Positions 1 through 64,000 of a stretch of 64,000 nt of DNA are shown here, in pieces (the first letter of the stretch is position 1; each line of letters starts with the position of its first letter). Below the pieces are notes generated by a model that saw only the letters and a list, made by a program, of their open reading frames with translations, made no database searches and had not been told where the DNA came from. A program made the translations under genes and the position numbers. The DNA lies in NCBI GenBank assembly GCA_902799045.1, contig CADBZH010000020.1, forward strand, positions 33,963 to 97,962. Direction: 5' to 3'. The DNA comes from an uncultured Eubacteriales bacterium. GTDB lineage: Bacteria > Bacillota > Clostridia > Christensenellales > Aristaeellaceae.

Positions 1-614
1 AGATGAGCAAGTCAGCCGGCAACTTCTTCACCGTGCGGGACATCTCAAAGGAATTCGACCCGGAGGTCGTGCGGATGTTCATGCTGTCGGCCCACTACCG
101 CAGCCCGATCAACTTCTCCCGCGACCTGATGGAGCAGGCGCGCGCCGGCCTGGAGCGCCTGTACACCGCCCGCAACAACGCGCTGTTCGCGCTGGATCAC
201 GCGCCGGATCGCGCGCTGAGCGCCGAGGAGCAGGCCTTCATCGAGCGCGGCAAGGGCTTCATGGACCAGTTCGATGACGCCATGTGCGACGACCTGAACA
301 CCAGCGAGGCTATGGGCGTGCTGTTTGAGTACGTGCGCGACATGAACACGGCCCTCTCCGACGCCAAGCAGCCCTCCAGGGCCGCCATCGAAGCGGGCCT
401 TGGGATGCTGAACACCATGGCCAGCGACGTGCTTGGCCTTCTGATGAAGGAGGCCGACACCGTGCCCGAAGACGTGAAGGCATTGGTGCAGGCCAGGGTG
501 GACGCCAAGAAGGCCCGGGACTTCGCCGAGGCCGACCGCATCCGCGCCCAGGTGCTGGAAATGGGCTACGTCATCGAGGACACCCCGAAGGGCCCGAAAG
601 TGAAAAAGGCCTGA
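1..614 (+). CDS. cysS: Cysteinyl-tRNA synthetase, C-terminal part (5' end outside window)
   Basis: Charges tRNA-Cys with cysteine in the cytoplasm. The reading frame is open from the window edge and begins at M-S-K-S, the KMSKS signature of class I synthetases (its first Lys lies off the window), followed by GNFFTVRDI as in CysS. The helical anticodon-binding region follows and ends in the usual basic tail (GPKVKKA). About 200 residues remain, so the Rossmann catalytic half is missing only because the window starts here. A 15-bp perfect hairpin follows the stop. Identification rests on the MSKS motif and overall helical pattern. Confidence 0.93.
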   Translation, partial: MSKSAGNFFTVRDISKEFDPEVVRMFMLSAHYRSPINFSRDLMEQARAGLERLYTARNNALFALDHAPDRALSAEEQAFIERGKGFMDQFDDAMCDDLNTSEAMGVLFEYVRDMNTALSDAKQPSRAAIEAGLGMLNTMASDVLGLLMKEADTVPEDVKALVQARVDAKKARDFAEADRIRAQVLEMGYVIEDTPKGPKVKKA

Positions 615-630
615 AGCAGCCGTCAAATTG

Positions 631-671
631 GACACGCCGCGCCGGGGATTCCGGCGCGGCGTGTCTTGTAT
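631..671 (+). terminator. Hairpin terminator after cysS
   Basis: Perfect 15-bp G+C-rich stem (631-645 with 651-665) and a 5-nt loop, 16 nt after the cysS stop. The following run is T-poor (TTGTATT), so it may be an inefficient terminator. Confidence 0.7.
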
Positions 672-699
672 TAAATTATGACAGAATTCGCACATGATA

Positions 700-729
700 T
701 TGACAAAATCCGAGCATGCGTGTTATAAT
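700..729 (+). promoter_or_regulatory. SigA-type promoter for the SH3b gene
   Basis: TTGACA at 700-705 and TATAAT at 724-729, both consensus, with an 18-bp spacer. It lies 58 bp before the SH3b start codon. A GAGGGGG ribosome-binding site sits at about 771-777. Confidence 0.85.
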
Positions 730-786
730 ATTTTTACGATGATATCCGGCACACGCTGTGTGTCGATCTGCGAGGGGGATTGGCAA

Positions 787-1320
787 ATGAAGTTTTCTGG
801 CATGATCAGGCGCGTGTTCGCGCTGGCGTTGGTCGTGGCGCTGCTGGCTGGTATTTCCACCGTCGGCGTGGCTTTCGCTGAAAAGAGCAACTACTATTGC
901 ACGGCGAACCGTGTGAACGTTCGCTCCGGCCCCTCGAGCAGCAACGCGAGCATCGGCAAACTGATGAAGGGCGACGTGGTGACCTACATTGGCAAGTCCA
1001 ACGGCTGGTACAAGGTCTCCTTCTATGACAAGAAGAGTCACACCTCCGTCAACGGCTACGTCTATCGCAAGTATCTCAGCGCGGTGGCCCCGTCGAAGAG
1101 CTCCGGCTCCTCGATCTCCACTACCACCACCTACAAGACCACCGTGAACCTGCGCGTGCGATCCGAGCCGTCCATCACCAGCGGCTATGTGCGCACCAAG
1201 CTGAAGAGCGGCACCAAGGTCAGCGTGGTCAAGCAGAAGAAGTCCTGGGTGTACGTCACCTACAAGGGTGGCTCCGGCTGGGTGAGCGCGAAGTACCTGA
1301 AGAAGGTCTACAAGAAATAA
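787..1320 (+). CDS. Secreted protein with two SH3b domains
   Basis: A 177-residue protein with a signal peptide (basic start, hydrophobic stretch at residues 8-28 ending near AFA), then two bacterial SH3 domains at roughly 33-98 and 118-176. Both carry the typical pattern N-x-R-x-(G/S)-x-S...G...GDV/GTKV...W. The domains are joined by a Ser/Thr linker and the C terminus is very basic. Such SH3b modules usually bind cell-wall peptidoglycan. No catalytic domain is present, so it is probably a wall-bound accessory or adhesin-like protein. The start at 787 is chosen over an upstream in-frame ATG because it gives the signal peptide and follows a GAGGGGG site. It is a single-gene unit between its own promoter and terminator. 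Confidence 0.8.
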   Translation: MKFSGMIRRVFALALVVALLAGISTVGVAFAEKSNYYCTANRVNVRSGPSSSNASIGKLMKGDVVTYIGKSNGWYKVSFYDKKSHTSVNGYVYRKYLSAVAPSKSSGSSISTTTTYKTTVNLRVRSEPSITSGYVRTKLKSGTKVSVVKQKKSWVYVTYKGGSGWVSAKYLKKVYKK

Positions 1321-1330
1321 ATAAAGCGGC

Positions 1331-1367
1331 AAAAGCGCTTCGGGAATCGATCCCGAAGCGCTTTTTG
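1331..1367 (+). terminator. Intrinsic terminator after the SH3b gene
   Basis: Perfect 15-bp stem (1331-1345 with 1351-1365) with loop ATCGA and a T-run at the 3' side. Confidence 0.9.
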
Positions 1368-1418
1368 GTTCTTCATGCACAGTTGAGAAATCTGCGAATT
1401 GGATCTGCTTGACGTTTC

Positions 1419-1470
1419 GTACAGCTCCTGCGCTTCACTGGCCTTCGGCTGCGCTGCGCAGGAGCTGTAC
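1419..1470. repeat. 15-nt inverted repeat between the SH3b and cbiD genes
   Basis: GTACAGCTCCTGCGC at 1419-1433 is exactly inverted at 1456-1470 around a 22-nt spacer. It lies downstream of the cbiD stop on the minus strand. It could end the cobalamin operon transcript, but there is no T-run, so the role is uncertain. Confidence 0.55.
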
Positions 1471-1526
1471 GCATCATTGACCGATCGCATATCGCCTGTT
1501 CCCCCGCTCTTCCGTGACGAACCGCT

Positions 1527-2660
1527 TTACCCCCTCAGCCGCTCCGCCAGGGCGTCGGCGTTGTCGCTCCGGCAGAGGATGCCCGCGTGGGGCGGGCGGT
1601 TGGTGAAGCAAACGAAGCCGATCTCCACCGACTCCGGCGTCCAGCGCTCCAGCGTCGCCCGGATGCGTTCGCCCAGCGCCGCCATGGCCGGCTGCAGGAG
1701 GCCCGCCCCGCGCAGGGCGTCCAGCGCCGCGTCGGTGGTGGCGCAGGCCAGGAGCTCGCGCAGCAGCGGCGCCTCGGCGCCCGCCTCCAGGGCGCAGGCA
1801 ACCAGCGCCTCCATGCGGCCGTCGCCCTGGGCGGAGTGGGTGTTGCGCGCGCCGATGCCCAGCTTCACCAGCTTGCCGACGTGCCCCACCAGCAGGATCT
1901 CGCGAAACCCCGCCGCCACCGCCGCGTCCACCCCGTCGCCGATGAAATTCGCCACGCTGACCGGCCGGGCGCCCAGATGCATGGCGTTGCGGGCGAAGGT
2001 CTCGCCGTAGTTGCCGGGACAGAGCAGCGCGGCCTCCGCCCCCTCGGCGCGCCGCACGTTCAGCTCCAGGCGGATGGTGTCCACCAGCGCGGCGGCGGAC
2101 ATGGGCTCCACGATGCCGGTGGTGCCGATCACGGACAGCCCGCCCTCGATGCCAAGGCGCGGGTTGAACGTCTTTTGGGCGAGCGCCTCGCCGCCGGGAA
2201 TGGAGATGGTGACGGAGAGGCCCCCGGCATAGCCGTGGCGCGCCATGGCGGCCTCGGCCTGTTCGCGGATCATCCGCCGGGGCACGCTGTTAATCGCCGC
2301 CGCGCCGACGGGCTGGTCCAGGCCCTCCCGGGTGACGCGCCCGACGCCATCGCCGCCATCGATCGCGACGCCGCTTTCGATCCTGCGGACGCTGGCGAAC
2401 ACCAAAACGCCGTTCGTGATGTCCGGATCGTCGCCGCTGTCCTTGCGCACGGCGCAGGCGGCGCGGTTCTCCCCCGCCGACGGCTCCAGGATGTCCAGCT
2501 CGAGCCTCACGCCCTTCGGGGTGTCCAGCGCCACGGACTTCGGCGCTTCCCCGCCCAGCAGCAGCTCCGTCGCTGCCGCCGTCGCCGCCGCCGCGCACGC
2601 CCCGGTGGTGTAGCCGCAGCGCAGGGCGCGGCCGTTTCGCGTGATGGTATAGCGCAGCAT
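1527..2660 (-). CDS. cbiD: Cobalt-precorrin-5B C1-methyltransferase
   Basis: SAM-dependent methylation at C1 of the corrin ring in the anaerobic (early cobalt) cobalamin pathway. The 377-residue protein begins with the CbiD hallmark LRCGYTTGACAAAAT at residues 13-27 and continues with conserved Gly-rich segments (VIGTTGIVEPMS, LCPGNYGE, VGHVGKLVKLGIGARNTHS). It is the last gene of the six-gene cbi operon, 3 bp after cbiC. Length is normal for the family and no defect is seen. Confidence 0.95.
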   Translation of the reverse strand: MLRYTITRNGRALRCGYTTGACAAAATAAATELLLGGEAPKSVALDTPKGVRLELDILEPSAGENRAACAVRKDSGDDPDITNGVLVFASVRRIESGVAIDGGDGVGRVTREGLDQPVGAAAINSVPRRMIREQAEAAMARHGYAGGLSVTISIPGGEALAQKTFNPRLGIEGGLSVIGTTGIVEPMSAAALVDTIRLELNVRRAEGAEAALLCPGNYGETFARNAMHLGARPVSVANFIGDGVDAAVAAGFREILLVGHVGKLVKLGIGARNTHSAQGDGRMEALVACALEAGAEAPLLRELLACATTDAALDALRGAGLLQPAMAALGERIRATLERWTPESVEIGFVCFTNRPPHAGILCRSDNADALAERLRG

Positions 2661-2663
2661 GGC

Positions 2664-3293
2664 CTACCTCCCCAGCATGTAGATGAGGGCGTTGCAGATC
2701 GCCGCGGCCACATTGCTGCCGCCCTTGCGGCCACGGGCCACGATTTGCGGCACGTCCGTCTGCATCAGCAGCTCCTTCGACGCCGTCACGTTCACAAAGC
2801 CCACCGGCGCGCCGATCACCAGCCGCGGGCAAAGCCGCCCCCCGTCGATCAGTTCGCAGGCGCGGATCAGCGCCGTCGGCGCGTTGCCGATGGCCAGGAT
2901 CAGCGGACGGTCGATGGCCGCGGCGCGCTCCATGGAGACCAGCGAGCGCGTCACGCCCCGGCGGGCAGCCTCGGCGGCCACGTCCGGCTCCGCGATGAAG
3001 CAGCGCGCCTCGCCGCCCCACCGGCCCAGCGCTCCCTTGTTGATGCCCGCCATGGCCATGGTCGTGTCCGTGACGATCACCGTGCCCTCGCGAAGGGCCT
3101 GAAGCGCCGCGTCCACCGCGTCCTCGGAGATGAACAGGTTGTCGGCGTAGTCAAAGTCCGCCGTGGTGTGGATCACTCGCTTGACGATCGGCGCGGTGCG
3201 CGGGTCGAGGGGATGCTTCAGCTCCGATTCGATGATCTCAAAGCTCCGCGCCTCGATGTCCATCGGCGCGACGCGCTCCAGCGCCACCTTCAT
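2664..3293 (-). CDS. cbiC: Cobalt-precorrin-8 methylmutase
   Basis: Moves the C11 methyl group to C12, giving hydrogenobyrinate/cobyrinate-type product in the corrin pathway. The protein has 209 residues, the normal CbiC length, with the RVIHTTADFDYADNL segment holding the catalytic His, plus GAPVGFVNV and a Gly-rich region near the C terminus (ARGRKGGSNVAAAICNAL). The start ATG overlaps the upstream cbiJET stop by 4 bp, which indicates translational coupling. Confidence 0.95.
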   Translation of the reverse strand: MKVALERVAPMDIEARSFEIIESELKHPLDPRTAPIVKRVIHTTADFDYADNLFISEDAVDAALQALREGTVIVTDTTMAMAGINKGALGRWGGEARCFIAEPDVAAEAARRGVTRSLVSMERAAAIDRPLILAIGNAPTALIRACELIDGGRLCPRLVIGAPVGFVNVTASKELLMQTDVPQIVARGRKGGSNVAAAICNALIYMLGR

Positions 3294-5275
3294 CGTCCCT
3301 CGCCTCCCTCGTCATTTTCCATCGCCGCGATCCAGACGGGGTTCGCCGCCTCCATCAGGTGCACGCGGCCCTTCGGCTTCGCCCGGGAGACGCTCAGCTG
3401 GATCAGCTCGCGCGACGCAAAGCGCCCCTCGCCGAGGATCGCCGCGATTTCGCCGACGCTCTCCGGCGCGATGGCGTTGACGACGATCCGCGCGCCCGGA
3501 TTCTTCGTGAGCGCCGCGTCGATGATCCCGCGCAGGCTGCCCCCGCTGCCGCCGATGAACACGCGGTCCGGCACGGGCAGGTCCGCCAGCGCCCCGGGGG
3601 CCTCACCGCGAACGATCTCAAGGTTCTTCAGGCCAAAGCGCCGCGCGTTTCGCCCGATCAGCGCCGCGGCGTCCTCCCGGCACTCCACGGCAAAGACGCG
3701 GCCCCTGGGACACAGAAGCGCCGCTTCGACGGACACCGAGCCGGTGCCCGCGCCCACGTCCCACACGACGGCGTCCTCCGTCAGGCGCAGCTTCGAGACG
3801 GCCACGGCGCGGACCTCACTCTTCGTCATCGGTACAATCCGGCCGCACGTCTCCCGCAGGAACGCGCCGTCCGGCATGCCCACCGGCAGCGGCCGGGGCG
3901 CATGCTCGATCAGCGCGACGCTCAACGGCTCACAGGCCGCGTCCGAAAGCGCCTCCGCCGTGCCGGTCAATATCGCCTCATCCGGGTAGGAAAGCCGCTG
4001 GCCCACGCAGAGGCGCGCGTCGCCCAGCCCGGCCTCGCACAGCGTCCCGCACAGGCGCTTCAGGCCGTCCGCGCCGCCCAGCAGCGCGAAAACCCGACCC
4101 GTGCGCCCCAGCGCCTGCACGACGCCGCCCTCGCGCCCGTGGAGCGATACCGGCTGCACGTCTTCCCAGGTCGTGCCCAGCTTTGCGCACAGCGCCTGCA
4201 GCGAGCTCAGCCCCGGCAGAAGGCGCACGTCGTGGCCCGCCAGCAGCGGCAGCAGCTTCTTCGCGCCGCTGAAAAAGCCCGTGTCGCCGGACATCGCCAC
4301 CACCACGCGGCGGTATTCCGGGTGCTCGCGGATGATCCGGGCGATCTGCTCCGGCGCGATCGCCTCATGGCAGGGCTTGCCGAAGCCCTTCGCCGTTACC
4401 AGAAGCCGCGCCGCGCCGATCACGCAGTCGCAGGCCTCCAGCGCCGCTTTCGCCTCGAGGGTCAGCGTCTCAGGCGCGCCCATGCCCATGCCGACGACGG
4501 CGATCTCCCGCGCGTCCCGCAGGCCGAAGCGCCCGATGAGCCTCGCGACGACCCCGGCAAAGTCCTCGCCATCCCCGGCCTCCGGGCGCCCGACCACCAC
4601 GCATTTCGCCCCGGCCAGCCGCGCCGCCTCCAGCTTCTCCCGCAGCCCGCCGATGTCTCCGGAATCCTTCGTCACCAGCCACTCGGCGCGGATCTGGCGC
4701 AGCGTGGCGGCGTTCATCTCCACGGAAAACGGGCCCTGCATGGCGATCACGTGGCTGGGCGGAAAGCCCGCCTCCTCGCACGCCGACAGCGACGCGGCCA
4801 TCGGCAGCACCCGCGCCCAGAGGCGGCCTTGGTAATCCGGGACGCGCGCGTAGGGCGCCAGCGCCTTGCCGCCGGTAGCGATCAGGGCGTTTCCGGCGTG
4901 GGCCGCGAGGAAATCCGCCGCCGCCTCGACGCTGTCGACGACGATGGCGTCGCCGTCGGGCCCGGTCCCGCCGCGGCAAAGGCGGATGTACTCCACATGC
5001 GCCGCTTCGCAGGCGGCGCGGATGTTGCGCGAGGCCTCCGTGGCGAAGGGATGGGTGGCGTCCACCACCGCGTCAAAGCGGCGCTGCTCCAGGAACGCCG
5101 CCATGCCCGCCGCGTCCATCCGTCCGGCGAGCACCCGCACGTCGTCGCTCTCCGGGATCAGCGCCTCGCCGTACTCCGTCGCCACGCAGACGGTCACGCG
5201 GCCGCCCTGGCCCCGAAGGAATTCCGCGAGCCGCCGTCCCTCGGTGGTACCCCCGAAAATGCAGATCTCAAACAT
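3290..5275 (-). CDS. cbiJET: Trifunctional CbiJ-CbiE-CbiT fusion (precorrin-6A reductase + precorrin-6B methyltransferase/decarboxylase)
   Basis: One 661-residue chain covers three consecutive corrin-ring steps. Residues 1 to about 250 are CbiJ/CobK reductase (IFGGTTEGRRLAEFL at the start, VDATHPFA, LIATGGKAL, VTKDSGD). Residues about 255-445 are the tetrapyrrole methylase CbiE (VVGMGMGAPETLTLEA, AMSGDTGFFSG, LPGLSSLQ), methylating C5. Residues about 455-650 are the Rossmann methyltransferase CbiT (PMTKSEVRAVAVSKL, VWDVGAGTGSVSVE), which methylates C15 and decarboxylates. CbiE-CbiT fusions (CobL type) are common; an added N-terminal CbiJ is less usual. The frame is continuous with both fusion junctions intact. 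It overlaps cbiH by 8 bp and cbiC by 4 bp. Confidence 0.92.
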   Translation of the reverse strand: MFEICIFGGTTEGRRLAEFLRGQGGRVTVCVATEYGEALIPESDDVRVLAGRMDAAGMAAFLEQRRFDAVVDATHPFATEASRNIRAACEAAHVEYIRLCRGGTGPDGDAIVVDSVEAAADFLAAHAGNALIATGGKALAPYARVPDYQGRLWARVLPMAASLSACEEAGFPPSHVIAMQGPFSVEMNAATLRQIRAEWLVTKDSGDIGGLREKLEAARLAGAKCVVVGRPEAGDGEDFAGVVARLIGRFGLRDAREIAVVGMGMGAPETLTLEAKAALEACDCVIGAARLLVTAKGFGKPCHEAIAPEQIARIIREHPEYRRVVVAMSGDTGFFSGAKKLLPLLAGHDVRLLPGLSSLQALCAKLGTTWEDVQPVSLHGREGGVVQALGRTGRVFALLGGADGLKRLCGTLCEAGLGDARLCVGQRLSYPDEAILTGTAEALSDAACEPLSVALIEHAPRPLPVGMPDGAFLRETCGRIVPMTKSEVRAVAVSKLRLTEDAVVWDVGAGTGSVSVEAALLCPRGRVFAVECREDAAALIGRNARRFGLKNLEIVRGEAPGALADLPVPDRVFIGGSGGSLRGIIDAALTKNPGARIVVNAIAPESVGEIAAILGEGRFASRELIQLSVSRAKPKGRVHLMEAANPVWIAAMENDEGGEGR

Positions 5276-5996
5276 CCCGATACCCCCTGGGCGTCACCAT
5301 CCTGCCGCCGATGACCCTTGTGGCGGAATTGCCGACGTAGGCGGTGGTGAACATGTCCGCCGGATAGTCGCTCAGCTCCAAGAGCGTCATCAGCCGCGTC
5401 GCTTCCCCCGCCCGGCCGATGTTTCGCGCCACGCCGCAGACGGTTTCAGGCTTTGCATAGCGAAGCAGCGCGTCGCAGGCCCGCCGGAGCGCGTCCGGGC
5501 GATGGCGGCTGGCGGGGTTGTAGAGGGCCACGCAGAAATCGCCCATGGCAGCGCACTGAAGCCGCCTTTCGATGACCTCCCAGGGCGTCAGCTGGTCTGA
5601 CAGGGAGATCACGGCGAAGTCATGCCCAAGCGGCGCGCCCAGCAGCGCCGCGCCGGAGGTGGCCGCCGTGAGCCCGCCGACGACCTCCACCTCGACGGGC
5701 GCGTCGCCGATCAGCTCGCAGACCAGGCCCGCCATGCCGTAGACGCCGGCGTCGCCGCTGCAGATCACCGCGACGCTCCTGCCCGACCGGGCCAGCTCCA
5801 GCGCCAGCTTACAGCGCTCGACCTCGCCTCGCATGCCGGTGGCTCGGAATTCCTTGCCCGGCAGGCGCGGGCGGATCAGCTCCACATAGAGCGTATAGCC
5901 CACGATCACGTCGGCTGCCTCCAGCGCCTCCACGGCCCGCAGGGTCAGCTCCCGCCAGTCGCCGGGGCCGATGCCCACCACGCTAAGCCTCGCCAA
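5268..5996 (-). CDS. cbiH: Cobalt-precorrin-3 C17-methyltransferase
   Basis: SAM-dependent tetrapyrrole methylase that methylates C17 and contracts the macrocycle in the anaerobic cobalamin pathway. It has 242 residues, with the family start LSVVGIGPGDWRELTLRA, a GYTLYVELI segment and the CSGDAGVYGMAGLV loop followed by VVGGLTAATSGAALLGAPLGHDF, all CbiH/CobJ signatures. It overlaps cbiG by 14 bp upstream and cbiJET by 8 bp downstream. Confidence 0.94.
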   Translation of the reverse strand: MARLSVVGIGPGDWRELTLRAVEALEAADVIVGYTLYVELIRPRLPGKEFRATGMRGEVERCKLALELARSGRSVAVICSGDAGVYGMAGLVCELIGDAPVEVEVVGGLTAATSGAALLGAPLGHDFAVISLSDQLTPWEVIERRLQCAAMGDFCVALYNPASRHRPDALRRACDALLRYAKPETVCGVARNIGRAGEATRLMTLLELSDYPADMFTTAYVGNSATRVIGGRMVTPRGYRDV

Positions 5997-7041
5997 AGTC
6001 GATCCCCCATTTCATCTCCGCCACGGCGACGGTCACGCCGTTTTCCGCGGTCTTTGGAACCACCAGCCGTCCGCCCCCGGCCATGGCCGCACGTTCGCAG
6101 ACGTTCCCCACGCCGACGGCGCGCTTCACGAATTCGGAAGCGCTGAAATCGCCGGGCACCGCCGCCAGCTGTTCAGCCGTATACAGCCGAAGCGGCCAGC
6201 CGCGCGCTTCACAGAGCGCGATCAGGCCCGCCTCGTCGGCCTTGAGGTCGATGGACGCGGCCTCCCGCACGGCGTCCGAACGCAATCCGTGCTCGGCAAA
6301 AGCCCTCTCGATCAGCGCGTCGATGGCCTCCGGGGGCGTTCCGCGGCGACAGCCGATCCCCACCCGCAGCGCCCGGGGCACGATCGCCAGCGTCGCCTCA
6401 AAGGGGCGGCGGAGTCGGGTCGTCACGCAGATGCCCAGCGGGCCGGAATCGCCCGGAACCAGGCCGTCCGGCAGGTCGCTGTTCACCGGCACGTCCGCGC
6501 AAAGCGGGATCTCCCCGGTCAGTATCTCCGCCGAGACGCGCTTTGCCAGCGCCATGTCCGCAATCAAAAAGCCGCGCTCCGCCGCCCAGGCATCCACGGC
6601 GAAGCGGCCGTTTACATCTGTGGCGGTGGTGATCACGGGCGTCGCGCCCAGCGCCCCGGCCAGCCGCACCGCCAGCCGGTTCGCGCCGCCGATGTGGCCG
6701 GAGAGCAGCGGGACGACGAACCGCGCCCGCTCGTCCACGCACAGCACCGCCGGGTCGCTGCGCTTGTCCCGCACGTGCGGCGCGACGGCCCGCACGGCGA
6801 TGCCCGCGGCCCCGACAAACACCAGCGCGTCCCATTCAAACACGCTGCCGACAAAGCCGGGCAGGTCGTCCCCGTAGGTCTCGCAGACCTCGCTGGCCTC
6901 GCAGACCTCGCAGGCCTCGCAGGTCTCGCATGTCTCGCGGGCCAGCCGCGCGGGCACCAGAAGCCGCCCGCCGACGCTCTGCCGGATGCGCCGGGCGGTT
7001 TCGATGCCCTGCCGGGTGAAGGCGAAGATCGCGGTGTTCAC
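5983..7041 (-). CDS. cbiG: Cobalt-precorrin-5A hydrolase with a Cys-rich repeat insert
   Basis: Opens the delta-lactone of cobalt-precorrin-5A, releasing acetaldehyde. The GTG start at 7041 overlaps the cbiF stop (GTGA), giving a 352-residue protein; longer upstream readings only enter cbiF in another frame. Family features: N-terminal region to the VGAAGIAVRAVAPH and LLSGHIGGANRLA segments, middle linker, then a C-terminal CbiG domain (VGIGCRRGTPPEAIDALIE...). Unusual: residues 36-55 are a run of E-x-C triplets with Cys at 38, 41, 44, 47 and 53, encoded by a 9-bp tandem repeat. The rest of the protein looks normal, so it is probably functional. Confidence 0.9.
   Translation of the reverse strand: MNTAIFAFTRQGIETARRIRQSVGGRLLVPARLARETCETCEACEVCEASEVCETYGDDLPGFVGSVFEWDALVFVGAAGIAVRAVAPHVRDKRSDPAVLCVDERARFVVPLLSGHIGGANRLAVRLAGALGATPVITTATDVNGRFAVDAWAAERGFLIADMALAKRVSAEILTGEIPLCADVPVNSDLPDGLVPGDSGPLGICVTTRLRRPFEATLAIVPRALRVGIGCRRGTPPEAIDALIERAFAEHGLRSDAVREAASIDLKADEAGLIALCEARGWPLRLYTAEQLAAVPGDFSASEFVKRAVGVGNVCERAAMAGGGRLVVPKTAENGVTVAVAEMKWGIDFGEA
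6878..6940. repeat. Nine-bp tandem repeat inside cbiG (about 7 units)
   Basis: Seven consecutive 9-bp units of the form RYCTCGCAG, in frame. On the minus strand they encode Glu-Thr/Ala/Val-Cys triplets. Unit number could change by slippage without a frameshift. Confidence 0.85.
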
Positions 7042-7793
7042 GGCCTCGCCTCCCGGCACCCGGTGGTGAAGCCGGGGTCGTAGAGCCTGGAGCGCTCGTA
7101 CGCCTCCCCCAGGAAATCCCCGACGAGGATCAGCGCCGTCTTTGCAATGTCCTCCGCCGCCATCGTCTTCGCCAGCATCCCGACGGTGCAGCGGAGAACG
7201 CGCTCGTCCGGCCAGGTGGCCTTGTAGACCACGGCGGCGGGGGTTTCGGCGGGGTAGCCGCCCGCCAGCAGCTCCGCCTGGGTCTCCCGCGCCAGAGAGG
7301 CGCTCAGAAACAGCACCATCGTCGCGCGATGGGCCGCCAGCGCGCGCAGCTTCTCCCTCTCCGGCACGGGGGTGCGCCCCTCGGCGCGGGTGATGACGAC
7401 GGTCTGGCTCACGCCCGGCAGCGTGTACTCTGCCCGAAGCGCCGCCGCCGCGCCGCAGAAGGCGCTGACGCCGGGGCAGACGTCGTAGTCGATGCCCCGG
7501 GCCCTGAGCGCGTCGAACTGCTCCCGCACGGCGCCGTAGAGGCAGGGATCGCCGGTGTGCAGGCGCACGGTGGTCTTGCCCGCGCTCTCGGCGGCTTCGA
7601 TCACCTGAAGCACCTCCTCCAGCGTCATCTCCGCGCTGTTGTGGATCTCGCAACCCGCCTTCGCGTACTGAAGCAGCGCCGGGTTCACCAGCGAACCGGC
7701 CCAGATGACGACGTCCGCCTCGCCGAGCAGCCTCGCGCCGCGCACCGTGATCAGGTCCGCCGCGCCGCTGCCCGCGCCGATGAAGTGTACCAT
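7038..7793 (-). CDS. cbiF: Cobalt-precorrin-4 C11-methyltransferase
   Basis: SAM-dependent methylation at C11 in cobalamin synthesis. With the start at 7793 (ATG after GGGAGGGAACAGC) the protein has 251 residues and begins MVHFIGAGSGAADLITVRG, the classical CbiF/CobM start; the longer in-frame reading adds 17 unconserved residues. Other family motifs: ADVVIWAGSLVNP, LHTGDPCLYGAVREQ, CPGVSAFCGAAAAL. It is the first gene of the cbi operon and follows a consensus-like promoter. Confidence 0.94.
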   Translation of the reverse strand: MVHFIGAGSGAADLITVRGARLLGEADVVIWAGSLVNPALLQYAKAGCEIHNSAEMTLEEVLQVIEAAESAGKTTVRLHTGDPCLYGAVREQFDALRARGIDYDVCPGVSAFCGAAAALRAEYTLPGVSQTVVITRAEGRTPVPEREKLRALAAHRATMVLFLSASLARETQAELLAGGYPAETPAAVVYKATWPDERVLRCTVGMLAKTMAAEDIAKTALILVGDFLGEAYERSRLYDPGFTTGCREARP

Positions 7794-7815
7794 GCTGTTC
7801 CCTCCCGTCCCCTCA

Positions 7816-7844
7816 ATCTTACCACCATCCCCTTTGCCTGTCAA
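7816..7844 (-). promoter_or_regulatory. Promoter of the cbi operon
   Basis: On the minus strand TTGACA (7844-7839) and TAAGAT (7821-7816) with a 17-bp spacer, placed between the terminator of the oxidoreductase operon and cbiF. Only about 20 bp separate the -10 from the start codon, so there is no room for a cobalamin riboswitch. Confidence 0.75.
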
Positions 7845-7853
7845 CGCAGCACA

Positions 7854-7882
7854 AAGGCGGCGGGCCGATGGCCCGCCGCCTT
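7854..7882 (-). terminator. Hairpin terminator after the oxidoreductase operon
   Basis: 13-bp G+C-rich stem (7854-7866 with 7870-7882) and a 3-nt loop, 10 nt after the gamma-subunit stop. On the minus strand it is followed by only a short T-run. Confidence 0.65.
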
Positions 7883-7891
7883 GCGTTGGTT

Positions 7892-8431
7892 TTACTTCCG
7901 GGTTTCCCAGGCGTGCAGCGCAGTCTTGTTGATGTCCAGCAGGTGCGCCTTGCGGCCGGAGAAGGTCTTTTCCATGATCTTGTGGACCATGGCCTCCGGC
8001 ACCACCGGGCTGACGCTCATCAGGGCGCCGAGCATCACGGTGTTGGCCGTGCGGGCGTTGCCCAGCTGCATGGCGATGTCGTTGGCGGGGACGTAGTAGA
8101 CGTTGATATCGTCCCGGGTCGCCTTCTGCTCGATCATCGAGCTGTTGACGAACAGGTTGCCGCCCGGCTTCACCAGCGATTCAAACTTGATCAGCGAGGG
8201 CAGGTTCATCACCACCACATCGTCGGCCTCATAGATCAGCGGGCAGCTGACCGGCTTTTCCGGGCTGATGACCACGGTGCAGTTGGCCGTGCCGCCGCGC
8301 ATCTCCGGGCCGTAGGAGGGCAGCCACGTGGCGTTCATGTCCGCGTACATGGCCGCGTAGGTCAGCATCTGGCCCATGGTCAGCACGCCCTGGCCGCCGG
8401 AACCGGCAAAAAACAGCTTTGTCGTCGCCAT
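7892..8431 (-). CDS. 2-oxoacid:ferredoxin oxidoreductase, gamma subunit (VOR/KOR type)
   Basis: Gamma subunit of the four-part CoA-acylating 2-oxoacid:ferredoxin oxidoreductase, in the cytoplasm. The 179-residue protein opens with FAGSGGQGVLTMGQMLTYAA and has WLPSYGPEMRGGTANCTVVIS, both hallmarks of this subunit. The ATG at 8431 is preferred because GGAGG lies 7 nt upstream; a GTG two codons earlier is too close to that site. It is the last gene of the delta-alpha-beta-gamma operon. Confidence 0.92.
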   Translation of the reverse strand: MATTKLFFAGSGGQGVLTMGQMLTYAAMYADMNATWLPSYGPEMRGGTANCTVVISPEKPVSCPLIYEADDVVVMNLPSLIKFESLVKPGGNLFVNSSMIEQKATRDDINVYYVPANDIAMQLGNARTANTVMLGALMSVSPVVPEAMVHKIMEKTFSGRKAHLLDINKTALHAWETRK

Positions 8432-8433
8432 AA

Positions 8434-9174
8434 TCACACCTCCGCTTCCCTGTAGACGCCCAGCGGATAGTAGGCCGCGACTTCCTCGCGCATCCGCTTC
8501 ATGGCGTCGGCCGGGGTCAGGCCCCAGTTCGTCGGGCAGGTGGAGAGCAGTTCCACGAAGGAGAAGCCCTTGCCCGCCAGCTGCACCTCAAACGCCTTGT
8601 GCACGGCCTTCTTCGCCGCGCGGATGTGGGCCGGGGAATCCAGCGCCACGCGCTCGATGTAGGCCGGGCCGTCCAGCGTCGCCAGCAGCTCGCAGATCTT
8701 CAGCGGCATGCCGGCCTGCTCGCGGGTGCGGCCGTCCACCGACGTGGTGGAGCGCTGGCCGATCAGCGTGGTGGGGGCCATCTGGCCGCCGGTCATGCCG
8801 TAGATGCCGTTGTTGATGAAGAACGTGGAGAACTTCTCGCCCCTCGCCGCAGCGTGGACGATCTCGCCCATGCCGATGGAGGCCAGGTCGCCGTCGCCCT
8901 GATAGGTGAACACCACCTTGTCCGGATGGACGCGGCGGATGCCGGAGGCCACTGCCGGGGCGCGCCCGTGGGCCGCCTCGCACATATCCACGTTCATAAA
9001 CTGGTGCGCCACCACCGAGCAGCCGATGGGCGCGACGCCGAGCGTCTTGCCCAGCAGGCCCATCTCATCCAGCGTCTCCATGATGATGCGATGGGCCACG
9101 CCGTGGGTGCAGCCGGGGCAATAGCTGGTGCTGACGGGCAGCATGCCCTCTGTGACTTTGAATACAGGTTTCAT
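8434..9174 (-). CDS. 2-oxoacid:ferredoxin oxidoreductase, beta (thiamine-diphosphate) subunit
   Basis: Catalytic subunit binding thiamine diphosphate and, with CxxC near the N terminus (STSYCPGCTHGVAHR), a 4Fe-4S cluster. The TPP motif GDGDLASIGMGEIVHAAARGE ends with the FINNGIYGMTGGQ segment. The start at 9174 gives 246 residues, the normal length, and overlaps the alpha-subunit stop by 4 bp. Longer readings upstream are a shadow of the alpha gene. Only 2 bp separate it from the gamma gene. Confidence 0.94.
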   Translation of the reverse strand: MKPVFKVTEGMLPVSTSYCPGCTHGVAHRIIMETLDEMGLLGKTLGVAPIGCSVVAHQFMNVDMCEAAHGRAPAVASGIRRVHPDKVVFTYQGDGDLASIGMGEIVHAAARGEKFSTFFINNGIYGMTGGQMAPTTLIGQRSTTSVDGRTREQAGMPLKICELLATLDGPAYIERVALDSPAHIRAAKKAVHKAFEVQLAGKGFSFVELLSTCPTNWGLTPADAMKRMREEVAAYYPLGVYREAEV

Positions 9175-10247
9175 CGCACTTCCTCCAGTATCTTCTTCGT
9201 CTTTTCCACGACCTCCAGGCTCGTGGGCAGCATGCCGCCCACGCGGTGGATCAGCTTCACCGGCACGCGGCCCTTGACGCCCAGGTTGATGTCCTGCAGC
9301 ATCTGGCCCATGCTCAGCTCCACGGAGATCACGGCCTTCGTCTTGTCGGAAATCGCGTCGAACGCCTTGTAGGGATAGGGCCACAGGCTGATCGGGCGGA
9401 TCATGCCCGCCTTGATGCCCTGGGCCTCCAACAGCTCCATGGCCTCCTTCGCCAGGCGCGCCATCGTGCCGAAGGCCACGAACACCACCTCGGCGTCCTC
9501 CAGGCCCTCGCACTCCACGCGCTCCAGCTCCTTCTCCATGACGGCGTACTTTTCAAACAGGTGCTCCACGTGCTGCTCCAGCACCTCCGGCTGCAGCCGC
9601 AGGCTCTTCACCACGCTGCGGGTCCCCTTCTCGGAGCCGGAGAGGGCCCAGGGCTTGGCGGTGGAGATCTCCTCGCTGGTGAAGGCGTGCTTCGCCTCCG
9701 GCAGCGTCACGGGCTCCATCATCTGGCCCATCAGGCCGTCCGCCAGCACCATCACGGGGTTGCGATACCTGTCGGCGATCGCGGGGGCCTCGTAGAGGAT
9801 GTCCACAGCCTCCTGGATCGACGCCGGTGCGAACACGGGGATCCTGTAATCGCCGTTGCCGCCGCCGCGGGTGACCTGGTTGTAGTCCGCCTGGCCCGGC
9901 TGGATGGAGCCGATGCCGGGGCCGCCGCGGGACACGTTCAGAAGCGTCACCGGCACCTCCGCGCCGCAGAGGAAGCTCATGCCCTCCTGCATCAGCGCGA
10001 TGCCCGGCGAGGACGAGGAGATGAAGCCGTTGCCGCCCGCCGCGCCGCAGCCGTAGGCCATGTTGATGGCCCCCAGCTCGCTCTCGGCCTGCAGGAACGC
10101 GCCGCCCCGCTTGGGCAGCTCGCGGCTCATGAACTCCGGGATCTCGCTCTGGGGCGTGATGGGGTAGCCGAAATAGAAGCGCACGCCGCCGCGGATGACA
10201 GCCTCGGCGAAGGCCTCGTTGCCCTTCATCAATACCTTTTCGCTCAT
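9171..10247 (-). CDS. vorB: 2-oxoacid:ferredoxin oxidoreductase, alpha subunit (VorB-like)
   Basis: Large subunit of the complex that interconverts a 2-oxoacid plus CoA with acyl-CoA, CO2 and reduced ferredoxin. The start at 10247 follows GGAGGGGGAAGC and gives 358 residues: KGNEAFAEAVIRGG, YFGYPITPQSEIPEF and ISSSSPGIALMQEG match the pyrimidine-binding domain; C-terminal domain II includes VAFGTMARLAKEA and SVELSMGQM. The four-gene order and sequence style resemble the set usually named 3-methyl-2-oxobutanoate (branched-chain) oxidoreductase VOR. Substrate cannot be proven from sequence; 2-oxoglutarate is the alternative. Confidence 0.9.
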   Translation of the reverse strand: MSEKVLMKGNEAFAEAVIRGGVRFYFGYPITPQSEIPEFMSRELPKRGGAFLQAESELGAINMAYGCGAAGGNGFISSSSPGIALMQEGMSFLCGAEVPVTLLNVSRGGPGIGSIQPGQADYNQVTRGGGNGDYRIPVFAPASIQEAVDILYEAPAIADRYRNPVMVLADGLMGQMMEPVTLPEAKHAFTSEEISTAKPWALSGSEKGTRSVVKSLRLQPEVLEQHVEHLFEKYAVMEKELERVECEGLEDAEVVFVAFGTMARLAKEAMELLEAQGIKAGMIRPISLWPYPYKAFDAISDKTKAVISVELSMGQMLQDINLGVKGRVPVKLIHRVGGMLPTSLEVVEKTKKILEEVR

Positions 10248-10474
10248 GCTTCCCCCTCCTCCAGCTGGTAGATTTCGATCGCGCAGTCCGGGCAGACCGT
10301 GGCGCAGCTGGCGCAGCCGATGCACTGCGCCTGATCGACGATCATCGCCGGACAGTAGCCCTTGGTGTTCACCTGGGTGTCCATCGCGATGATCTGCTTC
10401 GGGCAGAAGCTCTTGCACAGCTCGCAGCCCTTGCAGCGCTCGCGGTCAAAGATGACCTTGAACCTTCTTGCCAT
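10244..10474 (-). CDS. 2-oxoacid:ferredoxin oxidoreductase, delta (2x 4Fe-4S ferredoxin) subunit
   Basis: 76-residue ferredoxin subunit carrying two cluster motifs: CKGCELCKSFCP at about residues 13-24 and CIGCASCATVCP at about 51-62. It passes electrons from the TPP/cluster core to external ferredoxin. The start at 10474 follows AAGGAGG; a longer in-frame reading would begin inside the upstream region. It overlaps the alpha start by 4 bp and is the first gene of the operon. Confidence 0.93.
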   Translation of the reverse strand: MARRFKVIFDRERCKGCELCKSFCPKQIIAMDTQVNTKGYCPAMIVDQAQCIGCASCATVCPDCAIEIYQLEEGEA

Positions 10475-10570
10475 AACGTTGCCTCCTTGTATCAAGCGAA
10501 TGGCGCGTTGCGCCAAGCTCACGTTTTATCGTGGAGAGTTGATCCGGTACCGTGCGACGGATCATTCCCG

Positions 10571-10687
10571 ACAATCCCTCCGCCGACTTCGTCGGCACCT
10601 CCCTTTACACAAGGGAGGCTATGGAATCCTGCCGCCCTGGCTCCCCTGTGCACGGGGAGCTGTCACCGCAGGTGACTGAAGGGTTGT
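10571..10687. repeat. Palindromic dispersed repeat, family A copy 1
   Basis: About 117 bp with inverted ends (ACAAYCCCTC / GARGGGTTGT) and inner hairpins around CTCCCTTTACACAAGGGAG and GCTCCCCTGTGCACGGGGAGC. The same design recurs, inverted, at 15423-15539 and as a relative at 16726-16845. It fills most of the 290-bp gap before the VOR operon; no gene is seen in that gap. Confidence 0.8.
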
Positions 10688-10764
10688 TTCAAAGACACAT
10701 TCCAGCGGTACACGGCACCAATCAGGAATCGAGGCGCCCTCGCTCCTGGCCCCTCACTTCTGAC

Positions 10765-11481
10765 TCACTTGTCGATCCAGCTCGGCCGCATGTACATCCC
10801 GAGCGGCAGCAGGTGTTTATACTTTCCTTCCACCTCGCTCGCGGGGACGATGGGCGCCGGGTAGGTGTCGCACCAGAGCAGCTTGCCGGTCTCCCGGCAG
10901 AGGACCTCGCACAGCCTGTGCCCCTTTTCGACGCAGGCGGCGTCGGTCTCGCGCAGCAGGTGGCAGTTGTTGATGACGCCGTCGATGCTCCGGCCGGTCT
11001 TCAGTTCAATGGCCCGCAGGTGCTCCAGCGCCCCTTCCAGCGTGCGGGTCTCGGGGCGGTTGGCGTTGACGACGATCAAAAACAGCGCGTCCTCCGGGGC
11101 GAAGTACTTGCCGAACTGGTTCAGCACCACCGCGCCGGAATCGTTGCCGCCCACGTCGACGATGACGCGGCAGTCCGCGTCCTCCAGCGGGGCGCGGATG
11201 TTCGCGCCCAGGGCAGGCAGCTCGGCGGTGATCTCGTGCTCGTAGGCGCTGCCGTAGACCCTGACGCCCGCGCTCTCCAGCATTTCCCGGCGCTCGCGGG
11301 AGCGGAAGTAGGGGTTGGCGATGTCCAGGTCCACCAGGGCCAGCCGCCGATACGGGCCGAAGCCGGAGCGGGCCAGCGCCATGGCGAGGCTCACGCAGAA
11401 CTCCGTCTTGCCGCCGCCGTAGTGGCCGGTGACGACCATCACCCGCCGGTCGGGTTCACGGATGCCGTTGAAGGGCTCCAT
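10765..11481 (-). CDS. P-loop ATP-binding protein (ParA/MinD-like fold) linked to the VOR operon
   Basis: 238 residues with a Walker A-like GHYGGGKTEFCVSLA at about 19-33, a ALVDLDIANPYF segment and VIVDVGGNDSGA (Walker B-like). It looks like a P-loop NTPase of the SIMIBI group; substrate unknown. The start follows GGAGGAG, 16 nt after the DUF3472-like gene, so the two probably share the upstream promoter. Its position just upstream of the oxidoreductase genes suggests a role with that enzyme, but this is only context. Confidence 0.75.
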   Translation of the reverse strand: MEPFNGIREPDRRVMVVTGHYGGGKTEFCVSLAMALARSGFGPYRRLALVDLDIANPYFRSRERREMLESAGVRVYGSAYEHEITAELPALGANIRAPLEDADCRVIVDVGGNDSGAVVLNQFGKYFAPEDALFLIVVNANRPETRTLEGALEHLRAIELKTGRSIDGVINNCHLLRETDAACVEKGHRLCEVLCRETGKLLWCDTYPAPIVPASEVEGKYKHLLPLGMYMRPSWIDK

Positions 11482-11496
11482 GCGCCTCTCCTCCCC

Positions 11497-12534
11497 TCAG
11501 TCCAAAAAGCCGGTCTCCCGGGGCTTGCCATCCTGCTTCACCCGCAGGATGGCCGGAAGGGCCGGGGCCGCGGCGTTGAAGCCGTCGCCGCCGGAGCGAA
11601 GATACACCGTGTCGGCATTCAGGCCCCTGAAATCGCAATCGAAGCGCACGTTCTGCGCGCCGTTTTCCGGCAGGTGGTTTCGGATCTCATAGCCGTCCAG
11701 CGACCGCCAGCGCCCGAAGAGGGCGCGCCGGGCATAGTAGCCGCGCAGCTGACAGCCGCGCATCGCGTTGCCGCCCTGCCAGTCCTCCAGGAAGAAGCAG
11801 TCCCAGGAGAAGCCCAGCTTCGGCGCGGGATACGCGATCGCCGCCAGCTTTTCCCAGCCGCCGTCCGCCGCCTTCACCCACTGCTCGTACACCGTCCGCC
11901 GACCCACGGTGCGGGCCTGGATGCGCATGGTGTACCACACGCCGGTCCGCCACGGATAGTCCGTCAGCACGTGCACGCCGCTGCCCTCGCCGCCGAACGG
12001 CTCCGCCACGGCGCCGCTTTTGGCGAACTCCACGGTGGGCCTGCCGCGATCGGTGTTCCACAGGGAGAGGATCGCGACGCCCTTGCCCCGACAGGCCTGA
12101 AAGCCCGCGTAGCCGGAGCCCGGGGCGATGCCCGTGAAGCCCTCGGCGCCGCTGTACCAGTTGTGCAGGCAATAGTAGGTGTTGTCCGCCCGCTGGACGC
12201 ACCGCCACTGGCCCTCCACCGCGTCATAGAGCGCGCCGTCCGGCCGGTACAGGGTGGCCGACAGGTAGGGCGCGAAGCGGGGGTGAACGTCCGGCATCCA
12301 CTGGGCCACGTAGACGATGGAGAGCTCATTGCAGGGAGCGGCCGTCCACTCCCCCGCGCCTTCCAGCGGATGGTTCGCCGCGTCCCCGCCGCAGATCCAG
12401 CCGATGAAGCGCCAGCCCGGGCGAACGGGAATCGCGGCGGGATGGCGGAAGCGGATCGCGCCGCTTGCGTCCTGCCTGGCCTCCACGGGATTGACGTCCC
12501 CGGAGCCGCCGTTGAGCTGATAGTAGATCGTCAA
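11497..12534 (-). CDS. DUF3472-like protein with an InlB-type repeat at its N terminus
   Basis: 345 residues. Residues about 1-75 resemble an InlB/Listeria-Bacteroides repeat (YYQLNGGSG..., RPGWRFIGW...). The rest resembles DUF3472: VAILSLWN, SGVHVLTDYPWRTGVWYTMRIQA, FFLEDWQGG. No signal peptide is visible, unusual for such surface-type modules. The start is TTG at 12534 after a GGCGGAG site. Function unknown; the domain is usually linked to carbohydrate-related or surface proteins. Confidence 0.65.
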   Translation of the reverse strand: MTIYYQLNGGSGDVNPVEARQDASGAIRFRHPAAIPVRPGWRFIGWICGGDAANHPLEGAGEWTAAPCNELSIVYVAQWMPDVHPRFAPYLSATLYRPDGALYDAVEGQWRCVQRADNTYYCLHNWYSGAEGFTGIAPGSGYAGFQACRGKGVAILSLWNTDRGRPTVEFAKSGAVAEPFGGEGSGVHVLTDYPWRTGVWYTMRIQARTVGRRTVYEQWVKAADGGWEKLAAIAYPAPKLGFSWDCFFLEDWQGGNAMRGCQLRGYYARRALFGRWRSLDGYEIRNHLPENGAQNVRFDCDFRGLNADTVYLRSGGDGFNAAAPALPAILRVKQDGKPRETGFLD

Positions 12535-12573
12535 GGGTCTCCGCCTCGCATCTCACGGACTTATGTTTCTATA

Positions 12574-12602
12574 AATCTATCAGCATTGCCGCCGCTTGTC
12601 AA
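12574..12602 (-). promoter_or_regulatory. Promoter for the DUF3472-like/P-loop genes
   Basis: Minus strand TTGACA (12602-12597) and TAGATT (12579-12574), 17-bp spacer, 40 bp before the TTG start. Confidence 0.7.
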
Positions 12603-12699
12603 GTCGGTCCGGCGGGATTTATCCGAACATTTTCCCGCAATTCCTACAAAATATTCGCGTGTAAAGCCGAACGCAATACAAATTTAACGCGCAAATGCT

Positions 12700-12728
12700 T
12701 TGACATATGCCCGTCGGAGTGATAGAAT
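12700..12728 (+). promoter_or_regulatory. Promoter of the T-box/HTH-cupin-ligase transcript
   Basis: TTGACA at 12700-12705 and TAGAAT at 12723-12728, 17-bp spacer, just upstream of the T-box leader. Confidence 0.8.
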
Positions 12729-12740
12729 AACCGCAATCGA

Positions 12741-13034
12741 ATAATTGCCAAAGGCGATGACGAAGACGGCGGAGCCAATCGGTGCGCAGAGAGCCGGCCA
12801 GCTGCTGAAAGGCCGGACACAGGTTGCTCACAAGCCCATCCCTTCCGAGCCGGAAGCGCGAAAGGCCTTCGAGGGCGAAGGTACTGAGTAGACGCTTCCC
12901 GTGAAAGCTGCGTAAAGGCTTAGGGCTTGATGGAGCCTGAAGGGGCACGGCAACGTGCAATTTGAGTGGTACCGCGGGTTGATTGCGACTCGTCTCAAGG
13001 AACGCGCAAGCGTTCGTTTGAGGCGGGTTTTTTT
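12741..13034 (+). promoter_or_regulatory. T-box riboswitch leader 1 (specifier uncertain: AUC Ile or CCC Pro)
   Basis: A tRNA-sensing leader. Stem I starts with a GATGACGAAG k-turn side near 12756 and includes AGAGAG at 12788-12793 and a CCGGCC/GGCCGG distal stem. Stem II pairs 12852-12858 with 12893-12899, and stem III is GCACG-gcaa-CGTGC at 12945-12958. The T-box sequence GAGTGGTACCGCGGG lies at 12964-12978 and the terminator at 12989-13034. The base pairing the tRNA discriminator is U, so the tRNA should have A73. By geometry (NNN-X then CTTC of the lower stem) the specifier is AUC at 12838-12840 (Ile), but CCC at 12835-12837 followed by A is not excluded. Confidence 0.88.
12989..13034 (+). 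terminator. T-box 1 regulated terminator
   Basis: Long stem of CTCGTCTCAA-x-GAACGC with GCGTTC-x-TTTGAGGCGGG and loop GCAA, ending in seven T residues. Its 5' side overlaps the antiterminator pairing with the T-box sequence. Confidence 0.88.
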
Positions 13035-13112
13035 CATGCGACCGCTTCGCCCCTGTCACGGAGGAATGATTCGATTGACCCCGCACCCACTGAATCGAGG
13101 AGGTAGTTTCCA

Positions 13113-15412
13113 ATGAACATGACGGACACCAAGGGCATGCTCTTTGAGGTCGGCACCCGAATCCGCGCCCTGCGCGAGATCGCCGGCTACAGCGTGGTCT
13201 ACATGGCGGACCAGACCAAGCTGGACGTGGAGACCTACATGGATTATGAGGCCGGCAAGGCCGACCTGCCCTTTACCTTTATCCACAACTGCGCCCGCAT
13301 CTTCGGCGTGGACATCACCGACCTGATTGAGGGCCGCAGCGCCAACCTGCGCTCCTACACTGTCACCCGCAAGGGCGAGGCCACCATCACCGCCCGCGAG
13401 GAGGGCATCGAGATCAGCAACCTGGCGCCGCTGTTCTCCGGAAAGATCGCCGAGCCCTTCTGGGTCACCTACAGCTATTCCGAGGAGCTGCAGAACCAGC
13501 CCATCCACACCCACGCCCACCCCGGCCAGGAATTCGACCTGATCCTCTCCGGCGAACTGCTGGTGCGCATCGGCGACCACGTGGAGCACCTCAAAGAGGG
13601 CGACAGCATCTACTACGACTCCTCCACCCCCCACGGCGAGATCGCCACCGGCGGCAGGGACTGCACCTTCGTGGCCGTGGTGCTGCCCGGCGAGGAGACC
13701 GAGCAGGAGAAGCTGGTGGAGGCGGTCATGCCCGTGCGCCTGCCGAAGCAGCACATGGTGTACGACGAGTTCGTGGAGCTGGACGAGGACGGCGAGGGCC
13801 ACCTGCTGCACATCGACTTCCCGAATCGCGAGAACTTCAACTTCGCCTTCGACATCGTGGACAGGCTGGCCGAGCGCAAGCCCGACAAGCTGGCGATGCT
13901 GCACGTGGACCGCTACATGAACGAGCAGCGCTTCACCTTCGAGGACATCAGCCGCAAGTCCAACCGCGCCGCCAACTACTTCAAGGCCCTGGGCATCAAA
14001 AAGGGCGACCGGGTGATGCTGGTGCTGCGCCGCAACTGGCAGTTCTGGGTGGTGATGATGGCGCTGCACAAGCTGGGCGCGGTGGCCATCCCCGCCACGG
14101 ACCAGCTGCTGAAGAAGGACTATGAATACCGCTTTGAGACCGCGGGCGTGACCGCCATCTGCATGACCGCCGACAGCGATGGCGCGGTCCACGCGGAGGA
14201 GGCCTTCGAGACCTGCCCCTACGTGACGACCCGCATCCTCTGCGGCGGCAAGCGGGACGGCTGGCGCGATTTCGACGAGGAATACCTGCGCTATCGCTCC
14301 ACGTTCGCGCGCACCGAGGAATCCCCGAAGGGCAACGACCCGATGGTGATGTTCTTCTCCTCCGGCACCACCGGCTATCCGAAGCTGGCGATGCACAACC
14401 ACATGTACCCGCTGGGCCACTTCATCACGGCCCACTACTGGCACTGCGTGGAGCCGGACGGCCTGCACTTCACCATCAGCGACACCGGCTGGGGCAAGGC
14501 GCTGTGGGGCAAGCTCTACGGGCAATGGATGAACGAGTGCGCCGTGTTCGTGTATGACTTCGACCGCTTCAACGCCCACGACATCCTGCCGATGTTCGCT
14601 CGGTACAACATCACCACCTTCTGCGCCCCGCCGACCATGTACCGCTTCCTGATCCGCGAGGACATCTCGAAGTACGACCTGTCGAGCATCCACTGCGCCT
14701 GCACCGCCGGCGAGGCCCTGAACCCCGAGGTGTTCAACCTCTTCAAGAAGATCACGGGTCTGTCCATCATGGAGGCCTTCGGCCAGACCGAGACCACGCT
14801 GGTGCTGGGCAACTTCGCGGGCACCACGCCGAAGATTGGCTCCATGGGCAAGCCCAGCCCGATGTTCGACGTGGACCTGGTGGACGCCAACGGCAATCCC
14901 GTCAAGGCCGGCGAGCCGGGCGAGATCGTCATTCGCACGGACAGGGAGATCCCCTGCGGCCTGTTCATGGGCTACTACGGCAACCAGGAGGCCACCGACA
15001 CCGTGTGGCACGACGGCCTGTACCACACCCGCGACATGGCCTGGCGCGATGAGGACGGCTACTACTGGTACGTCAGCCGCACCGACGACGTGATCAAGTC
15101 CTCCGGCTACCGCATCGGGCCGTTCGAGATCGAGAGCGTCATCATGGAGCTGCCCTACGTGCTGGAGTGCGGCGTGAGCTGCCCTACGTGCTGGAGTGCG
15201 GCGTATCCGCCTCGCCGGACGAGATCCGCGGACAGGTGGTCAAGGCGTCCATCGTGCTCACCAAGGGCATCGAGGGCACCGAGGAACTCAAGAAGGACAT
15301 CCAGAACTACGTCAAGAAGCGAACTGCGCCCTACAAGTATCCCCGCATCGTGGTGTTCCGCGACGAGCTGCCCAAGACCATCAGCGGCAAGATCCAGAGA
15401 AACAAGCTGTAA
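13113..15412 (+). CDS. HTH-cupin-AMP-binding acyl-CoA ligase fusion, frameshifted by a 29-bp duplication
   Basis: Domains: XRE helix-turn-helix about residues 8-68 ([20 protein letters not shown]), cupin about 110-185 ([20 protein letters not shown]), then an AMP-forming acyl-CoA synthetase from about 235 with the [12 protein letters not shown] loop at about 414, EAFGQTETT and the [23 protein letters not shown] core. The C-terminal lysine domain ([12 protein letters not shown]) lies in another frame because bases 15147-15175 are repeated exactly at 15176-15204. Removing one copy restores about 756 residues ending at 15412; unrepaired, the frame runs out of phase to 15563. The ligase would make an acyl-CoA from an unknown carboxylate. 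Start ATG follows GAGGAGG. The T-box leader lies directly upstream. Confidence 0.85.
15147..15204 (+). repeat. 29-bp exact tandem duplication inside the ligase gene
   Basis: Unit 15147-15175 is repeated without mismatch at 15176-15204. As 29 is not a multiple of 3, it shifts the frame. It is either a real (possibly reversible) mutation or an assembly artefact. Confidence 0.95.
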
Positions 15413-15422
15413 GCCAAGTTCG

Positions 15423-15539
15423 ACAACCCCTCAGTCTGCTGCGCAGACAGCTCCCCTTACACAGGGGAGCCCATCGGGAAATCGCGTCCAAAGCCTCCCT
15501 TGTGTAAAGGGAGGCGGCCCGCATGGCCGGAGGGATTGT
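15423..15539. repeat. Palindromic dispersed repeat, family A copy 2 (inverted relative to copy 1)
   Basis: Begins ACAACCCCTCAGTC and ends GGAGGGATTGT, with inner hairpins like copy 1 at 10571-10687. It fills the space between the ligase gene and the GNAT gene. Confidence 0.8.
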
Positions 15540-15572
15540 AGTTGCGCAACAAATCCTATATGAGGTATCCAT

Positions 15573-16124
15573 ATGTTATACGAATCCAAAACCTTCACCC
15601 TCAAGGACGGTCGGGAGGCCGTGCTGCGCAACGCCGACCCGGAGCACGACGCGGCGGCAATGGTGAAATACCTCACCGACACCGCCGCGGAGACGGAGTT
15701 TGTGCTGCGCTACCCGGAGGAATGCAGCCGCTATACCGTGGAAAGTGAACGCTCATTTTTGGAAGGCTTCAACGCCAATCCAAACAGCCTGTTTCTCACC
15801 TGTTTTATCGGCGAACGGCTGGCGGGCAACTGCGAATTGCAGTTCAACACGCAGATCAAGTACCGCCACAAGGCCTCCGTCGCTATCGCGCTGTACCGGG
15901 AATTCTGGGGCCAGGGCATCGGCACGGCCATGTTCCGCGCCATGGAGGAGGTCGCCCGCCAGCGGGGCGTGATGCTTCTGGAGCTGGAGTACATCGGCGG
16001 CAACGAGCGCGGCCGGGGCCTGTACGAGAAGATGGGCTTCAAGGAGATTGCCGAGCACCCCGACGCCGTGATGCTGAAGGACGGCAGCACGCGCAGCCTG
16101 GTGTATATGATGAAGAAGCTGTAG
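15573..16124 (+). CDS. GNAT-family N-acetyltransferase
   Basis: 183 residues with the acetyl-CoA-binding pattern of GNAT enzymes: ALYREFWGQGIGTAMFRAMEEVA at about residues 108-130, then LELEYIGGNERGRGLYEKMGF at about 139-159. The acceptor is unknown (small molecule or protein N terminus). Start ATG at 15573 follows a GAGG site. It follows repeat copy 2 and no clear operon partner is seen. Confidence 0.85.
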   Translation: MLYESKTFTLKDGREAVLRNADPEHDAAAMVKYLTDTAAETEFVLRYPEECSRYTVESERSFLEGFNANPNSLFLTCFIGERLAGNCELQFNTQIKYRHKASVAIALYREFWGQGIGTAMFRAMEEVARQRGVMLLELEYIGGNERGRGLYEKMGFKEIAEHPDAVMLKDGSTRSLVYMMKKL

Positions 16125-16189
16125 TATAAGAAAAGAGGCTGTCTCAAAACAGATGTCCAGCGCATGTACCCAACCGCAGGGACGCCATT

Positions 16190-16240
16190 CATGGCGTCCG
16201 CGGCGGCAAGAATGCCGCCTCTACGACGGGGATGGATTTG
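16190..16240. repeat. GC-rich hairpin repeat, family B
   Basis: Contains the GGCGGCAAGAATGCCGCC core. Related pieces with a GGGGCG...CGCCCC design occur at 20593-20622, 26456-26535, 45755-45830 and 45976-46040. Confidence 0.5.
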
Positions 16241-16273
16241 GACAGCGTTTTGGGACAGCCTCTGTCGTAACGC

Positions 16274-16669
16274 TTACTGCCTGTTCAAGTCCTGCTTGAT
16301 CTGCGTGGTGGAGATCTCCGGCGTTCTCGGCAGGTACACCACCTCGCAGCCCTCCTCCTTCAGGAAGTCAAACCGGCCGACCCAGTCGTCGCCCATCACG
16401 AAGGTATCCACGCGATAGAGGTGCACGTCGGTGCGCTTCTGCTCCCAGTTCTCCTCGGGGATCACCAGGTCCACATAGCGGATGGATTCCAGCAGCAGCT
16501 TGCGCTCCTCATAGGAAAAATAGCACTTCTTGTTCTTCTCCACGCGGTTGAATTCGTCGGTGGACAGGGCCACGATCAGGTAGTCGCCCAGCGCCCTGGC
16601 GCGCCGAAGCAGGTTGATGTGGCCATAGTGCAAGAGGTCGAACGTGCCGTAGGTGATGACGCGCTTCAT
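16274..16669 (-). CDS. tagD: Glycerol-3-phosphate cytidylyltransferase
   Basis: Makes CDP-glycerol for wall teichoic acid or related glycerol-phosphate polymers. The 131-residue protein begins MKRVITYGTFDLLHYGHINLL, containing the HYGH (HxGH) nucleotide-binding motif, and has the C-terminal RTPEISTTQIK (ISTT) motif. The start at 16669 follows AAGGTTTTCCC weakly but matches the family start; the longer reading lies in a repeat. It stands alone with no teichoic acid genes nearby. Confidence 0.92.
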   Translation of the reverse strand: MKRVITYGTFDLLHYGHINLLRRARALGDYLIVALSTDEFNRVEKNKKCYFSYEERKLLLESIRYVDLVIPEENWEQKRTDVHLYRVDTFVMGDDWVGRFDFLKEEGCEVVYLPRTPEISTTQIKQDLNRQ

Positions 16670-16725
16670 GGGAAAACCTCCATATTGCGGGTTGAAATGA
16701 TCAGGTTCGTGGGATATACTGTGAA

Positions 16726-16845
16726 TAACTCCCCCCGTCAGGCTTCGCCTGACAGCCCCCCCTCCGGGAGGGGCCCTCAATCCAATCTCCCATTCAGGCT
16801 CCCTCTCCGAGGGAGCTGTCACACGAAGTGTGACTGAGGGAGTTG
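16726..16845. repeat. Palindromic dispersed repeat, family A relative
   Basis: Inverted ends AACTCCCYC / CTGAGGGAGTT and inner hairpins (CAGGCTTCGCCTG; GGCTCCCTC...GAGGGAGCTGTCAC...GTGAC). Lies between divergent tagD and the NUDIX gene. Confidence 0.7.
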
Positions 16846-16865
16846 CCCAGGAAGGCGGGATACTT

Positions 16866-17420
16866 ATGAAAGAGCTCCGCAGCCAGATCGAGGCGTACAT
16901 TCCCTGTGACGCCCGGGAGGCGCAGGACCGGGAGGGGCTGCTCTATGCCCTGGACCACCTGGAGACGCCGCTTTCGCGGGAGAACCCCATCGCCCACTTC
17001 ACAGCGTCCGCCTGGATCGTGAATCCCGCGCGGGACAAGGCGCTGATGGCCTGGCACAACATCTACCAGACCTGGTCCTGGACCGGCGGCCACGCGGACG
17101 GGGAAGCCGACCTGCTGGCGGTGGCCCTGCGCGAGGCCCGGGAGGAGACCGGTGTCGAAGCTATCCGCCCCGTTCATGTGGGCATCTACTCCCTGGAGAT
17201 CCTGCCGGTGTTCAGCCACGTCAAGCGGGGAAGGATCGTCTCCGCGCACCTGCACCTGAACGTCACCTACCTGCTGGAGGCCGACGACGCCCAGCCCATT
17301 CGGCCCAAGCCCGACGAGAACAGCGCCGTTCGGTGGATGCCGCTCGACGAGGCCGCGGAGAACAAGGAGGAGCCGTTCATGGCGGCGGTGTACCGAAAGC
17401 TGAATGAAAAAATGGGATGA
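16866..17420 (+). CDS. NUDIX hydrolase
   Basis: 184 residues with a complete Nudix box at about residues 75-97 (GG-x5-LLAVALREAREETGV, holding the REAREE metal site). It hydrolyses a nucleoside diphosphate linked to some other group; the substrate is unknown. The start at 16866 is chosen over an earlier ATG because the earlier part lies inside the dispersed repeat. SD-like GGCGGG precedes it. Confidence 0.85.
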   Translation: MKELRSQIEAYIPCDAREAQDREGLLYALDHLETPLSRENPIAHFTASAWIVNPARDKALMAWHNIYQTWSWTGGHADGEADLLAVALREAREETGVEAIRPVHVGIYSLEILPVFSHVKRGRIVSAHLHLNVTYLLEADDAQPIRPKPDENSAVRWMPLDEAAENKEEPFMAAVYRKLNEKMG

Positions 17421-17441
17421 AGGAATCCCATTCCTCGCTCC

Positions 17442-18809
17442 TCACTCACTCGAAACCGCTTCCTTCGCCCTGGCGGACAGATCCATGAACCAGGTATACT
17501 CGCCCTTCCAGCCGAGCTTGACCGTGCCCAGCGAGCCGTTGCGCTGCTTGGCGATGATCAGCTCGGCGATGTTCTTGTCGGGGGTCTCGGGATCGTAGTA
17601 ATCCTCGCGATGGATGAACATCACCACGTCGGCGTCCTGCTCGATAGCGCCGGATTCGCGGATATCCGAGAGCAGCGGCCGATGGTTGGCGCGGCCCGTG
17701 GGGGCGCGGGACAGCTGCTGCAGCGCGATCACCGGCACGCCCAGCTCCAGCGCCAGGCCCTTCAGCGTTCGCGAGATCTGGGAAACCTCCTCCTGGCGGC
17801 TGCCGTTCTTGCCGGTGGCCGTCATCAGGGAGAGGTAGTCGATCATGATCAGGTCCAGGCCGTGCTCCAGCTGGAGGCGGCGGGCCTTGGAGCGGACCTC
17901 AGGCACAGTGATGCCCGGGGTACAGTCGATGTAGATGGAGGCGGGGCCGATGCTCACCAGCGCGTCCGCCAGCTTGCCCCACTCCTCGTCCTCGATGGCG
18001 CCACGGCGCACCCGCTGCATGTCCACGCGGGCCTCGGTGCACATCATGCGCATGGCCAGCTGCTCGGCGGGCATCTCCAGTGAGAACACGGCGGCCTTCT
18101 TCCCCGCCCGAATGGCGGCGTTCTCGACGAAGTTCATGCCGATGGAGGTCTTGCCCATGGCGGGTCGGCCCGCCACCAGCACCAGCTCGCCGGGATGCAG
18201 GCCGGTCAGCAGGTCGTCCAGCTCCGTATAGCCGGTGGGCACGCCCTCGATGCGGCCGTGGTTCTTCACCAGCTGCTCGATCTTCTCGAAGGTGCTGATC
18301 AGCACCGGCTGGATGGGCTGCAGCTCCTCGCCGCCCTTGCGCATGGTGATGTCGTAGATGGCCTTCTCCGCGCCCTCCAGGATCTCCGCGTTCTCTTTCT
18401 GGCCGGCGTAGCTGTCCTGCAGGATCTGCTCGGCGGCGGCGATCAGGCGGCGCAGCGTGGCCTTCTCGTCCACGATGCGGATGTAGGCCTGCACGTTCGC
18501 GGCGGAGGGCACCCCCTGGCTCAGCTCGATCAGATAGGCCGCGCCGCCGACGGCATCCAAACGGCCCCGACGGGTCAATTCCTCGTCGAGGGTCACCAGG
18601 TCGATCGGGCGGGATTCGTCGGACATGGCCTTCATGGCGGCGAATATCTCCCGGTTGGCCGGGTCGTAGAAGTCGTCGGGCCGCAGGCTCTCCACGGCGA
18701 TCTGCGCCGCCTGGCGGGACCTGAGCATCGCGCCCAGCACGCTGCGCTCCGATTCGGGGTGGCTCGGCGGCGTGCGCACCGCGTCGGACATAGGTATGTA
18801 CTGTTCCAT
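17442..18809 (-). CDS. dnaB: Replicative DNA helicase
   Basis: Hexameric 5'-3' helicase of the replication fork. 455 residues: N-terminal DnaB domain (PPSHPESERSVLGAML, residues 14-29), linker, and RecA-like ATPase with GELVLVAGRPAMGKTSIGMN (Walker A, about 198-217), LIMIDYLSLM (Walker B) and the H4-type RQEEVSQISRTLKGLALEL segment. Start follows AAGGTGCC. It lies 69 bp after rplI in the usual yybS-rplI-dnaB neighbourhood. Confidence 0.96.
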   Translation of the reverse strand: MEQYIPMSDAVRTPPSHPESERSVLGAMLRSRQAAQIAVESLRPDDFYDPANREIFAAMKAMSDESRPIDLVTLDEELTRRGRLDAVGGAAYLIELSQGVPSAANVQAYIRIVDEKATLRRLIAAAEQILQDSYAGQKENAEILEGAEKAIYDITMRKGGEELQPIQPVLISTFEKIEQLVKNHGRIEGVPTGYTELDDLLTGLHPGELVLVAGRPAMGKTSIGMNFVENAAIRAGKKAAVFSLEMPAEQLAMRMMCTEARVDMQRVRRGAIEDEEWGKLADALVSIGPASIYIDCTPGITVPEVRSKARRLQLEHGLDLIMIDYLSLMTATGKNGSRQEEVSQISRTLKGLALELGVPVIALQQLSRAPTGRANHRPLLSDIRESGAIEQDADVVMFIHREDYYDPETPDKNIAELIIAKQRNGSLGTVKLGWKGEYTWFMDLSARAKEAVSSE

Positions 18810-18878
18810 AAGGCACCTTCTGTATCGGCGTTAATGGAGAATGGAAATGAAAAGCGGGCCATCCCCATTATCCATTCT

Positions 18879-19331
18879 TCATTTCCCCTGTATCGTCACG
18901 TTCACGATCATCCGCGTGGAGATGCCGGGATAGAGCTTCAGGGTCACGAAGGCCTGGCCCTCCTTCTTGATCGGCTCCTCCTGCTCCAGCTTGCGCTTGT
19001 CGATCTCGATGCCGTGCTGCTCCTTGAGGGCGCTGGCGATCTGGTCGTTGGTGACGGAGCCGTAGAGCTTGCCGTTCTCGCCACCCTTCACCGTCAGCTG
19101 CACGACCTTGCCCTTCAGCTCGCGGGCGCGCTTCTCGGCCTCCTGGCGGCGCACCTCCTCGCGATGCTTGTCCGCCCCGCGGCTCTTCTCCAGCGCGTTC
19201 GCGGCCTCGGCGGTCGCCTCCTTCGCCAGCTTTCTGGGCAACAGATAGTTGCGGGCATAGCCGTCGGAAATCTCCAGGATCTGATCCTTCTTGCCGGTGC
19301 CCTGGATGTCTTGAAGCAGGATTACCTTCAT
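18879..19331 (-). CDS. rplI: Ribosomal protein bL9
   Basis: 150-residue large-subunit protein with the invariant start MKVILLQDIQGTGKKDQ and GYARNYLLPRKLA motif, a long charged helix, and a C-terminal domain. AGGAGG precedes the ATG. It lies 12 bp after the DUF2232 gene. Confidence 0.97.
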   Translation of the reverse strand: MKVILLQDIQGTGKKDQILEISDGYARNYLLPRKLAKEATAEAANALEKSRGADKHREEVRRQEAEKRARELKGKVVQLTVKGGENGKLYGSVTNDQIASALKEQHGIEIDKRKLEQEEPIKKEGQAFVTLKLYPGISTRMIVNVTIQGK

Positions 19332-19343
19332 GTCAACGTCCTC

Positions 19344-20435
19344 CTATTCCTGCGGATCGTGCCGATCCGATTGATCGTCCTCTTCCCCGCCCGTCAGGCG
19401 CTTGAGCGCCCCGCGGGAACCAAACAGCGCCGACAGCACGCCGACGACGGCGAACACCAAGGCGAATTCCCGCATCAGCAGCGAGCCCACCGCCGTAATC
19501 GCCAGCAGCACGCGCCGCCGCGTGAGGGTACGCCCCGCGCGCAGCATCCGCCGGTCCATCGACGCCATCGCCTGGATCACGAAGATCGCGCCCACCAGCT
19601 GAGTCACCGTCTGGAACACCGTCGCGCCGGCGCTGTAGCCGCTGGCGGTGAGTATGAAGCTGATCGCCAGCAGCGCCAGCGCGCCGAGGCTGATCTGCCC
19701 GGGCAGGAACCAGCGGCTCATGCCCTGGAAGCTCTCGTTGGTGGCCATGCCCTGGCGCGCCATCGTCCAGTTGCCCCAGAGCACGCTCAACACGCCGGAC
19801 AGCAGCGCCCCGGAAAGCAGCGCCCCCGGCAGCATTCTGGCGTAGGTCTGCTGCATCAGGTCAAACACGCCCGTCAGCTGGGCGCGATACAGCTCCACCG
19901 TGTATTCCCCGGCAAGGCGCACGCCGCTGATCGTGAAGGCCGAGTTCATTGCGTCCACGATGGGCTGGAGCGCCGAATCGGGCATCCGGGCAAACTCCGC
20001 GCGAAGCAGGTCCGTGAACCGGGCCACCATGCTGCCGCCGAAGCTGACATACGCGATGCCCAGCGCCACCACCAGGCCGAGGCCGAAGGCCGCGATGCCG
20101 CCGCGGAGCTGGTCGAAGAAGGGCTGCTTCAGGGCCACGCCCCGCATCACCCACAGCGCCGGCAGCACGGCCGCCGCGGCCATCGCCAGCGTCAGCGTCA
20201 TGCCCAGGAAGAACGCCGACGAGGCCAGCGTCGCCGTGATCAGCGTCAGCGCCGACACCCATCCCGTCCGGGCCTTCAGCCACACCGCGAACAGCCCGCA
20301 GAGCATCAGCACTGGCAGCAGCATCGAAACCTGCAGCACCGCGACGATCGGCAGCAGAGTGCCGATCAACAGCGCCAGCGCGACGTCGCCCACGATCCTG
20401 CCCTTCGGCGCGGAAACAACCTGTCTGGATTCCAA
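19344..20435 (-). CDS. DUF2232 (YybS-like) multi-pass membrane protein
   Basis: 363 residues with about eight or nine hydrophobic segments. Position before rplI and dnaB matches YybS of Bacillus-type genomes; function is not known. The start is TTG at 20435 after GGAGGCG. Usually gdpP (c-di-AMP phosphodiesterase) lies between yybS and rplI; here it is absent and DUF2232 is followed directly by rplI. Confidence 0.8.
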   Translation of the reverse strand: MESRQVVSAPKGRIVGDVALALLIGTLLPIVAVLQVSMLLPVLMLCGLFAVWLKARTGWVSALTLITATLASSAFFLGMTLTLAMAAAAVLPALWVMRGVALKQPFFDQLRGGIAAFGLGLVVALGIAYVSFGGSMVARFTDLLRAEFARMPDSALQPIVDAMNSAFTISGVRLAGEYTVELYRAQLTGVFDLMQQTYARMLPGALLSGALLSGVLSVLWGNWTMARQGMATNESFQGMSRWFLPGQISLGALALLAISFILTASGYSAGATVFQTVTQLVGAIFVIQAMASMDRRMLRAGRTLTRRRVLLAITAVGSLLMREFALVFAVVGVLSALFGSRGALKRLTGGEEDDQSDRHDPQE

Positions 20436-20467
20436 GATACGCCTCCGAAGATATTAATTCAATATAC

Positions 20468-20496
20468 ATTATAGCATGATCCCGGTCTTGACGCAA
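20468..20496 (-). promoter_or_regulatory. Promoter of the DUF2232-rplI-dnaB genes
   Basis: Minus strand TTGCGT (20496-20491) and TATAAT (20473-20468), 17-bp spacer, 33 bp before the TTG start. Confidence 0.75.
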
Positions 20497-20592
20497 CCTT
20501 ATAAATCCGTAAATAACAGGGCAAACGCACGGGTTACAATAGCATTACAATAATCCAAATAAATGCTGACACAGGGGGAGAAATCCATCTGT

Positions 20593-20622
20593 CGCAGGGG
20601 CGCCGATGCGGCGCCCCTACGC
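20593..20622. repeat. GC-rich hairpin repeat, family B
   Basis: GCAGGGGCGCCGATG-type hairpin closed by CGGCGCCCCTACGC. It is the only recognisable item in the middle of the 20440-20750 gap; the rest of that gap shows nothing. Confidence 0.6.
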
Positions 20623-20751
20623 GATAAAGCGATGCCATTTCATTCACGATTCGTCATTCATGCGTTCTCCGTGTCCGGAATCCACGGCGGCATCCTTTGC
20701 TGCGCAGGCCAACGGCCTCATCCGCGTCAGCGATGGGCATCCTGAACGGAA

Positions 20752-20801
20752 AGAACCGGATCGCCGCGCCGACCCAAAGGGTCGGTGGTCGATCCGGTTC
20801 T
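20752..20801 (-). terminator. Hairpin after the large XRE gene
   Basis: GAACCGGATC at 20753-20762 pairs with GATCCGGTTC at 20791-20800, with an inner CGACCC/GGGTCG stem. On the minus strand it ends TTCTTTCC, 33 bp after the gene. Confidence 0.65.
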
Positions 20802-20832
20802 CCGGCAGCCGCTGTCAGCGGTCACACAGCGC

Positions 20833-22422
20833 TCACAGGTGCTCGTCCAGCATGTCGATGGCGTCAAAGTTGCCCTCGGCGATGGCCAGCTCCATCATCT
20901 GGGCCACGCTCTCGTGGTCGGCCGTGCCGACGAACCGGGCCACGAGCTCCCACTTCTGCTGCTGGGCGTTGGCGAGGAGCACCTTGCCGATGTACTCCGG
21001 CCGCAACAGCTCCGAAAGCTGCTGCAGGTACTCGTAATCCTCGGCGGCCACGGCGGCGTCGGCGAGCTTTTCCCGCTGCTCATCGGTCATGCAGCGCTCG
21101 GCGATCTGCCTGGCCAGCACATGGGCCTCCGCGCGATAGGCGGCGATGGCGATCTCATCCGCGCAGTTCTCCAGCGAGATCTGCTCGGCATAGGTGGAAA
21201 GCCACTGCCAGTTCTCCTGCTTCGCGGCGGCCAGGGCGATCTTCTCCTGAAGGTCGTCCTCGAACTGCCAGACGTGGTCGCCCAGCCAGCCCCAGTTGCC
21301 GGCCTCGATGGCCGCGTCGATGGTGCGCGTATCGGCATAGCCGTTCAGGTTTTCCAGCACCCAGTCGTGCATGCCCAGGCCGTTGGCCTTCTGGGCGATC
21401 TCCCGCAGCAGGGCCTCGTCCCGGATCTCCGGGATGTGCTCCGCCAGCCAGTCCCACTTCTCGTCGGCCAGCGCCCGCTCACAGGCGGCCCTGCGCAGCG
21501 CGTCGGCGCGGTTCTGGCGCTCGCGGCTGTTCTCCATCAGGTCGTTGAGGGTGTTGGAGACGCCGTTGACCACGTCGCCGCCCAGCTTCGTGGCCTTGCG
21601 GAAGGCGGACTCGAGGCCCGCGCCGATCTTCTGGCCCACGTCCTGCACGGCCTTGCCGAGGTCCTCGGTGTTGATGCCGGTGGATTCCACGCCCTTTTTG
21701 ACGTACTGCCCGCCCTTGGCCGCGGCCTTGGCCAGCTTGTCCACCACCTCGCGCTTGAGGAACGGCGCCACCTTGCGCAGCACGTCCCAGTTGATCTGCT
21801 GGTCGCTGTTCTGGATCAGCTTTTCGATGCACTCAGGGCTGGCGAAGGGCGCGAACTTGCCGATGTCCTCGGCGGTCAGCTTCGCCTTGTTCTCCAGCAG
21901 CAGCTCGTCCACGGCGCTCTTGCTCATGAACGGCGCCATCTGCAACAGCCGCTGCACGTCAAATTCCTCGGTCTCCCCGTCGCAAGCGGCGCCGTCCTCG
22001 GCGGCGTCGGCCTGCGCGTCGGCCTGCGCGTCGGCCTCGTCCGCCGCTTCCGGCTCGGTGACGGGCGCTTCGGCGTCCTCGTTTTCCGCCGCGTCGGGCT
22101 TCGGCTGGGGCTTGAAGATGCCGGTGACGATGTTGTTGACAAAGTTTCCTATATTCTGGATCGGCTCCTCAAAGGGGGACGCGGGCTTCGGCGACTCGAT
22201 GCGGTCCTCCGGCACCTCGCCGTTGAGCAGCTGCTCCATGGTGATGCCGAACAGCCGGGTCAGGGCCATCAGGGTCTGCACGTCCGGCAGGGCCGCGCCC
22301 GTCTCCCACTTGGAAACGGCCTGATGCGATACGTTCAACGCCGCCGCCAGCTGCTGCTGGGTCATGTTCTTGTTCTGCCTGAGCTTTGCGATGGTCTTTC
22401 CAACCGCGATGTTGTCAATCAT
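20833..22422 (-). CDS. XRE-type regulator with a long helical-repeat C-terminal region
   Basis: 529 residues. Residues about 5-60 are a Cro/CI helix-turn-helix (LRQNKNMTQQQLAAALNVSHQAVSKWETG). A Glu/Pro/Ala-rich linker follows, with an in-frame 12-bp repeat (22004-22039) encoding ADAQ units. The remaining two thirds is alpha-helical and acidic with repeated WDWLAEH-, WGWLGDH-, WQWLSTYAE- and WELVARF-like units, suggesting HEAT-like helical repeats. No catalytic motif. The start at 22422 (second ATG) is chosen because GGAGG sits 8 nt before it; the first ATG overlaps that site. Probable DNA-binding regulator or scaffold; targets unknown. Confidence 0.75.
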   Translation of the reverse strand: MIDNIAVGKTIAKLRQNKNMTQQQLAAALNVSHQAVSKWETGAALPDVQTLMALTRLFGITMEQLLNGEVPEDRIESPKPASPFEEPIQNIGNFVNNIVTGIFKPQPKPDAAENEDAEAPVTEPEAADEADAQADAQADAAEDGAACDGETEEFDVQRLLQMAPFMSKSAVDELLLENKAKLTAEDIGKFAPFASPECIEKLIQNSDQQINWDVLRKVAPFLKREVVDKLAKAAAKGGQYVKKGVESTGINTEDLGKAVQDVGQKIGAGLESAFRKATKLGGDVVNGVSNTLNDLMENSRERQNRADALRRAACERALADEKWDWLAEHIPEIRDEALLREIAQKANGLGMHDWVLENLNGYADTRTIDAAIEAGNWGWLGDHVWQFEDDLQEKIALAAAKQENWQWLSTYAEQISLENCADEIAIAAYRAEAHVLARQIAERCMTDEQREKLADAAVAAEDYEYLQQLSELLRPEYIGKVLLANAQQQKWELVARFVGTADHESVAQMMELAIAEGNFDAIDMLDEHL

Positions 22423-22478
22423 ATCTTCCGCCTCCATTCACACGGATATCTTTATTGTCTGAGCTTTGGCTCGGGAAC

Positions 22479-22507
22479 ACTATAGCATATTCTACCGCCA
22501 TTTGCAA
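22479..22507 (-). promoter_or_regulatory. Promoter of the XRE gene
   Basis: Minus strand TTGCAA (22507-22502) and TATAGT (22484-22479), 17-bp spacer. Confidence 0.65.
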
Positions 22508-22556
22508 GCAACCGATGGTAGAGTTCTATAGATTCAGGGTTGCAACCACAAATTTG

Positions 22557-22583
22557 TTAGCACTCTTTTTAACTGAGTGCCAG
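22557..22583 (+). promoter_or_regulatory. CIRCE operator (HrcA site) before htpG
   Basis: Left arm TTAGCACTC at 22557-22565 is perfect; 9-nt spacer; right arm GAGTGCCAG at 22575-22583 matches consensus GAGTGCTAA at 7 of 9. It lies just upstream of the htpG -35. Established role: HrcA repression relieved by heat. hrcA itself is not in the window. Confidence 0.85.
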
Positions 22584-22590
22584 ATTTTAC

Positions 22591-22618
22591 TTGACATCCC
22601 CCCGATTCAGATTATAAT
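22591..22618 (+). promoter_or_regulatory. htpG promoter
   Basis: TTGACA at 22591-22596 and TATAAT at 22613-22618, 16-bp spacer. Confidence 0.85.
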
Positions 22619-22669
22619 AGGGGTTGTAAACCCAGTTTAAACCACAACCCGAACGGAGGTAAAAAGGAT

Positions 22670-24529
22670 ATGTCCAGGGGAACCGTTTCCATCAACGCTG
22701 AAAACATCATGCCGGTCATCAAGCAGTGGCTGTATTCCGATAAAGACATCTTCATGCGCGAGCTGGTGAGCAACGGCTGCGACGCCATCAGCAAGTATCG
22801 CTGGCTGGTGAACAACGGCCAGGCCGAGGCCGACGACGCGCCGGACCGCATCGACGTGATCGCCGACAAGGAGCAGGGCACGCTCACCTTCATCGACAAT
22901 GGCATCGGCATGACCGAGGAGGAGATCGTGAAGTACATCGCGCAGGTGGCCTTCTCCGGCGCGACGGACTTCATCACCAAGTACACCGAGGATTCCAAGG
23001 GCGAGGGCGCGGGCATCATCGGCCACTTCGGCCTGGGCTTCTACAGCGCGTTCATGGTGTCCGACAAGGTGGTCATCGACTCCAAGAGCTATTCCGACGC
23101 CCCGGCCGTCCGCTGGACGAGCGAGGACGGCATGGAATACGAGATCGAGCCCTCCGACCGTGCGGAGCGCGGCACCGCCATCACCCTCTACATCGACGAG
23201 GCTGACAGGGATTTCCTGAACCTGTGGACGCTGCGCTCGACCCTGGAGAAGCATTGCGCGTTCATGCCCGTGCCGATCTTCGTCAGCGAGGTGACCAAGC
23301 CCGAGGCGCCCAAGGAGGGCGAGGAGCCGAAGAAGCCCGCCGAGCCGCAGCAGATCAACGACACGCACCCCCTGTGGATGAAGCGCCCCAACGAGTGCAC
23401 CGACGAGGAATACAGGGAATTCTACCGCAAGGTGTTCAACGACTATGAGGAGCCGCTGTTCTGGATCCACCTGAACGCGGAATACCCGTTCAACCTGAAG
23501 GGCATCCTCTACTTCCCCCGCATCAAGAACGAATTCACCGCCAGCGAGGGCGTCATCAAGCTGTACAACAACCAGGTGTTCGTGGCGGACAACATCAAGG
23601 AGGTCATCCCGGAGTTCCTGCTGCTCCTGAAGGGCTGCGTGGACTGCCCGGACCTGCCGCTGAACGTGAGCCGCTCGTTCCTGCAGAACGACGGCTACGT
23701 GAAGAAGATGGCCGCCTACATCACCCGCAAGGTGGCCGACCGGCTGGTGAGCGAGTTCAACACGAAGCGCGAGGACTACCAGCGCTATTGGGACGACATC
23801 CATCCCTTCGTGAAGTACGGCTGCATGAAGGACGAGAAGTTCTATGAGCGCGTGAAGCCCGCCCTGATCTACAAGACCACCGGCGGCAAGTATGTGACGC
23901 TGGAGGAATACCTGAACGACAACTGCGAGGGCGACGAGAGCAAGACCGTCTACTACGCCAGCGACGAGAAGCGCCAGGCCCAGATGATCCGCCTGTACAC
24001 CGACCAGGGCCGCGACGTCATCCTGCTGGACACGCTGATCGACAACAACTTCATCAGCTTCCTGGAGTACACCGAACGGGACGCGAAGGTTTCCTTCAAG
24101 CGGGTGGACGCCGCTGCCGACAGCCTGACCGAGGACGGCGAGGTGAGCGAGGACGCCCGGGCGAAGCTGGAAGGCCTGTTCCGCAAGGCCATGGCCGACG
24201 AGCAGGTGGACGTGCAGCTGAAGCCGTTCAAGGACGACGCCCTGATCGCCATGATCACCGTGGACGAGCAGAACCGCCGCTTCACCGAGATGTCCAGCCG
24301 CTGGGGCGGCGCGGACATGAAGCTGCCGGAAAAGCGCACGCTGGTGCTCAACGACAAGCACCCGCTGGTGAAGTGGCTCAAGGACGCCGAGGCGAACGAG
24401 CACACCGAGACCGTCTGCGCCCAGGTGGCCGACCTGGCCGAGATGGCCCGCCAGCCCCTGGTGGCCGACCGCATGGTGGACTTCCTCAGGCGCAGCAACC
24501 AGCTGCTGACGGAGCTGATCGGAAAATAA
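22670..24529 (+). CDS. htpG: Molecular chaperone HtpG (Hsp90)
   Basis: ATP-dependent chaperone, cytoplasmic dimer. 619 residues: N-terminal GHKL ATPase with FMRELVSNGCDAISK (Asn/Asp of motif I), IDNGIGMTEEE, and GHFGLGFYSAFMV; then middle and C-terminal dimer domains. Start follows a GGAGG site. Length is typical. Preceded by a CIRCE operator and a consensus promoter; it appears monocistronic. Confidence 0.96.
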   Translation: MSRGTVSINAENIMPVIKQWLYSDKDIFMRELVSNGCDAISKYRWLVNNGQAEADDAPDRIDVIADKEQGTLTFIDNGIGMTEEEIVKYIAQVAFSGATDFITKYTEDSKGEGAGIIGHFGLGFYSAFMVSDKVVIDSKSYSDAPAVRWTSEDGMEYEIEPSDRAERGTAITLYIDEADRDFLNLWTLRSTLEKHCAFMPVPIFVSEVTKPEAPKEGEEPKKPAEPQQINDTHPLWMKRPNECTDEEYREFYRKVFNDYEEPLFWIHLNAEYPFNLKGILYFPRIKNEFTASEGVIKLYNNQVFVADNIKEVIPEFLLLLKGCVDCPDLPLNVSRSFLQNDGYVKKMAAYITRKVADRLVSEFNTKREDYQRYWDDIHPFVKYGCMKDEKFYERVKPALIYKTTGGKYVTLEEYLNDNCEGDESKTVYYASDEKRQAQMIRLYTDQGRDVILLDTLIDNNFISFLEYTERDAKVSFKRVDAAADSLTEDGEVSEDARAKLEGLFRKAMADEQVDVQLKPFKDDALIAMITVDEQNRRFTEMSSRWGGADMKLPEKRTLVLNDKHPLVKWLKDAEANEHTETVCAQVADLAEMARQPLVADRMVDFLRRSNQLLTELIGK

Positions 24530-24636
24530 ACCGGAAATGAAGCATCGGGAACGGAAGGCACCCCAGGGTCATTCCGCGCCCGGCGCCGTTCCGGTTCTCC
24601 ATTCTCCACTCTCAATTCAAACAGGAGGTTGTATCC

Positions 24637-25614
24637 ATGAAGTAGTTCCTCGTCCTGACGCTCTGCATGGCGCTGCTGCTTCCCGCCTGTCTGGCCGAAC
24701 CCACGGCGCTGGGATATCGCTTCGCCGACGCCAACGAGGCGGCCGGACTGCTGCTCTCCAACCGGGATTACTATGACAACCTGAACCAGAACGACCTGAA
24801 CTACCGCCTGCAGAAGCTGGACGCCACACTCGAGGAGCTGGAAGCCTTTGCCGCCGCCCAGACCCTGGACTTCACCGACGCCGAGAAGGCGCGGATCGAC
24901 GAGTCAATGGCTCAGATTTAAAAGATCTGCGCCGAGCGAGGCTACGCGCTGCCGCCGATGGACGATATCGCGTTCTCCAAGACCACCATGCTCGAGGAAT
25001 GCGGCGCCGCAGCCTACACCCACAGCACGCAGATCTACCTCGGTGAAGCCATCATGGAATACGGCTTCAGCGATACGCCGGAGGTTCAGGAATACTTCGA
25101 CACCATCGTCGTCCACGAGCTGTTCCACTGTCTGACCCGCAACCACCCCGACTTCCGCGCGGCGATGTACGACATACTGGGCTTCACCATCATGGATGAG
25201 GACTTTGCGTTCGCCCCGGAGATCCAGGCGCGGATCATTTCCAACCCGGATGTGGAGCATCACAATTCCTTCGCCGCCTTTGAGATCAACGGCGCCAGGC
25301 AGGACTGCGTGGTCCTGTACACCACGTCAAAGGCCTTCGAGCAGCCGGGAGACTCCTTCTTCGACGACATGGTGACCGGCCTGGTGCCGGTGGACGATCC
25401 GGCCACCCTGTATACCGCGGACGACGCCGCCAATTTTTGGGACGTGTTCGGCAGGAACACCGGCTATGTCATCGACCCGGAGGAGACCCTGGCCGACAAC
25501 TTCGCCTATGCGATGATCTACGGAAGGGACGGCATGAATTACAACAACCCCGAGATCATACAGGCCATAGACGACCTGTTGAAGTCGGGCTTCGGGATCG
25601 AGGAGGCCGCGTAG
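24637..25614 (+). pseudogene. Secreted HExxH metalloprotease-like gene with two in-frame stops
   Basis: Reading from ATG 24637 (after ACAGGAGG) gives a signal peptide (FLVLTLCMALLLPACLA) followed by a single continuous frame to 25614, but codon 3 is TAG (24643-24645) and a TAA lies at 24919-24921 (QI-stop-KICAERG). Downstream, VVHELFHCL (residues about 164-172) is a zinc-protease HExxH motif with a tyrosine-rich C-terminal region. Two different stop codons with otherwise intact frame suggest recent decay by point mutation. The family is not recognised. Two sequencing errors are the alternative. Confidence 0.75.
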
Positions 25615-25756
25615 GCGTTTCCTGCAGGGCTTCGATTCGCCATCCTCCTGTGCGGAGCGAAAGCTCTGCGCGCAGCGTGAACCGGCCGCGTCATCCCCGC
25701 CCTGCGGGTTTCAATGAAGGGACCGCTTTGTTTTCTGTGTGTAATATGTTCGTGAC

Positions 25757-25788
25757 AATTCCCGGTCAAAGCCGGGAATTGCTTTTAT
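25757..25788 (+). terminator. Intrinsic terminator before maf
   Basis: AATTCCCGG (25757-25765) pairs with CCGGGAATT (25772-25780), followed by GCTTTTATT. Confidence 0.75.
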
Positions 25789-25805
25789 TCGGCGAAAATG
25801 TGTGG

Positions 25806-25811
25806 TATAAT
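25806..25811 (+). promoter_or_regulatory. -10 element before maf
   Basis: TATAAT at 25806-25811, 46 bp before the maf start; the -35 is weak (TTTATT near 25783). Confidence 0.45.
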
Positions 25812-25857
25812 GTTTGATGGTATATAATGTAGTATTATGCGCTGACGAGGATGAACC

Positions 25858-26430
25858 ATGACAGACAACACGCCAAGGCCGCTGATCCTGGCCTCCGGCT
25901 CCCCCCGACGGCGGGAGCTGCTCGGAAAGATGGGCTATACCTTTGAGGTGTGCGCGCCGGACGTGGACGAGCACGTGACCGGCCACGCGCGGGATATCGT
26001 ATACACGCTGGCCCAGCGCAAGGCCCGGGCGGCGGCAGAGCGCTTCGACCGCGGCGTGATCATCGCCTCGGACACGCTGGTCTCGCTGGACGGCGCGCCG
26101 CTGGGCAAGCCGGAGGACCGGGAAGACGCCCGCCGGATGCTGAACGCGCTCTCCGGCCGGGAACACGAGGTGTTCACCGGCGTGTGCCTGATCGATTCGC
26201 AGACCGGGAAGATGGAAACGCGCACCGTGCGCACCGGCGTCACGTTCCGCGCCCTCTCCCCCGAGGAGATCGACGCCTACATCGACACCGGCGAGCCGAT
26301 GGACAAGGCCGGGGCCTACGCCATCCAGGGTGGCGCCGGCGCGTTCGTCGAACGACTCGACGGCGAATTTGACAACGTGGTCGGCTTCCCGACGGAGGAA
26401 GTCGGAGAAATGTTGAAGCAATTTCTGTAG
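25858..26430 (+). CDS. maf: Maf-like nucleoside triphosphate pyrophosphatase
   Basis: Hydrolyses dTTP/UTP or modified nucleotides, acting as a housecleaning enzyme; often beside cell-shape genes. 190 residues with the family start LILASGSPRRRELLGKMG, the IASDTLVSLDG loop, KPEDREDARRML, and GAGAFVERLDG with FDNVVGFP. Located directly upstream of mreB, the classic maf-mre neighbourhood. Confidence 0.94.
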   Translation: MTDNTPRPLILASGSPRRRELLGKMGYTFEVCAPDVDEHVTGHARDIVYTLAQRKARAAAERFDRGVIIASDTLVSLDGAPLGKPEDREDARRMLNALSGREHEVFTGVCLIDSQTGKMETRTVRTGVTFRALSPEEIDAYIDTGEPMDKAGAYAIQGGAGAFVERLDGEFDNVVGFPTEEVGEMLKQFL

Positions 26431-26455
26431 ATTGACAGGGCGTGCACCTTGCGGC

Positions 26456-26535
26456 TGTAGGGGCGGCGTTGCGCCGCCCGCCCAAGCCAATCGCAGCGAA
26501 CTTACCCGACGGACGGCGCAATGCCGCCCCTGCAA
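26456..26535. repeat. GC-rich hairpin repeats, family B, before mreB
   Basis: GTAGGGGCGGCGTTGCGCCG-type hairpin and a second piece (GGCGCAATGCCGCCCC) fill the 160-bp maf-mreB gap. Confidence 0.55.
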
Positions 26536-26591
26536 GGAGTCACCGAGCGTCGGCGATACCGCCAGCGCATCGACAACTACGGAGGCAAGCA

Positions 26592-27632
26592 ATGGGCGTT
26601 TTTTCTACCGGCGGCGTGGGCATCGACCTGGGCTCCGCCAACCTGACGATCTGTCTTGAAAACGAGGGCATCGTCCTGCGGGAGCCCAGCTACGTGCTGA
26701 CGCTGCGCGAGGACACCGACCAGATCCTGGCCGTGGGCCGCGACGCCCGGCAAATGCTGGGCCGCACCCCCAAGGACGTGGCGCTGATCAGCCCGATCAT
26801 GGACGGGGCCGTGGGCAATGTCGAGCTCACCACGGCGCTGATCCAGCGGCTGGCGGACAAGGCCCTGGGCAAGCGCCGGGCGCTGGAGAAGAACCGGCTG
26901 GTGGTTTCCATGAGCCAGGGCTGCACCCGCGTGGAGCAGACCGCCCTGGAGGACGCCGTGCGCACGGCGGGTGCCAGGCGCAGCGCCATGGTGCGCTCCA
27001 GCGTCGCGGCGGCCCTCGGCGCGGGCGTGCCCATCGAGGAGCCGCGGGGCTCGCTGCTGGTTTGCATCGGTGGGGCGACCACCGAGGTGACCATCGTGTC
27101 CATGAACGGCGTGGTGGCGGCGCGGACGCTGCGCACCGGCTCAAACGGGCTGGACGAGGCCATCATGCGCTACATCCGCCGGGAGAAGGGCCTGATCATC
27201 GGCCAGCGCACGGCGGAGGATCTGAAGATCGACCTGGCCAGCGCGGTGCGCTCCCCCTCGCTGATGCGCACGAAGGTGACGCTGCGCGGGCGCGACGCCG
27301 CCAGCGGCAAGCCGAACACGGTGGAGATCACCGCCGCAGACGTGCACAACGCCATCCAGCCCCCGCTGGAGACGCTGGTGGAGAACATCCGCGACGCCTT
27401 CGAGAACATCCCGCCGGAGCTGGCGGAGGACATCCTGCCCCAGGGGCTGTGGCTGTCCGGCGGCGGCGCGCTGCTGGAGGGGCTGAGCGAGCGCCTGGGC
27501 GAGGTGCTGGGGCTGCGCGTCACCATCGACGAGAACCCGCAGGACGACGTGGCCCTCGGCTGCTGCATGATCGCCGCCAGCGACCGGCTGATGACCCGCT
27601 TCGAGCAGAGCGGATGCCTCATTGAGATTTGA
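26592..27632 (+). CDS. mreB: Rod-shape actin homologue MreB
   Basis: Filament-forming actin-like ATPase that positions the elongation machinery. 346 residues: phosphate-1 motif GVGIDLGSANLTICL at residues 8-22, VCIGGATTEVTIVS phosphate-2 motif, and LWLSGGGALLEGLSERL adenosine motif. The start at 26592 follows GGAGG; longer readings run into the repeat. First gene of mreB-mreC-mreD-PBP2. Confidence 0.94.
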   Translation: MGVFSTGGVGIDLGSANLTICLENEGIVLREPSYVLTLREDTDQILAVGRDARQMLGRTPKDVALISPIMDGAVGNVELTTALIQRLADKALGKRRALEKNRLVVSMSQGCTRVEQTALEDAVRTAGARRSAMVRSSVAAALGAGVPIEEPRGSLLVCIGGATTEVTIVSMNGVVAARTLRTGSNGLDEAIMRYIRREKGLIIGQRTAEDLKIDLASAVRSPSLMRTKVTLRGRDAASGKPNTVEITAADVHNAIQPPLETLVENIRDAFENIPPELAEDILPQGLWLSGGGALLEGLSERLGEVLGLRVTIDENPQDDVALGCCMIAASDRLMTRFEQSGCLIEI

Positions 27633-27665
27633 CATTCCATCCTTCCCCAAGGGAGTTACCGAGAT

Positions 27666-28769
27666 ATGCCTAGCAAGAAGTCTCCAAAGAAGCAGCCCAG
27701 CGCGAAGAAGCGGTCGCGGCGATCGGCGCAGGAGCAGCGCCGGACGCGGCTCGCCCGCCGGCGCGTGCTGTTTTCCGTGCTGGTGCTGCTGGTGGTCGCC
27801 GCCATCGTGTTCTTCCTGGTGCTGCGCAATTCCAGCGAGATCTCCATCGCCGAAAACGGCATCGGCTCGCTGTTCAGCCGCATCCAGAGCGTGTTCACCG
27901 GCGCGGCCAACGGCGTGCGCCAATTCACCCAGCGCTGGCGGGACTTTGACAAGCTGGAGGCGGACTACCAGGCCCTGTCCATTGAAAACCAGCAGCTGAG
28001 CCTGCAGCTGCAAAGCGCCCAGGAGGCCGTGCGTGAGAACGAGCGGCTGCAAAACGCGCTGGACGCCAGGAGCCGCTACGAGGCGCTGGACCCGATCTTC
28101 GCCCGGGTGATCGCCCGGGAGCCGGGCCAGTGGTTTGAAACCTTCTCCATCAACCGCGGCAAGAACGACGGCGTGAACGCCGGCATGTCCGTGGTGAACG
28201 GCGACGGCCTGATCGGGCGCGTCTACGAGGCCGGCATGAACTACGCCAAGGTGATCGCAATCATCGATTCCCGAAGCGCCGTGGCCTGTATGGTGCAGAG
28301 CACCCGCGACAACGGCATCATGCGCGGGCGCGTGGCCGCCTCGTCGAGCGACGCCCAGTGCTTCGTCTACTACCTGCCCAACCTGAACAGCATCATGCCC
28401 GGCGACGCGGTCATCACCTCCGGCACGGACTCGCTGTTCCCCAAGGGGCTGCACATCGGCACCGTCACCGCCGTGTCCATGGACGCGGGCAGCGACGGCA
28501 GCTACGCCGTGGTGACGCCCTCGGTGGATTTCCGACACATCGAAGAGGTGTTCGTGCTGCGCGAGGTCATCGAGACCGACAACGACGAGGCCCTGCCCGT
28601 CGTCACCAGCGCCGCCCGGCCCACCGGCTCCGGCGCCACTCCCGCGCCGAACGCCACACCCACCCCCTCGCCCACGCCCGCCGAGGAAACCTGGAGCTAT
28701 CCCTCCGCCGACGCGACCGTCGAGATCCTCGAAACCCTGCCGGAGGACGAGTGGGTTCGGGAAGAGTGA
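27666..28769 (+). CDS. mreC: Rod-shape protein MreC
   Basis: Single-pass membrane scaffold of the elongasome. 367 residues: very basic cytoplasmic start (K/R-rich 1-38), membrane segment about 39-57, coiled coil about 95-140, then MreC beta domains (SINRGKNDGVNAGMSVVNGDGLIGRV, DSLFPKGLHIGTVTAV). The C terminus is extended by a Pro/Thr/Ala-rich tail. Follows mreB by 33 bp. Confidence 0.92.
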   Translation: MPSKKSPKKQPSAKKRSRRSAQEQRRTRLARRRVLFSVLVLLVVAAIVFFLVLRNSSEISIAENGIGSLFSRIQSVFTGAANGVRQFTQRWRDFDKLEADYQALSIENQQLSLQLQSAQEAVRENERLQNALDARSRYEALDPIFARVIAREPGQWFETFSINRGKNDGVNAGMSVVNGDGLIGRVYEAGMNYAKVIAIIDSRSAVACMVQSTRDNGIMRGRVAASSSDAQCFVYYLPNLNSIMPGDAVITSGTDSLFPKGLHIGTVTAVSMDAGSDGSYAVVTPSVDFRHIEEVFVLREVIETDNDEALPVVTSAARPTGSGATPAPNATPTPSPTPAEETWSYPSADATVEILETLPEDEWVREE

Positions 28770-28835
28770 GGCTGTGTGGACGGGAGCGCAAGCGCCCCCA
28801 TGCCCCGGTAAGAATGCGTTCTGGAGGGTCTGATA

Positions 28836-29384
28836 TTGCTTAGAAGACTTGCCCCCGCGCTGATGATACTGGCGACCGTGATCCTGGATACCACGGTCCT
28901 GCCCATCGTGTATTCCGGCGTGTACGCCATCCCGCTGACGGTGGTGGCGGTATTTCTGATCGGCATGCTGATGGGCCGCATGCGCGGGCTGCTCTACGGC
29001 ACGATCGGCGGCCTGCTGATCGACATCACCTCCGGCACGCTGGGGCTGATGACGTTCTTCTTCATGGCCGTGGGCTTCCTGATCGGCCTGATCCTCTATA
29101 ATCCCGGCGAGCACCTGCGCTCCGGCCGCCGCGTGGCCCGCAAAAAGCGGCTGCAGCGCGGCGTGTGGGTGTTTGTGCTGTACACGCTGGGCGAGGTGAC
29201 GCTGTTCGTGATCCAGTATTTCAACACGGCCGAGCTACAGCTGGCCTACTTTGGCAACATCGCCGTACGCGCCCTGATCTGCACGGCGCTGACGATCCTG
29301 CTCCGCCCGCTGGCCTACGCCATCCTGCTGGGCGGCGATCGCGGGCGCATCCCCACCCGCCACAAGGAGGTGAAATCCTTTTGA
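28836..29384 (+). CDS. mreD: Rod-shape protein MreD
   Basis: 182-residue integral membrane protein with about five hydrophobic helices, typical of MreD (LAPALMILATVILDTTVLP start; GLLYGTIGGLLIDITSG). Start is TTG at 28836, with GGAGGG 9 nt upstream. Its stop overlaps the PBP2 start. Confidence 0.88.
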   Translation: MLRRLAPALMILATVILDTTVLPIVYSGVYAIPLTVVAVFLIGMLMGRMRGLLYGTIGGLLIDITSGTLGLMTFFFMAVGFLIGLILYNPGEHLRSGRRVARKKRLQRGVWVFVLYTLGEVTLFVIQYFNTAELQLAYFGNIAVRALICTALTILLRPLAYAILLGGDRGRIPTRHKEVKSF

Positions 29385-31846
29385 AGCCCTATTTCAAGCG
29401 CATGCTGATCCTCTCCGGCCTGCTGGTGCTGGTGTTCGCGGCGTTCTTTATCCGCCTGAACTGGATGATCCAGGCCAGGGGTGACAGCTACACCGAGCGC
29501 GCCGAGACCCGCTCCGCCAAGACGATCACCCTCTACGGCATGCGCGGCACGATCTACGACACCAACATGGTGCCGCTGGCCTACGACCGGCGCAGCTTCA
29601 ACGTCACCTTCTATCGCGACCCGCTGAAGAACAGCGAGGCCGACCGACTGGCCTACACCCAGACGCTGGTGGACGTGATCAAGCTGGTGGAATCCAACGG
29701 CAAGTCCACCGTGAACGACTTCTGGCTGAAAAAGGATGAGGACGGCGTCTGGCGCTTCAACAGCGGCTCGGACAGCGCCGCCGTGGAGCAGACCCGCGAA
29801 AACCAGTGGCGCAGCAACTTCTACCTGACCAAGGTGGACGAGAAGGACCTGTATCGGACGCTGGTCCAGAAGTACAGGGTGCTGGACGTGCTGGGGCCGG
29901 ACGCCGATGAGAGCATGATCGTCAAGGTGCTGGCGCTGTGGCAGGAGAGCCGCATGAACGCCTTCAAGCCCACGCCCGTCACCATCGCCTACGACGTGGG
30001 CTACGAGACCGTCTCCGAGATCGAGGTGCGCTCGCTGGACCTGCTGGGCGTAGACGTGGAGGAGAGCTCCTCCCGCGTCTATCCCCAGGGCGAAACCGCC
30101 TGCCATGTGATCGGCTACACCAGCAAGATCTCCTCCTCGCAGCTGGAAAGCTACCAGAACCAGGGCTACCCCAACGACGCCTACATCGGCTCCGACGGCG
30201 TGGAGCGCTCGCTGGAGGACCAGCTCTCCCCCTACATCAAGTACCGCCAGGGCACCCGCGCCGTGGAGGTGGACACCCGCGGCAAGGCCGTGCGCGAGCT
30301 TTCCTACAGCGCGCCCACCGACGGCAACTCCGTAGTGCTGACCATCGACGTGGATCTGCAGGCCTACATGGCCAGCCGCCTGGAGGACGCCATCAAGACC
30401 ATTCACGGCATCCAGGAGGATTCGCTGCGCTGGGGCCACTGGCTGCGCGAGAACGAGGACATCCTGAAGGAATACGAGGAAAACGGCTGGGAGATCAGCC
30501 TGGCTGAGACCGGCGCGATGGTGGCCATGGACCCGTACACCGGCCGGGTGCTGGGCATGGTGAGCGTGCCCAGCTATGACCTGAGCATGTTCAACGACGG
30601 CAAGGTGGACCCGACGCTCTGGGACGCGGTGCTGGAGGGCAACAACCCGCTTTTGAACCGCGCCATTGGCTCCAAGGACGCCCCCGGCTCCATCTTCAAG
30701 ATGTGCACGGCGCTGGGCGGCCTCACCGAGGGCGTGATCACCGTGGACGAGATCATCAACGACCGCGCCGAGGGCTTCACCGAAACCAACGCCGACCGTC
30801 CCGCCAAGTGCTGGACCTCCACGCCGGAGGATCACCAGAACCAGAACCTGGAGAAGGCCCTGAAGAACAGCTGCAACATGTACTTCTACACGGTGGGCTA
30901 CCGGCTGGGCATCGACCGGCTGTACCAGTGGGCCGCGGCCCTGGGCCTGACCAGCAAGACCAACATCGAGCTGCCCGGCGAGGCCACCAGCTTCGTGGGC
31001 AACCAGCACATGCTGTACGACCCGGAAAACAGCGTGACCTGGCAGAACACGGCCAAGCCGCTTCTGACCTACACGGCCATGAAGACCACGCTGGAGGAGA
31101 TCATCTCCGACAGAAGGATGAACGTGTCCAACGAGGTGCTGGAAAAGGCGCTGAGCGACCTGATGAAGATCGCCATCAGCTACAACACCAAGGAGCAGTG
31201 GTACCAGCCCATCCGCGAGATCCTGCAATATGACATCGGCCTGCCCCGCGAGTACATCTCCAGCCACTACATGGTCAACACCTTCGTTACCTACCTGGCG
31301 GACATCTACTGGACCCCGAACGAGACCATCATGTGCGCCATCGGCCAGTCCATCACCCAGGTGACGCCCGTGGCCGTCGCGCGCTACGTCAGCGCCATCG
31401 TCAACGGCGGCACCGTGTACGACGCGCAGATCGTGGACAAGATCATCGCGCCGGACGGCAGCGTGGTGCTGGAAAAGCAGCCGGTCGTCGCCAACCAGAT
31501 CGACAGCGACCCGCTCTACTTCGCCACGATCCGCGCCGGCATGGAGGACGTTACGGACGAGGTGGCCGGCGGTACCGCCGCCAAGTACTTCGCGGACAGC
31601 AAGTACAAGATCGCCGCCAAGACGGGAACCTCCCAGAGAACCGAGCTGGACGTGGAGAACAACAGCTGGATGGTCGCCTACGCCCCGGCGGACAGCCCGA
31701 AGATCGTGGTGGTCTGCTATGTGCAGAACGGCTACGCCGGCGCCTACTCCGCCTACGCCATCAAGCCCGTCATCACCTACTACCTGGATTCCCTGCAGCA
31801 CAGCGAGAGCTTCACCGTGCCGACGGAATTCAGCCTGGCGGAATAG
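29381..31846 (+). CDS. mrdA: Penicillin-binding protein 2 (elongation transpeptidase)
   Basis: Class B PBP cross-linking peptidoglycan with RodA during elongation. 821 residues: short cytoplasmic start, membrane anchor about 8-26, dimerisation domain, and transpeptidase with SIFK (catalytic Ser, in DAPGSIFKMC), SCN (LKNSCNMYF) and KTGT (AAKTGTSQ). A TTG at 29381 is chosen: AGGAGGTGA lies 7 nt upstream and it overlaps the mreD stop (TTGA). Longer than many PBP2s because of inserts around the active-site domain (near residues 345-390 and 560-630). Confidence 0.93.
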   Translation: MKPYFKRMLILSGLLVLVFAAFFIRLNWMIQARGDSYTERAETRSAKTITLYGMRGTIYDTNMVPLAYDRRSFNVTFYRDPLKNSEADRLAYTQTLVDVIKLVESNGKSTVNDFWLKKDEDGVWRFNSGSDSAAVEQTRENQWRSNFYLTKVDEKDLYRTLVQKYRVLDVLGPDADESMIVKVLALWQESRMNAFKPTPVTIAYDVGYETVSEIEVRSLDLLGVDVEESSSRVYPQGETACHVIGYTSKISSSQLESYQNQGYPNDAYIGSDGVERSLEDQLSPYIKYRQGTRAVEVDTRGKAVRELSYSAPTDGNSVVLTIDVDLQAYMASRLEDAIKTIHGIQEDSLRWGHWLRENEDILKEYEENGWEISLAETGAMVAMDPYTGRVLGMVSVPSYDLSMFNDGKVDPTLWDAVLEGNNPLLNRAIGSKDAPGSIFKMCTALGGLTEGVITVDEIINDRAEGFTETNADRPAKCWTSTPEDHQNQNLEKALKNSCNMYFYTVGYRLGIDRLYQWAAALGLTSKTNIELPGEATSFVGNQHMLYDPENSVTWQNTAKPLLTYTAMKTTLEEIISDRRMNVSNEVLEKALSDLMKIAISYNTKEQWYQPIREILQYDIGLPREYISSHYMVNTFVTYLADIYWTPNETIMCAIGQSITQVTPVAVARYVSAIVNGGTVYDAQIVDKIIAPDGSVVLEKQPVVANQIDSDPLYFATIRAGMEDVTDEVAGGTAAKYFADSKYKIAAKTGTSQRTELDVENNSWMVAYAPADSPKIVVVCYVQNGYAGAYSAYAIKPVITYYLDSLQHSESFTVPTEFSLAE

Positions 31847-31892
31847 ACATTGTGGACGGGGGAGTAAGCTCCCCCGCCACTGCCACCCCCTC

Positions 31893-31976
31893 CAGATTTG
31901 CCTTGAGTTTTGATACTGTTTCTTCAAAAGGCCAAACGCAGTAAAAACAGTCTCAAAACTCCGGCCGGCAAATCTG
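31893..31976. repeat. Large imperfect hairpin between PBP2 and rodA
   Basis: CAGATTTGCC (31893-31902) pairs with GGCAAATCTG (31967-31976); inside, GAGTTTTGA..CTGTTT faces AAACAG..TCAAAACTC. Two more hairpins follow. Could be regulatory RNA structure or a small mobile repeat. Confidence 0.7.
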
Positions 31977-31982
31977 CATGGA

Positions 31983-32060
31983 AGGAGTTTTTGTTTCGGG
32001 CAAATGAGATTTTCCTTCACAAAAACTCCTGCGGCTCTGCCGCGCATGTTGCCAGAGCCG
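31983..32060. repeat. Two further hairpins before rodA
   Basis: AGGAGTTTTTGT (31983-31994) pairs perfectly with ACAAAAACTCCT (32019-32030), and CGGCTCTG (32032-32039) pairs with CAGAGCCG (32053-32060). With the larger hairpin upstream they occupy the non-coding 31850-32100 gap. Confidence 0.7.
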
Positions 32061-32115
32061 ATTATGGTCAGAGAGGCTCCCGTCCTCCGACACCTCCCCG
32101 AAAGGAAGCTGTTCA

Positions 32116-33363
32116 ATGCTTTCAAGAATCAGAGCATTTTTCAAGTACATCAAGGACAATCGGTTTGACAGGAGCCTGATGAAGTATTTCGACTGGCCCC
32201 TGCTGATCATCGTGCTTGCGATCTCGCTGTTCGGCGTGGTCTGCATCTTCTCGGCCACCTCCAGCCAGGTGATCGAGCAGCCCGCGAACGTGATCGAAAT
32301 GCTCGAGACCCAGTCCGTCACCTACCCCCGCCTGCAGCTGATGTGGATCGGCGCGGGGCTGCTGGCCATGGCGTTCATCATTTTCTTCCCCTACCAGCTC
32401 TACGAGCGCTACGCCAACACCATCTACGCGGCGCAGATCATCCTGCTGACGCTGACGCTGCTGCTGGCCCGCGCCGGCCGCGGCGGCATGACGGCCTTCT
32501 TCAACTGGGGCAGCGACCGCGGCTTCCAGCCGTCGGAGGTCTGCAAGATCGCCATCATCATCTCCCTTTCCAAGGCGTTCTGCGTGCGCATGAAGCCCAT
32601 CATGACCATCCACGACATCATCCCGCTGGGCATCTACGTGGCCATCCCGATGGTGCTGATCGTGGCCCAGCCGGACGTGGGCACGGCGCTGGTCTACCTG
32701 GCCGTGTTCAGCGTGATGGTGTTCGTCTCCGGCACGAATTCCAAGCTCATCTGGGGCGTCATCGGCGTGCTGGCGCTGCTGATGATCCCGCTGTGGTACT
32801 TCATGAACAACTCCAGCTCCGACAACTTCCGCTTCACGCGCATACTGATGTGGCTGGACCCGGAATCCTACCCCGACGAGGCGCGGCAGATCATCAACGG
32901 CCAGATCGCCATCGGCTCCGGCGGCATCCTGGGAAAGGGCATCGTCTCCCCCGGCAGCTTCGCCTCGCTGGGCTATATCTCCGACGACCACACCGACTTC
33001 ATATTCGCCATCGTCTGCGAATCCTTCGGCCTGGTGGGCGGAGCCTCGCTGATCGTGGGCTACATCCTGCTGATCGCGCGGCTGATCATACTCGCCGTGC
33101 GCACCGAGGACCCCTACGGCTCCTACGTGATCGTGGGCGTCATGGCCATGTTTCTGTTCCACATCGTCGAAAACATCGGCATGGTGATCGGCCTGCTGCC
33201 CGTCACCGGCATCCCCTTGCCGTTCGTCAGCTACGGCGGCAGCAACATGCTCACCAGTATGATGGGCATCGGGCTGGTGCTGAACGTGGTGATGCGCTCG
33301 CGCCAGCACCAGCAGCGCCAGCACACCGCGACGGAAAGGGTATTGGCGCTGAAAAGGGATTAA
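32116..33363 (+). CDS. rodA: RodA peptidoglycan glycosyltransferase
   Basis: SEDS-family polymerase working with PBP2 in lateral wall growth. 415 residues with about ten membrane helices; signatures include WGSDRGFQPSEVCKIAIII, AQPDVGTALVYLAVF, and the C-terminal PVTGIPLPFVSYGGSNMLTSM. Follows PBP2 in the same direction after a 269-bp structured gap. Confidence 0.94.
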   Translation: MLSRIRAFFKYIKDNRFDRSLMKYFDWPLLIIVLAISLFGVVCIFSATSSQVIEQPANVIEMLETQSVTYPRLQLMWIGAGLLAMAFIIFFPYQLYERYANTIYAAQIILLTLTLLLARAGRGGMTAFFNWGSDRGFQPSEVCKIAIIISLSKAFCVRMKPIMTIHDIIPLGIYVAIPMVLIVAQPDVGTALVYLAVFSVMVFVSGTNSKLIWGVIGVLALLMIPLWYFMNNSSSDNFRFTRILMWLDPESYPDEARQIINGQIAIGSGGILGKGIVSPGSFASLGYISDDHTDFIFAIVCESFGLVGGASLIVGYILLIARLIILAVRTEDPYGSYVIVGVMAMFLFHIVENIGMVIGLLPVTGIPLPFVSYGGSNMLTSMMGIGLVLNVVMRSRQHQQRQHTATERVLALKRD

Positions 33364-33370
33364 TCCGCCC

Positions 33371-33409
33371 TCCCTCCCGCATACGCTTGAGCGACGGGAG
33401 GGATTTTTA
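33371..33409 (+). terminator. Hairpin terminator of rodA enclosing the next gene's ribosome site
   Basis: TCCCTCCCG (33371-33379) pairs with CGGGAGGGA (33395-33403), followed by TTTTTAT. The 3' arm contains GGGAGGG, the only good Shine-Dalgarno of the next gene (ATG 33409). Confidence 0.8.
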
Positions 33410-34083
33410 TGTCTGAAAACAGCACGCTGCAGATCCACACGCAGCTGAGGCCGGAAGAACCGATTGTTTCAGTAAGGAAGGGCCGGACGCGCCGATGGGG
33501 CCGGCCCCACAGGCCGAAGGAGCGCCTGACCCGCGGCGAGCGGCTGCTGCGCAACAGCGCCATCGCCTGCGCGGCGCTGCTGGGCGTGCTGGCGCTGGGC
33601 AACCTCGACGAGCCCTGGGCGGTGAAGGCGCGGGAGGGCGTCAGGCAGGCGCTGACGATGCGCATCGACCTGGACGATTCCCTGGGAGAGCTGACCTTCG
33701 TGCGCGACCTGATGCCGGATTCGGCGCTGGTGTTTCTGAACGTCTCCGGCGGCGGCGCGATGCTCGCGCCGGTGGACGGCGAAATCACCCACGCCTGGAC
33801 CGCCCTCCAGCCCTGGACACTCTTTACCGGCGAGGGCGACGTGCGGGCGACAGGCGCGGGCACGGTCACGGCGGTCAGCCCGCTGTCGGACGGCCTCTAC
33901 GGCGTTCTGATCGACCACGGCGAGGGCCTTGAAAGCGTCTGCGCAAACCTCTCCGGCGTCCGGGTGGCCGCCGGGGACGCGGTGAACCGGGGCGACGCGC
34001 TGGGGACGTTCGCGGGCGGGCTGTACTTTGAGCTGCGGCAGGGCGGCGAGTCCATCGATCCCGCGGAGAGGCTGGGGCTGTAG
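33409..34083 (+). CDS. SpoIVFA-like membrane protein with LytM/M23 fold
   Basis: 224 residues: basic cytoplasmic start, membrane segment about 51-67, then a C-terminal LytM/M23-like domain (GDVRATGAGTVTAVSPL, LIDHGEGLESVCANLSGV, GDAVNRGDALG, LYFELRQGG). M23 zinc ligands are not all present, as in SpoIVFA. Directly followed by the M50 protease gene, matching the spoIVFA-spoIVFB pair that controls pro-sigma-K processing in sporulation. Its ribosome site lies inside the rodA terminator hairpin. Confidence 0.8.
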   Translation: MSENSTLQIHTQLRPEEPIVSVRKGRTRRWGRPHRPKERLTRGERLLRNSAIACAALLGVLALGNLDEPWAVKAREGVRQALTMRIDLDDSLGELTFVRDLMPDSALVFLNVSGGGAMLAPVDGEITHAWTALQPWTLFTGEGDVRATGAGTVTAVSPLSDGLYGVLIDHGEGLESVCANLSGVRVAAGDAVNRGDALGTFAGGLYFELRQGGESIDPAERLGL

Positions 34084-34968
34084 GTGGCGCTGACGATCGG
34101 CCGCACCCGGCTGCGAATCCACCCATTGACGCTGTTGTTTCCGGCGGCGGCGGCCCTGCTGGGGGCCCGGCGGGAGATCGCGGCGCTGATGATCGCGCTC
34201 TCGGCGCACGAGGCGGCGCACCTGCTCGCCGCGCGGGCGCTGGGCGTGGGCATCCGGCAGCTGAAGCTGATGCCCTTCGGCGGCGCGATTCGCATGGAAA
34301 ACCCCTATGCCATCGCCCCGGCGCGGCTTCTGGCGGTGGCGGCGGCGGGCCCTGCGGCAAATCTGGCGGCGCTCGTCACCGCCGCCGCGCTGGCGCACGG
34401 GCGCGCGCTCTCCGGCCAGACGGCGCTGGCGCTGATCCAGAGCAACCTGTCGCTGATGCTGTTCAACCTGCTGCCGGCGCTGCCGCTGGACGGCGGGCGG
34501 ATGCTGTGCGCGCTGCTCAGCGGACGCTTCGGGCGCGACCGCGCGGTGCAAATCGGCATACTGGCGGGGCGGGTCGTCGCGGCGCTGCTCTTCGCGCTGG
34601 CCGTCGCCTCGGCGGTCTTCGCGCGCCGCCTCAACCTCTCCCCCGCCTTCGCCGCCGTGTTCATACTGGCCTCGGCTGGCGACGAGCGGCACGCCCTCTC
34701 CGACGCCCGGCTGCGGACCTACCTGCGCGAGCTCCGGCCCATCGAAGCGCCCGTGCCCGCGCGCCTCTGGGCCGTCGGCGGCGGCTGCGAGGCCCGCCGG
34801 GCGCTGCGCGTGACCCGCGCCGACGCGATCACGCTGTACGCGGTGTATGAAAACAGCCGCCTCACGTCCTTTACAGACGATCGGCGGCTGTTGAAGGGGA
34901 TCCTTGAAGGCGGCAGCGGCATACAGGTCTCAGACATCCTTCACGGCGAACGCTTAGGTAGACGATGA
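34084..34968 (+). CDS. spoIVFB: SpoIVFB-like intramembrane zinc protease (M50)
   Basis: 294-residue multi-pass protease. SAHEAAH (HExxH) at about residues 40-44 and LPALPLDGGR (NPDG-type second motif) at about 133-142 are intact. A cytoplasmic CBS-like tail follows. In sporulating Firmicutes SpoIVFB cleaves pro-sigma-K in the mother cell. Start GTG at 34084, directly after the SpoIVFA-like stop. The last codons and stop (34966-34968) lie inside an inserted repeat element, so the natural C terminus has been replaced. Confidence 0.85.
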   Translation: MALTIGRTRLRIHPLTLLFPAAAALLGARREIAALMIALSAHEAAHLLAARALGVGIRQLKLMPFGGAIRMENPYAIAPARLLAVAAAGPAANLAALVTAAALAHGRALSGQTALALIQSNLSLMLFNLLPALPLDGGRMLCALLSGRFGRDRAVQIGILAGRVVAALLFALAVASAVFARRLNLSPAFAAVFILASAGDERHALSDARLRTYLRELRPIEAPVPARLWAVGGGCEARRALRVTRADAITLYAVYENSRLTSFTDDRRLLKGILEGGSGIQVSDILHGERLGRR

Positions 34969-35090
34969 TTAATTCGAGCATCGAGGCTGCGAGTGCATTT
35001 TTCGGCAGGTGGCCTTGCAGATTTCGAAGGTTTACTGGAGGTAAATCGAGAAAGCAGAATCGGTGCGGGAATAAATCAGCGGCTACTTAG
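34954..35090. mobile_element. MITE-like element copy 1 (with TTAG target duplication)
   Basis: Element 34958-35086 (129 bp) begins GTAGACGATGATTAATT and ends AATAAATCAGCGGCTAC, which are imperfect inverted repeats (about 20 bp, 17 matching in copy 3 including flanks). TTAG flanks both ends (34954-34957, 35087-35090). It supplies the end of spoIVFB. Other copies: 36997, 57728 and 63906. Confidence 0.88.
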
Positions 35091-35143
35091 GATGACAGCG
35101 AATCGAGGGCCCTGTCATCCCGGGCGAAGCGAAGGATCTGTGC
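35091..35143. repeat. Palindromic repeat, family C (partial), joined to MITE copy 1
   Basis: GGATGACAGCGAAT...CTGTCATCC...GCGAAGGATCTG, like 40840-40908. It begins exactly after the MITE target duplication. Confidence 0.7.
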
Positions 35144-35181
35144 GTTTCACTTGATGTGGCCGGGGTGCGAAGCGAGCGCCG

Positions 35182-35622
35182 TCACAGCGCGTCGACTTCC
35201 TCCTGGCTGAACATCCGCACATCGTGCATCTGAAACAGCTTCTCGGCCTTCTCGCCGTTGGAGAGGCGCATGATCAGCGCGGCCTCGCCCTCGTGGGAGG
35301 CGCGCATGAAGGAATACATGTACTCGACGGAGAGGTTGGCCTTCTCGATAAGCGCCAGCAGCTCGCACAGGCCCAGCGGCCGGTCCGGCACCCCGGCGCA
35401 GATCACGTGGTTCACCTTGGCGATGTAGCCGTGGTCGCGGAGCAGCAGCAGGCCCTTGTCGATCTGCTCGTTGGAAGTGATGATGCGGATGATGCCGAAG
35501 TTCTGGGTGTCGGCCACGGACAGGGCCAGCAGGTCCACGCCGCCGTTGCCCAACAGCTCGCACATCTCGCGAAGCGCGCCGGGGGTGTTCTCCAGGAATA
35601 CGGAAATCTGCCTGATAAACAT
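35182..35622 (-). CDS. Tandem ACT-domain protein
   Basis: 146 residues with two ACT domains (FIRQISVFLENTPGALREMC at the start; a second half from about residue 72, KVNHVICAGVPDRPLG). ACT domains bind amino acids and regulate metabolism. It lies 12 bp downstream of paaK, where such proteins are commonly found. AAGGAGG precedes the ATG. Likely an amino-acid-sensing partner of the CoA ligase; this role is inference. Confidence 0.88.
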   Translation of the reverse strand: MFIRQISVFLENTPGALREMCELLGNGGVDLLALSVADTQNFGIIRIITSNEQIDKGLLLLRDHGYIAKVNHVICAGVPDRPLGLCELLALIEKANLSVEYMYSFMRASHEGEAALIMRLSNGEKAEKLFQMHDVRMFSQEEVDAL

Positions 35623-35634
35623 CGCGATACCTCC

Positions 35635-36954
35635 TTAGAGCTTTCTGTTGTCGATCACGCGCTTGGCCTTGCCCTCGCTGCGCGGAATGGACTTGGGCGC
35701 GACCAGCTTCACCTTGGAGGCGATGCCCACCACGCTCTTGATCTGGGCGGTGATGTACTTGCGGACGTTTTCGATGTGGGCCACGGTGTCGCCGAACATC
35801 TCCTCGGTCATCTCCACCTGCACCTCCAGCGTGTCGGAGGAGTTCACCCGGTCCACGATCAGCATGTAGTGCGGGGCGACGCCGTCCGCGCCCACCAGCA
35901 CGGATTCGATCTGGCTGGGGAACACGTTCACGCCGCGGATGACCAGCATGTCGTCGGTGCGGCCCACGATGCGGCCCATGCGGGCCAGCGTACGTCCGCA
36001 GGCGCACTTGTCGGCGGTCAGCGTGCAGATGTCGTGGGTGCGATAGCGCATCATCGGCATGCCCGTCTTGGTGATGGTGGTGAACACCAGCTCGCCGTGC
36101 ATGCCGTAGGGCAGCTGCTTGCCGGTGGTGGGGTCGATGATCTCGGCGATCACGTGGTCCTCGTTGATGTGCATGCCGTTCTTCTCCAGGCACTCAAAGG
36201 CCACGCCGGGGCCGGCGATCTCCGTCAGGCCGTAAATGTCGCAGGCGTCGATCTCCAGCAGCTGCTCGATCCGCTGGCGCATCTCCTCGGTCCAGGGCTC
36301 CGCGCCGAAGCAGCCCGCCTTCAGCTTCAGATCCTTCTTCGGGTCGATGCCCATCTCGCGGATGGTCTCGCCCAGGTAGGAGGCGTAGGAGGGCGTGCAG
36401 CAGAGCATCGTGGCGCCCAGGTCCTTCATCATCATGATCTGGCGCTGGGTGTTGCCGCTGGACATGGGGATGACCATGGCCCCGATCCTGTCCGCGCCCT
36501 GATAGGCGCCGAAGCCGCCGGTGAACAGCCCCAGGCCGTAGGTGACCTGCACGATGTCTCCCCTCGTCGCGCCTGCGGCGGTGAGCGTGCGGGCCATCAT
36601 TTCGCTCCATACATCCACGTCGTTGCGGGTGTAGCCGGAGACGATGGGCTTGCCGGTGGTGCCGGAGGAGCCGTGGATGCGCACGATCTCCTCCTGCGGG
36701 GAGGCCAGGAGCCCGAAGGGATAGTAATCCCGCAGGTCGGTCTTTTCCATGAAGGGCAGATACTGAAGGTCCTCCACGCTGCGGATGTCCTCCGGCTTCA
36801 CGCCGGCGGCGTCCATGCGCTCGCGGTAGACCGGCACGTTTTCATACTCCCGCTTGACCGTCGCCGCCAGGCGCTCGCCCTGGATCTTGTGCAATTCGTC
36901 CCGGCTGATGCACTCCATCGCCGGATTGTATATCCTGTGTTCTCTCTGACTCAT
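35635..36954 (-). CDS. paaK: Phenylacetate-CoA ligase
   Basis: AMP-forming ligase making aryl-acetyl-CoA from phenylacetate or related acids. 439 residues with IHGSSGTTGKPIVSGYT (ATP loop), the conserved GAEPWTEEMRQRIE, IYGLTEIAGPGVAFEC, and TGMPMMRYRTHDIC...RIVGRTDDMLVIRGVNVFP segments, then the PaaK C-terminal domain. Downstream of another acyl-CoA synthetase and a Tyr-type T-box; a MITE copy lies in the gap. Forms a pair with the ACT protein. Exact substrate is unknown. Confidence 0.93.
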   Translation of the reverse strand: MSQREHRIYNPAMECISRDELHKIQGERLAATVKREYENVPVYRERMDAAGVKPEDIRSVEDLQYLPFMEKTDLRDYYPFGLLASPQEEIVRIHGSSGTTGKPIVSGYTRNDVDVWSEMMARTLTAAGATRGDIVQVTYGLGLFTGGFGAYQGADRIGAMVIPMSSGNTQRQIMMMKDLGATMLCCTPSYASYLGETIREMGIDPKKDLKLKAGCFGAEPWTEEMRQRIEQLLEIDACDIYGLTEIAGPGVAFECLEKNGMHINEDHVIAEIIDPTTGKQLPYGMHGELVFTTITKTGMPMMRYRTHDICTLTADKCACGRTLARMGRIVGRTDDMLVIRGVNVFPSQIESVLVGADGVAPHYMLIVDRVNSSDTLEVQVEMTEEMFGDTVAHIENVRKYITAQIKSVVGIASKVKLVAPKSIPRSEGKAKRVIDNRKL

Positions 36955-36992
36955 ATCCCATCAAACCCTTTCGCTGGTCTCTGAGCGAACCT

Positions 36993-37091
36993 TTAAGTAG
37001 ACGATGATTAATTGGAGCATCGAGGCTGCGAGTGCATTTTTCGGCAGGTGGCCTTGCAGATTTCGAAGGTTTACTGGAGGTAAATCGAGAG
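36993..37091. mobile_element. MITE-like element copy 2 (3' end lost)
   Basis: Left flank TTAA (36993-36996) then GTAGACGATGATTAATTGG from 36997. The copy follows copy 3 to AAATCGAGA and then changes to GATCTGTGCG, the end of a family C repeat, so the 3' inverted end is deleted. Lies between the acyl-CoA synthetase and paaK. Confidence 0.85.
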
Positions 37092-37121
37092 ATCTGTGCG
37101 GATGGCTGTCGCGTCGGCGGC

Positions 37122-38756
37122 TTACCGTTCCACCTGCTCGGCCACCAGCTGCTTCGCGCCGTAGATCTCGCGCAGCTTCGGCTTTTCGATCTTGCCGGTG
37201 GGGTTGCGCGGCACGTCGGCAAAGATGATCCGGCGGGGACGCTTGTAGCGCGGCAGCGCCTGGCAGAACTTGTCGATATCCTCTTCGGTGGTCGTGGCGC
37301 CGGGCTTCAGCTCGATGATGGCCGCGGCGATCTCGCCCAGGCGCGGGTGCGGCAGGCCGATGACGGCCACGTCCTTGATGTCGTTGTGGGCGCGGAGGAA
37401 ATCCTCGATCTGCACCGGATACAGGTTTTCGCCGCCGGTGATGATGACGTCCTTCTTGCGGTCCACGAGGTAGATGAAGCCCTCCTCGTCGCGCATGGCC
37501 ATGTCGCCGGTCCACAGCCAGCCGTCGTGCAGCACCTCGGCGGTGGCCTTTTCATCCTTGTAATAGCAGGTCATCACGCCGGGACCCTTCACGGCCAGCT
37601 CGCCCACCTCGCCCTGGGGCACGTCGTTGCCCTGCTCGTCGATGATGCGCGCCTGCCAGCCATAGCCGGGGATGCCGATGGCGCCCACCTTGTCGATGTT
37701 CTCCACGCCCAGATGCACGCAGCCGGGGCCGATGGACTCGGACAGGCCGTAGTTGGTGTCGTACTGGTGGTTCGGGAACCTTTCCTTCCAGCGCTTGATG
37801 AGGCTGCGGGGCACCGGCTGGGCGCCGATGTGCATCAGCCGCCAGGCGGACAGGTCGTAGTCGTCCAGGTTGATCTCGCCGCGGTCGATGGCGTCCAGGA
37901 TGTCCTGCGCCCACGGCACCAGCAGCCACACGATGGAGCACTTCTCCTCGGCGGCGGTCTTGATGATGGTCAGCGGCTTCACACCCTTGAGCAGCACGGC
38001 CTTGCCGCCCATCAGGAACGAGCCGAACCAGTGCATCTTCGCGCCGGTGTGATACAGCGGCGGAATGCACAGGAACACGTCCTTGTGGGTCTGGCCGTGG
38101 TGCTTCTGCTCGGTCTTGCAGGCGTGCATCAGGCTCTCGTGGTTGTGCAGGATGGCCTTGGGGAAGCCGGTGGTGCCGGAGGAGAAGTAGATGGCTGCGT
38201 CGTCCTCGTCGGTCAGCGGCACCTTGGGGGCGTCGCTGGGCTGGTTGGAGGCCAGGTGCAGGTAGTTCTCGGCGAAGGTCGGGCAGTTGTCGCCCACGTA
38301 GAACAGCAGCTTCACCCGGGGCATTTTGTCGATGCTCTCCTCCACGCGGCCGATGAACTCCGGCCCGAAGAACATGGCGTCCACGTCCGCCAGGTCCGCG
38401 CAATACTGGATCTCATCCGCGGAATAGCGGTAGTTCATGGGCACCACCAGCGCGCCGGTCTTGAGGATGCCGAAATACAGCGGCAGCCACTCCAGGCAGT
38501 TCATCATCAGGATGGCCACCTTGTCGCCCTTCCGGATGCCCCTGCTCATCAGCAGCCTGGCGCAGCGGTTCGCCTTTTCGTTGAACACGCTCCAGGTGAT
38601 TTCCCGGCGGAATTCCTCGGAAGCGCCGCGCTCGATCAGCTCGTACTCCTTCCAGGTGACCCGGCGATCCTCGCGCACCTCCGGGTTGATCTCCACCAGC
38701 GCGATCTCAGAGCCATACTTTCTGGCGTTGTTCTCAAGAATCTCGGTAATTGGCAT
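37122..38756 (-). CDS. AMP-forming acyl-CoA synthetase under a T-box
   Basis: 544 residues: ATP loop IYFSSGTTGFPKAILHNHES at about 195-214, PLYHTGAKMHWFG, YGLSESIGPGC, DGWLWTGDMAMRDEEGFIYLVDRKKDVIITGGENLYP hinge, and catalytic-Lys end NPTGKIEKPKLRE. Converts a carboxylic acid, ATP and CoA to acyl-CoA. Start at 38756 has GGAGG 9 nt upstream; longer readings enter the T-box leader. The leader has a Tyr specifier, which suggests an aromatic acid substrate; sequence alone does not show it. Confidence 0.9.
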   Translation of the reverse strand: MPITEILENNARKYGSEIALVEINPEVREDRRVTWKEYELIERGASEEFRREITWSVFNEKANRCARLLMSRGIRKGDKVAILMMNCLEWLPLYFGILKTGALVVPMNYRYSADEIQYCADLADVDAMFFGPEFIGRVEESIDKMPRVKLLFYVGDNCPTFAENYLHLASNQPSDAPKVPLTDEDDAAIYFSSGTTGFPKAILHNHESLMHACKTEQKHHGQTHKDVFLCIPPLYHTGAKMHWFGSFLMGGKAVLLKGVKPLTIIKTAAEEKCSIVWLLVPWAQDILDAIDRGEINLDDYDLSAWRLMHIGAQPVPRSLIKRWKERFPNHQYDTNYGLSESIGPGCVHLGVENIDKVGAIGIPGYGWQARIIDEQGNDVPQGEVGELAVKGPGVMTCYYKDEKATAEVLHDGWLWTGDMAMRDEEGFIYLVDRKKDVIITGGENLYPVQIEDFLRAHNDIKDVAVIGLPHPRLGEIAAAIIELKPGATTTEEDIDKFCQALPRYKRPRRIIFADVPRNPTGKIEKPKLREIYGAKQLVAEQVER

Positions 38757-38790
38757 GATAATCGGCCTCCAGTTCATAAAGTTCCATAAT

Positions 38791-39060
38791 AAATCCCGTC
38801 CCCCGCAAACGCAGAGGACGGGATGAAAACCCGTGGTACCACCTCTATTTGACGCCGCCTTGCGGCAGGCGCCCTCAGAGGGACCTTCACAGTCCCACGC
38901 GCTGTATCGGGCGCGCCCGTCGCCGCCTAATCGCCCCTTCGGGTTTTCAGCGCGCCGCTCCGGGGTGTATTCAGCCGACCCGCGCAACCGCCTCGCACCT
39001 GCCGGCGGCTCTCTTCATGCGTTGAGAGGGGCTTACTTGTCTCCCATCATTGCGTTATTT
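38791..39060 (-). promoter_or_regulatory. T-box riboswitch leader 2, tyrosine specifier (UAC)
   Basis: Reading the minus strand: stem I 5' side ATGATGGGAGACAAGTAAGCC near 39050 (with the AGTA specifier-loop motif), AGAGAGCCGCC distal stem, then GGCTGAA-TAC-ACCCCGG with UAC at 38969-38967. The T-box sequence AGAGGTGGTACCACGGG is at 38846-38830. The base facing the tRNA discriminator is U, fitting A73 of tRNA-Tyr. The terminator lies at 38824-38793. Confidence 0.9.
38793..38824 (-). terminator. T-box 2 regulated terminator
   Basis: ATCCCGTCC pairs with GGACGGGAT across a short loop; on the minus strand followed by TTATTAT. The tail is weak for a terminator. Confidence 0.75.
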
Positions 39061-39062
39061 AA

Positions 39063-39091
39063 ATCTTAACCATTTATACGCGAAGCGTCAA
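39063..39091 (-). promoter_or_regulatory. Promoter of T-box 2 transcript
   Basis: Minus strand TTGACG (39091-39086) and TAAGAT (39068-39063), 17-bp spacer. Confidence 0.7.
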
Positions 39092-39134
39092 GTTAATTCT
39101 GCGTTTAGTCACGCTCCGCTCATGCACTCCCTAT

Positions 39135-39488
39135 TCAGGTCTCCGGATACGGCTCCTGATTGCTGCCGTCCTGCCAGAGGCGCTCGATGTTGTAGTACTG
39201 GCGCTCCTCCGGGTGGAAGATGTGCACGATCACGTGGGCATAGTCCAGCACGATCCAGCGCGCGCCGTTCTTGCCCTCTTTGCGGCGGGGGTCGATGCCC
39301 TCCTCGGCCAGCTTGTCCTCCACTTCCTCCGCCAGCGTGTGCACGGACTGCACGTTGCGGCCGCTGGCGACCACGAAGAAATCGGTGATGGAGGTCATGT
39401 GGCCCACCTCTAGAATCTGAATGTCGGTCGCGCCCTTGTTGTCCAGTATCTCGGCGATCTTGCCTGCCAACGCCTTGGAATCCATCAT
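39135..39488 (-). CDS. rsfS: Ribosomal silencing factor RsfS
   Basis: Binds uL14 and prevents subunit joining under starvation. 117 residues with SITDFFVVASGRNVQSVHTLAEEVEDKL and ARWIVLDYAHVIVHIFHPEERQYYNIERLW, the RsfS core. The start at 39488 (second ATG) has AAGGAGG at an 8-nt spacing; the first ATG overlaps that site. Last gene of nadD-yqeK-rsfS. Confidence 0.94.
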   Translation of the reverse strand: MMDSKALAGKIAEILDNKGATDIQILEVGHMTSITDFFVVASGRNVQSVHTLAEEVEDKLAEEGIDPRRKEGKNGARWIVLDYAHVIVHIFHPEERQYYNIERLWQDGSNQEPYPET

Positions 39489-39516
39489 GTCTCGCGCCTC
39501 CTTCAAGTGATGTTAT

Positions 39517-40686
39517 TTATTCGTATTCCTCCGGTGTGAACGCGCTGATGAGGTTCAGCGTCCTGGGATGGACGTCCTGGCCCCGGGCGCGCAGGTGTCT
39601 GGCCGTCAGCTCCGCACAGCAGAGCATGGCCCGGTAGACATCCTTTTCAGCCAGCTTCCGCGCCTTCTCCAGCCCCGGGAACGATTCCCGGCCGGGCTCG
39701 ATGAAATCCGCCACGTAGATCAGCGCATCCATCGGCGACATATCCCCCGCCCCGACGGTGTGCTTGCGAATGGCGCTCAGGATCTGCGGATCGCGCACGC
39801 CGTAGGCGTCCCGCGCCAGGATCATCCCGGCGGGAGCGTGCAGGATCTGGCGGGTCTCCAGCTCCTGGCTGTCCAGGTCCGGCAGGTGTTCGATCACCAG
39901 CGAGCGCATCTCCTCCAGCGGCATGGATTTCGCGCAGTCGTGCAGCAGCCCCGCCAGTCGCGCCCTGTGGGGGTCCACGCCGCACATCGGGGCCAGGCGC
40001 TCGGCGGTGTCGGCGACGCCCAGCGTGTGGGTGAAGCGGTGCGGCGTCAGCGTGTCCTTCAGCCGGTCCAGGATCTGCCGTTCGTTGAAATCGCACAGGT
40101 ACAGGCCGTGCTCCCGGATGTAATCCGCCACCGAAGCCGGGACGCTGGCGGAGATGTCCTCCCCTGCCGCCACCTGGCGCCGGATCCGCGTGGAGGAGAG
40201 CGTTGGCCCGCTGAGGGGCAGCATCGTCACCCGCGTGTCATAGCAGGCGGTGATGGCGTTCGCGCGCAGCGTCGCCAGCTCCACGTCGCAGCCGGGGCGG
40301 TTGATCACCGCGAAATCGCACAGGCGCGCGATGTGGGGAAACTCCCGCCAGTTCTCCAGCGTGTTCAGCGTGTCCGCGCCGATGATGTAGGTCCAGCGCA
40401 CGTCCGGCCGCTCCACGGCCAGGGCCGAGAGGGTGTCCACTGTGTAGGTGATGCCGCCGCGGCCGATCTCGATATCGCTGGCGGTGAGCCCCGGATGGGC
40501 CTGGGCGGCCAGCTTCGCCATGGCCAGCCGGTCGGCCTTGTCGGTGGCGCGCGGCTTGTGCGGCGGGTCGCCGGAGGGCATCAGCATCACGCCGTCCAGC
40601 CCGAGCACGTCCATCGCCCGGACGGCGATCTCGATATGCCCGTTGTGGATGGGGTCCAGCGTGCCCCCCAGGATGCCGATTCTCAT
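39517..40686 (-). CDS. nadD: NadD-YqeK fusion (nicotinate mononucleotide adenylyltransferase + HD hydrolase)
   Basis: 389 residues. Residues 1 to about 197 are NadD (GILGGTLDPIHNGHIEIA with HNGH, GISSTR-type LSSTRIRR), adenylating NaMN to deamido-NAD. Residues about 200-389 are a YqeK-like HD hydrolase (HRFTHTLGVADTAERLA, LLHDCAK, HAPAGMILA, ALIYVADFIEPGR), the family that cleaves Ap4A symmetrically. Usually two adjacent genes; here one open frame. Followed by rsfS, the usual neighbour. Confidence 0.92.
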   Translation of the reverse strand: MRIGILGGTLDPIHNGHIEIAVRAMDVLGLDGVMLMPSGDPPHKPRATDKADRLAMAKLAAQAHPGLTASDIEIGRGGITYTVDTLSALAVERPDVRWTYIIGADTLNTLENWREFPHIARLCDFAVINRPGCDVELATLRANAITACYDTRVTMLPLSGPTLSSTRIRRQVAAGEDISASVPASVADYIREHGLYLCDFNERQILDRLKDTLTPHRFTHTLGVADTAERLAPMCGVDPHRARLAGLLHDCAKSMPLEEMRSLVIEHLPDLDSQELETRQILHAPAGMILARDAYGVRDPQILSAIRKHTVGAGDMSPMDALIYVADFIEPGRESFPGLEKARKLAEKDVYRAMLCCAELTARHLRARGQDVHPRTLNLISAFTPEEYE

Positions 40687-40718
40687 GCGCGCCCTCCGTA
40701 GAATCTGTTTGATAAGAT

Positions 40719-40724
40719 ATTATA
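40719..40724 (-). promoter_or_regulatory. -10 element before nadD-yqeK
   Basis: Minus strand TATAAT at 40724-40719, about 32 bp before the start; the -35 (TAGATT) is poor. Confidence 0.4.
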
Positions 40725-40839
40725 ACACATTATTTCTTAACAATCTACCCCTGTAAGGAATTTTTATGCAGGGCAAATGATTGGCCCGTCACGGAAGCCC
40801 GGGAAATGGGCGATATGCAGTCCGCCAGTCATGCGCAAA

Positions 40840-40908
40840 AGATCCTTCGCCCCGCTCGGGATGACAGCGAGTCAAAGTCCCTGTCATCCTGTGCGCAGCG
40901 AAGGATCT
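40840..40908. repeat. Palindromic repeat, family C
   Basis: AGATCCTTCGC at 40840-40850 is inverted at 40898-40908 (GCGAAGGATCT), with inner GGATGACAGCGA / CTGTCATCC. Relatives at 35091-35143 and 43731-43757. Confidence 0.8.
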
Positions 40909-40940
40909 GTTCGAAGCGTCTAGAGGCTGCGTTCTGACAA

Positions 40941-40967
40941 ATCAGCCTTCCCCTCCGGGAAGGCTGC
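40941..40967 (-). terminator. Terminator after the anti-sigma gene
   Basis: CAGCCTTCCC (40943-40952) pairs with GGGAAGGCTG (40957-40966); minus-strand tail ATTTGTC. Confidence 0.65.
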
Positions 40968-40973
40968 AATACC

Positions 40974-41642
40974 CTAATCCACGTACCCGTCCTCGGAGGC
41001 GCTGACATTGTAGGCCCCGTCGCCCGCGTCGATGACGGTGAAGTACATCGTCTCGTCCCCGTGGGTGAGGGTCAGGCGGCACGCGCCGTCCTCGAATCGG
41101 TCGGTGATGTCCACGGCCTGGTCGTACCAGTAGAGCGTGACGCGGCCTTCGTCGTTCACCTCGACCAGCTCGGCCCCGGCGCCCATCAACTCCTCCACGT
41201 ATTCGTCCATGGTCAGCGGCCGCTCGGTGCCGTCGGCTTCCATCGCGACGCCGCCGCCCATCATCTGGCGCTCCTCGCCGTTTTCATCCTTCCAGGTGAC
41301 GACATAGCTGGCCGGCGCGGGGCTGCCCTCCTCGTCGCCCTCAGAGGCGTACTCCACGTCCACGCCGCCATCCTCCCCGGTGTAGACCTCCACCCGGGCG
41401 TCCGTCGCCTGTCCGTGGAACCACAGCGTGACCATGCGCCGGAACCCGCCCAGGTCCGCGGCATAGGCCGCCGAGAGCGAGCCCACCAGAAGCACCGCGA
41501 TCATCACGGCCACCGCCGCCCGACGGGAAAGGGAAAACCTTGTATGCTGACTGTTCCTGTCCATGTTGACTGCCTCCAACCATTCATTATTGGGGGCATG
41601 AAGCGCCTGAAACGCCCGCTTGTACCGCTCACGATTGTTCAT
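40974..41642 (-). CDS. Membrane protein, probable anti-sigma factor
   Basis: 222 residues: cytoplasmic start about 1-40, single membrane helix about 42-62, then an extracellular acidic domain with no catalytic motif. Overlaps the sigma-factor gene by 14 bp in the standard sigma/anti-sigma order. GGAGGAG precedes the ATG. Role rests on context and layout; the domain resembles DUF4179-type anti-sigma proteins. Confidence 0.7.
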   Translation of the reverse strand: MNNRERYKRAFQALHAPNNEWLEAVNMDRNSQHTRFSLSRRAAVAVMIAVLLVGSLSAAYAADLGGFRRMVTLWFHGQATDARVEVYTGEDGGVDVEYASEGDEEGSPAPASYVVTWKDENGEERQMMGGGVAMEADGTERPLTMDEYVEELMGAGAELVEVNDEGRVTLYWYDQAVDITDRFEDGACRLTLTHGDETMYFTVIDAGDGAYNVSASEDGYVD

Positions 41643-42114
41643 CGTCCCACTCCTCCGTCAACGTTTTGCGAAGCTGCTGCCTTCCCCGACTCAGGCGGCT
41701 CTTCACCGCGCCCTCGCCCAGGTTCAACAGCGCCGCGATCTCCCTAATGGAATAATCCTCGTAGTAAAACAGGTGCAGTACGATGCGATACCGCTCCGGA
41801 AGGCGCAGCACCGCGTCCATGAGGTCGCGGTCGCCCTCGTCTTCGAAGGTCAGCGCGTCCATATAGTCCTCCAGGCTGCGGCGATTGCGCCGCCAGAAGC
41901 AGACCGTGGCGTTCTTGGCCTTGTTCACCGCCACGCGAATCAGCCACGCGCGGATGTGTTCGTCGGATTCAAACTGCTTGTCGCTCCTGAAATAGGCCAG
42001 AAGCGTGTCCTGAACCACATCCTCCGCGTCCTGGGGGTTCCGGCAGACGGCGAAGGCCGCCCGATACAGGCTGTCGCCCCAGCGCTCTGCCAGAACGGAA
42101 ACGGGTCGTCTCAT
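41629..42114 (-). CDS. ECF RNA polymerase sigma factor
   Basis: 161 residues: sigma region 2 (ERWGDSLYRAAFAVCRNPQDAEDVVQDTLLAYF, about residues 10-42) and region 4 (LPERYRIVLHLFYYEDYSIREIAALLNLGEGAVKSRLSRG is about 103-142) with helix-turn-helix. Directs RNA polymerase to a stress regulon. Translationally overlaps the downstream anti-sigma gene. An ECF-type promoter motif precedes it. Confidence 0.93.
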   Translation of the reverse strand: MRRPVSVLAERWGDSLYRAAFAVCRNPQDAEDVVQDTLLAYFRSDKQFESDEHIRAWLIRVAVNKAKNATVCFWRRNRRSLEDYMDALTFEDEGDRDLMDAVLRLPERYRIVLHLFYYEDYSIREIAALLNLGEGAVKSRLSRGRQQLRKTLTEEWDDEQS

Positions 42115-42149
42115 TTGCTCACATGCCTTTCGTTGAAGGTCCCTTCACC

Positions 42150-42182
42150 TATAATACAATCCAAAGGTTGAAAAGGTTGCAA
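42150..42182 (-). promoter_or_regulatory. Putative ECF-type autoregulated promoter
   Basis: Minus strand GCAACCTTTTCAACC (42180-42166) resembles the -35 AAC motif of ECF sigma targets; GTATTATAG lies at the -10 distance. Placement before the ECF gene suggests autoregulation. Confidence 0.5.
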
Positions 42183-42209
42183 GGGGACGTTGAATTTATA
42201 CAAAGTTGA

Positions 42210-42238
42210 TTGAAGGGCGGACCGAAAAGCATTATAAT
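42210..42238 (+). promoter_or_regulatory. Promoter of the methyltransferase gene
   Basis: TTGAAG at 42210-42215 and TATAAT at 42233-42238, 17-bp spacer. Confidence 0.6.
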
Positions 42239-42261
42239 GTATAATAGTGAGGTGTATTCAT

Positions 42262-43119
42262 ATGTACATTGCGTCCGAATGGAACGACTATGAGGTGATC
42301 GACACCGGTGACGGCGAGAAGCTGGAGCGCTGGGACGACGTGATCCTGCGCCGCCCGGACCCCCAGGCCATCTGGCCGAAGCAGAATCCGGCGCTGTGGG
42401 AAGGGGCCGACGCCTGGTATCATCGCAGCCAGAAGGGCGGCGGCGAATGGGAGTTCTTTAAGAAGCTGCCGGAGCGCTGGACGGTGCGCTACGGCGATCT
42501 GCGGTTCTACGTGCGCCCCACCGGCTTCAAGCACACGGGGCTCTTTCCGGAGCAGGCCGTGAACTGGGACTGGATGGCGGGCCTGATCCGCAGCGCCGAC
42601 CGCCCGATCCGGGTGCTGAACCTGTTCGGCTATACCGGCGGGGCCACTTGCGCCTGCGCGTTGGCCGGGGCAAAGGTGACCCACGTGGACGCCGCCAAGG
42701 GCATGGTGCAGTGGGCCGGGGAAAACCGCAGGCTGTGCGAAATCGACGAGACCGCCGTGCGCTGGATCATCGACGACGCGCTGAAGTTCGTGCAGCGCGA
42801 GGAGCGCCGTGGCAATGCCTACCAGGGCATCCTGATGGACCCGCCCAGCTATGGCCGCGGCCCCGGCGGCGAGGTTTGGAAGCTGGAGAACGAGCTGTAC
42901 GGCCTGGTCAGTGCCTGCGAGAAGGTGCTGGCGGAGGACGCGCTGTTCATGCTGATCAACAGCTACACCACAGGCCTGCAGCCCGCCGTGCTGGACAACA
43001 TGCTGACGATGACCGTGGCGAGGAAGCGCGGCGGCAAGGTCGCCGCCGACGAGATCGTGCTGCCCGTCACCGAGGGCGGCGTGCTGCCCTGCGGGGCGAG
43101 CGGACGGTGGAATCAGTAA
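42262..43119 (+). CDS. Class I SAM methyltransferase (RlmI-like, probable rRNA methyltransferase)
   Basis: 285 residues with SAM motif VLNLFGYTGGATCACALAGAKVTHVDAAKG (about residues 117-146) and catalytic-loop ILMDPPSYGRGPGGEVW (about 191-207), as in RlmI/RlmL-type 5-methylcytosine or guanine methyltransferases. No PUA domain, so it is shorter than RlmI. Start ATG at 42262 follows GTGAGG; the upstream GTG lacks a site. Substrate unproven. Confidence 0.85.
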   Translation: MYIASEWNDYEVIDTGDGEKLERWDDVILRRPDPQAIWPKQNPALWEGADAWYHRSQKGGGEWEFFKKLPERWTVRYGDLRFYVRPTGFKHTGLFPEQAVNWDWMAGLIRSADRPIRVLNLFGYTGGATCACALAGAKVTHVDAAKGMVQWAGENRRLCEIDETAVRWIIDDALKFVQREERRGNAYQGILMDPPSYGRGPGGEVWKLENELYGLVSACEKVLAEDALFMLINSYTTGLQPAVLDNMLTMTVARKRGGKVAADEIVLPVTEGGVLPCGASGRWNQ

Positions 43120-43171
43120 TCGCCCGCCCCGGACGGCGAAACCGGAATACCAACACAGCGAGGCGCTATTC

Positions 43172-43756
43172 GTGAACTGCAAAACCCTCCCCCGCGGCTA
43201 TCGCTACGCCGGAAACCTGGATTTCATGCGAAGCCGCCGACAGATGAAGCTCGTGGTGTATCTTTCGCTGGCGCTCATCGTCGTACCGACGGCCGTCGGG
43301 TTCCTGATCGCGCCGGTCGAGCCGTCCTGGCGGCTCATGAACTCCGTCTGGTGGGGCTGGCTATCGCTGGGCGCGGCGCTGATACTCTACATCCCGCTGC
43401 ATGAGCTGACCCACGGCGTCGTGATGTTCGCGCTCAGCGGCGTGCCGCCGAAGTACGGCCTGAAGCTGCCCTACGCCTACGCGGGCAGCACGGTGTGGTT
43501 CGACAGGAAAAGTCACATCCTGACCGCCCTCGCGCCGGTGGTCGCGTGGGGCGCGGCGCTGCAGATCGCCATCGCGCGCCTGCCGGGCGAATGGTTCTGG
43601 CCGCTTTGGATCGTTCAGATCTCCAACCTGTCCGGCTCGGCGGGCGACCTCTATACCGCCTGGGTGCTATGGCAGATGAAGGGCGATCTGCTGATCCAGG
43701 ACACCGGCGTTCGGATGACGGTCATGAAAAAAGATCCTTCGCACCGCTCCGGATGA
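43172..43756 (+). CDS. DUF3267 membrane zincin-like protein
   Basis: 194 residues with four or five membrane segments and PLHELTHGVVMFA (HExxH) at about residues 74-86, as in DUF3267 putative membrane metallopeptidases. The GTG start at 43172 is after AGCGAGG. The last nine residues (KKDPSHRSG) and stop are encoded inside a family C repeat. Function unknown. Confidence 0.75.
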   Translation: MNCKTLPRGYRYAGNLDFMRSRRQMKLVVYLSLALIVVPTAVGFLIAPVEPSWRLMNSVWWGWLSLGAALILYIPLHELTHGVVMFALSGVPPKYGLKLPYAYAGSTVWFDRKSHILTALAPVVAWGAALQIAIARLPGEWFWPLWIVQISNLSGSAGDLYTAWVLWQMKGDLLIQDTGVRMTVMKKDPSHRSG

Positions 43757-43757
43757 C
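43731..43757. repeat. Palindromic repeat, family C (one half)
   Basis: AAGATCCTTCGCACCGCTCCGGATGAC, one arm of the family C palindrome (see 40840-40908), supplies the DUF3267 stop. Confidence 0.65.
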
Positions 43758-43811
43758 GGGTCTGCCGTGCCGCTCTGAGCGCCCGCGAGAAATCCTTATG
43801 AGGAATGCTGT

Positions 43812-45734
43812 ATGATACTTCTGACGCTTCAAAACGTAAACAAGAGCTTCGTGATGAACGAGGTTTTAAAGGACGTGAACCTGACGCTGCAGACCGGCCA
43901 GCGCATGGGCCTGGTAGGCGTGAACGGCAGCGGCAAGTCCACGCTGTTCAAGCTGATCAGCGGCGCGATGGAGCCGGATTCCGGCACGATCGCGCTGGTG
44001 AAGGGCACGACGGTGGGCATGCTGACCCAGGACGCGGACATCCAGAGCGAGCTGACCATCCAGCAGGAGCTGGAGCGCGTGTTCGAGCCGGTGCGGCAGA
44101 TGGAGGCGCGGCTGCGGCAGATGGAGGCCGAGATGGCAGAAAAGCACGACGATCCCGCCGCCTTCGAGCAGCTCTCCCACGCCTATACCCGCCTGACGGA
44201 CCGCTTTGAGGACACCGGCGGCTATGAGTGGCCCAGCCGCATCCAGGGCGTGCTGGCGGGCTTGGGCTTCGCCCGGGGGCGGGAGACGCAGCCCGCCTCG
44301 CTGCTCTCCGGCGGCGAAAAGACCCGGCTGTGCCTGGCGCGGCTGCTGCTGACCCAGCCGGACCTGCTGATGCTGGACGAGCCCACGAACCACCTGGACC
44401 TCGCCTCCACCCAGTGGCTGGAGGAGACGTTGAAGAAGTATCGCGGCACGGTGCTGGTCATCAGTCACGACCGCTATTTCCTCAATTCCGTGTGCGACTG
44501 CATGGCCGAGCTTTCCATGAAGCGGTTGACCCAGTACCAGGGCAACTACGACCGCTTTGCCGTGCAGCGACAGGCGAACCTGGAGCGCCAGCTGAAGGAA
44601 TACAAGCTGCAGCAGGTGGAAATCGCCCGCCAGGAGGCCATCATCGCCCGCTATCGGATGTACAACCGGGAGAAATCCATCAAGGCCGCGGAGAGCCGCG
44701 AGAAGCGCCTGGAAAAGCTGGAGCGGCTGGAAAAGCCCGTCAGCGAACAGAAGGTGCGCTTCAATTTCACGGCCCGCAGGCGCACCGGCGACGACGTGCT
44801 GATGGTGAAGGACCTGTCCAAGGGCTTCGAGGGACGCACGCTGTTCGAGCACCTCGACCTGCACCTGCGCGCCGGGGACCGGGTGGCCATCATCGGCCCG
44901 AACGGCGTGGGCAAGACCACGCTGCTCAACATCATCGCGGGGCAGCTTGCCGCCGACCACGGCACGGTGACCTTCGGCAGCAACGTGGACCTGGGCTACT
45001 ACGACCAGCAGCAGGCCCAGCTGCACCCGGACAAGGACGTGCTGAACGAGCTGTGGGACGACTTTCCCCGTCTGGAGATGGACCGCATCCGCGGCGTGCT
45101 GGCGCTGTTTTTGCTGACCGGCGACGATGTGTTCCAGCCGGTGGGCACTCTCTCCGGCGGCGAGCGCGGGCGCGTGGCCCTGGCGAAGCTGATGCTGAAG
45201 CAGGACAACCTGCTGCTGCTGGACGAGCCCACAAACCACCTGGACATGGACAGCCGCGAGGTGCTGGAGGGTGCGCTGGAGGACTTCGAGGGCACGATCC
45301 TCACCGTCAGCCACGACCGCTATTTCATCAACAAGGTCGCCACGAAGGTGATCGAAATGCGCCCGGACGGCGCGATGGAATACCTGGGCAATTACGACGA
45401 CTACCTGGAAAAGAAACGCATCCTGGAAGCCGTAGAGGCGGAAGCCGCCCTGGGCGGCATGACCCGGACCCAGATCGACAAGGAAAAGCGCCGGGCGCGG
45501 CTGGCGAAGGAATCGGAAAAGGCGTTGAAGCAGCGGCTCAAACAGGCCGAGAGCGACATCGCCGCCACCGAACAGGCCATCTCCGATCTGGAGGGGCAGA
45601 TGGGGCTGCCGGAAATCTACGCCAACCCCAGCGAATCCGCCCGCGTCGCCCGCGAGCACAGGGAGGCCCAGGAGAAGCTGGACGCGCTGTATGAGCTGTG
45701 GGAGGCATTGAGCGAGGCGGTGGCGGAGGGGTAG
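43812..45734 (+). CDS. ABC-F family ATPase
   Basis: 640 residues with two ABC ATPase domains and no membrane part. First: Walker A GVNGSGKST (about 36-44), LSGGEKTRL, LLMLDEPTNHLDL; second: GPNGVGKTT, LSGGERGRVALAKL, LLLLDEPTNHLDM; and linker coiled coil about 245-310, plus C-terminal coiled coil. Such proteins act on ribosomes (translation factor or antibiotic resistance). Subfamily is not assigned with certainty. GAGGAATG precedes the ATG. Confidence 0.92.
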   Translation: MILLTLQNVNKSFVMNEVLKDVNLTLQTGQRMGLVGVNGSGKSTLFKLISGAMEPDSGTIALVKGTTVGMLTQDADIQSELTIQQELERVFEPVRQMEARLRQMEAEMAEKHDDPAAFEQLSHAYTRLTDRFEDTGGYEWPSRIQGVLAGLGFARGRETQPASLLSGGEKTRLCLARLLLTQPDLLMLDEPTNHLDLASTQWLEETLKKYRGTVLVISHDRYFLNSVCDCMAELSMKRLTQYQGNYDRFAVQRQANLERQLKEYKLQQVEIARQEAIIARYRMYNREKSIKAAESREKRLEKLERLEKPVSEQKVRFNFTARRRTGDDVLMVKDLSKGFEGRTLFEHLDLHLRAGDRVAIIGPNGVGKTTLLNIIAGQLAADHGTVTFGSNVDLGYYDQQQAQLHPDKDVLNELWDDFPRLEMDRIRGVLALFLLTGDDVFQPVGTLSGGERGRVALAKLMLKQDNLLLLDEPTNHLDMDSREVLEGALEDFEGTILTVSHDRYFINKVATKVIEMRPDGAMEYLGNYDDYLEKKRILEAVEAEAALGGMTRTQIDKEKRRARLAKESEKALKQRLKQAESDIAATEQAISDLEGQMGLPEIYANPSESARVAREHREAQEKLDALYELWEALSEAVAEG

Positions 45735-45754
45735 CCCCTCCCGGGGTATGCTTT

Positions 45755-45830
45755 GGGCGGGCGGCGCAGACTGGAATCGCGCGCACCGCTTCCCGCACCG
45801 CGCACGAGATGCCGCCCCTGCGGAGAGACC
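45755..45830. repeat. GC-rich hairpin repeat, family B
   Basis: GGGCGGGCGGCGCAGACTGG ... GAGATGCCGCCCCTGCGG. One of three repeats that fill the 45735-46055 gap. Confidence 0.55.
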
Positions 45831-45867
45831 ATACCTCAATCGCCATTTCCCATCATGCAGGAGACCA

Positions 45868-45961
45868 GATTGCCACGTCGGCCTGATGGCCTCCTCGCAA
45901 TGACGTTGTACGATAACGCATAGTTGTACGTCATTGCGAGGAGCGAAGTGACGTGGCAATC
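45868..45961. repeat. Palindromic repeat, family D
   Basis: GATTGCCACGTC (45868-45879) is inverted at 45950-45961; inner arms CCTCGCAATGACGT / ACGTCATTGCGAGG. Single copy in the window. No gene lies in this gap. Confidence 0.85.
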
Positions 45962-45975
45962 CGGTCCCCATTTTG

Positions 45976-46040
45976 TAGGGGCGCCGATGCGGCGCCCGCC
46001 CTGAACGCAGCGATTCGTTTTGCGGCGGGCGGCGCAACTG
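45976..46040. repeat. GC-rich hairpin repeat, family B
   Basis: GTAGGGGCGCCGATGCGGCG then GCGGCGGGCGGCGCAACTG, like the pieces at 20593, 26456 and 45755. Confidence 0.55.
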
Positions 46041-46055
46041 TGCAGACGTGGTACA

Positions 46056-46610
46056 ATGTTTACAGAACGTGAGTGGTACATGGTTTACAGTTCAGGAGTA
46101 GACCAGGCGGTGTTTGCCGAGAGCCACGCTGCCATATTCTCAAAAAAGCGCCAGAAGACGCTGCTCTACTGCGGCATCGTGTTCCTGGCCTTCGGGCTGG
46201 TCTTCCTGGCCCTCCAGGCGCGCGTCCCCGTGCTCTCCGCGCTGTGCGTGCCGACGCTGCTCACCGGCATCCTCGTCGTCATTTGGGCGCAGACCCTCCA
46301 AAAATCAGAACTGCGCCGAAAGTACAAGGCCTTCCGGCGCTTCAACGGCGACGCATCCCAGCGCACCGTCACCTGCTATCGCACCTCCCTCTCCGTGGAT
46401 ACCGGCAGGGGCGAGCCCGTCGAGATCGACTACACCGACGTGCGCGAGCACAAGGAGACCGAGCACCTCTGGCTGCTGATCTGCGCCGACCACCGCGGCG
46501 TGATGCTCGCCCGGGACGGCTTCGAGACCGGCTCCTGGAGCGTCCTCCTCGACGCCATCGAGAAGGCCAAGCTGGAAGCCGCCGAGGCCGCGCGGCTGAT
46601 GGAGATGTGA
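46056..46610 (+). CDS. YcxB-like two-helix membrane protein
   Basis: About 184 residues: two membrane helices (about 35-80, LLYCGIVFLAFGLVFLAL and LCVPTLLTGILVVIWA) and a C-terminal domain (PVEIDYTDVREHKETEHLWLLICA...) as in the YcxB-like family of unknown function. Start is uncertain: ATG 46056 has no ribosome site, while ATG 46080 is equally possible. Terminator follows. Confidence 0.65.
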   Translation: MFTEREWYMVYSSGVDQAVFAESHAAIFSKKRQKTLLYCGIVFLAFGLVFLALQARVPVLSALCVPTLLTGILVVIWAQTLQKSELRRKYKAFRRFNGDASQRTVTCYRTSLSVDTGRGEPVEIDYTDVREHKETEHLWLLICADHRGVMLARDGFETGSWSVLLDAIEKAKLEAAEAARLMEM

Positions 46611-46674
46611 GGGAGGCGGCGCCCGCCCATCATCCCACGGATTCCAAATCCGACGATCCCCCCACAGCGCAACG

Positions 46675-46707
46675 TGCCGGCGGCTGGAAAGCCGCCGGCA
46701 TCCTTTT
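46675..46707 (+). terminator. Terminator after the YcxB-like gene
   Basis: TGCCGGCGGCT (46675-46685), loop GGAA, AGCCGCCGGCA (46690-46700), then TCCTTTT. Confidence 0.75.
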
Positions 46708-46769
46708 GCAGGGACCGCTTGGCCTGGCTTTTCGGCCTGCGCGCAAGCGCGGGCAGGCACGTGCCCCGA

Positions 46770-47672
46770 TCACGAAAGGCCGCTCGCGTCCTTCTCCGCC
46801 TTTCTCTTGGCCGATTTCGTGATCTCCTCGTGGTAGAAGTAATTGCAGACGACGGGGGGCTCGCCGAAGGGCGCGCGGTGCAGGTCGTCGTCACGGGTGT
46901 ACTCCATCCCCTCCCGGGCCGTGTATTCGCGGATCTCCCGATCCAGCGCCTCCCAGTAGTCCCGGCGTTTCTTCCCATAGATCTCCTGATACAGCCCGTC
47001 CAACTCCGGGTGATGCCCATGGACCCAATCCAGGATCCGCTTCCTGTAATCGCCCCGCAGGTTCAGGTTTTCCAGCCATACCATGTTGCACTGGCCCTTG
47101 GCCCGCTCGATGATCGCCTTCACATCGGTGATGCCCGGAAAGATGGGCGAGATGAAGCAGGTCGTCTCCACCCCCGCCTCGTAGAACCGGCGCATGGCCT
47201 CCAGCCTGCGCTCGATGCTGACGGCCCGGTCCATCTCCCTGCGAAAATCCTCGTCCAGCGTGTTGATGGACCAGGAGACGTGGGCGCTGGGAAACTGCCT
47301 GATCAGGTCCAGGTCTCGCAGAATCAGGTCGGACTTCGTGGAGATGCTGACGCCGATCCCGGTGGGCAGCAGCTGGGTGAGCAGCGCGCGGGTGCGCCCG
47401 TATTTCTTCTCCAGCGGCTGATAGGGGTCGGTCACCGAGCAAAAGAACGCCTCCTTCCCCACGTACTTCCCGGGCCTGTCGATCTCCGGCCAGCGCTTCA
47501 CATCCACGAACTCGCCCCAGGGCTCCGGGTGGTTGGTGAAGCGCTTCATAAAGGACGCGTAGCAGTACTTGCAGGCGTGGGTGCAGCCCACATAGGGATT
47601 GACGGCGAAATCCGAAACCGGCAGATTCGTCTTGGTCATGATGTCCCTGACTTCGATCTCCCCGACAATCAT
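46770..47672 (-). CDS. Radical SAM protein (SPL-like family)
   Basis: 300 residues with CTHACKYCYASFM (CxxxCxxC cluster motif) at about residues 30-42 and SPL-like motifs KEAFFCSVTDPYQPLEKKY and VSISTKSDLILRDLDLI. Family members include spore photoproduct lyase relatives, but substrate is unknown. The start at 47672 (sixth codon of the longest frame) is chosen because GGAGGAA lies six bases upstream; the first ATG overlaps that site. Next gene upstream is a PPC protein. Confidence 0.85.
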   Translation of the reverse strand: MIVGEIEVRDIMTKTNLPVSDFAVNPYVGCTHACKYCYASFMKRFTNHPEPWGEFVDVKRWPEIDRPGKYVGKEAFFCSVTDPYQPLEKKYGRTRALLTQLLPTGIGVSISTKSDLILRDLDLIRQFPSAHVSWSINTLDEDFRREMDRAVSIERRLEAMRRFYEAGVETTCFISPIFPGITDVKAIIERAKGQCNMVWLENLNLRGDYRKRILDWVHGHHPELDGLYQEIYGKKRRDYWEALDREIREYTAREGMEYTRDDDLHRAPFGEPPVVCNYFYHEEITKSAKRKAEKDASGLS

Positions 47673-47795
47673 CTGTGCTTCCTCCATCGTTCACGCAGCT
47701 TCCCGGCAAGCGCCCGTCAGGCGCCCTTCGCCGGGCCCTCCCGGCGGGCGGCCTTCGCCATGCAGTGCTCCGAATCAGCACAGGGCTTCGCGGTG

Positions 47796-48233
47796 CTATT
47801 TCAGGTTCCAGAAGCCCGTGCCGGTCTCCGGATCGTACTTCATCCGGATCGTGCCGCCCACCACGGGCCGCAGCTCAATTTCCGCCGTGTACAGAACGGT
47901 GATCGACTTGATGTGCCCCGCGGCGACGCGGTGCTGTTCCCCGTCCTTGTAGGCGAAAACCGCATGCACGTGTTGATGATACCCGTTCCCTTCGTCTGTG
48001 AACACATTGCCCGTCAGGGACACGAGCTCCAGCATCCCCCGCAGCGTCCGCGTCTCAAAGGCGTTCGCCTCGGGGATAAAGGTCTGAATCTGGGCCTCGC
48101 TGCATCCGCCGATGCCGCTGAAGGTGGCGGACAGGATTCCCTCCGCCTTGCAGGCCTCCAGAATGCAGCCCAGGATTTCATTCCCCCTGTCCAGGCGGAT
48201 ATAGACCGCTTCGCCATATTTCCTGTACTCCAT
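47796..48233 (-). CDS. PPC/DUF296 domain DNA-binding protein
   Basis: 145-residue single-domain PPC protein (ATFSGIGGCSEAQIQTF; HQHVHAVFAYKDGEQHRVAAGHI), the fold shared with plant AT-hook proteins; bacterial forms probably trimeric with a metal-like His pocket. Function unknown. ATG 48233 after AAGGAG is chosen over TTG two codons earlier. No AT-hook is present. Confidence 0.82.
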   Translation of the reverse strand: MEYRKYGEAVYIRLDRGNEILGCILEACKAEGILSATFSGIGGCSEAQIQTFIPEANAFETRTLRGMLELVSLTGNVFTDEGNGYHQHVHAVFAYKDGEQHRVAAGHIKSITVLYTAEIELRPVVGGTIRMKYDPETGTGFWNLK

Positions 48234-48270
48234 GGCCAATTCTCCTTCTCCTGTTTTCAGTGTGCAAGCC

Positions 48271-50553
48271 CTACCAGATGCGGATCCTGTCCTCAGGCGC
48301 GAGGTACATGCCGTCGCCCTCCCGGACGCCGTAGGTCTCCATAAACTCGTCGAACTGCTGCACCGTCACGTTGATGCGCAGGTGGCTCAGCGGATGCTCG
48401 TTGTAGAGGTCGCCGCGCTCGGCGACCAGCGTGTCCTGCTTGCGCCAGAGGGTCGAATGCGCGCGGAAGTAGCGGTCGTAGTCGAACCCGGGCGTCTGCT
48501 GCGCGATGGCCAGGGTGATGGTCATCCCGCCGATGTCCGCGGCCGCCTCGCCCCACTGGAGCTCGCCCTGGCACGCCCCGTAGGGGAAGGCCCAGATGGC
48601 GCTGAAGTATTCGTCAATGCGGCTCGCCCGCTGCATGAACGCCTCGTAATCCGCCTCCGGCAGCCAGCCGCAGGGCGCGTCGTCGCCGCCGGTCCTGTTG
48701 CCATTTTCGTCGTACTGGATGCCCAGCGGATCAAAGCCGTGCGTCAGCTCGTGGCCGATGATCTCGCCCAGCAAGGCCAGCTTCTCCTCCCTGGACATAT
48801 CCAGCCGATACACGTCCTCAGACACGAAGCCGGAGAGGATGAAGAACTGGTTGAAGCAGCCGTAGTAGAAGGCGTTCACGTCCGTGGTGGCGATCTCGGG
48901 CCGCAGGTCGTAGCGCCAGTCGCCCTTTACCCGCTCCGCGCCCACAAACGCGGCGTTATGCCGCAGGGCATTGACCCTGAGGCTGGCGCAGTTGTCCAGG
49001 AAGGAGGCGTCGGGGGCCACGGCCTGATAGGCGCTGTCGATCAGCTCGTCCGGCGCCATGACGGAGATGGCCATGTTGTCCAGCTTGCGCACGGCGGCCG
49101 CCCGGCCCGCCTCGCTCAGCCAGTCCTCCCCCTCGAGGATCGTGCGGAAGGTATCCCGGATCTCCTCGCACAGGGCGATCAGGTCCTCGCGGGTGGCCGG
49201 GTCGATGAAGGCCGTCATATAGGCGTTCAGCAGGGCGACGTTCACCGGCCCGCGGGATGAGAGGGTTTCGGTGCGATAACCCGCGTTCAGCTCTTCGCGG
49301 GTGCGCGCGACGCCGTCCGCCGCCGCGTCCATGCAGGTGGCCGCCTCATGGTCCAGCAGCTCGCAGGCATCCGCCGCGATGTGGGCCGTGAGATACGCCT
49401 TCAAAATGTCCAGGTTGTCCTCGGTATAGAGGGCGTCCAACTCCTCGATGTATTTGGGGAAGCAGACGTTCACCCGGCCCCCGCGCATCCCGCAGGCGTT
49501 CAGCACCGCCTCCAGCGGGAAGCGCTCGCAGGCTTTGGCAGCGGTCTCAAAGGGCACGAAGCCGTCCAGCGGGCCAGGCTCCTCGTCCTCGTCGGGCCAG
49601 GCGGCCGCCAGCAGCCGGTCCTCCACTTGGTAGCAGCCCGACAGGATGCCGTCGACGGTCTCCTCGTCATAGCCCAGCCTGCCCAGCACGTGCCGCGCCT
49701 TGACGTCGAAATCCCAGCGGGCCGCCTCGATGTCCTCCGGCTCCCCGTTGTGGTAGATCCGCGGCAGCACGGAGAACTCGTCCTCCTCCAGCACCGCAGC
49801 CCAATGGGAGGTATCCTTCTCTTCCAGCGAGACGGTGATGCTCAGCATCCGGCAGAATGGGTCGGCGTCCGGATCGGTGATGAACGCCGTCAGCTCGTCC
49901 AGGCTCGCGGGGCTCTGGGCGGCCTCGACGTATCGGCGCGCGGGCTCCACGCCCTCGCCATCGCGCCTGTCCCAGTTCGTGGCGGCGTCGTAGTAATCCC
50001 ACACGCGCCGGACATCCTCACCGGAGTACTTCTCCCGCTCGTCCAGCAGGGACGCCTTGTTCGCGGCGACCCGCTCGTCCAGGCCGTCCTGTCCGGTGAC
50101 GATCTCCCCCTGGGCCTTCACCTGTTCCTCGGACAGCCAGTCGTAGTTCGAGAAGAGATAATAATCGTTTTCCGGGCCCGGATCGCCGGCGCGGGCCGCC
50201 ACGCCCACGATGCTGGAATCGACCCACTGGTCGCTTCCGACCCAGTTCAGATCCGCCCCGTCATAATCCAGGTCTGCGCCGAAGGGCGCGTTCGAACCGG
50301 CGTCATATCGGTACGCCCGCACCTCGCCGCCGTCGTCGATGAACAACTCCGAAACCCCGTCGCCGTCCACGTCGTACAGGGAATAGTGAACGTTCTCCTG
50401 GCCGACGGTCGCCGCCACACCCGCGAGATACATGATCTCCTCGGCGTCAAAGGCATAGCCCGCCGTTTCGGCAAGTCCCGTCGGCAGGATCAGCGCCAGC
50501 GCGGCCGTCAGCAGGATCGCCAGCGTTCTCTTCATCACTCCGTTCATTCCCAT
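48271..50553 (-). CDS. Secreted M13-family (neprilysin-like) metallopeptidase
   Basis: 760 residues: signal peptide at 7-29 (LAILLTAALALILPTGLAE), then a region with DVDGDGVSELFIDDGG (EF-hand/dockerin-like) near residues 60-75, and a large M13 domain ending with GEIIGHELTHGFDPLGIQYD (HExxH), GWLPEADYEAF and GEAAADIGGMTITLA (third zinc ligand region; canonical ENIADxGG is here EAAADIGG). VNAFYYGCFNQFFIL matches the M13 substrate-binding strand. Probably active extracellular or membrane-linked zinc peptidase; residues upstream of the signal may be cytoplasmic. GAGGGG precedes ATG. Confidence 0.85.
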   Translation of the reverse strand: MGMNGVMKRTLAILLTAALALILPTGLAETAGYAFDAEEIMYLAGVAATVGQENVHYSLYDVDGDGVSELFIDDGGEVRAYRYDAGSNAPFGADLDYDGADLNWVGSDQWVDSSIVGVAARAGDPGPENDYYLFSNYDWLSEEQVKAQGEIVTGQDGLDERVAANKASLLDEREKYSGEDVRRVWDYYDAATNWDRRDGEGVEPARRYVEAAQSPASLDELTAFITDPDADPFCRMLSITVSLEEKDTSHWAAVLEEDEFSVLPRIYHNGEPEDIEAARWDFDVKARHVLGRLGYDEETVDGILSGCYQVEDRLLAAAWPDEDEEPGPLDGFVPFETAAKACERFPLEAVLNACGMRGGRVNVCFPKYIEELDALYTEDNLDILKAYLTAHIAADACELLDHEAATCMDAAADGVARTREELNAGYRTETLSSRGPVNVALLNAYMTAFIDPATREDLIALCEEIRDTFRTILEGEDWLSEAGRAAAVRKLDNMAISVMAPDELIDSAYQAVAPDASFLDNCASLRVNALRHNAAFVGAERVKGDWRYDLRPEIATTDVNAFYYGCFNQFFILSGFVSEDVYRLDMSREEKLALLGEIIGHELTHGFDPLGIQYDENGNRTGGDDAPCGWLPEADYEAFMQRASRIDEYFSAIWAFPYGACQGELQWGEAAADIGGMTITLAIAQQTPGFDYDRYFRAHSTLWRKQDTLVAERGDLYNEHPLSHLRINVTVQQFDEFMETYGVREGDGMYLAPEDRIRIW

Positions 50554-50703
50554 GCTTCCCCTCTCTCAGCCTTGCTCTATCTACAGGATACTACAACGCG
50601 GCCGTTCTGGCAAGTCCCGTTTGTACGGGTTTCAGGGCGAGCGGCCCGCAAGCATATTGCGCTTCGCGTCGCGAAGACGGGGCCGCGCCGGGGCGCGCCC
50701 TAT

Positions 50704-50747
50704 GATACAAAACACCATGTCGGCGCACCGACATGGTGTTTTGTATC
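50704..50747 (-). terminator. Perfect 20-bp palindrome at the end of the chimeric gene
   Basis: GATACAAAACACCATGTCGG (50704-50723) is perfectly inverted at 50728-50747 with loop CGCA. It overlaps the stop codon at 50746-50748 and can terminate either strand, with four T residues in each arm. Confidence 0.75.
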
Positions 50748-52042
50748 AGGCGGTCTCTCCGGCCAGGAGCTTCTCAACCCTGTCCCGCTGCTCGTATAGC
50801 ACGCAGCCGCCCACGTGGTCGTTGTCCAGCACGCCGCCCTCTCGCAGCGCCATGAACAGCGGGGATTGGAGCGCGCCGCGCACACCCAGCTCCCGAACGT
50901 TGACGTCGGAATAGGGTGAGAACGGACAGGGCTCCGCGCCGCCGTGGGAGTTGATGTGGAAGAAGCCCCTGCCCGCCGCCATGCAGCCGCCGTCCGCCTT
51001 CTCGTCGCCGGGGAAGGCCAGCGCCACCAGCTCCGGGAAGGTCTCGCGCAGCTTCCGCGTAGCCTCCAGCAGGTATTCCCGCTCCGCGTCGCCGGGGGCC
51101 AGGTGCGCGGCCTCCTCCGTCACCGGCACGAACTCGATGAAGATCGCCAGCTTGCAGCCCCGGCTGACCAGCTTCTCCATGAATTCGGGGGAGGTGACCT
51201 CCCGGATGTTCTCGGTGGTCACGGTGATGGACGCGCCGAACAACAGGTTTTTCTCGCCGAGCCGATCCATGGCCGCGATCAGCCGGTCGTAGACCCCCTC
51301 GCCCCGCCGGGCGTCGGTGATCTCCCTGTCCCCCTCGATGCTCAGCACCGGGATCAGGTTGCGGCATTTGTCCAGCTGGGCAAAGGTGGTGTCGTCCATG
51401 TAGGTGCCGTTGGTGAAGATCGGGAAGAGCAGGTTCTTCATCTCCCCCGCCGCCTCGATCACATTCCAGCGCAGCAGCGGCTCGCCGCCCGCCAGCATGA
51501 TGAAGCTGACGCCCAGGCCCTCGGCCTCCCTGAAGACGGCCTGCCACTCCCCGGTGCTCAACTGCTTCACCGGCTCCGCGTCCACCGTGGCGTTGTTGCA
51601 GCGGGAGTAGCTGGCGTTGTAATGGATGGTGCAGAATCGGTATTGCAGCGGCGCGAAGTCGTAGATCGCCGTTTTCCCGGATTCATAGTCGATCATCACC
51701 CGATCCCGGACCTCCTCGGTCGCGGAGCCGTCCAGGATCGCCCCATAGCGGGAATCGGTGTTCACGGCGGGGCCGACGGAACGGACGCCGCGCATTTCAT
51801 AGCGCTCCCCGCCGATTATCAGCGCCCTGCGCAGCAGGCTGGCGGCGTGATAATCGTGGACCAGGGAGATATAGGCGGATTGCGGCGTCCCGATGCCGCC
51901 CCGCCGGACGGCCTCCAGACCCGCGGCGAGGATTGGGATAGCGGTGGTACTGCTCGCAGCAGACGATCTTCGCGCCGCGCCCGGCCAGCGCCTCCAGCCT
52001 CTCCGGCTTCACCACGCTGAATGAAGAGGATTGCGCGAACAT
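50746..52042 (-). pseudogene. Chimera: Gfo/Idh/MocA oxidoreductase fragment joined to a radical SAM domain
   Basis: Minus strand 52042-51630 encodes the middle of a Gfo/Idh/MocA oxidoreductase (AKIVCCEQYHRYPNP, then GTPQSAYISLVHDYHAASLL, AVNTDSRYGAI) with a frameshift near 51920 and no Rossmann start. It continues in frame, about 51640, into a radical SAM/SPASM-like part (VSFIMLAGGEPLLRWNVI; GCKLAIFIEFVP; ...GGAEPCPFSPY) ending at 50746. The cluster motif reads YNASYSRCNNA, so two of three expected Cys are Tyr. An open frame exists from ATG 51795 (349 residues). Most likely a recombined, decayed gene; function uncertain. Confidence 0.7.
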
Positions 52043-52087
52043 CTATCGGCTGATGGTGTGACGCGCGCCCCAGGATCAACCCATGAC

Positions 52088-52116
52088 AACGCCCTGCCGC
52101 TTGCGGCAGGGCGTTT
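52088..52116 (-). terminator. Terminator of the tetR gene
   Basis: ACGCCCTGCCGC (52089-52100) pairs with GCGGCAGGGCGT (52103-52114) around TT; minus-strand tail TTGTC. Confidence 0.65.
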
Positions 52117-52121
52117 AACTT

Positions 52122-52670
52122 TCAGAACAGGCTTCCCGACAGCAGCGTCATCAGCAGAGACTCCAGCTGGTTCGCGCTGCTGGCGCAACCCTCCTGGGCG
52201 TAGCGCCGGGCCACACAGGCGATGCCCCCGGCGTAGAAGGACGCGGCATAGCTGCGCACGCACGCATCCGCCCTCGGCAGGAAGCACTCGCAGCTGTCCA
52301 TGGCCTCAAAGAAGCTGTCGTAGAGCAGGTAGTCGATCCGGTTGTCCACCAGCAGCTTGATGAGGCTCCGGTTGCGCAGCATGTATTCACTGTAGCCGTG
52401 ACACAGCCAGCGGAGCGTGTCCCCCCGGCAGGCGATGTGCTCCGGCTCGCTGAGCTCCGGCCCGTCGCAGTATTGCGCCTGCAGGTTGAACACCATCACG
52501 TTCTCCCGGCTGGTGAACAGCGTGTAGAAGGTCTGGCGGGAGATCCCCGCCGCCCGGCAGATTTCGCTGACAGTGATCTGCGCAAAGGGCTTCTCCGCCA
52601 ACAGCGCCATCAGCGCGTCCGCGATCTGCCGCTGGGATTGCAGCGCCGTCTTGTTCGTCCCACAGTACAT
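52122..52670 (-). CDS. TetR-family repressor, divergent from lon
   Basis: 182 residues: N-terminal helix-turn-helix (QIADALMALLAEKPFAQITVSEICRAAGISRQTFYTLFTSREN, about residues 15-57) and an all-helical ligand domain. Its 5' region shares palindromic operators with the lon promoter, suggesting it regulates itself and lon. Start ATG 52670 is behind AGGGGTG; a 7-bp repeat tract lies just upstream in the leader. Confidence 0.88.
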   Translation of the reverse strand: MYCGTNKTALQSQRQIADALMALLAEKPFAQITVSEICRAAGISRQTFYTLFTSRENVMVFNLQAQYCDGPELSEPEHIACRGDTLRWLCHGYSEYMLRNRSLIKLLVDNRIDYLLYDSFFEAMDSCECFLPRADACVRSYAASFYAGGIACVARRYAQEGCASSANQLESLLMTLLSGSLF

Positions 52671-52678
52671 AAAAACAC

Positions 52679-52725
52679 CCCTGTTCCCTGTTCCCTGTTC
52701 CCTGTTCCCTGTTCCCTGTTCCCTG
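52679..52725. repeat. Heptanucleotide tandem repeat in the tetR leader
   Basis: CCCTGTT six times (52679-52720) plus CCCTG. On the minus strand it is (AACAGGG)n between the tetR promoter and start codon. Candidate slippage site. Confidence 0.9.
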
Positions 52726-52735
52726 AAATGTAAAC

Positions 52736-52779
52736 ATTATAGCAAACCCCTTGACATCTGTCAAGGTTAGTTGTATGAT
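52736..52779. promoter_or_regulatory. Divergent tetR and lon promoters sharing a palindromic -35
   Basis: Palindrome CTTGACATCTGTCAAG (52750-52765) holds TTGACA on both strands. To the right TATGAT (52774-52779), 17 bp after TTGACA (52751-52756), serves lon. To the left, minus-strand TTGACA (52764-52759) and TATAAT (52741-52736), also with 17 bp, serve tetR. Confidence 0.85.
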
Positions 52780-52790
52780 ATACGCACAAA

Positions 52791-52806
52791 CTTGACAGAT
52801 GTCAAG
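52791..52806. promoter_or_regulatory. Second palindromic operator before lon
   Basis: CTTGACAGATGTCAAG at 52791-52806, the same palindrome as 52750-52765 with the central two bases changed. It sits downstream of the lon -10 and 20 bp before the lon start. Probable TetR-protein binding site. Confidence 0.75.
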
Positions 52807-52825
52807 GCAGTTGGGAGGTTTCAAC

Positions 52826-55126
52826 ATGACAATGCTGCCTGTCTACAATATCATCGCCCTGCCCGGCGCGAAGCTGTGGCTGCAAACAGAGATATACAAC
52901 CAGTTCACCGACAGGGCTCCGGCCGTCGGCGAGCGGGTGACGCTGCTGTCCCAGAAGGAGGAAAGGGACTGGTCCCAGGCGACGGCGGACAACTTCCAGC
53001 CCATCGGCGTGGTGGGCGTCGTCTCCGTCGTCAACGAAAACGGCTTCCTGTGCATCGACCTGCAGAACCGCGTCAACCTGGAGGAGATCACCCGGCTCCC
53101 CGGCGGCAGCTTCTCCATGACCCTCTCCCGCCGGGCGGACCTGGACGACCTGGACCGGGAGGACGCCGGGCGCAGGCTCACCGAAGTGAAGGACCGGGTG
53201 CTGGCCTTTTCCAAGGGCCAGCAGTGGGAAAACATGATCCGGGGCTTCGCCGCCCACTGGGACACCCTGTGGACGGTGGGCGCTTCCCTCTCCCCCTGGC
53301 TGGGCCTGCCCGCCGAGGAACGCTACGCGCTGATCTCGGAGGACAGCCTGCAAAGGCGGTTCGACCTGCTGGAGCGGATGCTGATGGAGGGCCTGGAGCG
53401 CATCGACGTGCAGGTGGAGGCCCGGTCTGCCCAGAAGGAGGACCATGAGAAGCTGTACCGGGAGTCCGCCATCCGGAAGCAGATCGAATACCTGCAAAAG
53501 GAGCTGGACGCCATGCACCCGGAAAACGTCACTGAGGTGCGGCGGCTGGAGCTGAAGCTGGAGGAGGCGGGCATGAACGAGCAGGCCCTAAAGGAGGGCC
53601 GCAAGGTGCTGAACCGGCTGAAGGGCGAGGGCGTGAACAGCCCCGAGGCGGGGATGCTCACCGATTGGCTGGACCTCCTGACCAGCCTGCCCTGGAAGAA
53701 GGCCGAAGCGAAGCAAATCTCCATGGACGACGCCCGGGAGGCGCTGAACGCGGGGCACTCGGGCCTCGACAAGGTGAAAAAGCGCATATTGCAGCAGATC
53801 GCCGTGATGCGCCTAAAGGGGAAACAGTCGGGCTCCATCCTGTGCTTCGTGGGCGCTCCCGGCACCGGCAAGACGTCCATCGGCGAATCCATCGCCAGGG
53901 CCCTGGGCCGGGAATACGTGCGGGTATCCCTGGGCGGCGTGCGGGACGAGGCGGACATCCGCGGCCACCGGCGCACCTACATCGGCGCCATGCCAGGCAG
54001 GATCATCGACGGCATCCACAAGTGCGGCGCGAACAACCCGGTGATGGTGCTGGACGAGGTGGACAAGCTGTCCCAAAGCTACAACGGCGACCCGGCCAGC
54101 GCCCTCTTGGAGGTGCTGGACCCGGAGCAGAACTTCTCCTTCACCGACCACTACCTGAACGTGCCCTTCGACCTCTCCGACGTGCTGTTCATCTGCACGG
54201 CGAACACGCTGGACACCATCCCGGAGCCGCTGCTCAATCGCATGGAGGTCATCCGCTTCCAGGGCTACACCCCCATCGAGAAGCAGCAGATCGCCCGCGA
54301 GCACCTGCTGCCCCGGGCCATGGAGACCGTCGGCATCCCGGAGGGCGCGCTGACGGTGACCGACGACGCCATCGACGCCATCATCGAGGATTACACCCGT
54401 GAGGCGGGCGTGCGCGGCCTCAAGAAGCGCATGGACCAGCTGTGCCGCGGCGCGGCGGTCATGCTGGTGGACGACGGGGACGCGAAGCTGACCATCGCCC
54501 CGGACAGCCTGCCGGAAGTCCTGGACGCGAACCCCATCCACCGCAAGCATGTGCCGGAGGCCGCCAAGCCCGGCATCGTCACCGGCCTGGCCTGGACCCC
54601 CGTGGGCGGCGACATCCTCTATATCCAGACCCTGCTGACCAAGGGCTCCGGGAAAATCACCGTCACCGGCCAGCTGGGCGACGTGATGAAGGAATCCGCC
54701 CAGATCGCCGTGAGCCTGGTGAAGGCCATGCTGCTGGAGCAGGCGGCGGCGCTTGCCGAGAGCGACCTGCACATCCATGTGCCCGACGGCGCGACGCCGA
54801 AGGACGGCCCCTCGGCGGGCATCACGCTGACCACGGCGCTCTCATCGCTGCTGACCGGCGTGCCCGTGCCCCCGGACGTGGCCATGACCGGCGAGGTGTC
54901 TCTGCAGGGGGATGTGAACCCCATCGGCGGCCTGCCGGAGAAGCTGATGGCCGCCCAGCGCTCAGGCGTCAAGCGGGTGTTCATCCCGCGCGAAAACGTG
55001 GACGACCTCAAGGATGTGGCCGAGGAAGTGAAGCGGGCTCTGACCATCACCCCGGTCTCCACCGTGGAGGAAGTGCTGCTGGCGCTGGACATCCCCGTTC
55101 AGCCCGCCATGCCGAAAGCCATCTGA
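52826..55126 (+). CDS. lon: ATP-dependent protease Lon
   Basis: 766 residues: short LonN-type start, coiled middle (about 195-260), AAA+ with GAPGTGKTS (Walker A, about 350) and VLDEVDK (Walker B), arginine/sensor segments, and protease domain with PKDGPSAG (catalytic Ser, about 661-668) and catalytic Lys 43 residues on (GGLPEKLMAAQRSG). Degrades misfolded or regulatory proteins. The start at 52826 has GGGAGG at good distance; the longer frame starts within the operator. Divergent TetR control implies an induced, possibly accessory, Lon. Confidence 0.94.
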   Translation: MTMLPVYNIIALPGAKLWLQTEIYNQFTDRAPAVGERVTLLSQKEERDWSQATADNFQPIGVVGVVSVVNENGFLCIDLQNRVNLEEITRLPGGSFSMTLSRRADLDDLDREDAGRRLTEVKDRVLAFSKGQQWENMIRGFAAHWDTLWTVGASLSPWLGLPAEERYALISEDSLQRRFDLLERMLMEGLERIDVQVEARSAQKEDHEKLYRESAIRKQIEYLQKELDAMHPENVTEVRRLELKLEEAGMNEQALKEGRKVLNRLKGEGVNSPEAGMLTDWLDLLTSLPWKKAEAKQISMDDAREALNAGHSGLDKVKKRILQQIAVMRLKGKQSGSILCFVGAPGTGKTSIGESIARALGREYVRVSLGGVRDEADIRGHRRTYIGAMPGRIIDGIHKCGANNPVMVLDEVDKLSQSYNGDPASALLEVLDPEQNFSFTDHYLNVPFDLSDVLFICTANTLDTIPEPLLNRMEVIRFQGYTPIEKQQIAREHLLPRAMETVGIPEGALTVTDDAIDAIIEDYTREAGVRGLKKRMDQLCRGAAVMLVDDGDAKLTIAPDSLPEVLDANPIHRKHVPEAAKPGIVTGLAWTPVGGDILYIQTLLTKGSGKITVTGQLGDVMKESAQIAVSLVKAMLLEQAAALAESDLHIHVPDGATPKDGPSAGITLTTALSSLLTGVPVPPDVAMTGEVSLQGDVNPIGGLPEKLMAAQRSGVKRVFIPRENVDDLKDVAEEVKRALTITPVSTVEEVLLALDIPVQPAMPKAI

Positions 55127-55201
55127 TACGATTCTCACTCGTGTCACATTTTAAAATGAATAGTATGAACCAACGAACAATATGAAATGGAGGAAAACGC
55201 T

Positions 55202-55408
55202 ATGACCACGATCACCAAGGACATGAGCATCGGACAGGTAATGGAAATCGACCGCACATTGGCCCCCATCCTGATGGAGTACGGCATGCACTGCTTCGGC
55301 TGCCCGTTCAGCCAGATGGAAAGCCTGGAGATGGGCTGCGCCGCCCACGGCCAGGACGCGGACGAGCTGGTGGAAAAGCTGAATCGGTATCTCTCTGAAA
55401 AGGAATAG
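55202..55408 (+). CDS. DUF1858 small protein
   Basis: 68 residues with the DUF1858 pattern (SIGQVMEIDRTLAPILMEYGMHCFGCPFSQMESLE); the CFGCPF Cys pair at about residues 31-34 suggests a redox or metal site. Common in anaerobes near redox genes. Start after GGAGG. Confidence 0.85.
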   Translation: MTTITKDMSIGQVMEIDRTLAPILMEYGMHCFGCPFSQMESLEMGCAAHGQDADELVEKLNRYLSEKE

Positions 55409-55489
55409 GCGGGCCGGCGTCCTCTGACGGATGCCGACCAAAAACAGAAGCAACCGACCATGGTCAGTTGCCGAAGAGACGGTTCCATT

Positions 55490-55523
55490 GCGGGCGGGTT
55501 CTGACGAACCCGCCCGCCTTTTT
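55490..55523 (+). terminator. Intrinsic terminator after DUF1858
   Basis: GCGGGCGGGTTC (55490-55501), loop TGAC, GAACCCGCCCGC (55506-55517), then CTTTTT. Confidence 0.9.
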
Positions 55524-55636
55524 GAAGGTAGGCCCGATCAGCGGACCGCCGCGAAGCGGGGTCGCGCGGTCCGGCGGAGGCCGAAGGACTTCGTCGGAAA
55601 TCGTTCCGTGAAACCGCCGTGTTGCCAGCGTTTTTG

Positions 55637-55936
55637 CTATTCCTCGATATTCAGCAGGCCCGTGAAGCCAACCATATCGAAGATCTCCATGATCTCCTCG
55701 GAGACGTTGCGGATGGCCATGCCGCCCTTTATATTCATCGTCTTCTGCGCCGATAGCAGCACGCGAAGCCCGGCGGAGGAGGTGTAGGCCAGTTTCTTCA
55801 AATCGATGACCAGCTCCGTGATGGACGCCATCTCCTCCTCAAGCGCCTCTTTCAACTGCGGCGCACTGTTGGTGTCCATGCGTCCCTCCAGCGCAACAGT
55901 AAGGGAATTGCCTTCCTGCGTCTTGGTGATAATCAT
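55637..55936 (-). CDS. STAS-domain anti-sigma factor antagonist-like protein
   Basis: 99-residue single STAS domain: SLTVALEGRMDTNSAPQLKEAL then LVIDLKKLAYTSSAGLRVLLSAQK with the serine normally phosphorylated (TSSAG, about residue 54). Behaves like SpoIIAA/RsbV proteins binding a kinase; no kinase or phosphatase gene is seen nearby. GGGAGG precedes ATG. A short inverted repeat (ATATT.GTCG...CGACAATAT, 55960-55980) lies upstream. Confidence 0.85.
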   Translation of the reverse strand: MIITKTQEGNSLTVALEGRMDTNSAPQLKEALEEEMASITELVIDLKKLAYTSSAGLRVLLSAQKTMNIKGGMAIRNVSEEIMEIFDMVGFTGLLNIEE

Positions 55937-56020
55937 CGGTGTTTCCTCCCTTGTGAAAGATATTTGTCGGTCGACAATATCATACCACGTTTTTGATTTC
56001 TGCGAAAGGGGTAATTCCGA

Positions 56021-56664
56021 TCAGGAATTCTGTTTTGGGGAAAGAATCCTACCGGCGAGAGCGATCAAGCGGGGGATGTACATGACCAGCACCACGCCAT
56101 AGGCGGCCGGCTTGTACTGGGATTGGATGAGCATGTTGAACAGGCCGTGGGCGATGACGGTATAGATGAGCAGCGAGATCGTTCCGCAGTAGAACAGCTT
56201 GCGCCGCTTGTGGACGTAGACGATGCCCCTGCCGACCAGGGACGTGCACCCGCTGTGCATGCTCGCCGCGCCGAAGCCGCGCACGATCGCCCAAAGGACC
56301 GTCACGCTGGACACGCTTCCCACCAGGATGACCATGTTCTCCAGGATCGCGAACCCGAGGCCCATGGCGAACGAGATCGACAGCAGCGTATCCTTGTCGT
56401 CGGAAAAGAAGAACGCGAAGAACAGCACGGGCAGCGCCTTGAGCACTTCCTCCGCCATGGGCGTGATGTTGATGCTGACATACCGCGTGTCGCCGTCGAA
56501 CAGGCCCAGCAGGAGGTTGTTGACCTCCGAGGCAATCAGGCAAACGACCATGCCAGCAGCATATAGCCCAGGAAAAGCCTGGATCGCTTGTCCGGGATCA
56601 TATACAGCGCCGGCAGCATCGGCACGGTGGCTCACAGGAACAGTATGACCGTCAGGTTTGCCAT
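56021..56664 (-). pseudogene. PrsW-like membrane protease gene with stop and frameshift
   Basis: Signature motifs are present: MAEEVLKALPVLFFAFFF, ILENMVIL, and HSGCTSLVGRGIV with IAHGLFN, about 200 residues of membrane helices, as in PrsW (CPBP-related) proteases. From ATG 56664 (behind AAGGGGGTG) the frame has TGA at 56634-56632 (codon 11), then continues to a frameshift near 56548, after which it runs to 56021. Upstream frame: MANLTVILFL-stop-ATVPMLPALYMIP. Shifted start of 56635 gives only an out-of-phase N terminus. Most likely a decayed gene. Confidence 0.7.
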
Positions 56665-57590
56665 TTCTTCACCCCCTTGTCCATCGTCGGAACCAGCGCC
56701 AGCGTGACGGTGCACAGCCCGACGCCCGATCCATACAGCAGGACATCCAAATCCCACGCCAGCGCGATCAGCTCCAACATGCTCAGCAGCGACAGCGCCG
56801 CTGCCAGCACGTTGTAGGCCCGCAGGCAGCGCACCACGCCATAGTCCACGTCCGGGATCATCAGGTGCTTGACGTGAAAATAGCTGGCCACGCCGATGAT
56901 GCAGCTCACGACGGCGCTGCTGATTTTAAAGGTCCGGCTCACGGGACCGAGCAGTATCGGAATCAGCGCGGCCGCCAGGACCACCGCCGCGATGATTGCC
57001 GCGATGCCCGCGCTGCAATTGCCGCCCATGGCGTTCACGACGCCGCCATTGATGATCACCGTGCCGTTGCCGGACTGATCACCGCCGCCGATGCCCGCGC
57101 CGCCGCCGTCCCATACGAAATCCTGAACTGCACAGCCCTTCGCGGTAATCCTGCCGCCGTTGATGATGACGGTGCCGGAGTCTCTCTCTGATGATCCTCC
57201 GATGCCCGCGGCATAGAGGTATTTCTGGCCCTTGCCCGCGCCGGTGGATTCCAGCTGGCCGGTGCCCGCGGACTGTCCGTAGATGGTCAGGGTATTGTTC
57301 CTGAACACGGTGATGCCGTTTTTTGCGGTCAGCTTGCAGCCGTCCGCGAGGATCAGGTGCACGCTGCCGTCGACGTGAATCTGGTTGTTGATGGTCACGT
57401 CCCCGTTCACTGCATACCAGCCCGATTTCCACTCCGTCTGGTTCGTGACGGCGGTGGCGGAATCGACGGTCTTCACCGCGCCGTCGGCATCGACATACGC
57501 GGTTCCCTCCGCCAGCGCCACCCAGCCGGGCAGCAGCACGCAGAGGGCTAGTATCAGGGATACGAGGGTCAGCCCAAAACGTCTTTTCAT
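56652..57590 (-). CDS. Fusion-like protein: secreted surface segment followed by membrane helices
   Basis: 312 residues. Residues 1-29 are a signal peptide (LTLVSLILALCVLLPGWVALAEG). Residues about 30-195 resemble a repetitive secreted surface protein (GIGGG repeats; TVIINGG twice). The rest abruptly becomes about four membrane helices (IAAIIAAVVLAAALIPILLG, VVSCIIGVASYF, VLAAALSLLSMLELIALAW, VGLCTVTLALVP). Overlaps the broken PrsW gene by 13 bp. May be a recombination product; function not recognised. Confidence 0.55.
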   Translation of the reverse strand: MKRRFGLTLVSLILALCVLLPGWVALAEGTAYVDADGAVKTVDSATAVTNQTEWKSGWYAVNGDVTINNQIHVDGSVHLILADGCKLTAKNGITVFRNNTLTIYGQSAGTGQLESTGAGKGQKYLYAAGIGGSSERDSGTVIINGGRITAKGCAVQDFVWDGGGAGIGGGDQSGNGTVIINGGVVNAMGGNCSAGIAAIIAAVVLAAALIPILLGPVSRTFKISSAVVSCIIGVASYFHVKHLMIPDVDYGVVRCLRAYNVLAAALSLLSMLELIALAWDLDVLLYGSGVGLCTVTLALVPTMDKGVKKWQT

Positions 57591-57723
57591 GTTACAAACT
57601 CATCTCTGGCAGGCAAATGGCGCCTCTCGGTTTATGCCTCGGGTACTTTGCAGTCTATAGTCTAGCATGGGATGTCCATTGAATGTCCATCGAAAAACCG
57701 CAAAAACACGTCATCTTTGCGGT

Positions 57724-57874
57724 TTAAGTAGACGATGATTAATTGGAGCATCGAGGCTGCGAGTGCATTTTTCGGCAGGTGGCCTTGCAGATTTCGAAGG
57801 TTTACTGGAGGTAAATCGAGATGCCGGAAAAGGCGCCGCAGAATCGGTGCGGGAATAAATCAGCGGCTACTTAA
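57724..57874. mobile_element. MITE-like element copy 3 (complete, with TTAA target duplication)
   Basis: 143 bp element 57728-57870; TTAA on each side (57724-57727, 57871-57874). Ends TAAGTAGACGATGATTAATT and (inverted) TAAGTAGCCGCTGATTTATT match 17 of 20. Compared with copy 1 it has 14 extra bases near the 3' side. Confidence 0.9.
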
Positions 57875-57881
57875 CGTATAT

Positions 57882-58730
57882 TTAATGATTAAGGCCTCCC
57901 CGCCTCCTCCAGGCCAGCAGGCTCTCCGTCATGCTGGCCCAGGACCAGGCAACCATGTACTCGCCCCGATAGCTCTGCACAGCGTCCGCATCCCCTTCCA
58001 GAAAGCGATACAGGTCGCAGACCATGCACTCCGGCCGCACGCGCAGGGTGCCCCGGCCGGCTTCCAGGATCTCCCCGATCCCATATTCCCGCAGGGTGTT
58101 CCGCAGGGAGCGCACGTATTTGTCCAGCTGCTTCTGCATGCCCCGGTCGTAGGCGCGATCCTCCCACAGCGCGGTGAACAGCTCCGCCTTCGTGACCGTC
58201 GTCCCCTGCCGGTCCACCAGGTAGGCCAGGATCTCCTTGCACTTTGCGGGCCGGAAATCCACCGCCCTGCCGTCCGCCAGCACGTCGAAGCCGCCGAAGG
58301 TGCGCACTGTCACATGGCCCTCCAGGGGCTTGCGCCTGTCGGAAAGCGCGTGGGCCACGTCGGCCTCCAGGGCTTCCCGCGTGACGGGCTTGAGCAGGTA
58401 GCCCGAGGCCCGCACCGCAAAGGCGTCCACGGCATACTTGGGATAGGCCGTCACGAAGATGATGGCGGTGCCCGGCTGCCTTTCCTTGATGGCCGCCGCC
58501 AGCTCGATGCCCGTCATCCCCGGCATCTCCACGTCCAGCAGCGCCAGGTCGACCGGGTGCTCGCTCACCCATTGAAGCGCTTCCCGGGGGCGGGTGAAGC
58601 CCGTGACCTCCTCCATGCCCGGAAGCTCCCGGCACAGGGAAACCGTGCGCTCCAGCAGGAGCCGCTCGTCATCGACGCAGATTGCCCGCAGGTCTCTCAA
58701 CCTCTTTCGTATCCGGAAGGATGATGGCAA
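57882..58730 (-). CDS. Response regulator with SARP-like output domain
   Basis: 282 residues. Receiver domain about 13-125 (AICVDDERLLL; LALLDVEMPG with phospho-Asp near residue 63; VTAYPKYAVDAFAVRASGYLLKPV), then a winged-helix/SARP-type DNA-binding and BTAD-like part (VRTFGGFDVLADGRAVDFRPAKCKEILAYLVDRQG). Start 58730 is the only ATG, without a strong site, so a later start is possible. Likely partner of the hybrid kinase upstream in the same direction, after the solute-binding protein. Confidence 0.8.
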   Translation of the reverse strand: MPSSFRIRKRLRDLRAICVDDERLLLERTVSLCRELPGMEEVTGFTRPREALQWVSEHPVDLALLDVEMPGMTGIELAAAIKERQPGTAIIFVTAYPKYAVDAFAVRASGYLLKPVTREALEADVAHALSDRRKPLEGHVTVRTFGGFDVLADGRAVDFRPAKCKEILAYLVDRQGTTVTKAELFTALWEDRAYDRGMQKQLDKYVRSLRNTLREYGIGEILEAGRGTLRVRPECMVCDLYRFLEGDADAVQSYRGEYMVAWSWASMTESLLAWRRRGGLNH

Positions 58731-58777
58731 CCTTCATGCCCTAATCATGGCCGAAACGAGGGCAACAAGCCCTCTCC

Positions 58778-60070
58778 TCATGCATTGAGGGAACCATATT
58801 GGCTGACGGCTTCATCGATGGTGAGCGCCCCGGTTCCGACCAGGTAGGCCGCGTTTCGCACCTGCACGAAAAGGGGATCTGTAATTCCGATCTTTTCCGG
58901 GCACAGCACCCGTTCGGCGGGCACCCGGCCAAAAGGTTCGTACACGGCGCTGAAGGACAAATCGGTTGTCGGCGTAACCAGTCGCTTTGCCAAGGCCATC
59001 TTGTTCAGTTCTGCGCGGCTTATCAGGAAACGCATAAATTCGTTGGTCATGTCCAGGTTGTCGCAGGTCTTGTTCACCGAAAATTCCACCGACGGACTGT
59101 CAATAAAGTAACCTCCCTCTTCTGAAAGAGGAATGGGAGCAAAGGAATAGGTGAATGGGGATTTGGAAAACGCCTCGGACTGGCTTTCCCGCTTTCCTGT
59201 TCCGGATACGGTATCCGCCATGCAGATCATCATGGGGACATCCCCCTCAAAGAAGCGAAGGATAACCTCGGTATAGTTGTCGCCAATCTCATTGCATTTA
59301 TCCAGGTTGATATAGCCGTTCCCGATCAGCTGCATCATCGATTCCAGGCTTTCGCGCATGCACTCCCCGGCGCTGGGATCCATGTCATTCGCGGCCTGAA
59401 GCATTTCGGGATTGTCAGCCAGGGCTGCCACCACTTCCGGATACGCCAGTATGCTCATCAGGCAGCTGGAAGGTCCCGCGCTGTAGCCCATCATGGGGCT
59501 GGTATATCCCTTGCTCAGAAACGCCTCGCAGACAGACAGCAGCTCGCTCCAGGTGTTCGGAACCTGCAGACCTTCCTTTTCAAAGAGGTCGTTGTTCACC
59601 AGCATCCCGTAGTTTCTGGCGAAAACCGGTATCGTCAGCAATTGCCCGCTGGCGTCAAGTCTCAGCAGGTTGGGACGGATGCATCCCAGATCCAGTCCCA
59701 GTTGGGGATCGGAAAGATCCTCCATGTGTTCAAAGGCCGTCAGGTATTTTTCGTTCCCGTACATCCACGGGAAGGAGAAGAAAATATTCGGGGGATTTTT
59801 GCTTTCCAGCACCGTTCCCAGAAGGTTGTTGTAGTCATCCGGTTTCAGATAGGTCAGTTCAACGTTGGGGTAAATCTCGTTGAAGCTCTCAAATTCAGCT
59901 TCCAGCGCCTCAAAGTTGGAATAGCTTCCAACCACAGTGATCTCGCAGCTGGTATCCGTATCCAGTCTCGGCTGGAATATGCCGACGGATTCCGCCTGGG
60001 CCTGAGAAATCCAGGCTGCCGGAACGATAGCGAGCAGGGCGGCAAGAATGGTACATAGCAATCGTTTCAT
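58778..60070 (-). CDS. Extracellular solute-binding protein (family 1), coupled to a hybrid kinase
   Basis: 430 residues with a signal peptide (1-26, ending AQA) but no lipobox Cys. The mature part has the two-lobed binding-protein pattern (CEITVVGSYSNFEALEAEFESF; NNDLFEKEGLQVPNTWSEL). No ABC permease or ATPase genes nearby. ATG at 60070 overlaps the kinase stop by 4 bp (ATGA). Likely a ligand receptor feeding the kinase; ligand unknown. Confidence 0.85.
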   Translation of the reverse strand: MKRLLCTILAALLAIVPAAWISQAQAESVGIFQPRLDTDTSCEITVVGSYSNFEALEAEFESFNEIYPNVELTYLKPDDYNNLLGTVLESKNPPNIFFSFPWMYGNEKYLTAFEHMEDLSDPQLGLDLGCIRPNLLRLDASGQLLTIPVFARNYGMLVNNDLFEKEGLQVPNTWSELLSVCEAFLSKGYTSPMMGYSAGPSSCLMSILAYPEVVAALADNPEMLQAANDMDPSAGECMRESLESMMQLIGNGYINLDKCNEIGDNYTEVILRFFEGDVPMMICMADTVSGTGKRESQSEAFSKSPFTYSFAPIPLSEEGGYFIDSPSVEFSVNKTCDNLDMTNEFMRFLISRAELNKMALAKRLVTPTTDLSFSAVYEPFGRVPAERVLCPEKIGITDPLFVQVRNAAYLVGTGALTIDEAVSQYGSLNA

Positions 60071-62610
60071 TTTTTCTCCTCCTTGATTCTGCGAATCTCT
60101 TTGATAACAATTTTCAGATCAATCGGCTTGGCGATATGTCCGTTCATACCCGCCTGCAAGCATTCCGCCACATTCTCAGAGAAAGCATCGGCGGTCATGG
60201 CGATGATGGGAATGGAGGCTGCCCACCGGTTATCCAGCTTACGAATCTGTCGCGTCGCGTCCAGGCCGTTCATTTCCGGCATCTGGACATCCATAAAGAT
60301 CAGGTCATAACTTCCTTCCGCCGCCTCCGCCATTTTGTTCACGCAGATCCGCCCGTTTTCTGCCCGTTCTGACGTAACGCCCAACATGCCCAATATGGTG
60401 GAGATGATTTCCCAGTTAATATCATTGTCCTCTGCGATCAGTATTTTCATTCCGGCCAGATCTGAATAGTCATCCGCCGGCTCCGTGGCCTTAACACCTG
60501 TACCAAGCACCTCGTTGATTTTCTCATACAGTCCGGAGCGGAACAGTGGTTTGCCTATGAAGCCGTTCGCCCCTGCCTCTTTCGCCTCCTCTTCGATATC
60601 GGACCAGTCATAGGCGGAGGTCAGCAGAATGGGGATCGGGGCTCTGACTTCCGCCCGAATGCGTCTGATGGTCTCGATACCGTCCAGATCCGGCATCTTC
60701 CAATCCAGGATGACCACGCTGTAATCATTACCGGCTTCATGGCGACGACGGACCATTTCCAGCGCTTCCATGCCGGTGCTCGCCTGTTCCGATCGGATTC
60801 CCATTGATTCCAGCGTATCCGCCGCGGTTTCCAGCAGAACTGGGTCGTCGTCTGCGATCAAGACGTCAATGCCATCGATCCGCATCTCCTCCAGCTGCTT
60901 TTCGGCGATGGGAAGATCCAGCGTAATGGTGAAGGTTGTGCCTTTCCCAAGCTCGCTCTGACAATCGATCGTCCCGTTCATCAGCTCGACCATCTGCTTG
61001 GTAATCGCGAGCCCAAGTCCGGTTCCCTGAATACTGTTGACCCTGCTGTCCGTCTGCCGGGAAAAGGGTCGATACATGATTTCCATGAATTCGGGGCTCA
61101 TACCGATGCCGGTGTCCGTGACCCGATAGACCAGCCGTACGCAGCCTTCCTTTTCGCTTTCCTCCTCCTGCAAATCCACGGACACGCTGCCGCCCGGCAT
61201 TGTATACTTGATGGCGTTGGAAAGAATATTGATGCAAATCTGGTTCAGCCGCAGCTGATCCGCGTAGAGATATTCCTTCTCGATGCGGTTGGTGCGGAAG
61301 CTGAAGACAATGTTTTTCTCCTTGATCATGGGCTGAGACAGGTTTACCAGGTTCTGCACGGTCTCCACGATGGAAAAGGTGATCGGACTCATGCTGAGCT
61401 TTCCGCTCTCTACCTTGGAAATATCCAGGATATCATTGATCAGCGTCAGCAGATGGTTGCTGGCCATGCTGATCTTCCTCAGGTTTTCTGATATGGCTTC
61501 CCGGTCGTCCAGGTTTTTTTCGGCAATCGCGGTCAGCCCGATGATTGCGTTCATCGGCGTGCGGATATCATGGGACATCGTAGAGAGAAAATCGGTTTTT
61601 GCTCTGTTGGCAGCCTCAGCTTCCCTGGCCATCACACGAAGCTTTTTGTTGACGGAGTGCATATACATGAAGTCCATCACAAGCAGAAGAAGCAACCCGA
61701 AGGAGACGACTCCGACCAGTATCCAGTTTTCAGTATCCGCATTCAGACTGCTGACCGGTGCGGCGTTCAGCAGCACCCAACCCTTCGTGGCGGTAAAGAG
61801 CGTATGGGCGACGATGCATTCCCTGCCCTTGGAGTCCACCATGTTGAATGAACCGGTTCCGGAAAGGATATCCGAAAACAACCGGGATTGTGTTTTAAGC
61901 CCCGGCTGGTTGTAGGATTTGTAGAATTCGAAGAAGTTGTTGTTCTTAAAAGAGCGGCCCCGGATGACATAGTTGCCATCCGTGTCGATGATGCTAAAAT
62001 CCTCATCCCCAAACTCTTCTTTCGGGAAAACCCACTTCTCCTCCAGATTGGACGTGGGAACGATGCGCAGCAGCCAGGCCTGCTTCTTCCCGCTGTTTTC
62101 CTCATCCCGCACGGTGATCCGATTGCAGAAGGCCAGAGACTGCTCCCCGTTCATGGGGTTCGTATAGGCCCGGGTGACGTTGATCGCCTCGCCGACATCC
62201 GCTATCCAGGATCCGTCCCCAATCAGTTCCATCCGCTCATAGGAAACATCATAATCATCCGCGTCGTTCAGCCTCGGCCGCGTAGAATAGCCTGTCAGGG
62301 TTTTCGTATCGATCAGGTGAGCGGATGTATCAGTCTTCACATGGGTCGCTCTGATATACGCCGCTGCCTCTGCCAGCGTCAGATCCCGGCTGTCAATATA
62401 CTGCGCCCAGTTGTCGCAGATCCCCTGTTCTCCCTCCAGATAGTTCCTCGTCACCTGTTCCATGGCAACGGTCGCGTTGACGAAATGATCCACCTGAGAT
62501 CGGTGATTTCCTATCCTCTCATAGTTGGAATACAGCGCAACGAAAACCAGTATGGCGCTCATCAGGGCTATGTTCGCTATGACAATCCACGATGTCTTCA
62601 GACGGCGCAT
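60067..62610 (-). CDS. Hybrid sensor histidine kinase with two receiver domains
   Basis: 847 residues: membrane helix at about 10-27, a Cache-like extracellular sensor about 30-275, helix about 280-300, HisKA with SHDIRTPMNAIIGLTA (phospho-His) near residue 347, HATPase (NQICINILSNAIKYT; DTGIGMSPEF; GTGLGLAITKQMV), then receiver 1 (DGIDVLIADDDPVLL; ILDWKMPD) and receiver 2 (ILIAEDNDIN; FMDVQMPEMNG). No Hpt domain. GGAGGAG precedes ATG. Senses an extracellular signal with the SBP downstream. Confidence 0.92.
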   Translation of the reverse strand: MRRLKTSWIVIANIALMSAILVFVALYSNYERIGNHRSQVDHFVNATVAMEQVTRNYLEGEQGICDNWAQYIDSRDLTLAEAAAYIRATHVKTDTSAHLIDTKTLTGYSTRPRLNDADDYDVSYERMELIGDGSWIADVGEAINVTRAYTNPMNGEQSLAFCNRITVRDEENSGKKQAWLLRIVPTSNLEEKWVFPKEEFGDEDFSIIDTDGNYVIRGRSFKNNNFFEFYKSYNQPGLKTQSRLFSDILSGTGSFNMVDSKGRECIVAHTLFTATKGWVLLNAAPVSSLNADTENWILVGVVSFGLLLLLVMDFMYMHSVNKKLRVMAREAEAANRAKTDFLSTMSHDIRTPMNAIIGLTAIAEKNLDDREAISENLRKISMASNHLLTLINDILDISKVESGKLSMSPITFSIVETVQNLVNLSQPMIKEKNIVFSFRTNRIEKEYLYADQLRLNQICINILSNAIKYTMPGGSVSVDLQEEESEKEGCVRLVYRVTDTGIGMSPEFMEIMYRPFSRQTDSRVNSIQGTGLGLAITKQMVELMNGTIDCQSELGKGTTFTITLDLPIAEKQLEEMRIDGIDVLIADDDPVLLETAADTLESMGIRSEQASTGMEALEMVRRRHEAGNDYSVVILDWKMPDLDGIETIRRIRAEVRAPIPILLTSAYDWSDIEEEAKEAGANGFIGKPLFRSGLYEKINEVLGTGVKATEPADDYSDLAGMKILIAEDNDINWEIISTILGMLGVTSERAENGRICVNKMAEAAEGSYDLIFMDVQMPEMNGLDATRQIRKLDNRWAASIPIIAMTADAFSENVAECLQAGMNGHIAKPIDLKIVIKEIRRIKEEKK

Positions 62611-62652
62611 TTCAACAGCTCCTCCAGAATTGACAGATTGCGAGGTCTCACT

Positions 62653-62847
62653 TCATACGGATTTCTTCGGTGCCTTTGGAACCGAAGAAGCTCTTGCTTT
62701 GTTACAGCGTTCAAAACCGACATGGAACATGGCGATGTGCGCGTAATCCTTTCGCGTCAACACCCGGTTGGTTCCCTGCGCCCGCACCGCGGGCAGAAAC
62801 CACAGCAAGGCGCACACGACAGCCAGCAAAATCCCGATTATTGCCAA
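62653..62847 (-). CDS. Possible small membrane protein upstream of the kinase
   Basis: 64 residues from TTG 62847 with GGGGTGATGG upstream; a hydrophobic helix at about 2-20 (IIGILLAVVCALLWFLPAV) and a basic tail. It lies 42 bp before the kinase start after a plausible promoter (62972-63000). No homology recognised; may be chance. Confidence 0.35.
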   Translation of the reverse strand: MAIIGILLAVVCALLWFLPAVRAQGTNRVLTRKDYAHIAMFHVGFERCNKARASSVPKAPKKSV

Positions 62848-62971
62848 ACCATCACCCCATCTGATGATACAGTCGCCATCCGCCGTATCAAGTTTCTTAT
62901 GGGCCGATCGGTCTTCATTCTCCCGCCCGATGTACAGTCCATCGGAAGTAATACTCTCCAGATTAATTACA

Positions 62972-63000
62972 ATTATAATCTATTTTTCGACAATATGCAA
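62972..63000 (-). promoter_or_regulatory. Promoter upstream of the sensor operon
   Basis: Minus strand TTGCAT (63000-62995) and TATAAT (62977-62972), 17-bp spacer. Confidence 0.65.
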
Positions 63001-63543
63001 CACGGTTTTTACCGGCACAAGGGAGCTGCCCTGAATGTTCCAGGGCAAAGTCATTTGCTCTCCAAGGGGCAAAATACTCCGGCCCCTGCTTGTGCTGGTT
63101 CAAGTCCTGTTTTACGCCCTCTATATTCCTCTATATCCCACCCCTTTCCCCGGCCACCTCCATCCCCCACCCGGTTCCCGATTTGGGAATCCTCGTGGGC
63201 ACACCATGGTTGCCGTCGTGGTTCCCGCTTCCGTTCCCCTCCCTATTCCTGCCTCAGTTCCAGGCTGTGGTTCCCTCTTTCTGAAACCGCCTTCCAGGGG
63301 CTGGAAGTCCTGGTATTGCTGCATTTTGAAACCATGATGGAGTCTTATAAGTGGATGAAATGAGGTTGCCGATAACGATTCCCACGATGAGATCAGTACA
63401 GCTCCCGTAAGGGTTCCCGGGATGCTTCCCAAATTGCTCCCGCATGGTTTCTTTACGGTTCCTGGGCTCTGTTTTTGGGAATAAAAAAAGCTCCGGAAGC
63501 GGTGCCTGAGCACGGTTCCCGGAGCCGGTTTTGGGTTCGGTTT

Positions 63544-63905
63544 TCATAGGAGCAAAGGGAAAACTATTTTGCCCCAAACAGGGAATACGGGGTCCGGCTG
63601 TGTTTTCCATGCTATTCGGCGCGGGGATTCCCAGTCCGAACGGACCTCCTGAACGATATGCGCAGCCAGACCGTTTGCGCGTATAAACGCGCTCTCCGTA
63701 TCGTCAAAATCCCTGCCGCCGATGTGAATGACCTGCGAGGGCTTCAAGGGGTGCGGGTTCTCCAGGAAACCAAAACAATGATCGTCCATGACCGAACGCA
63801 GCGGCATCCCGTAGAACAGCGCGGATACGGATTTCTCCGGCGCGTTCAGGTCGCCATGGGCGTCCAGCCAAATCAGGGCGAGGTTTCCACGGTATTTTTC
63901 GCTAA
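63544..63905 (-). pseudogene. Arginase/agmatinase-family fragment interrupted by a MITE copy
   Basis: Reading from 63905 down: EKYRGNLALIWLDAHGDLNAP includes DAHGDLN (metal-binding DAHxD of the ureohydrolase family), then ALFYGMPLRSVM and VIHIGGRDFDDTESAF. The frame loses family similarity after EVRSDW (about 63630) and ends at 63544. The 5' end stops at MITE copy 4, which begins at 63906. Missing both ends. Between about 63000 and 63540 I recognise no gene; the sequence is rich in short GGGAACC/GGTTCCC pieces. Confidence 0.65.
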
Positions 63906-64000
63906 GTAGACGATGATTAATTCGAGCATCGAGGCTGCGAGTGCATTTTTCGGCAGGTGGCCTTGCAGATTTCGAAGGTTTACTGGAGGTAAATCGAGAA
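63902..64000. mobile_element. MITE-like element copy 4 (runs off window)
   Basis: CTAA (63902-63905) then GTAGACGATGATTAATTCG from 63906 to the window end, identical in order to copy 1. It interrupts the arginase-family fragment on the left. Confidence 0.85.

Follow-up and report, generated by a model that had tools for sequence, protein, structure and literature searches.

The Tyr T-box leader and the operon behind it

The stretch of DNA under study, hereafter the window, is 64,000 nucleotides long. Its minus strand carries a T-box leader RNA, preceded by a promoter-like site and followed by genes for two CoA ligases and an ACT domain pair protein. From the promoter-like site onwards, the features are:

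39063-39091, minus strand: sigma-70-like promoter TTGACG-N17-TAAGAT (pattern scan, 9/12 matches)
38811-39059, minus strand: T-box leader RNA (RF00230, Rfam covariance match)
38967-38969, minus strand: specifier triplet UAC (Tyr), from the covariance alignment and eight register controls
38838-38841, minus strand: UGGU bulge, able to pair with the ACCA end of tRNA-Tyr
38793-38824, minus strand: intrinsic terminator, alternative to the antiterminator (38811-38849), from folding and pattern scan
37122-38756, minus strand: AMP-forming acyl-CoA ligase of 544 aa (AMPL), proposed arylacetate-CoA ligase
35635-36954, minus strand: PaaK-like phenylacetate-CoA ligase of 439 aa (Pfam; TIGR02155 below cut-off)
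35182-35622, minus strand: ACT domain pair protein (PF19571, Pfam), proposed aromatic amino acid sensor

A T-box had been claimed at 38791-39091 in the initial annotation, and covariance analysis bore this out. In a cmscan search of the window, RF00230 matched the minus strand at 39059-38811 with 99.7 bits (gathering score 93, E 9e-21) over the full length of the model (1-219); the additional span of the claim corresponds to the promoter-like site and the terminator. Two promoter-like sites were found by pattern scan against 0.9 in shuffles, a count that is not above chance, and sequence resembling the TTGACG-N17-TAAGAT site can be seen by eye in relatives. The terminator (38824-38793) is made of a 14-bp stem and the tail TTATTATGGA, whose U tract is weak. 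It folds far better than shuffled sequence (-26.9 kcal/mol, z -6.5); terminator-like patterns as such number 4 against 3.1 in shuffles, which is not above chance either. The antiterminator stands out less when folded (-12.7, z -1.7). Folding and pattern scan indicate that terminator and antiterminator have bases in common, so that they are mutually exclusive. Stem I on its own folds no better than shuffles (z +1.1).

The register of the specifier was read from T-boxes of the same genome. In the host genome G000 (2.9 Mb, 54 contigs, 93% complete), 15 matches to the T-box model have an E value of 0.001 or less, and 5 of these exceed the gathering score. The other 14 were aligned, their downstream genes being named by eye from the translations rather than by HMM. 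Eight of them served as controls: pheS (UUC), trpE and a TrpX-like ABC system (both UGG), valS (GUC), metG (AUG), leuS (CUC), ileS (AUC) and an aminotransferase-tyrS string (UAC). The codon lies six bases 5' of GAG in all eight (CAG in one), and the window leader has UAC at this place. The registers AUA, ACA, CAC and GAA of the window specifier loop were ruled out, as the eight controls put the codon at UAC; the specifier named in the initial annotation is thus located at 38969-38967. The serS leader is an exception in which seven bases would be needed, and no specifier could be read in the alaS leader of G000.

The tRNA-Tyr of the host genome has the anticodon GUA, A73 and an A-CCA end. Its anticodon pairs with UAC and UGGU complements A73CCA, in agreement with the pairing to be expected if the leader recognises this tRNA. 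The U facing the discriminator, which had been put forward as a further mark of tRNA-Tyr, is consistent with A73 but fits many other tRNAs as well, and is therefore not specific for Tyr. The AGTA mentioned in the same annotation is present (ACAAGUAAG). UGGC stands in place of UGGU in both Trp leaders and in the Ser and hisS leaders of G000, as a G73 partner would need; G73 is the tRNA identity that goes with the Trp, Ser and His leaders. We read the window leader as a class I transcriptional T-box that would respond to tRNA-Tyr.

The genes behind the leader, previously described as an acyl-CoA synthetase, paaK and a tandem ACT protein, were recovered as an AMP-forming ligase, a PaaK-like ligase and a PF19571 pair. 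AMPL reached the cut-off of none of the 25 listed NCBIfam models (of 108 matched), and the solved structures closest to it by sequence are FadD13 and FadD5. The second ligase misses the equivalog TIGR02155 (556.3 bits, cut-off 646.3) and is therefore called PaaK-like only. No minus-strand terminator was listed by pattern scan in the 167-base gap between the two ligase genes, and in the eight closest relatives the gap between match ends is 39-212 bases. The three genes thus look like one unit. The ACT pair protein may sense an aromatic amino acid, a role that is a guess.

T-boxes and gene strings in related genomes

A protein search with the ligase gave at least 588 confirmed relatives, of which 80 GTDB loci were kept and their upstream DNA scanned by pattern. 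Among the matches listed, the nearest relatives are by title rumen and gut genome bins. A T-box precedes the ligase in 10 of the 80 kept loci (of at least 588 relatives) by pattern, and all ten were confirmed by Rfam, that of L039 (92.9 bits) lying slightly under the gathering score. Three more were found among 22 further orthologues fetched from the order and two other families (L175, L178 and L180, the last scoring only 60.1 bits). The specifier is UAC in all 14 ligase-linked T-boxes, window included, so that the comparison of leaders agrees with the tyrosine assignment made for the window. The specifiers of L024, L020, L027 and L036 were read by eye. In some ligase-linked leaders the distance from the codon to the GAG-like bases exceeds six, and UAC was assigned there from the GAAUAC context.

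Counting two symporter-led cases, 12 of the 80 kept loci (of at least 588) are T-box-positive, a minority and a lower bound; the other 68 were screened by pattern, Rfam being applied to the 12 pattern-positive loci. Pattern matches inside genes were dropped as chance (L151, L166, L262 and the second ones in L175, L180 and L244). The order locus L163 offers just 234 bases 5' of its ligase, where a T-box is possible. By eye, the Tyr T-box is absent before the ligase of one close relative (L017, upstream of position 10001) and reduced to a stub in another (L019, about 9840-9940). Both the loss and the truncation may be assembly faults, several of the genomes being metagenome bins. In a tree of 63 ligase sequences (41 of the 80 GTDB loci, 19 of the 22 order loci, the window and 2 outgroups), ligases with a T-box are scattered over several parts, some of them weakly supported, and gains cannot be told from losses. 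The places of L163, L168 and L179 in this tree are meaningless, as their sequences are in the wrong frame. In the stretches of up to 250 bases upstream of 66 T-box-less ligase loci, words of the type AAAGCGTT / GCGTTAAA are frequent. AAAGCGTT is present upstream in 15 of the 66, compared with 1.1 on average for pieces drawn at random from these loci; the control is a weak one, such pieces being mostly coding and less AT-rich. Such words are perhaps a protein-binding site.

The host also has a sodium-solute symporter gene behind a UAC T-box of its own (L005 / L236, G000:C5:71840-72092, 94.0 bits). T-boxes precede 11 of the 30 symporter homologues fetched, that is the host's and 10 others, or 11 of the 20 with 61% identity or more. 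The ten others were confirmed by Rfam, three of them under the gathering score, and the GTDB loci L026 and L081 supply two more. All 13 symporter-linked T-boxes, own genome included, have the specifier UAC. For L005 the spacing would also allow ACC (Thr); this was dismissed, as the loops of the 12 remaining symporter T-boxes read GAAUAC or GAAAUAC, which gives UAC. The base after the specifier is C in L005, G in L018, U in L237 and A in the other Tyr leaders read. The best score of the symporter is to PutP, at 195.3 of 515.5 bits far under the cut-off, and it reached the cut-off of no listed model. A TPP riboswitch (67.7 bits) was found at 199-298 on the minus strand of L237, near the T-box-led symporter.

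In several relatives, ligase, symporter and indolepyruvate:ferredoxin oxidoreductase (IorAB) genes form strings behind a single Tyr T-box. L081 has, on a single strand, the T-box (7988-8236), symporter, ligase, IorA and IorB. The T-box of L027 is followed by ligase, IorA and IorB, and that of L039 by ligase and IorA, after which the contig ends. The order is T-box, symporter (SSS), ligase in L026 and T-box, ligase, symporter (SSS) in L062. No pathway gene was seen directly behind the ligase in L024, L175, L178 and L180, 1.5 kb being covered in the last three. Within about 10 kb of the 80 kept ligases (of at least 588), where the contig allows, we counted IorA at 18 loci, IorB at 14, the symporter at 10, PaaK at 11 and the ACT pair at 11. 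Position alone would give about 0.9 IorA neighbours in 80; the binomial value for this excess is no strict probability, the species being related. Matches to the cupin-ligase fusion described below (CUPL) around the same 80 ligases were attributed to the common ligase fold.

In a sample of 151 genomes of the order, IorA is matched strongly, with E below 1e-80, in 22 of the 23 genomes that bear the ligase and in 68 of the 128 others (Fisher 4e-5, from hand counts and uncorrected for kinship). A T-box directly on iorA was considered and dismissed, since by pattern scan none lies within 1.5 kb of iorA in the 29 IorA loci from outside the host. The iorAB genes of the host are on contig C41, a different one from that of the ligase operon, and no T-box was found there. 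Host IorA misses TIGR03336 (528.8 bits over residues 1-451, cut-off 650.9) and the remainder of the protein matches in another frame, that is, the iorA frame is broken. The apparent break lies at G000:C41:3860-4213.

A proposed route of tyrosine salvage

T-box switches are opened by uncharged tRNA, as is established for the class. At the window locus, the acceptor end of uncharged tRNA-Tyr would bind the UGGU bulge, the antiterminator would form and the ligase/PaaK-like/ACT-pair operon would be transcribed. If uncharged tRNA-Tyr opens the switch, the product of the operon should help to supply tyrosine. A CoA ligase and an arylpyruvate:ferredoxin oxidoreductase would do so only by turning arylacetate into arylacetyl-CoA, then arylpyruvate, then tyrosine. 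Since tyrosine is the product sensed, the acid should be 4-hydroxyphenylacetate. In the route that we propose, the ligase or ligases would thus convert an imported arylacetate, most likely 4-hydroxyphenylacetate, to its CoA ester, which IorAB would reductively carboxylate to the arylpyruvate, and an aminotransferase would then yield tyrosine. The aminotransferase gene beside tyrS, behind a UAC T-box, could provide the last step; its product is a class I/II aminotransferase. Since the symporter (L005), the presumed arylacetate importer, and the aminotransferase-tyrS string (L010) of the host also lie behind UAC T-boxes, one signal may govern uptake and activation as well as amination and charging. 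From leaders and gene content, we consider it quite probable that the Tyr T-box switches on the activation of an arylacetate for tyrosine salvage and, in operons with symporter and IorAB, its uptake and reductive carboxylation.

The genes for ligase, IorAB and aminotransferase were all found in the host, with the broken iorA frame noted above. So were tyrA and pheA, which lie on contig C9 adjoining genes for DAHP synthase and the shikimate pathway (named by eye); the genome-wide Rfam search gave no T-box on C9 at E 0.001 or better. Loss of de novo tyrosine synthesis was therefore dismissed as the reason for salvage, which would instead supplement de novo synthesis. According to passages of PMC7356843, Phe is formed from phenylacetate in the rumen, and branched-chain acids give rise to Ile, Val and Leu. 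The same passages derive Tyr from Phe rather than from 4-hydroxyphenylacetate, which counts against the proposed substrate.

The ligase might activate another acid, such as a fatty acid or another aromatic, and simply belong to a regulon for Tyr starvation. Its proximity to FadD13 and FadD5, the lack of a match above cut-off to any listed substrate-specific model, and the four loci that have no pathway gene directly behind the ligase would all fit such a role. We nevertheless regard it as unlikely, given the gene strings with IorAB, PaaK and the ACT pair and the strong IorA in all but one of the 23 ligase-bearing genomes.

Known pathways employ IorAB and PaaK-type enzymes in either direction, and IorAB might instead oxidise Tyr-derived arylpyruvates in a fermentation, with the ligases running backwards or handling the products. 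The distribution of the T-box gives this some room: most ligase orthologues (68 of the 80 kept, by pattern, L017 and L019 included) have none at ligase or symporter, and 15 of the 18 IorA-linked ligase loci are among these 68. However, uncharged tRNA-Tyr turns on the genes behind such a T-box, whereas an operon for Tyr catabolism would need the reverse, and UAC is invariant across 27 T-boxes. A switch of this kind makes no sense for burning tyrosine, and we hold a catabolic role to be very unlikely. The preference for salvage over catabolism, already expressed in the initial annotation, is supported by the UAC T-boxes that lead IorA or IorAB strings (L027, L039, L081) and the symporter (L026, L062, L081).

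That the T-box-led symporter imports tyrosine itself, the ligase operon being a loosely linked second branch, would accord with the T-box-controlled amino acid transporters mentioned in parts of the TBDB paper (PMC7778990) and with PutP as its best, though low, score, but is highly improbable in view of L081 and L026, where one UAC T-box leads both symporter and ligase, in L081 together with IorAB.

The parallel Ile/Val system and relation to known systems

Elsewhere in the window, a second T-box precedes another CoA ligase gene:

12748-13000, plus strand: second T-box, specifier AUC (Ile); Rfam 60.6 bits, below the gathering score, kept in relatives
13113-15563, plus strand: HTH-cupin-CoA ligase fusion (CUPL), its ligase part closest to MbcS
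7892-10418, minus strand: 2-oxoacid:ferredoxin oxidoreductase subunits, VorB type (NF005507)

The two HTH matches of CUPL are slightly under the Pfam cut-off, and its frame apparently breaks near the C-terminus (about 15180-15563). MbcS (NF047394) is the best NCBIfam match of the ligase part; at 318 bits it misses the cut-off of this equivalog (850), perhaps partly because of the frame break. The breaks in the cupin-ligase gene and in iorA may be assembly faults. The VorB-type gene cluster lies close to the gene of the Ile T-box and scores 471.9 bits against the VorB subfamily NF005507 (cut-off 399). T-boxes were found by pattern in 20 of 30 CUPL-homologous loci, own included. Rfam was run on 14 of these 20 and found at least one T-box in each (20 T-boxes in total); the negatives rest on pattern. 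The CUPL-type specifiers, that of the window included, are 13 AUC and 8 GUA, and in six loci (L104, L105, L107, L109, L112 and L116) paralogues stand in tandem, AUC (Ile) first and GUA (Val) second. Neither ilvC nor ilvD was found in G000 (14 of 14 controls positive for each gene, genome 93% complete), and the absence of both is likely; acetolactate synthase is present.

Purified MbcS of Staphylococcus aureus is selective for 2-methylbutyrate and isobutyrate, as stated in portions of PMC10026030, and in the rumen Ile is formed from 2-methylbutyrate and Val from isobutyrate (passages of PMC7356843). These are the acids from which Ile and Val would be made, and the Ile/Val pair, with its MbcS-like ligase part, provides an independent check on the salvage idea. 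Taking both systems jointly, we lean towards the view that in rumen and gut anaerobes separate Tyr, Ile and Val T-boxes each switch their own acid-CoA ligase, so that each amino acid is rebuilt from the acid that its own fermentation leaves, and that the importer and 2-oxoacid:ferredoxin oxidoreductase belong to this tRNA-read salvage where they are linked. There are many CoA ligases, with substrates that are hard to predict; if this view is true, a T-box in front of one names the amino acid fed by its product, and for orphan CoA ligases the substrate can be read from the specifier. It would also put on a genetic footing the need of rumen bacteria for branched-chain volatile fatty acids, a requirement described long ago. 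With genes and switch assigned to rumen reductive carboxylation, a nutritional trait of long standing would become testable in isolates and predictable from genomes.

The window leader resembles class I T-boxes of RF00230 in its full covariance match, stem I specifier, UGGN bulge and terminator/antiterminator. It differs in its targets, which are neither tRNA ligases nor de novo biosynthesis genes nor named amino acid transporters: a CoA ligase, a PaaK-like ligase and an ACT pair lie behind it, and relatives add IorAB and a symporter to these. Use of aryl acids for aromatic amino acid synthesis via IorAB is described in parts of PMC4162585. The route of Methanococcus maripaludis (Porat et al., via the same source) has the aryl acid and IorAB in common with ours, which differs in being bacterial, in its presumed control by tRNA sensing and in a substrate deduced from the genes. 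Carboxylation of phenylacetate and branched-chain acids in the rumen (Allison and co-workers, as cited in passages of PMC7356843) shares habitat and chemistry; here genes and switch are named, and Tyr rather than Phe would be sensed. Compared with MbcS as presented in portions of PMC10026030, CUPL is a ligase fused to HTH-like and cupin parts, and genes of this kind lie under Ile or Val T-boxes.

T-boxes, the use of aryl acids through IorAB and reductive carboxylation in the rumen are thus known already; what appears to be new is that an RNA class already described has targets which together define an acid-salvage regulon. In open-access literature, which takes in few of the subscription journals, and as far as titles and the openings of abstracts show, we found no T-box linked with IorAB, with PaaK or with an acid-CoA ligase in a salvage role. 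Downstream genes are catalogued in TBDB, according to parts of PMC7778990, and single cases of a T-box before a ligase may already be listed there.

One further T-box of the host genome, L004 (G000:C49:5296-5534), has the specifier CUC (Leu) and precedes an isopropylmalate-synthase-like gene (named by eye), an arrangement that fits Leu being made from a salvage-derived 2-oxoacid.
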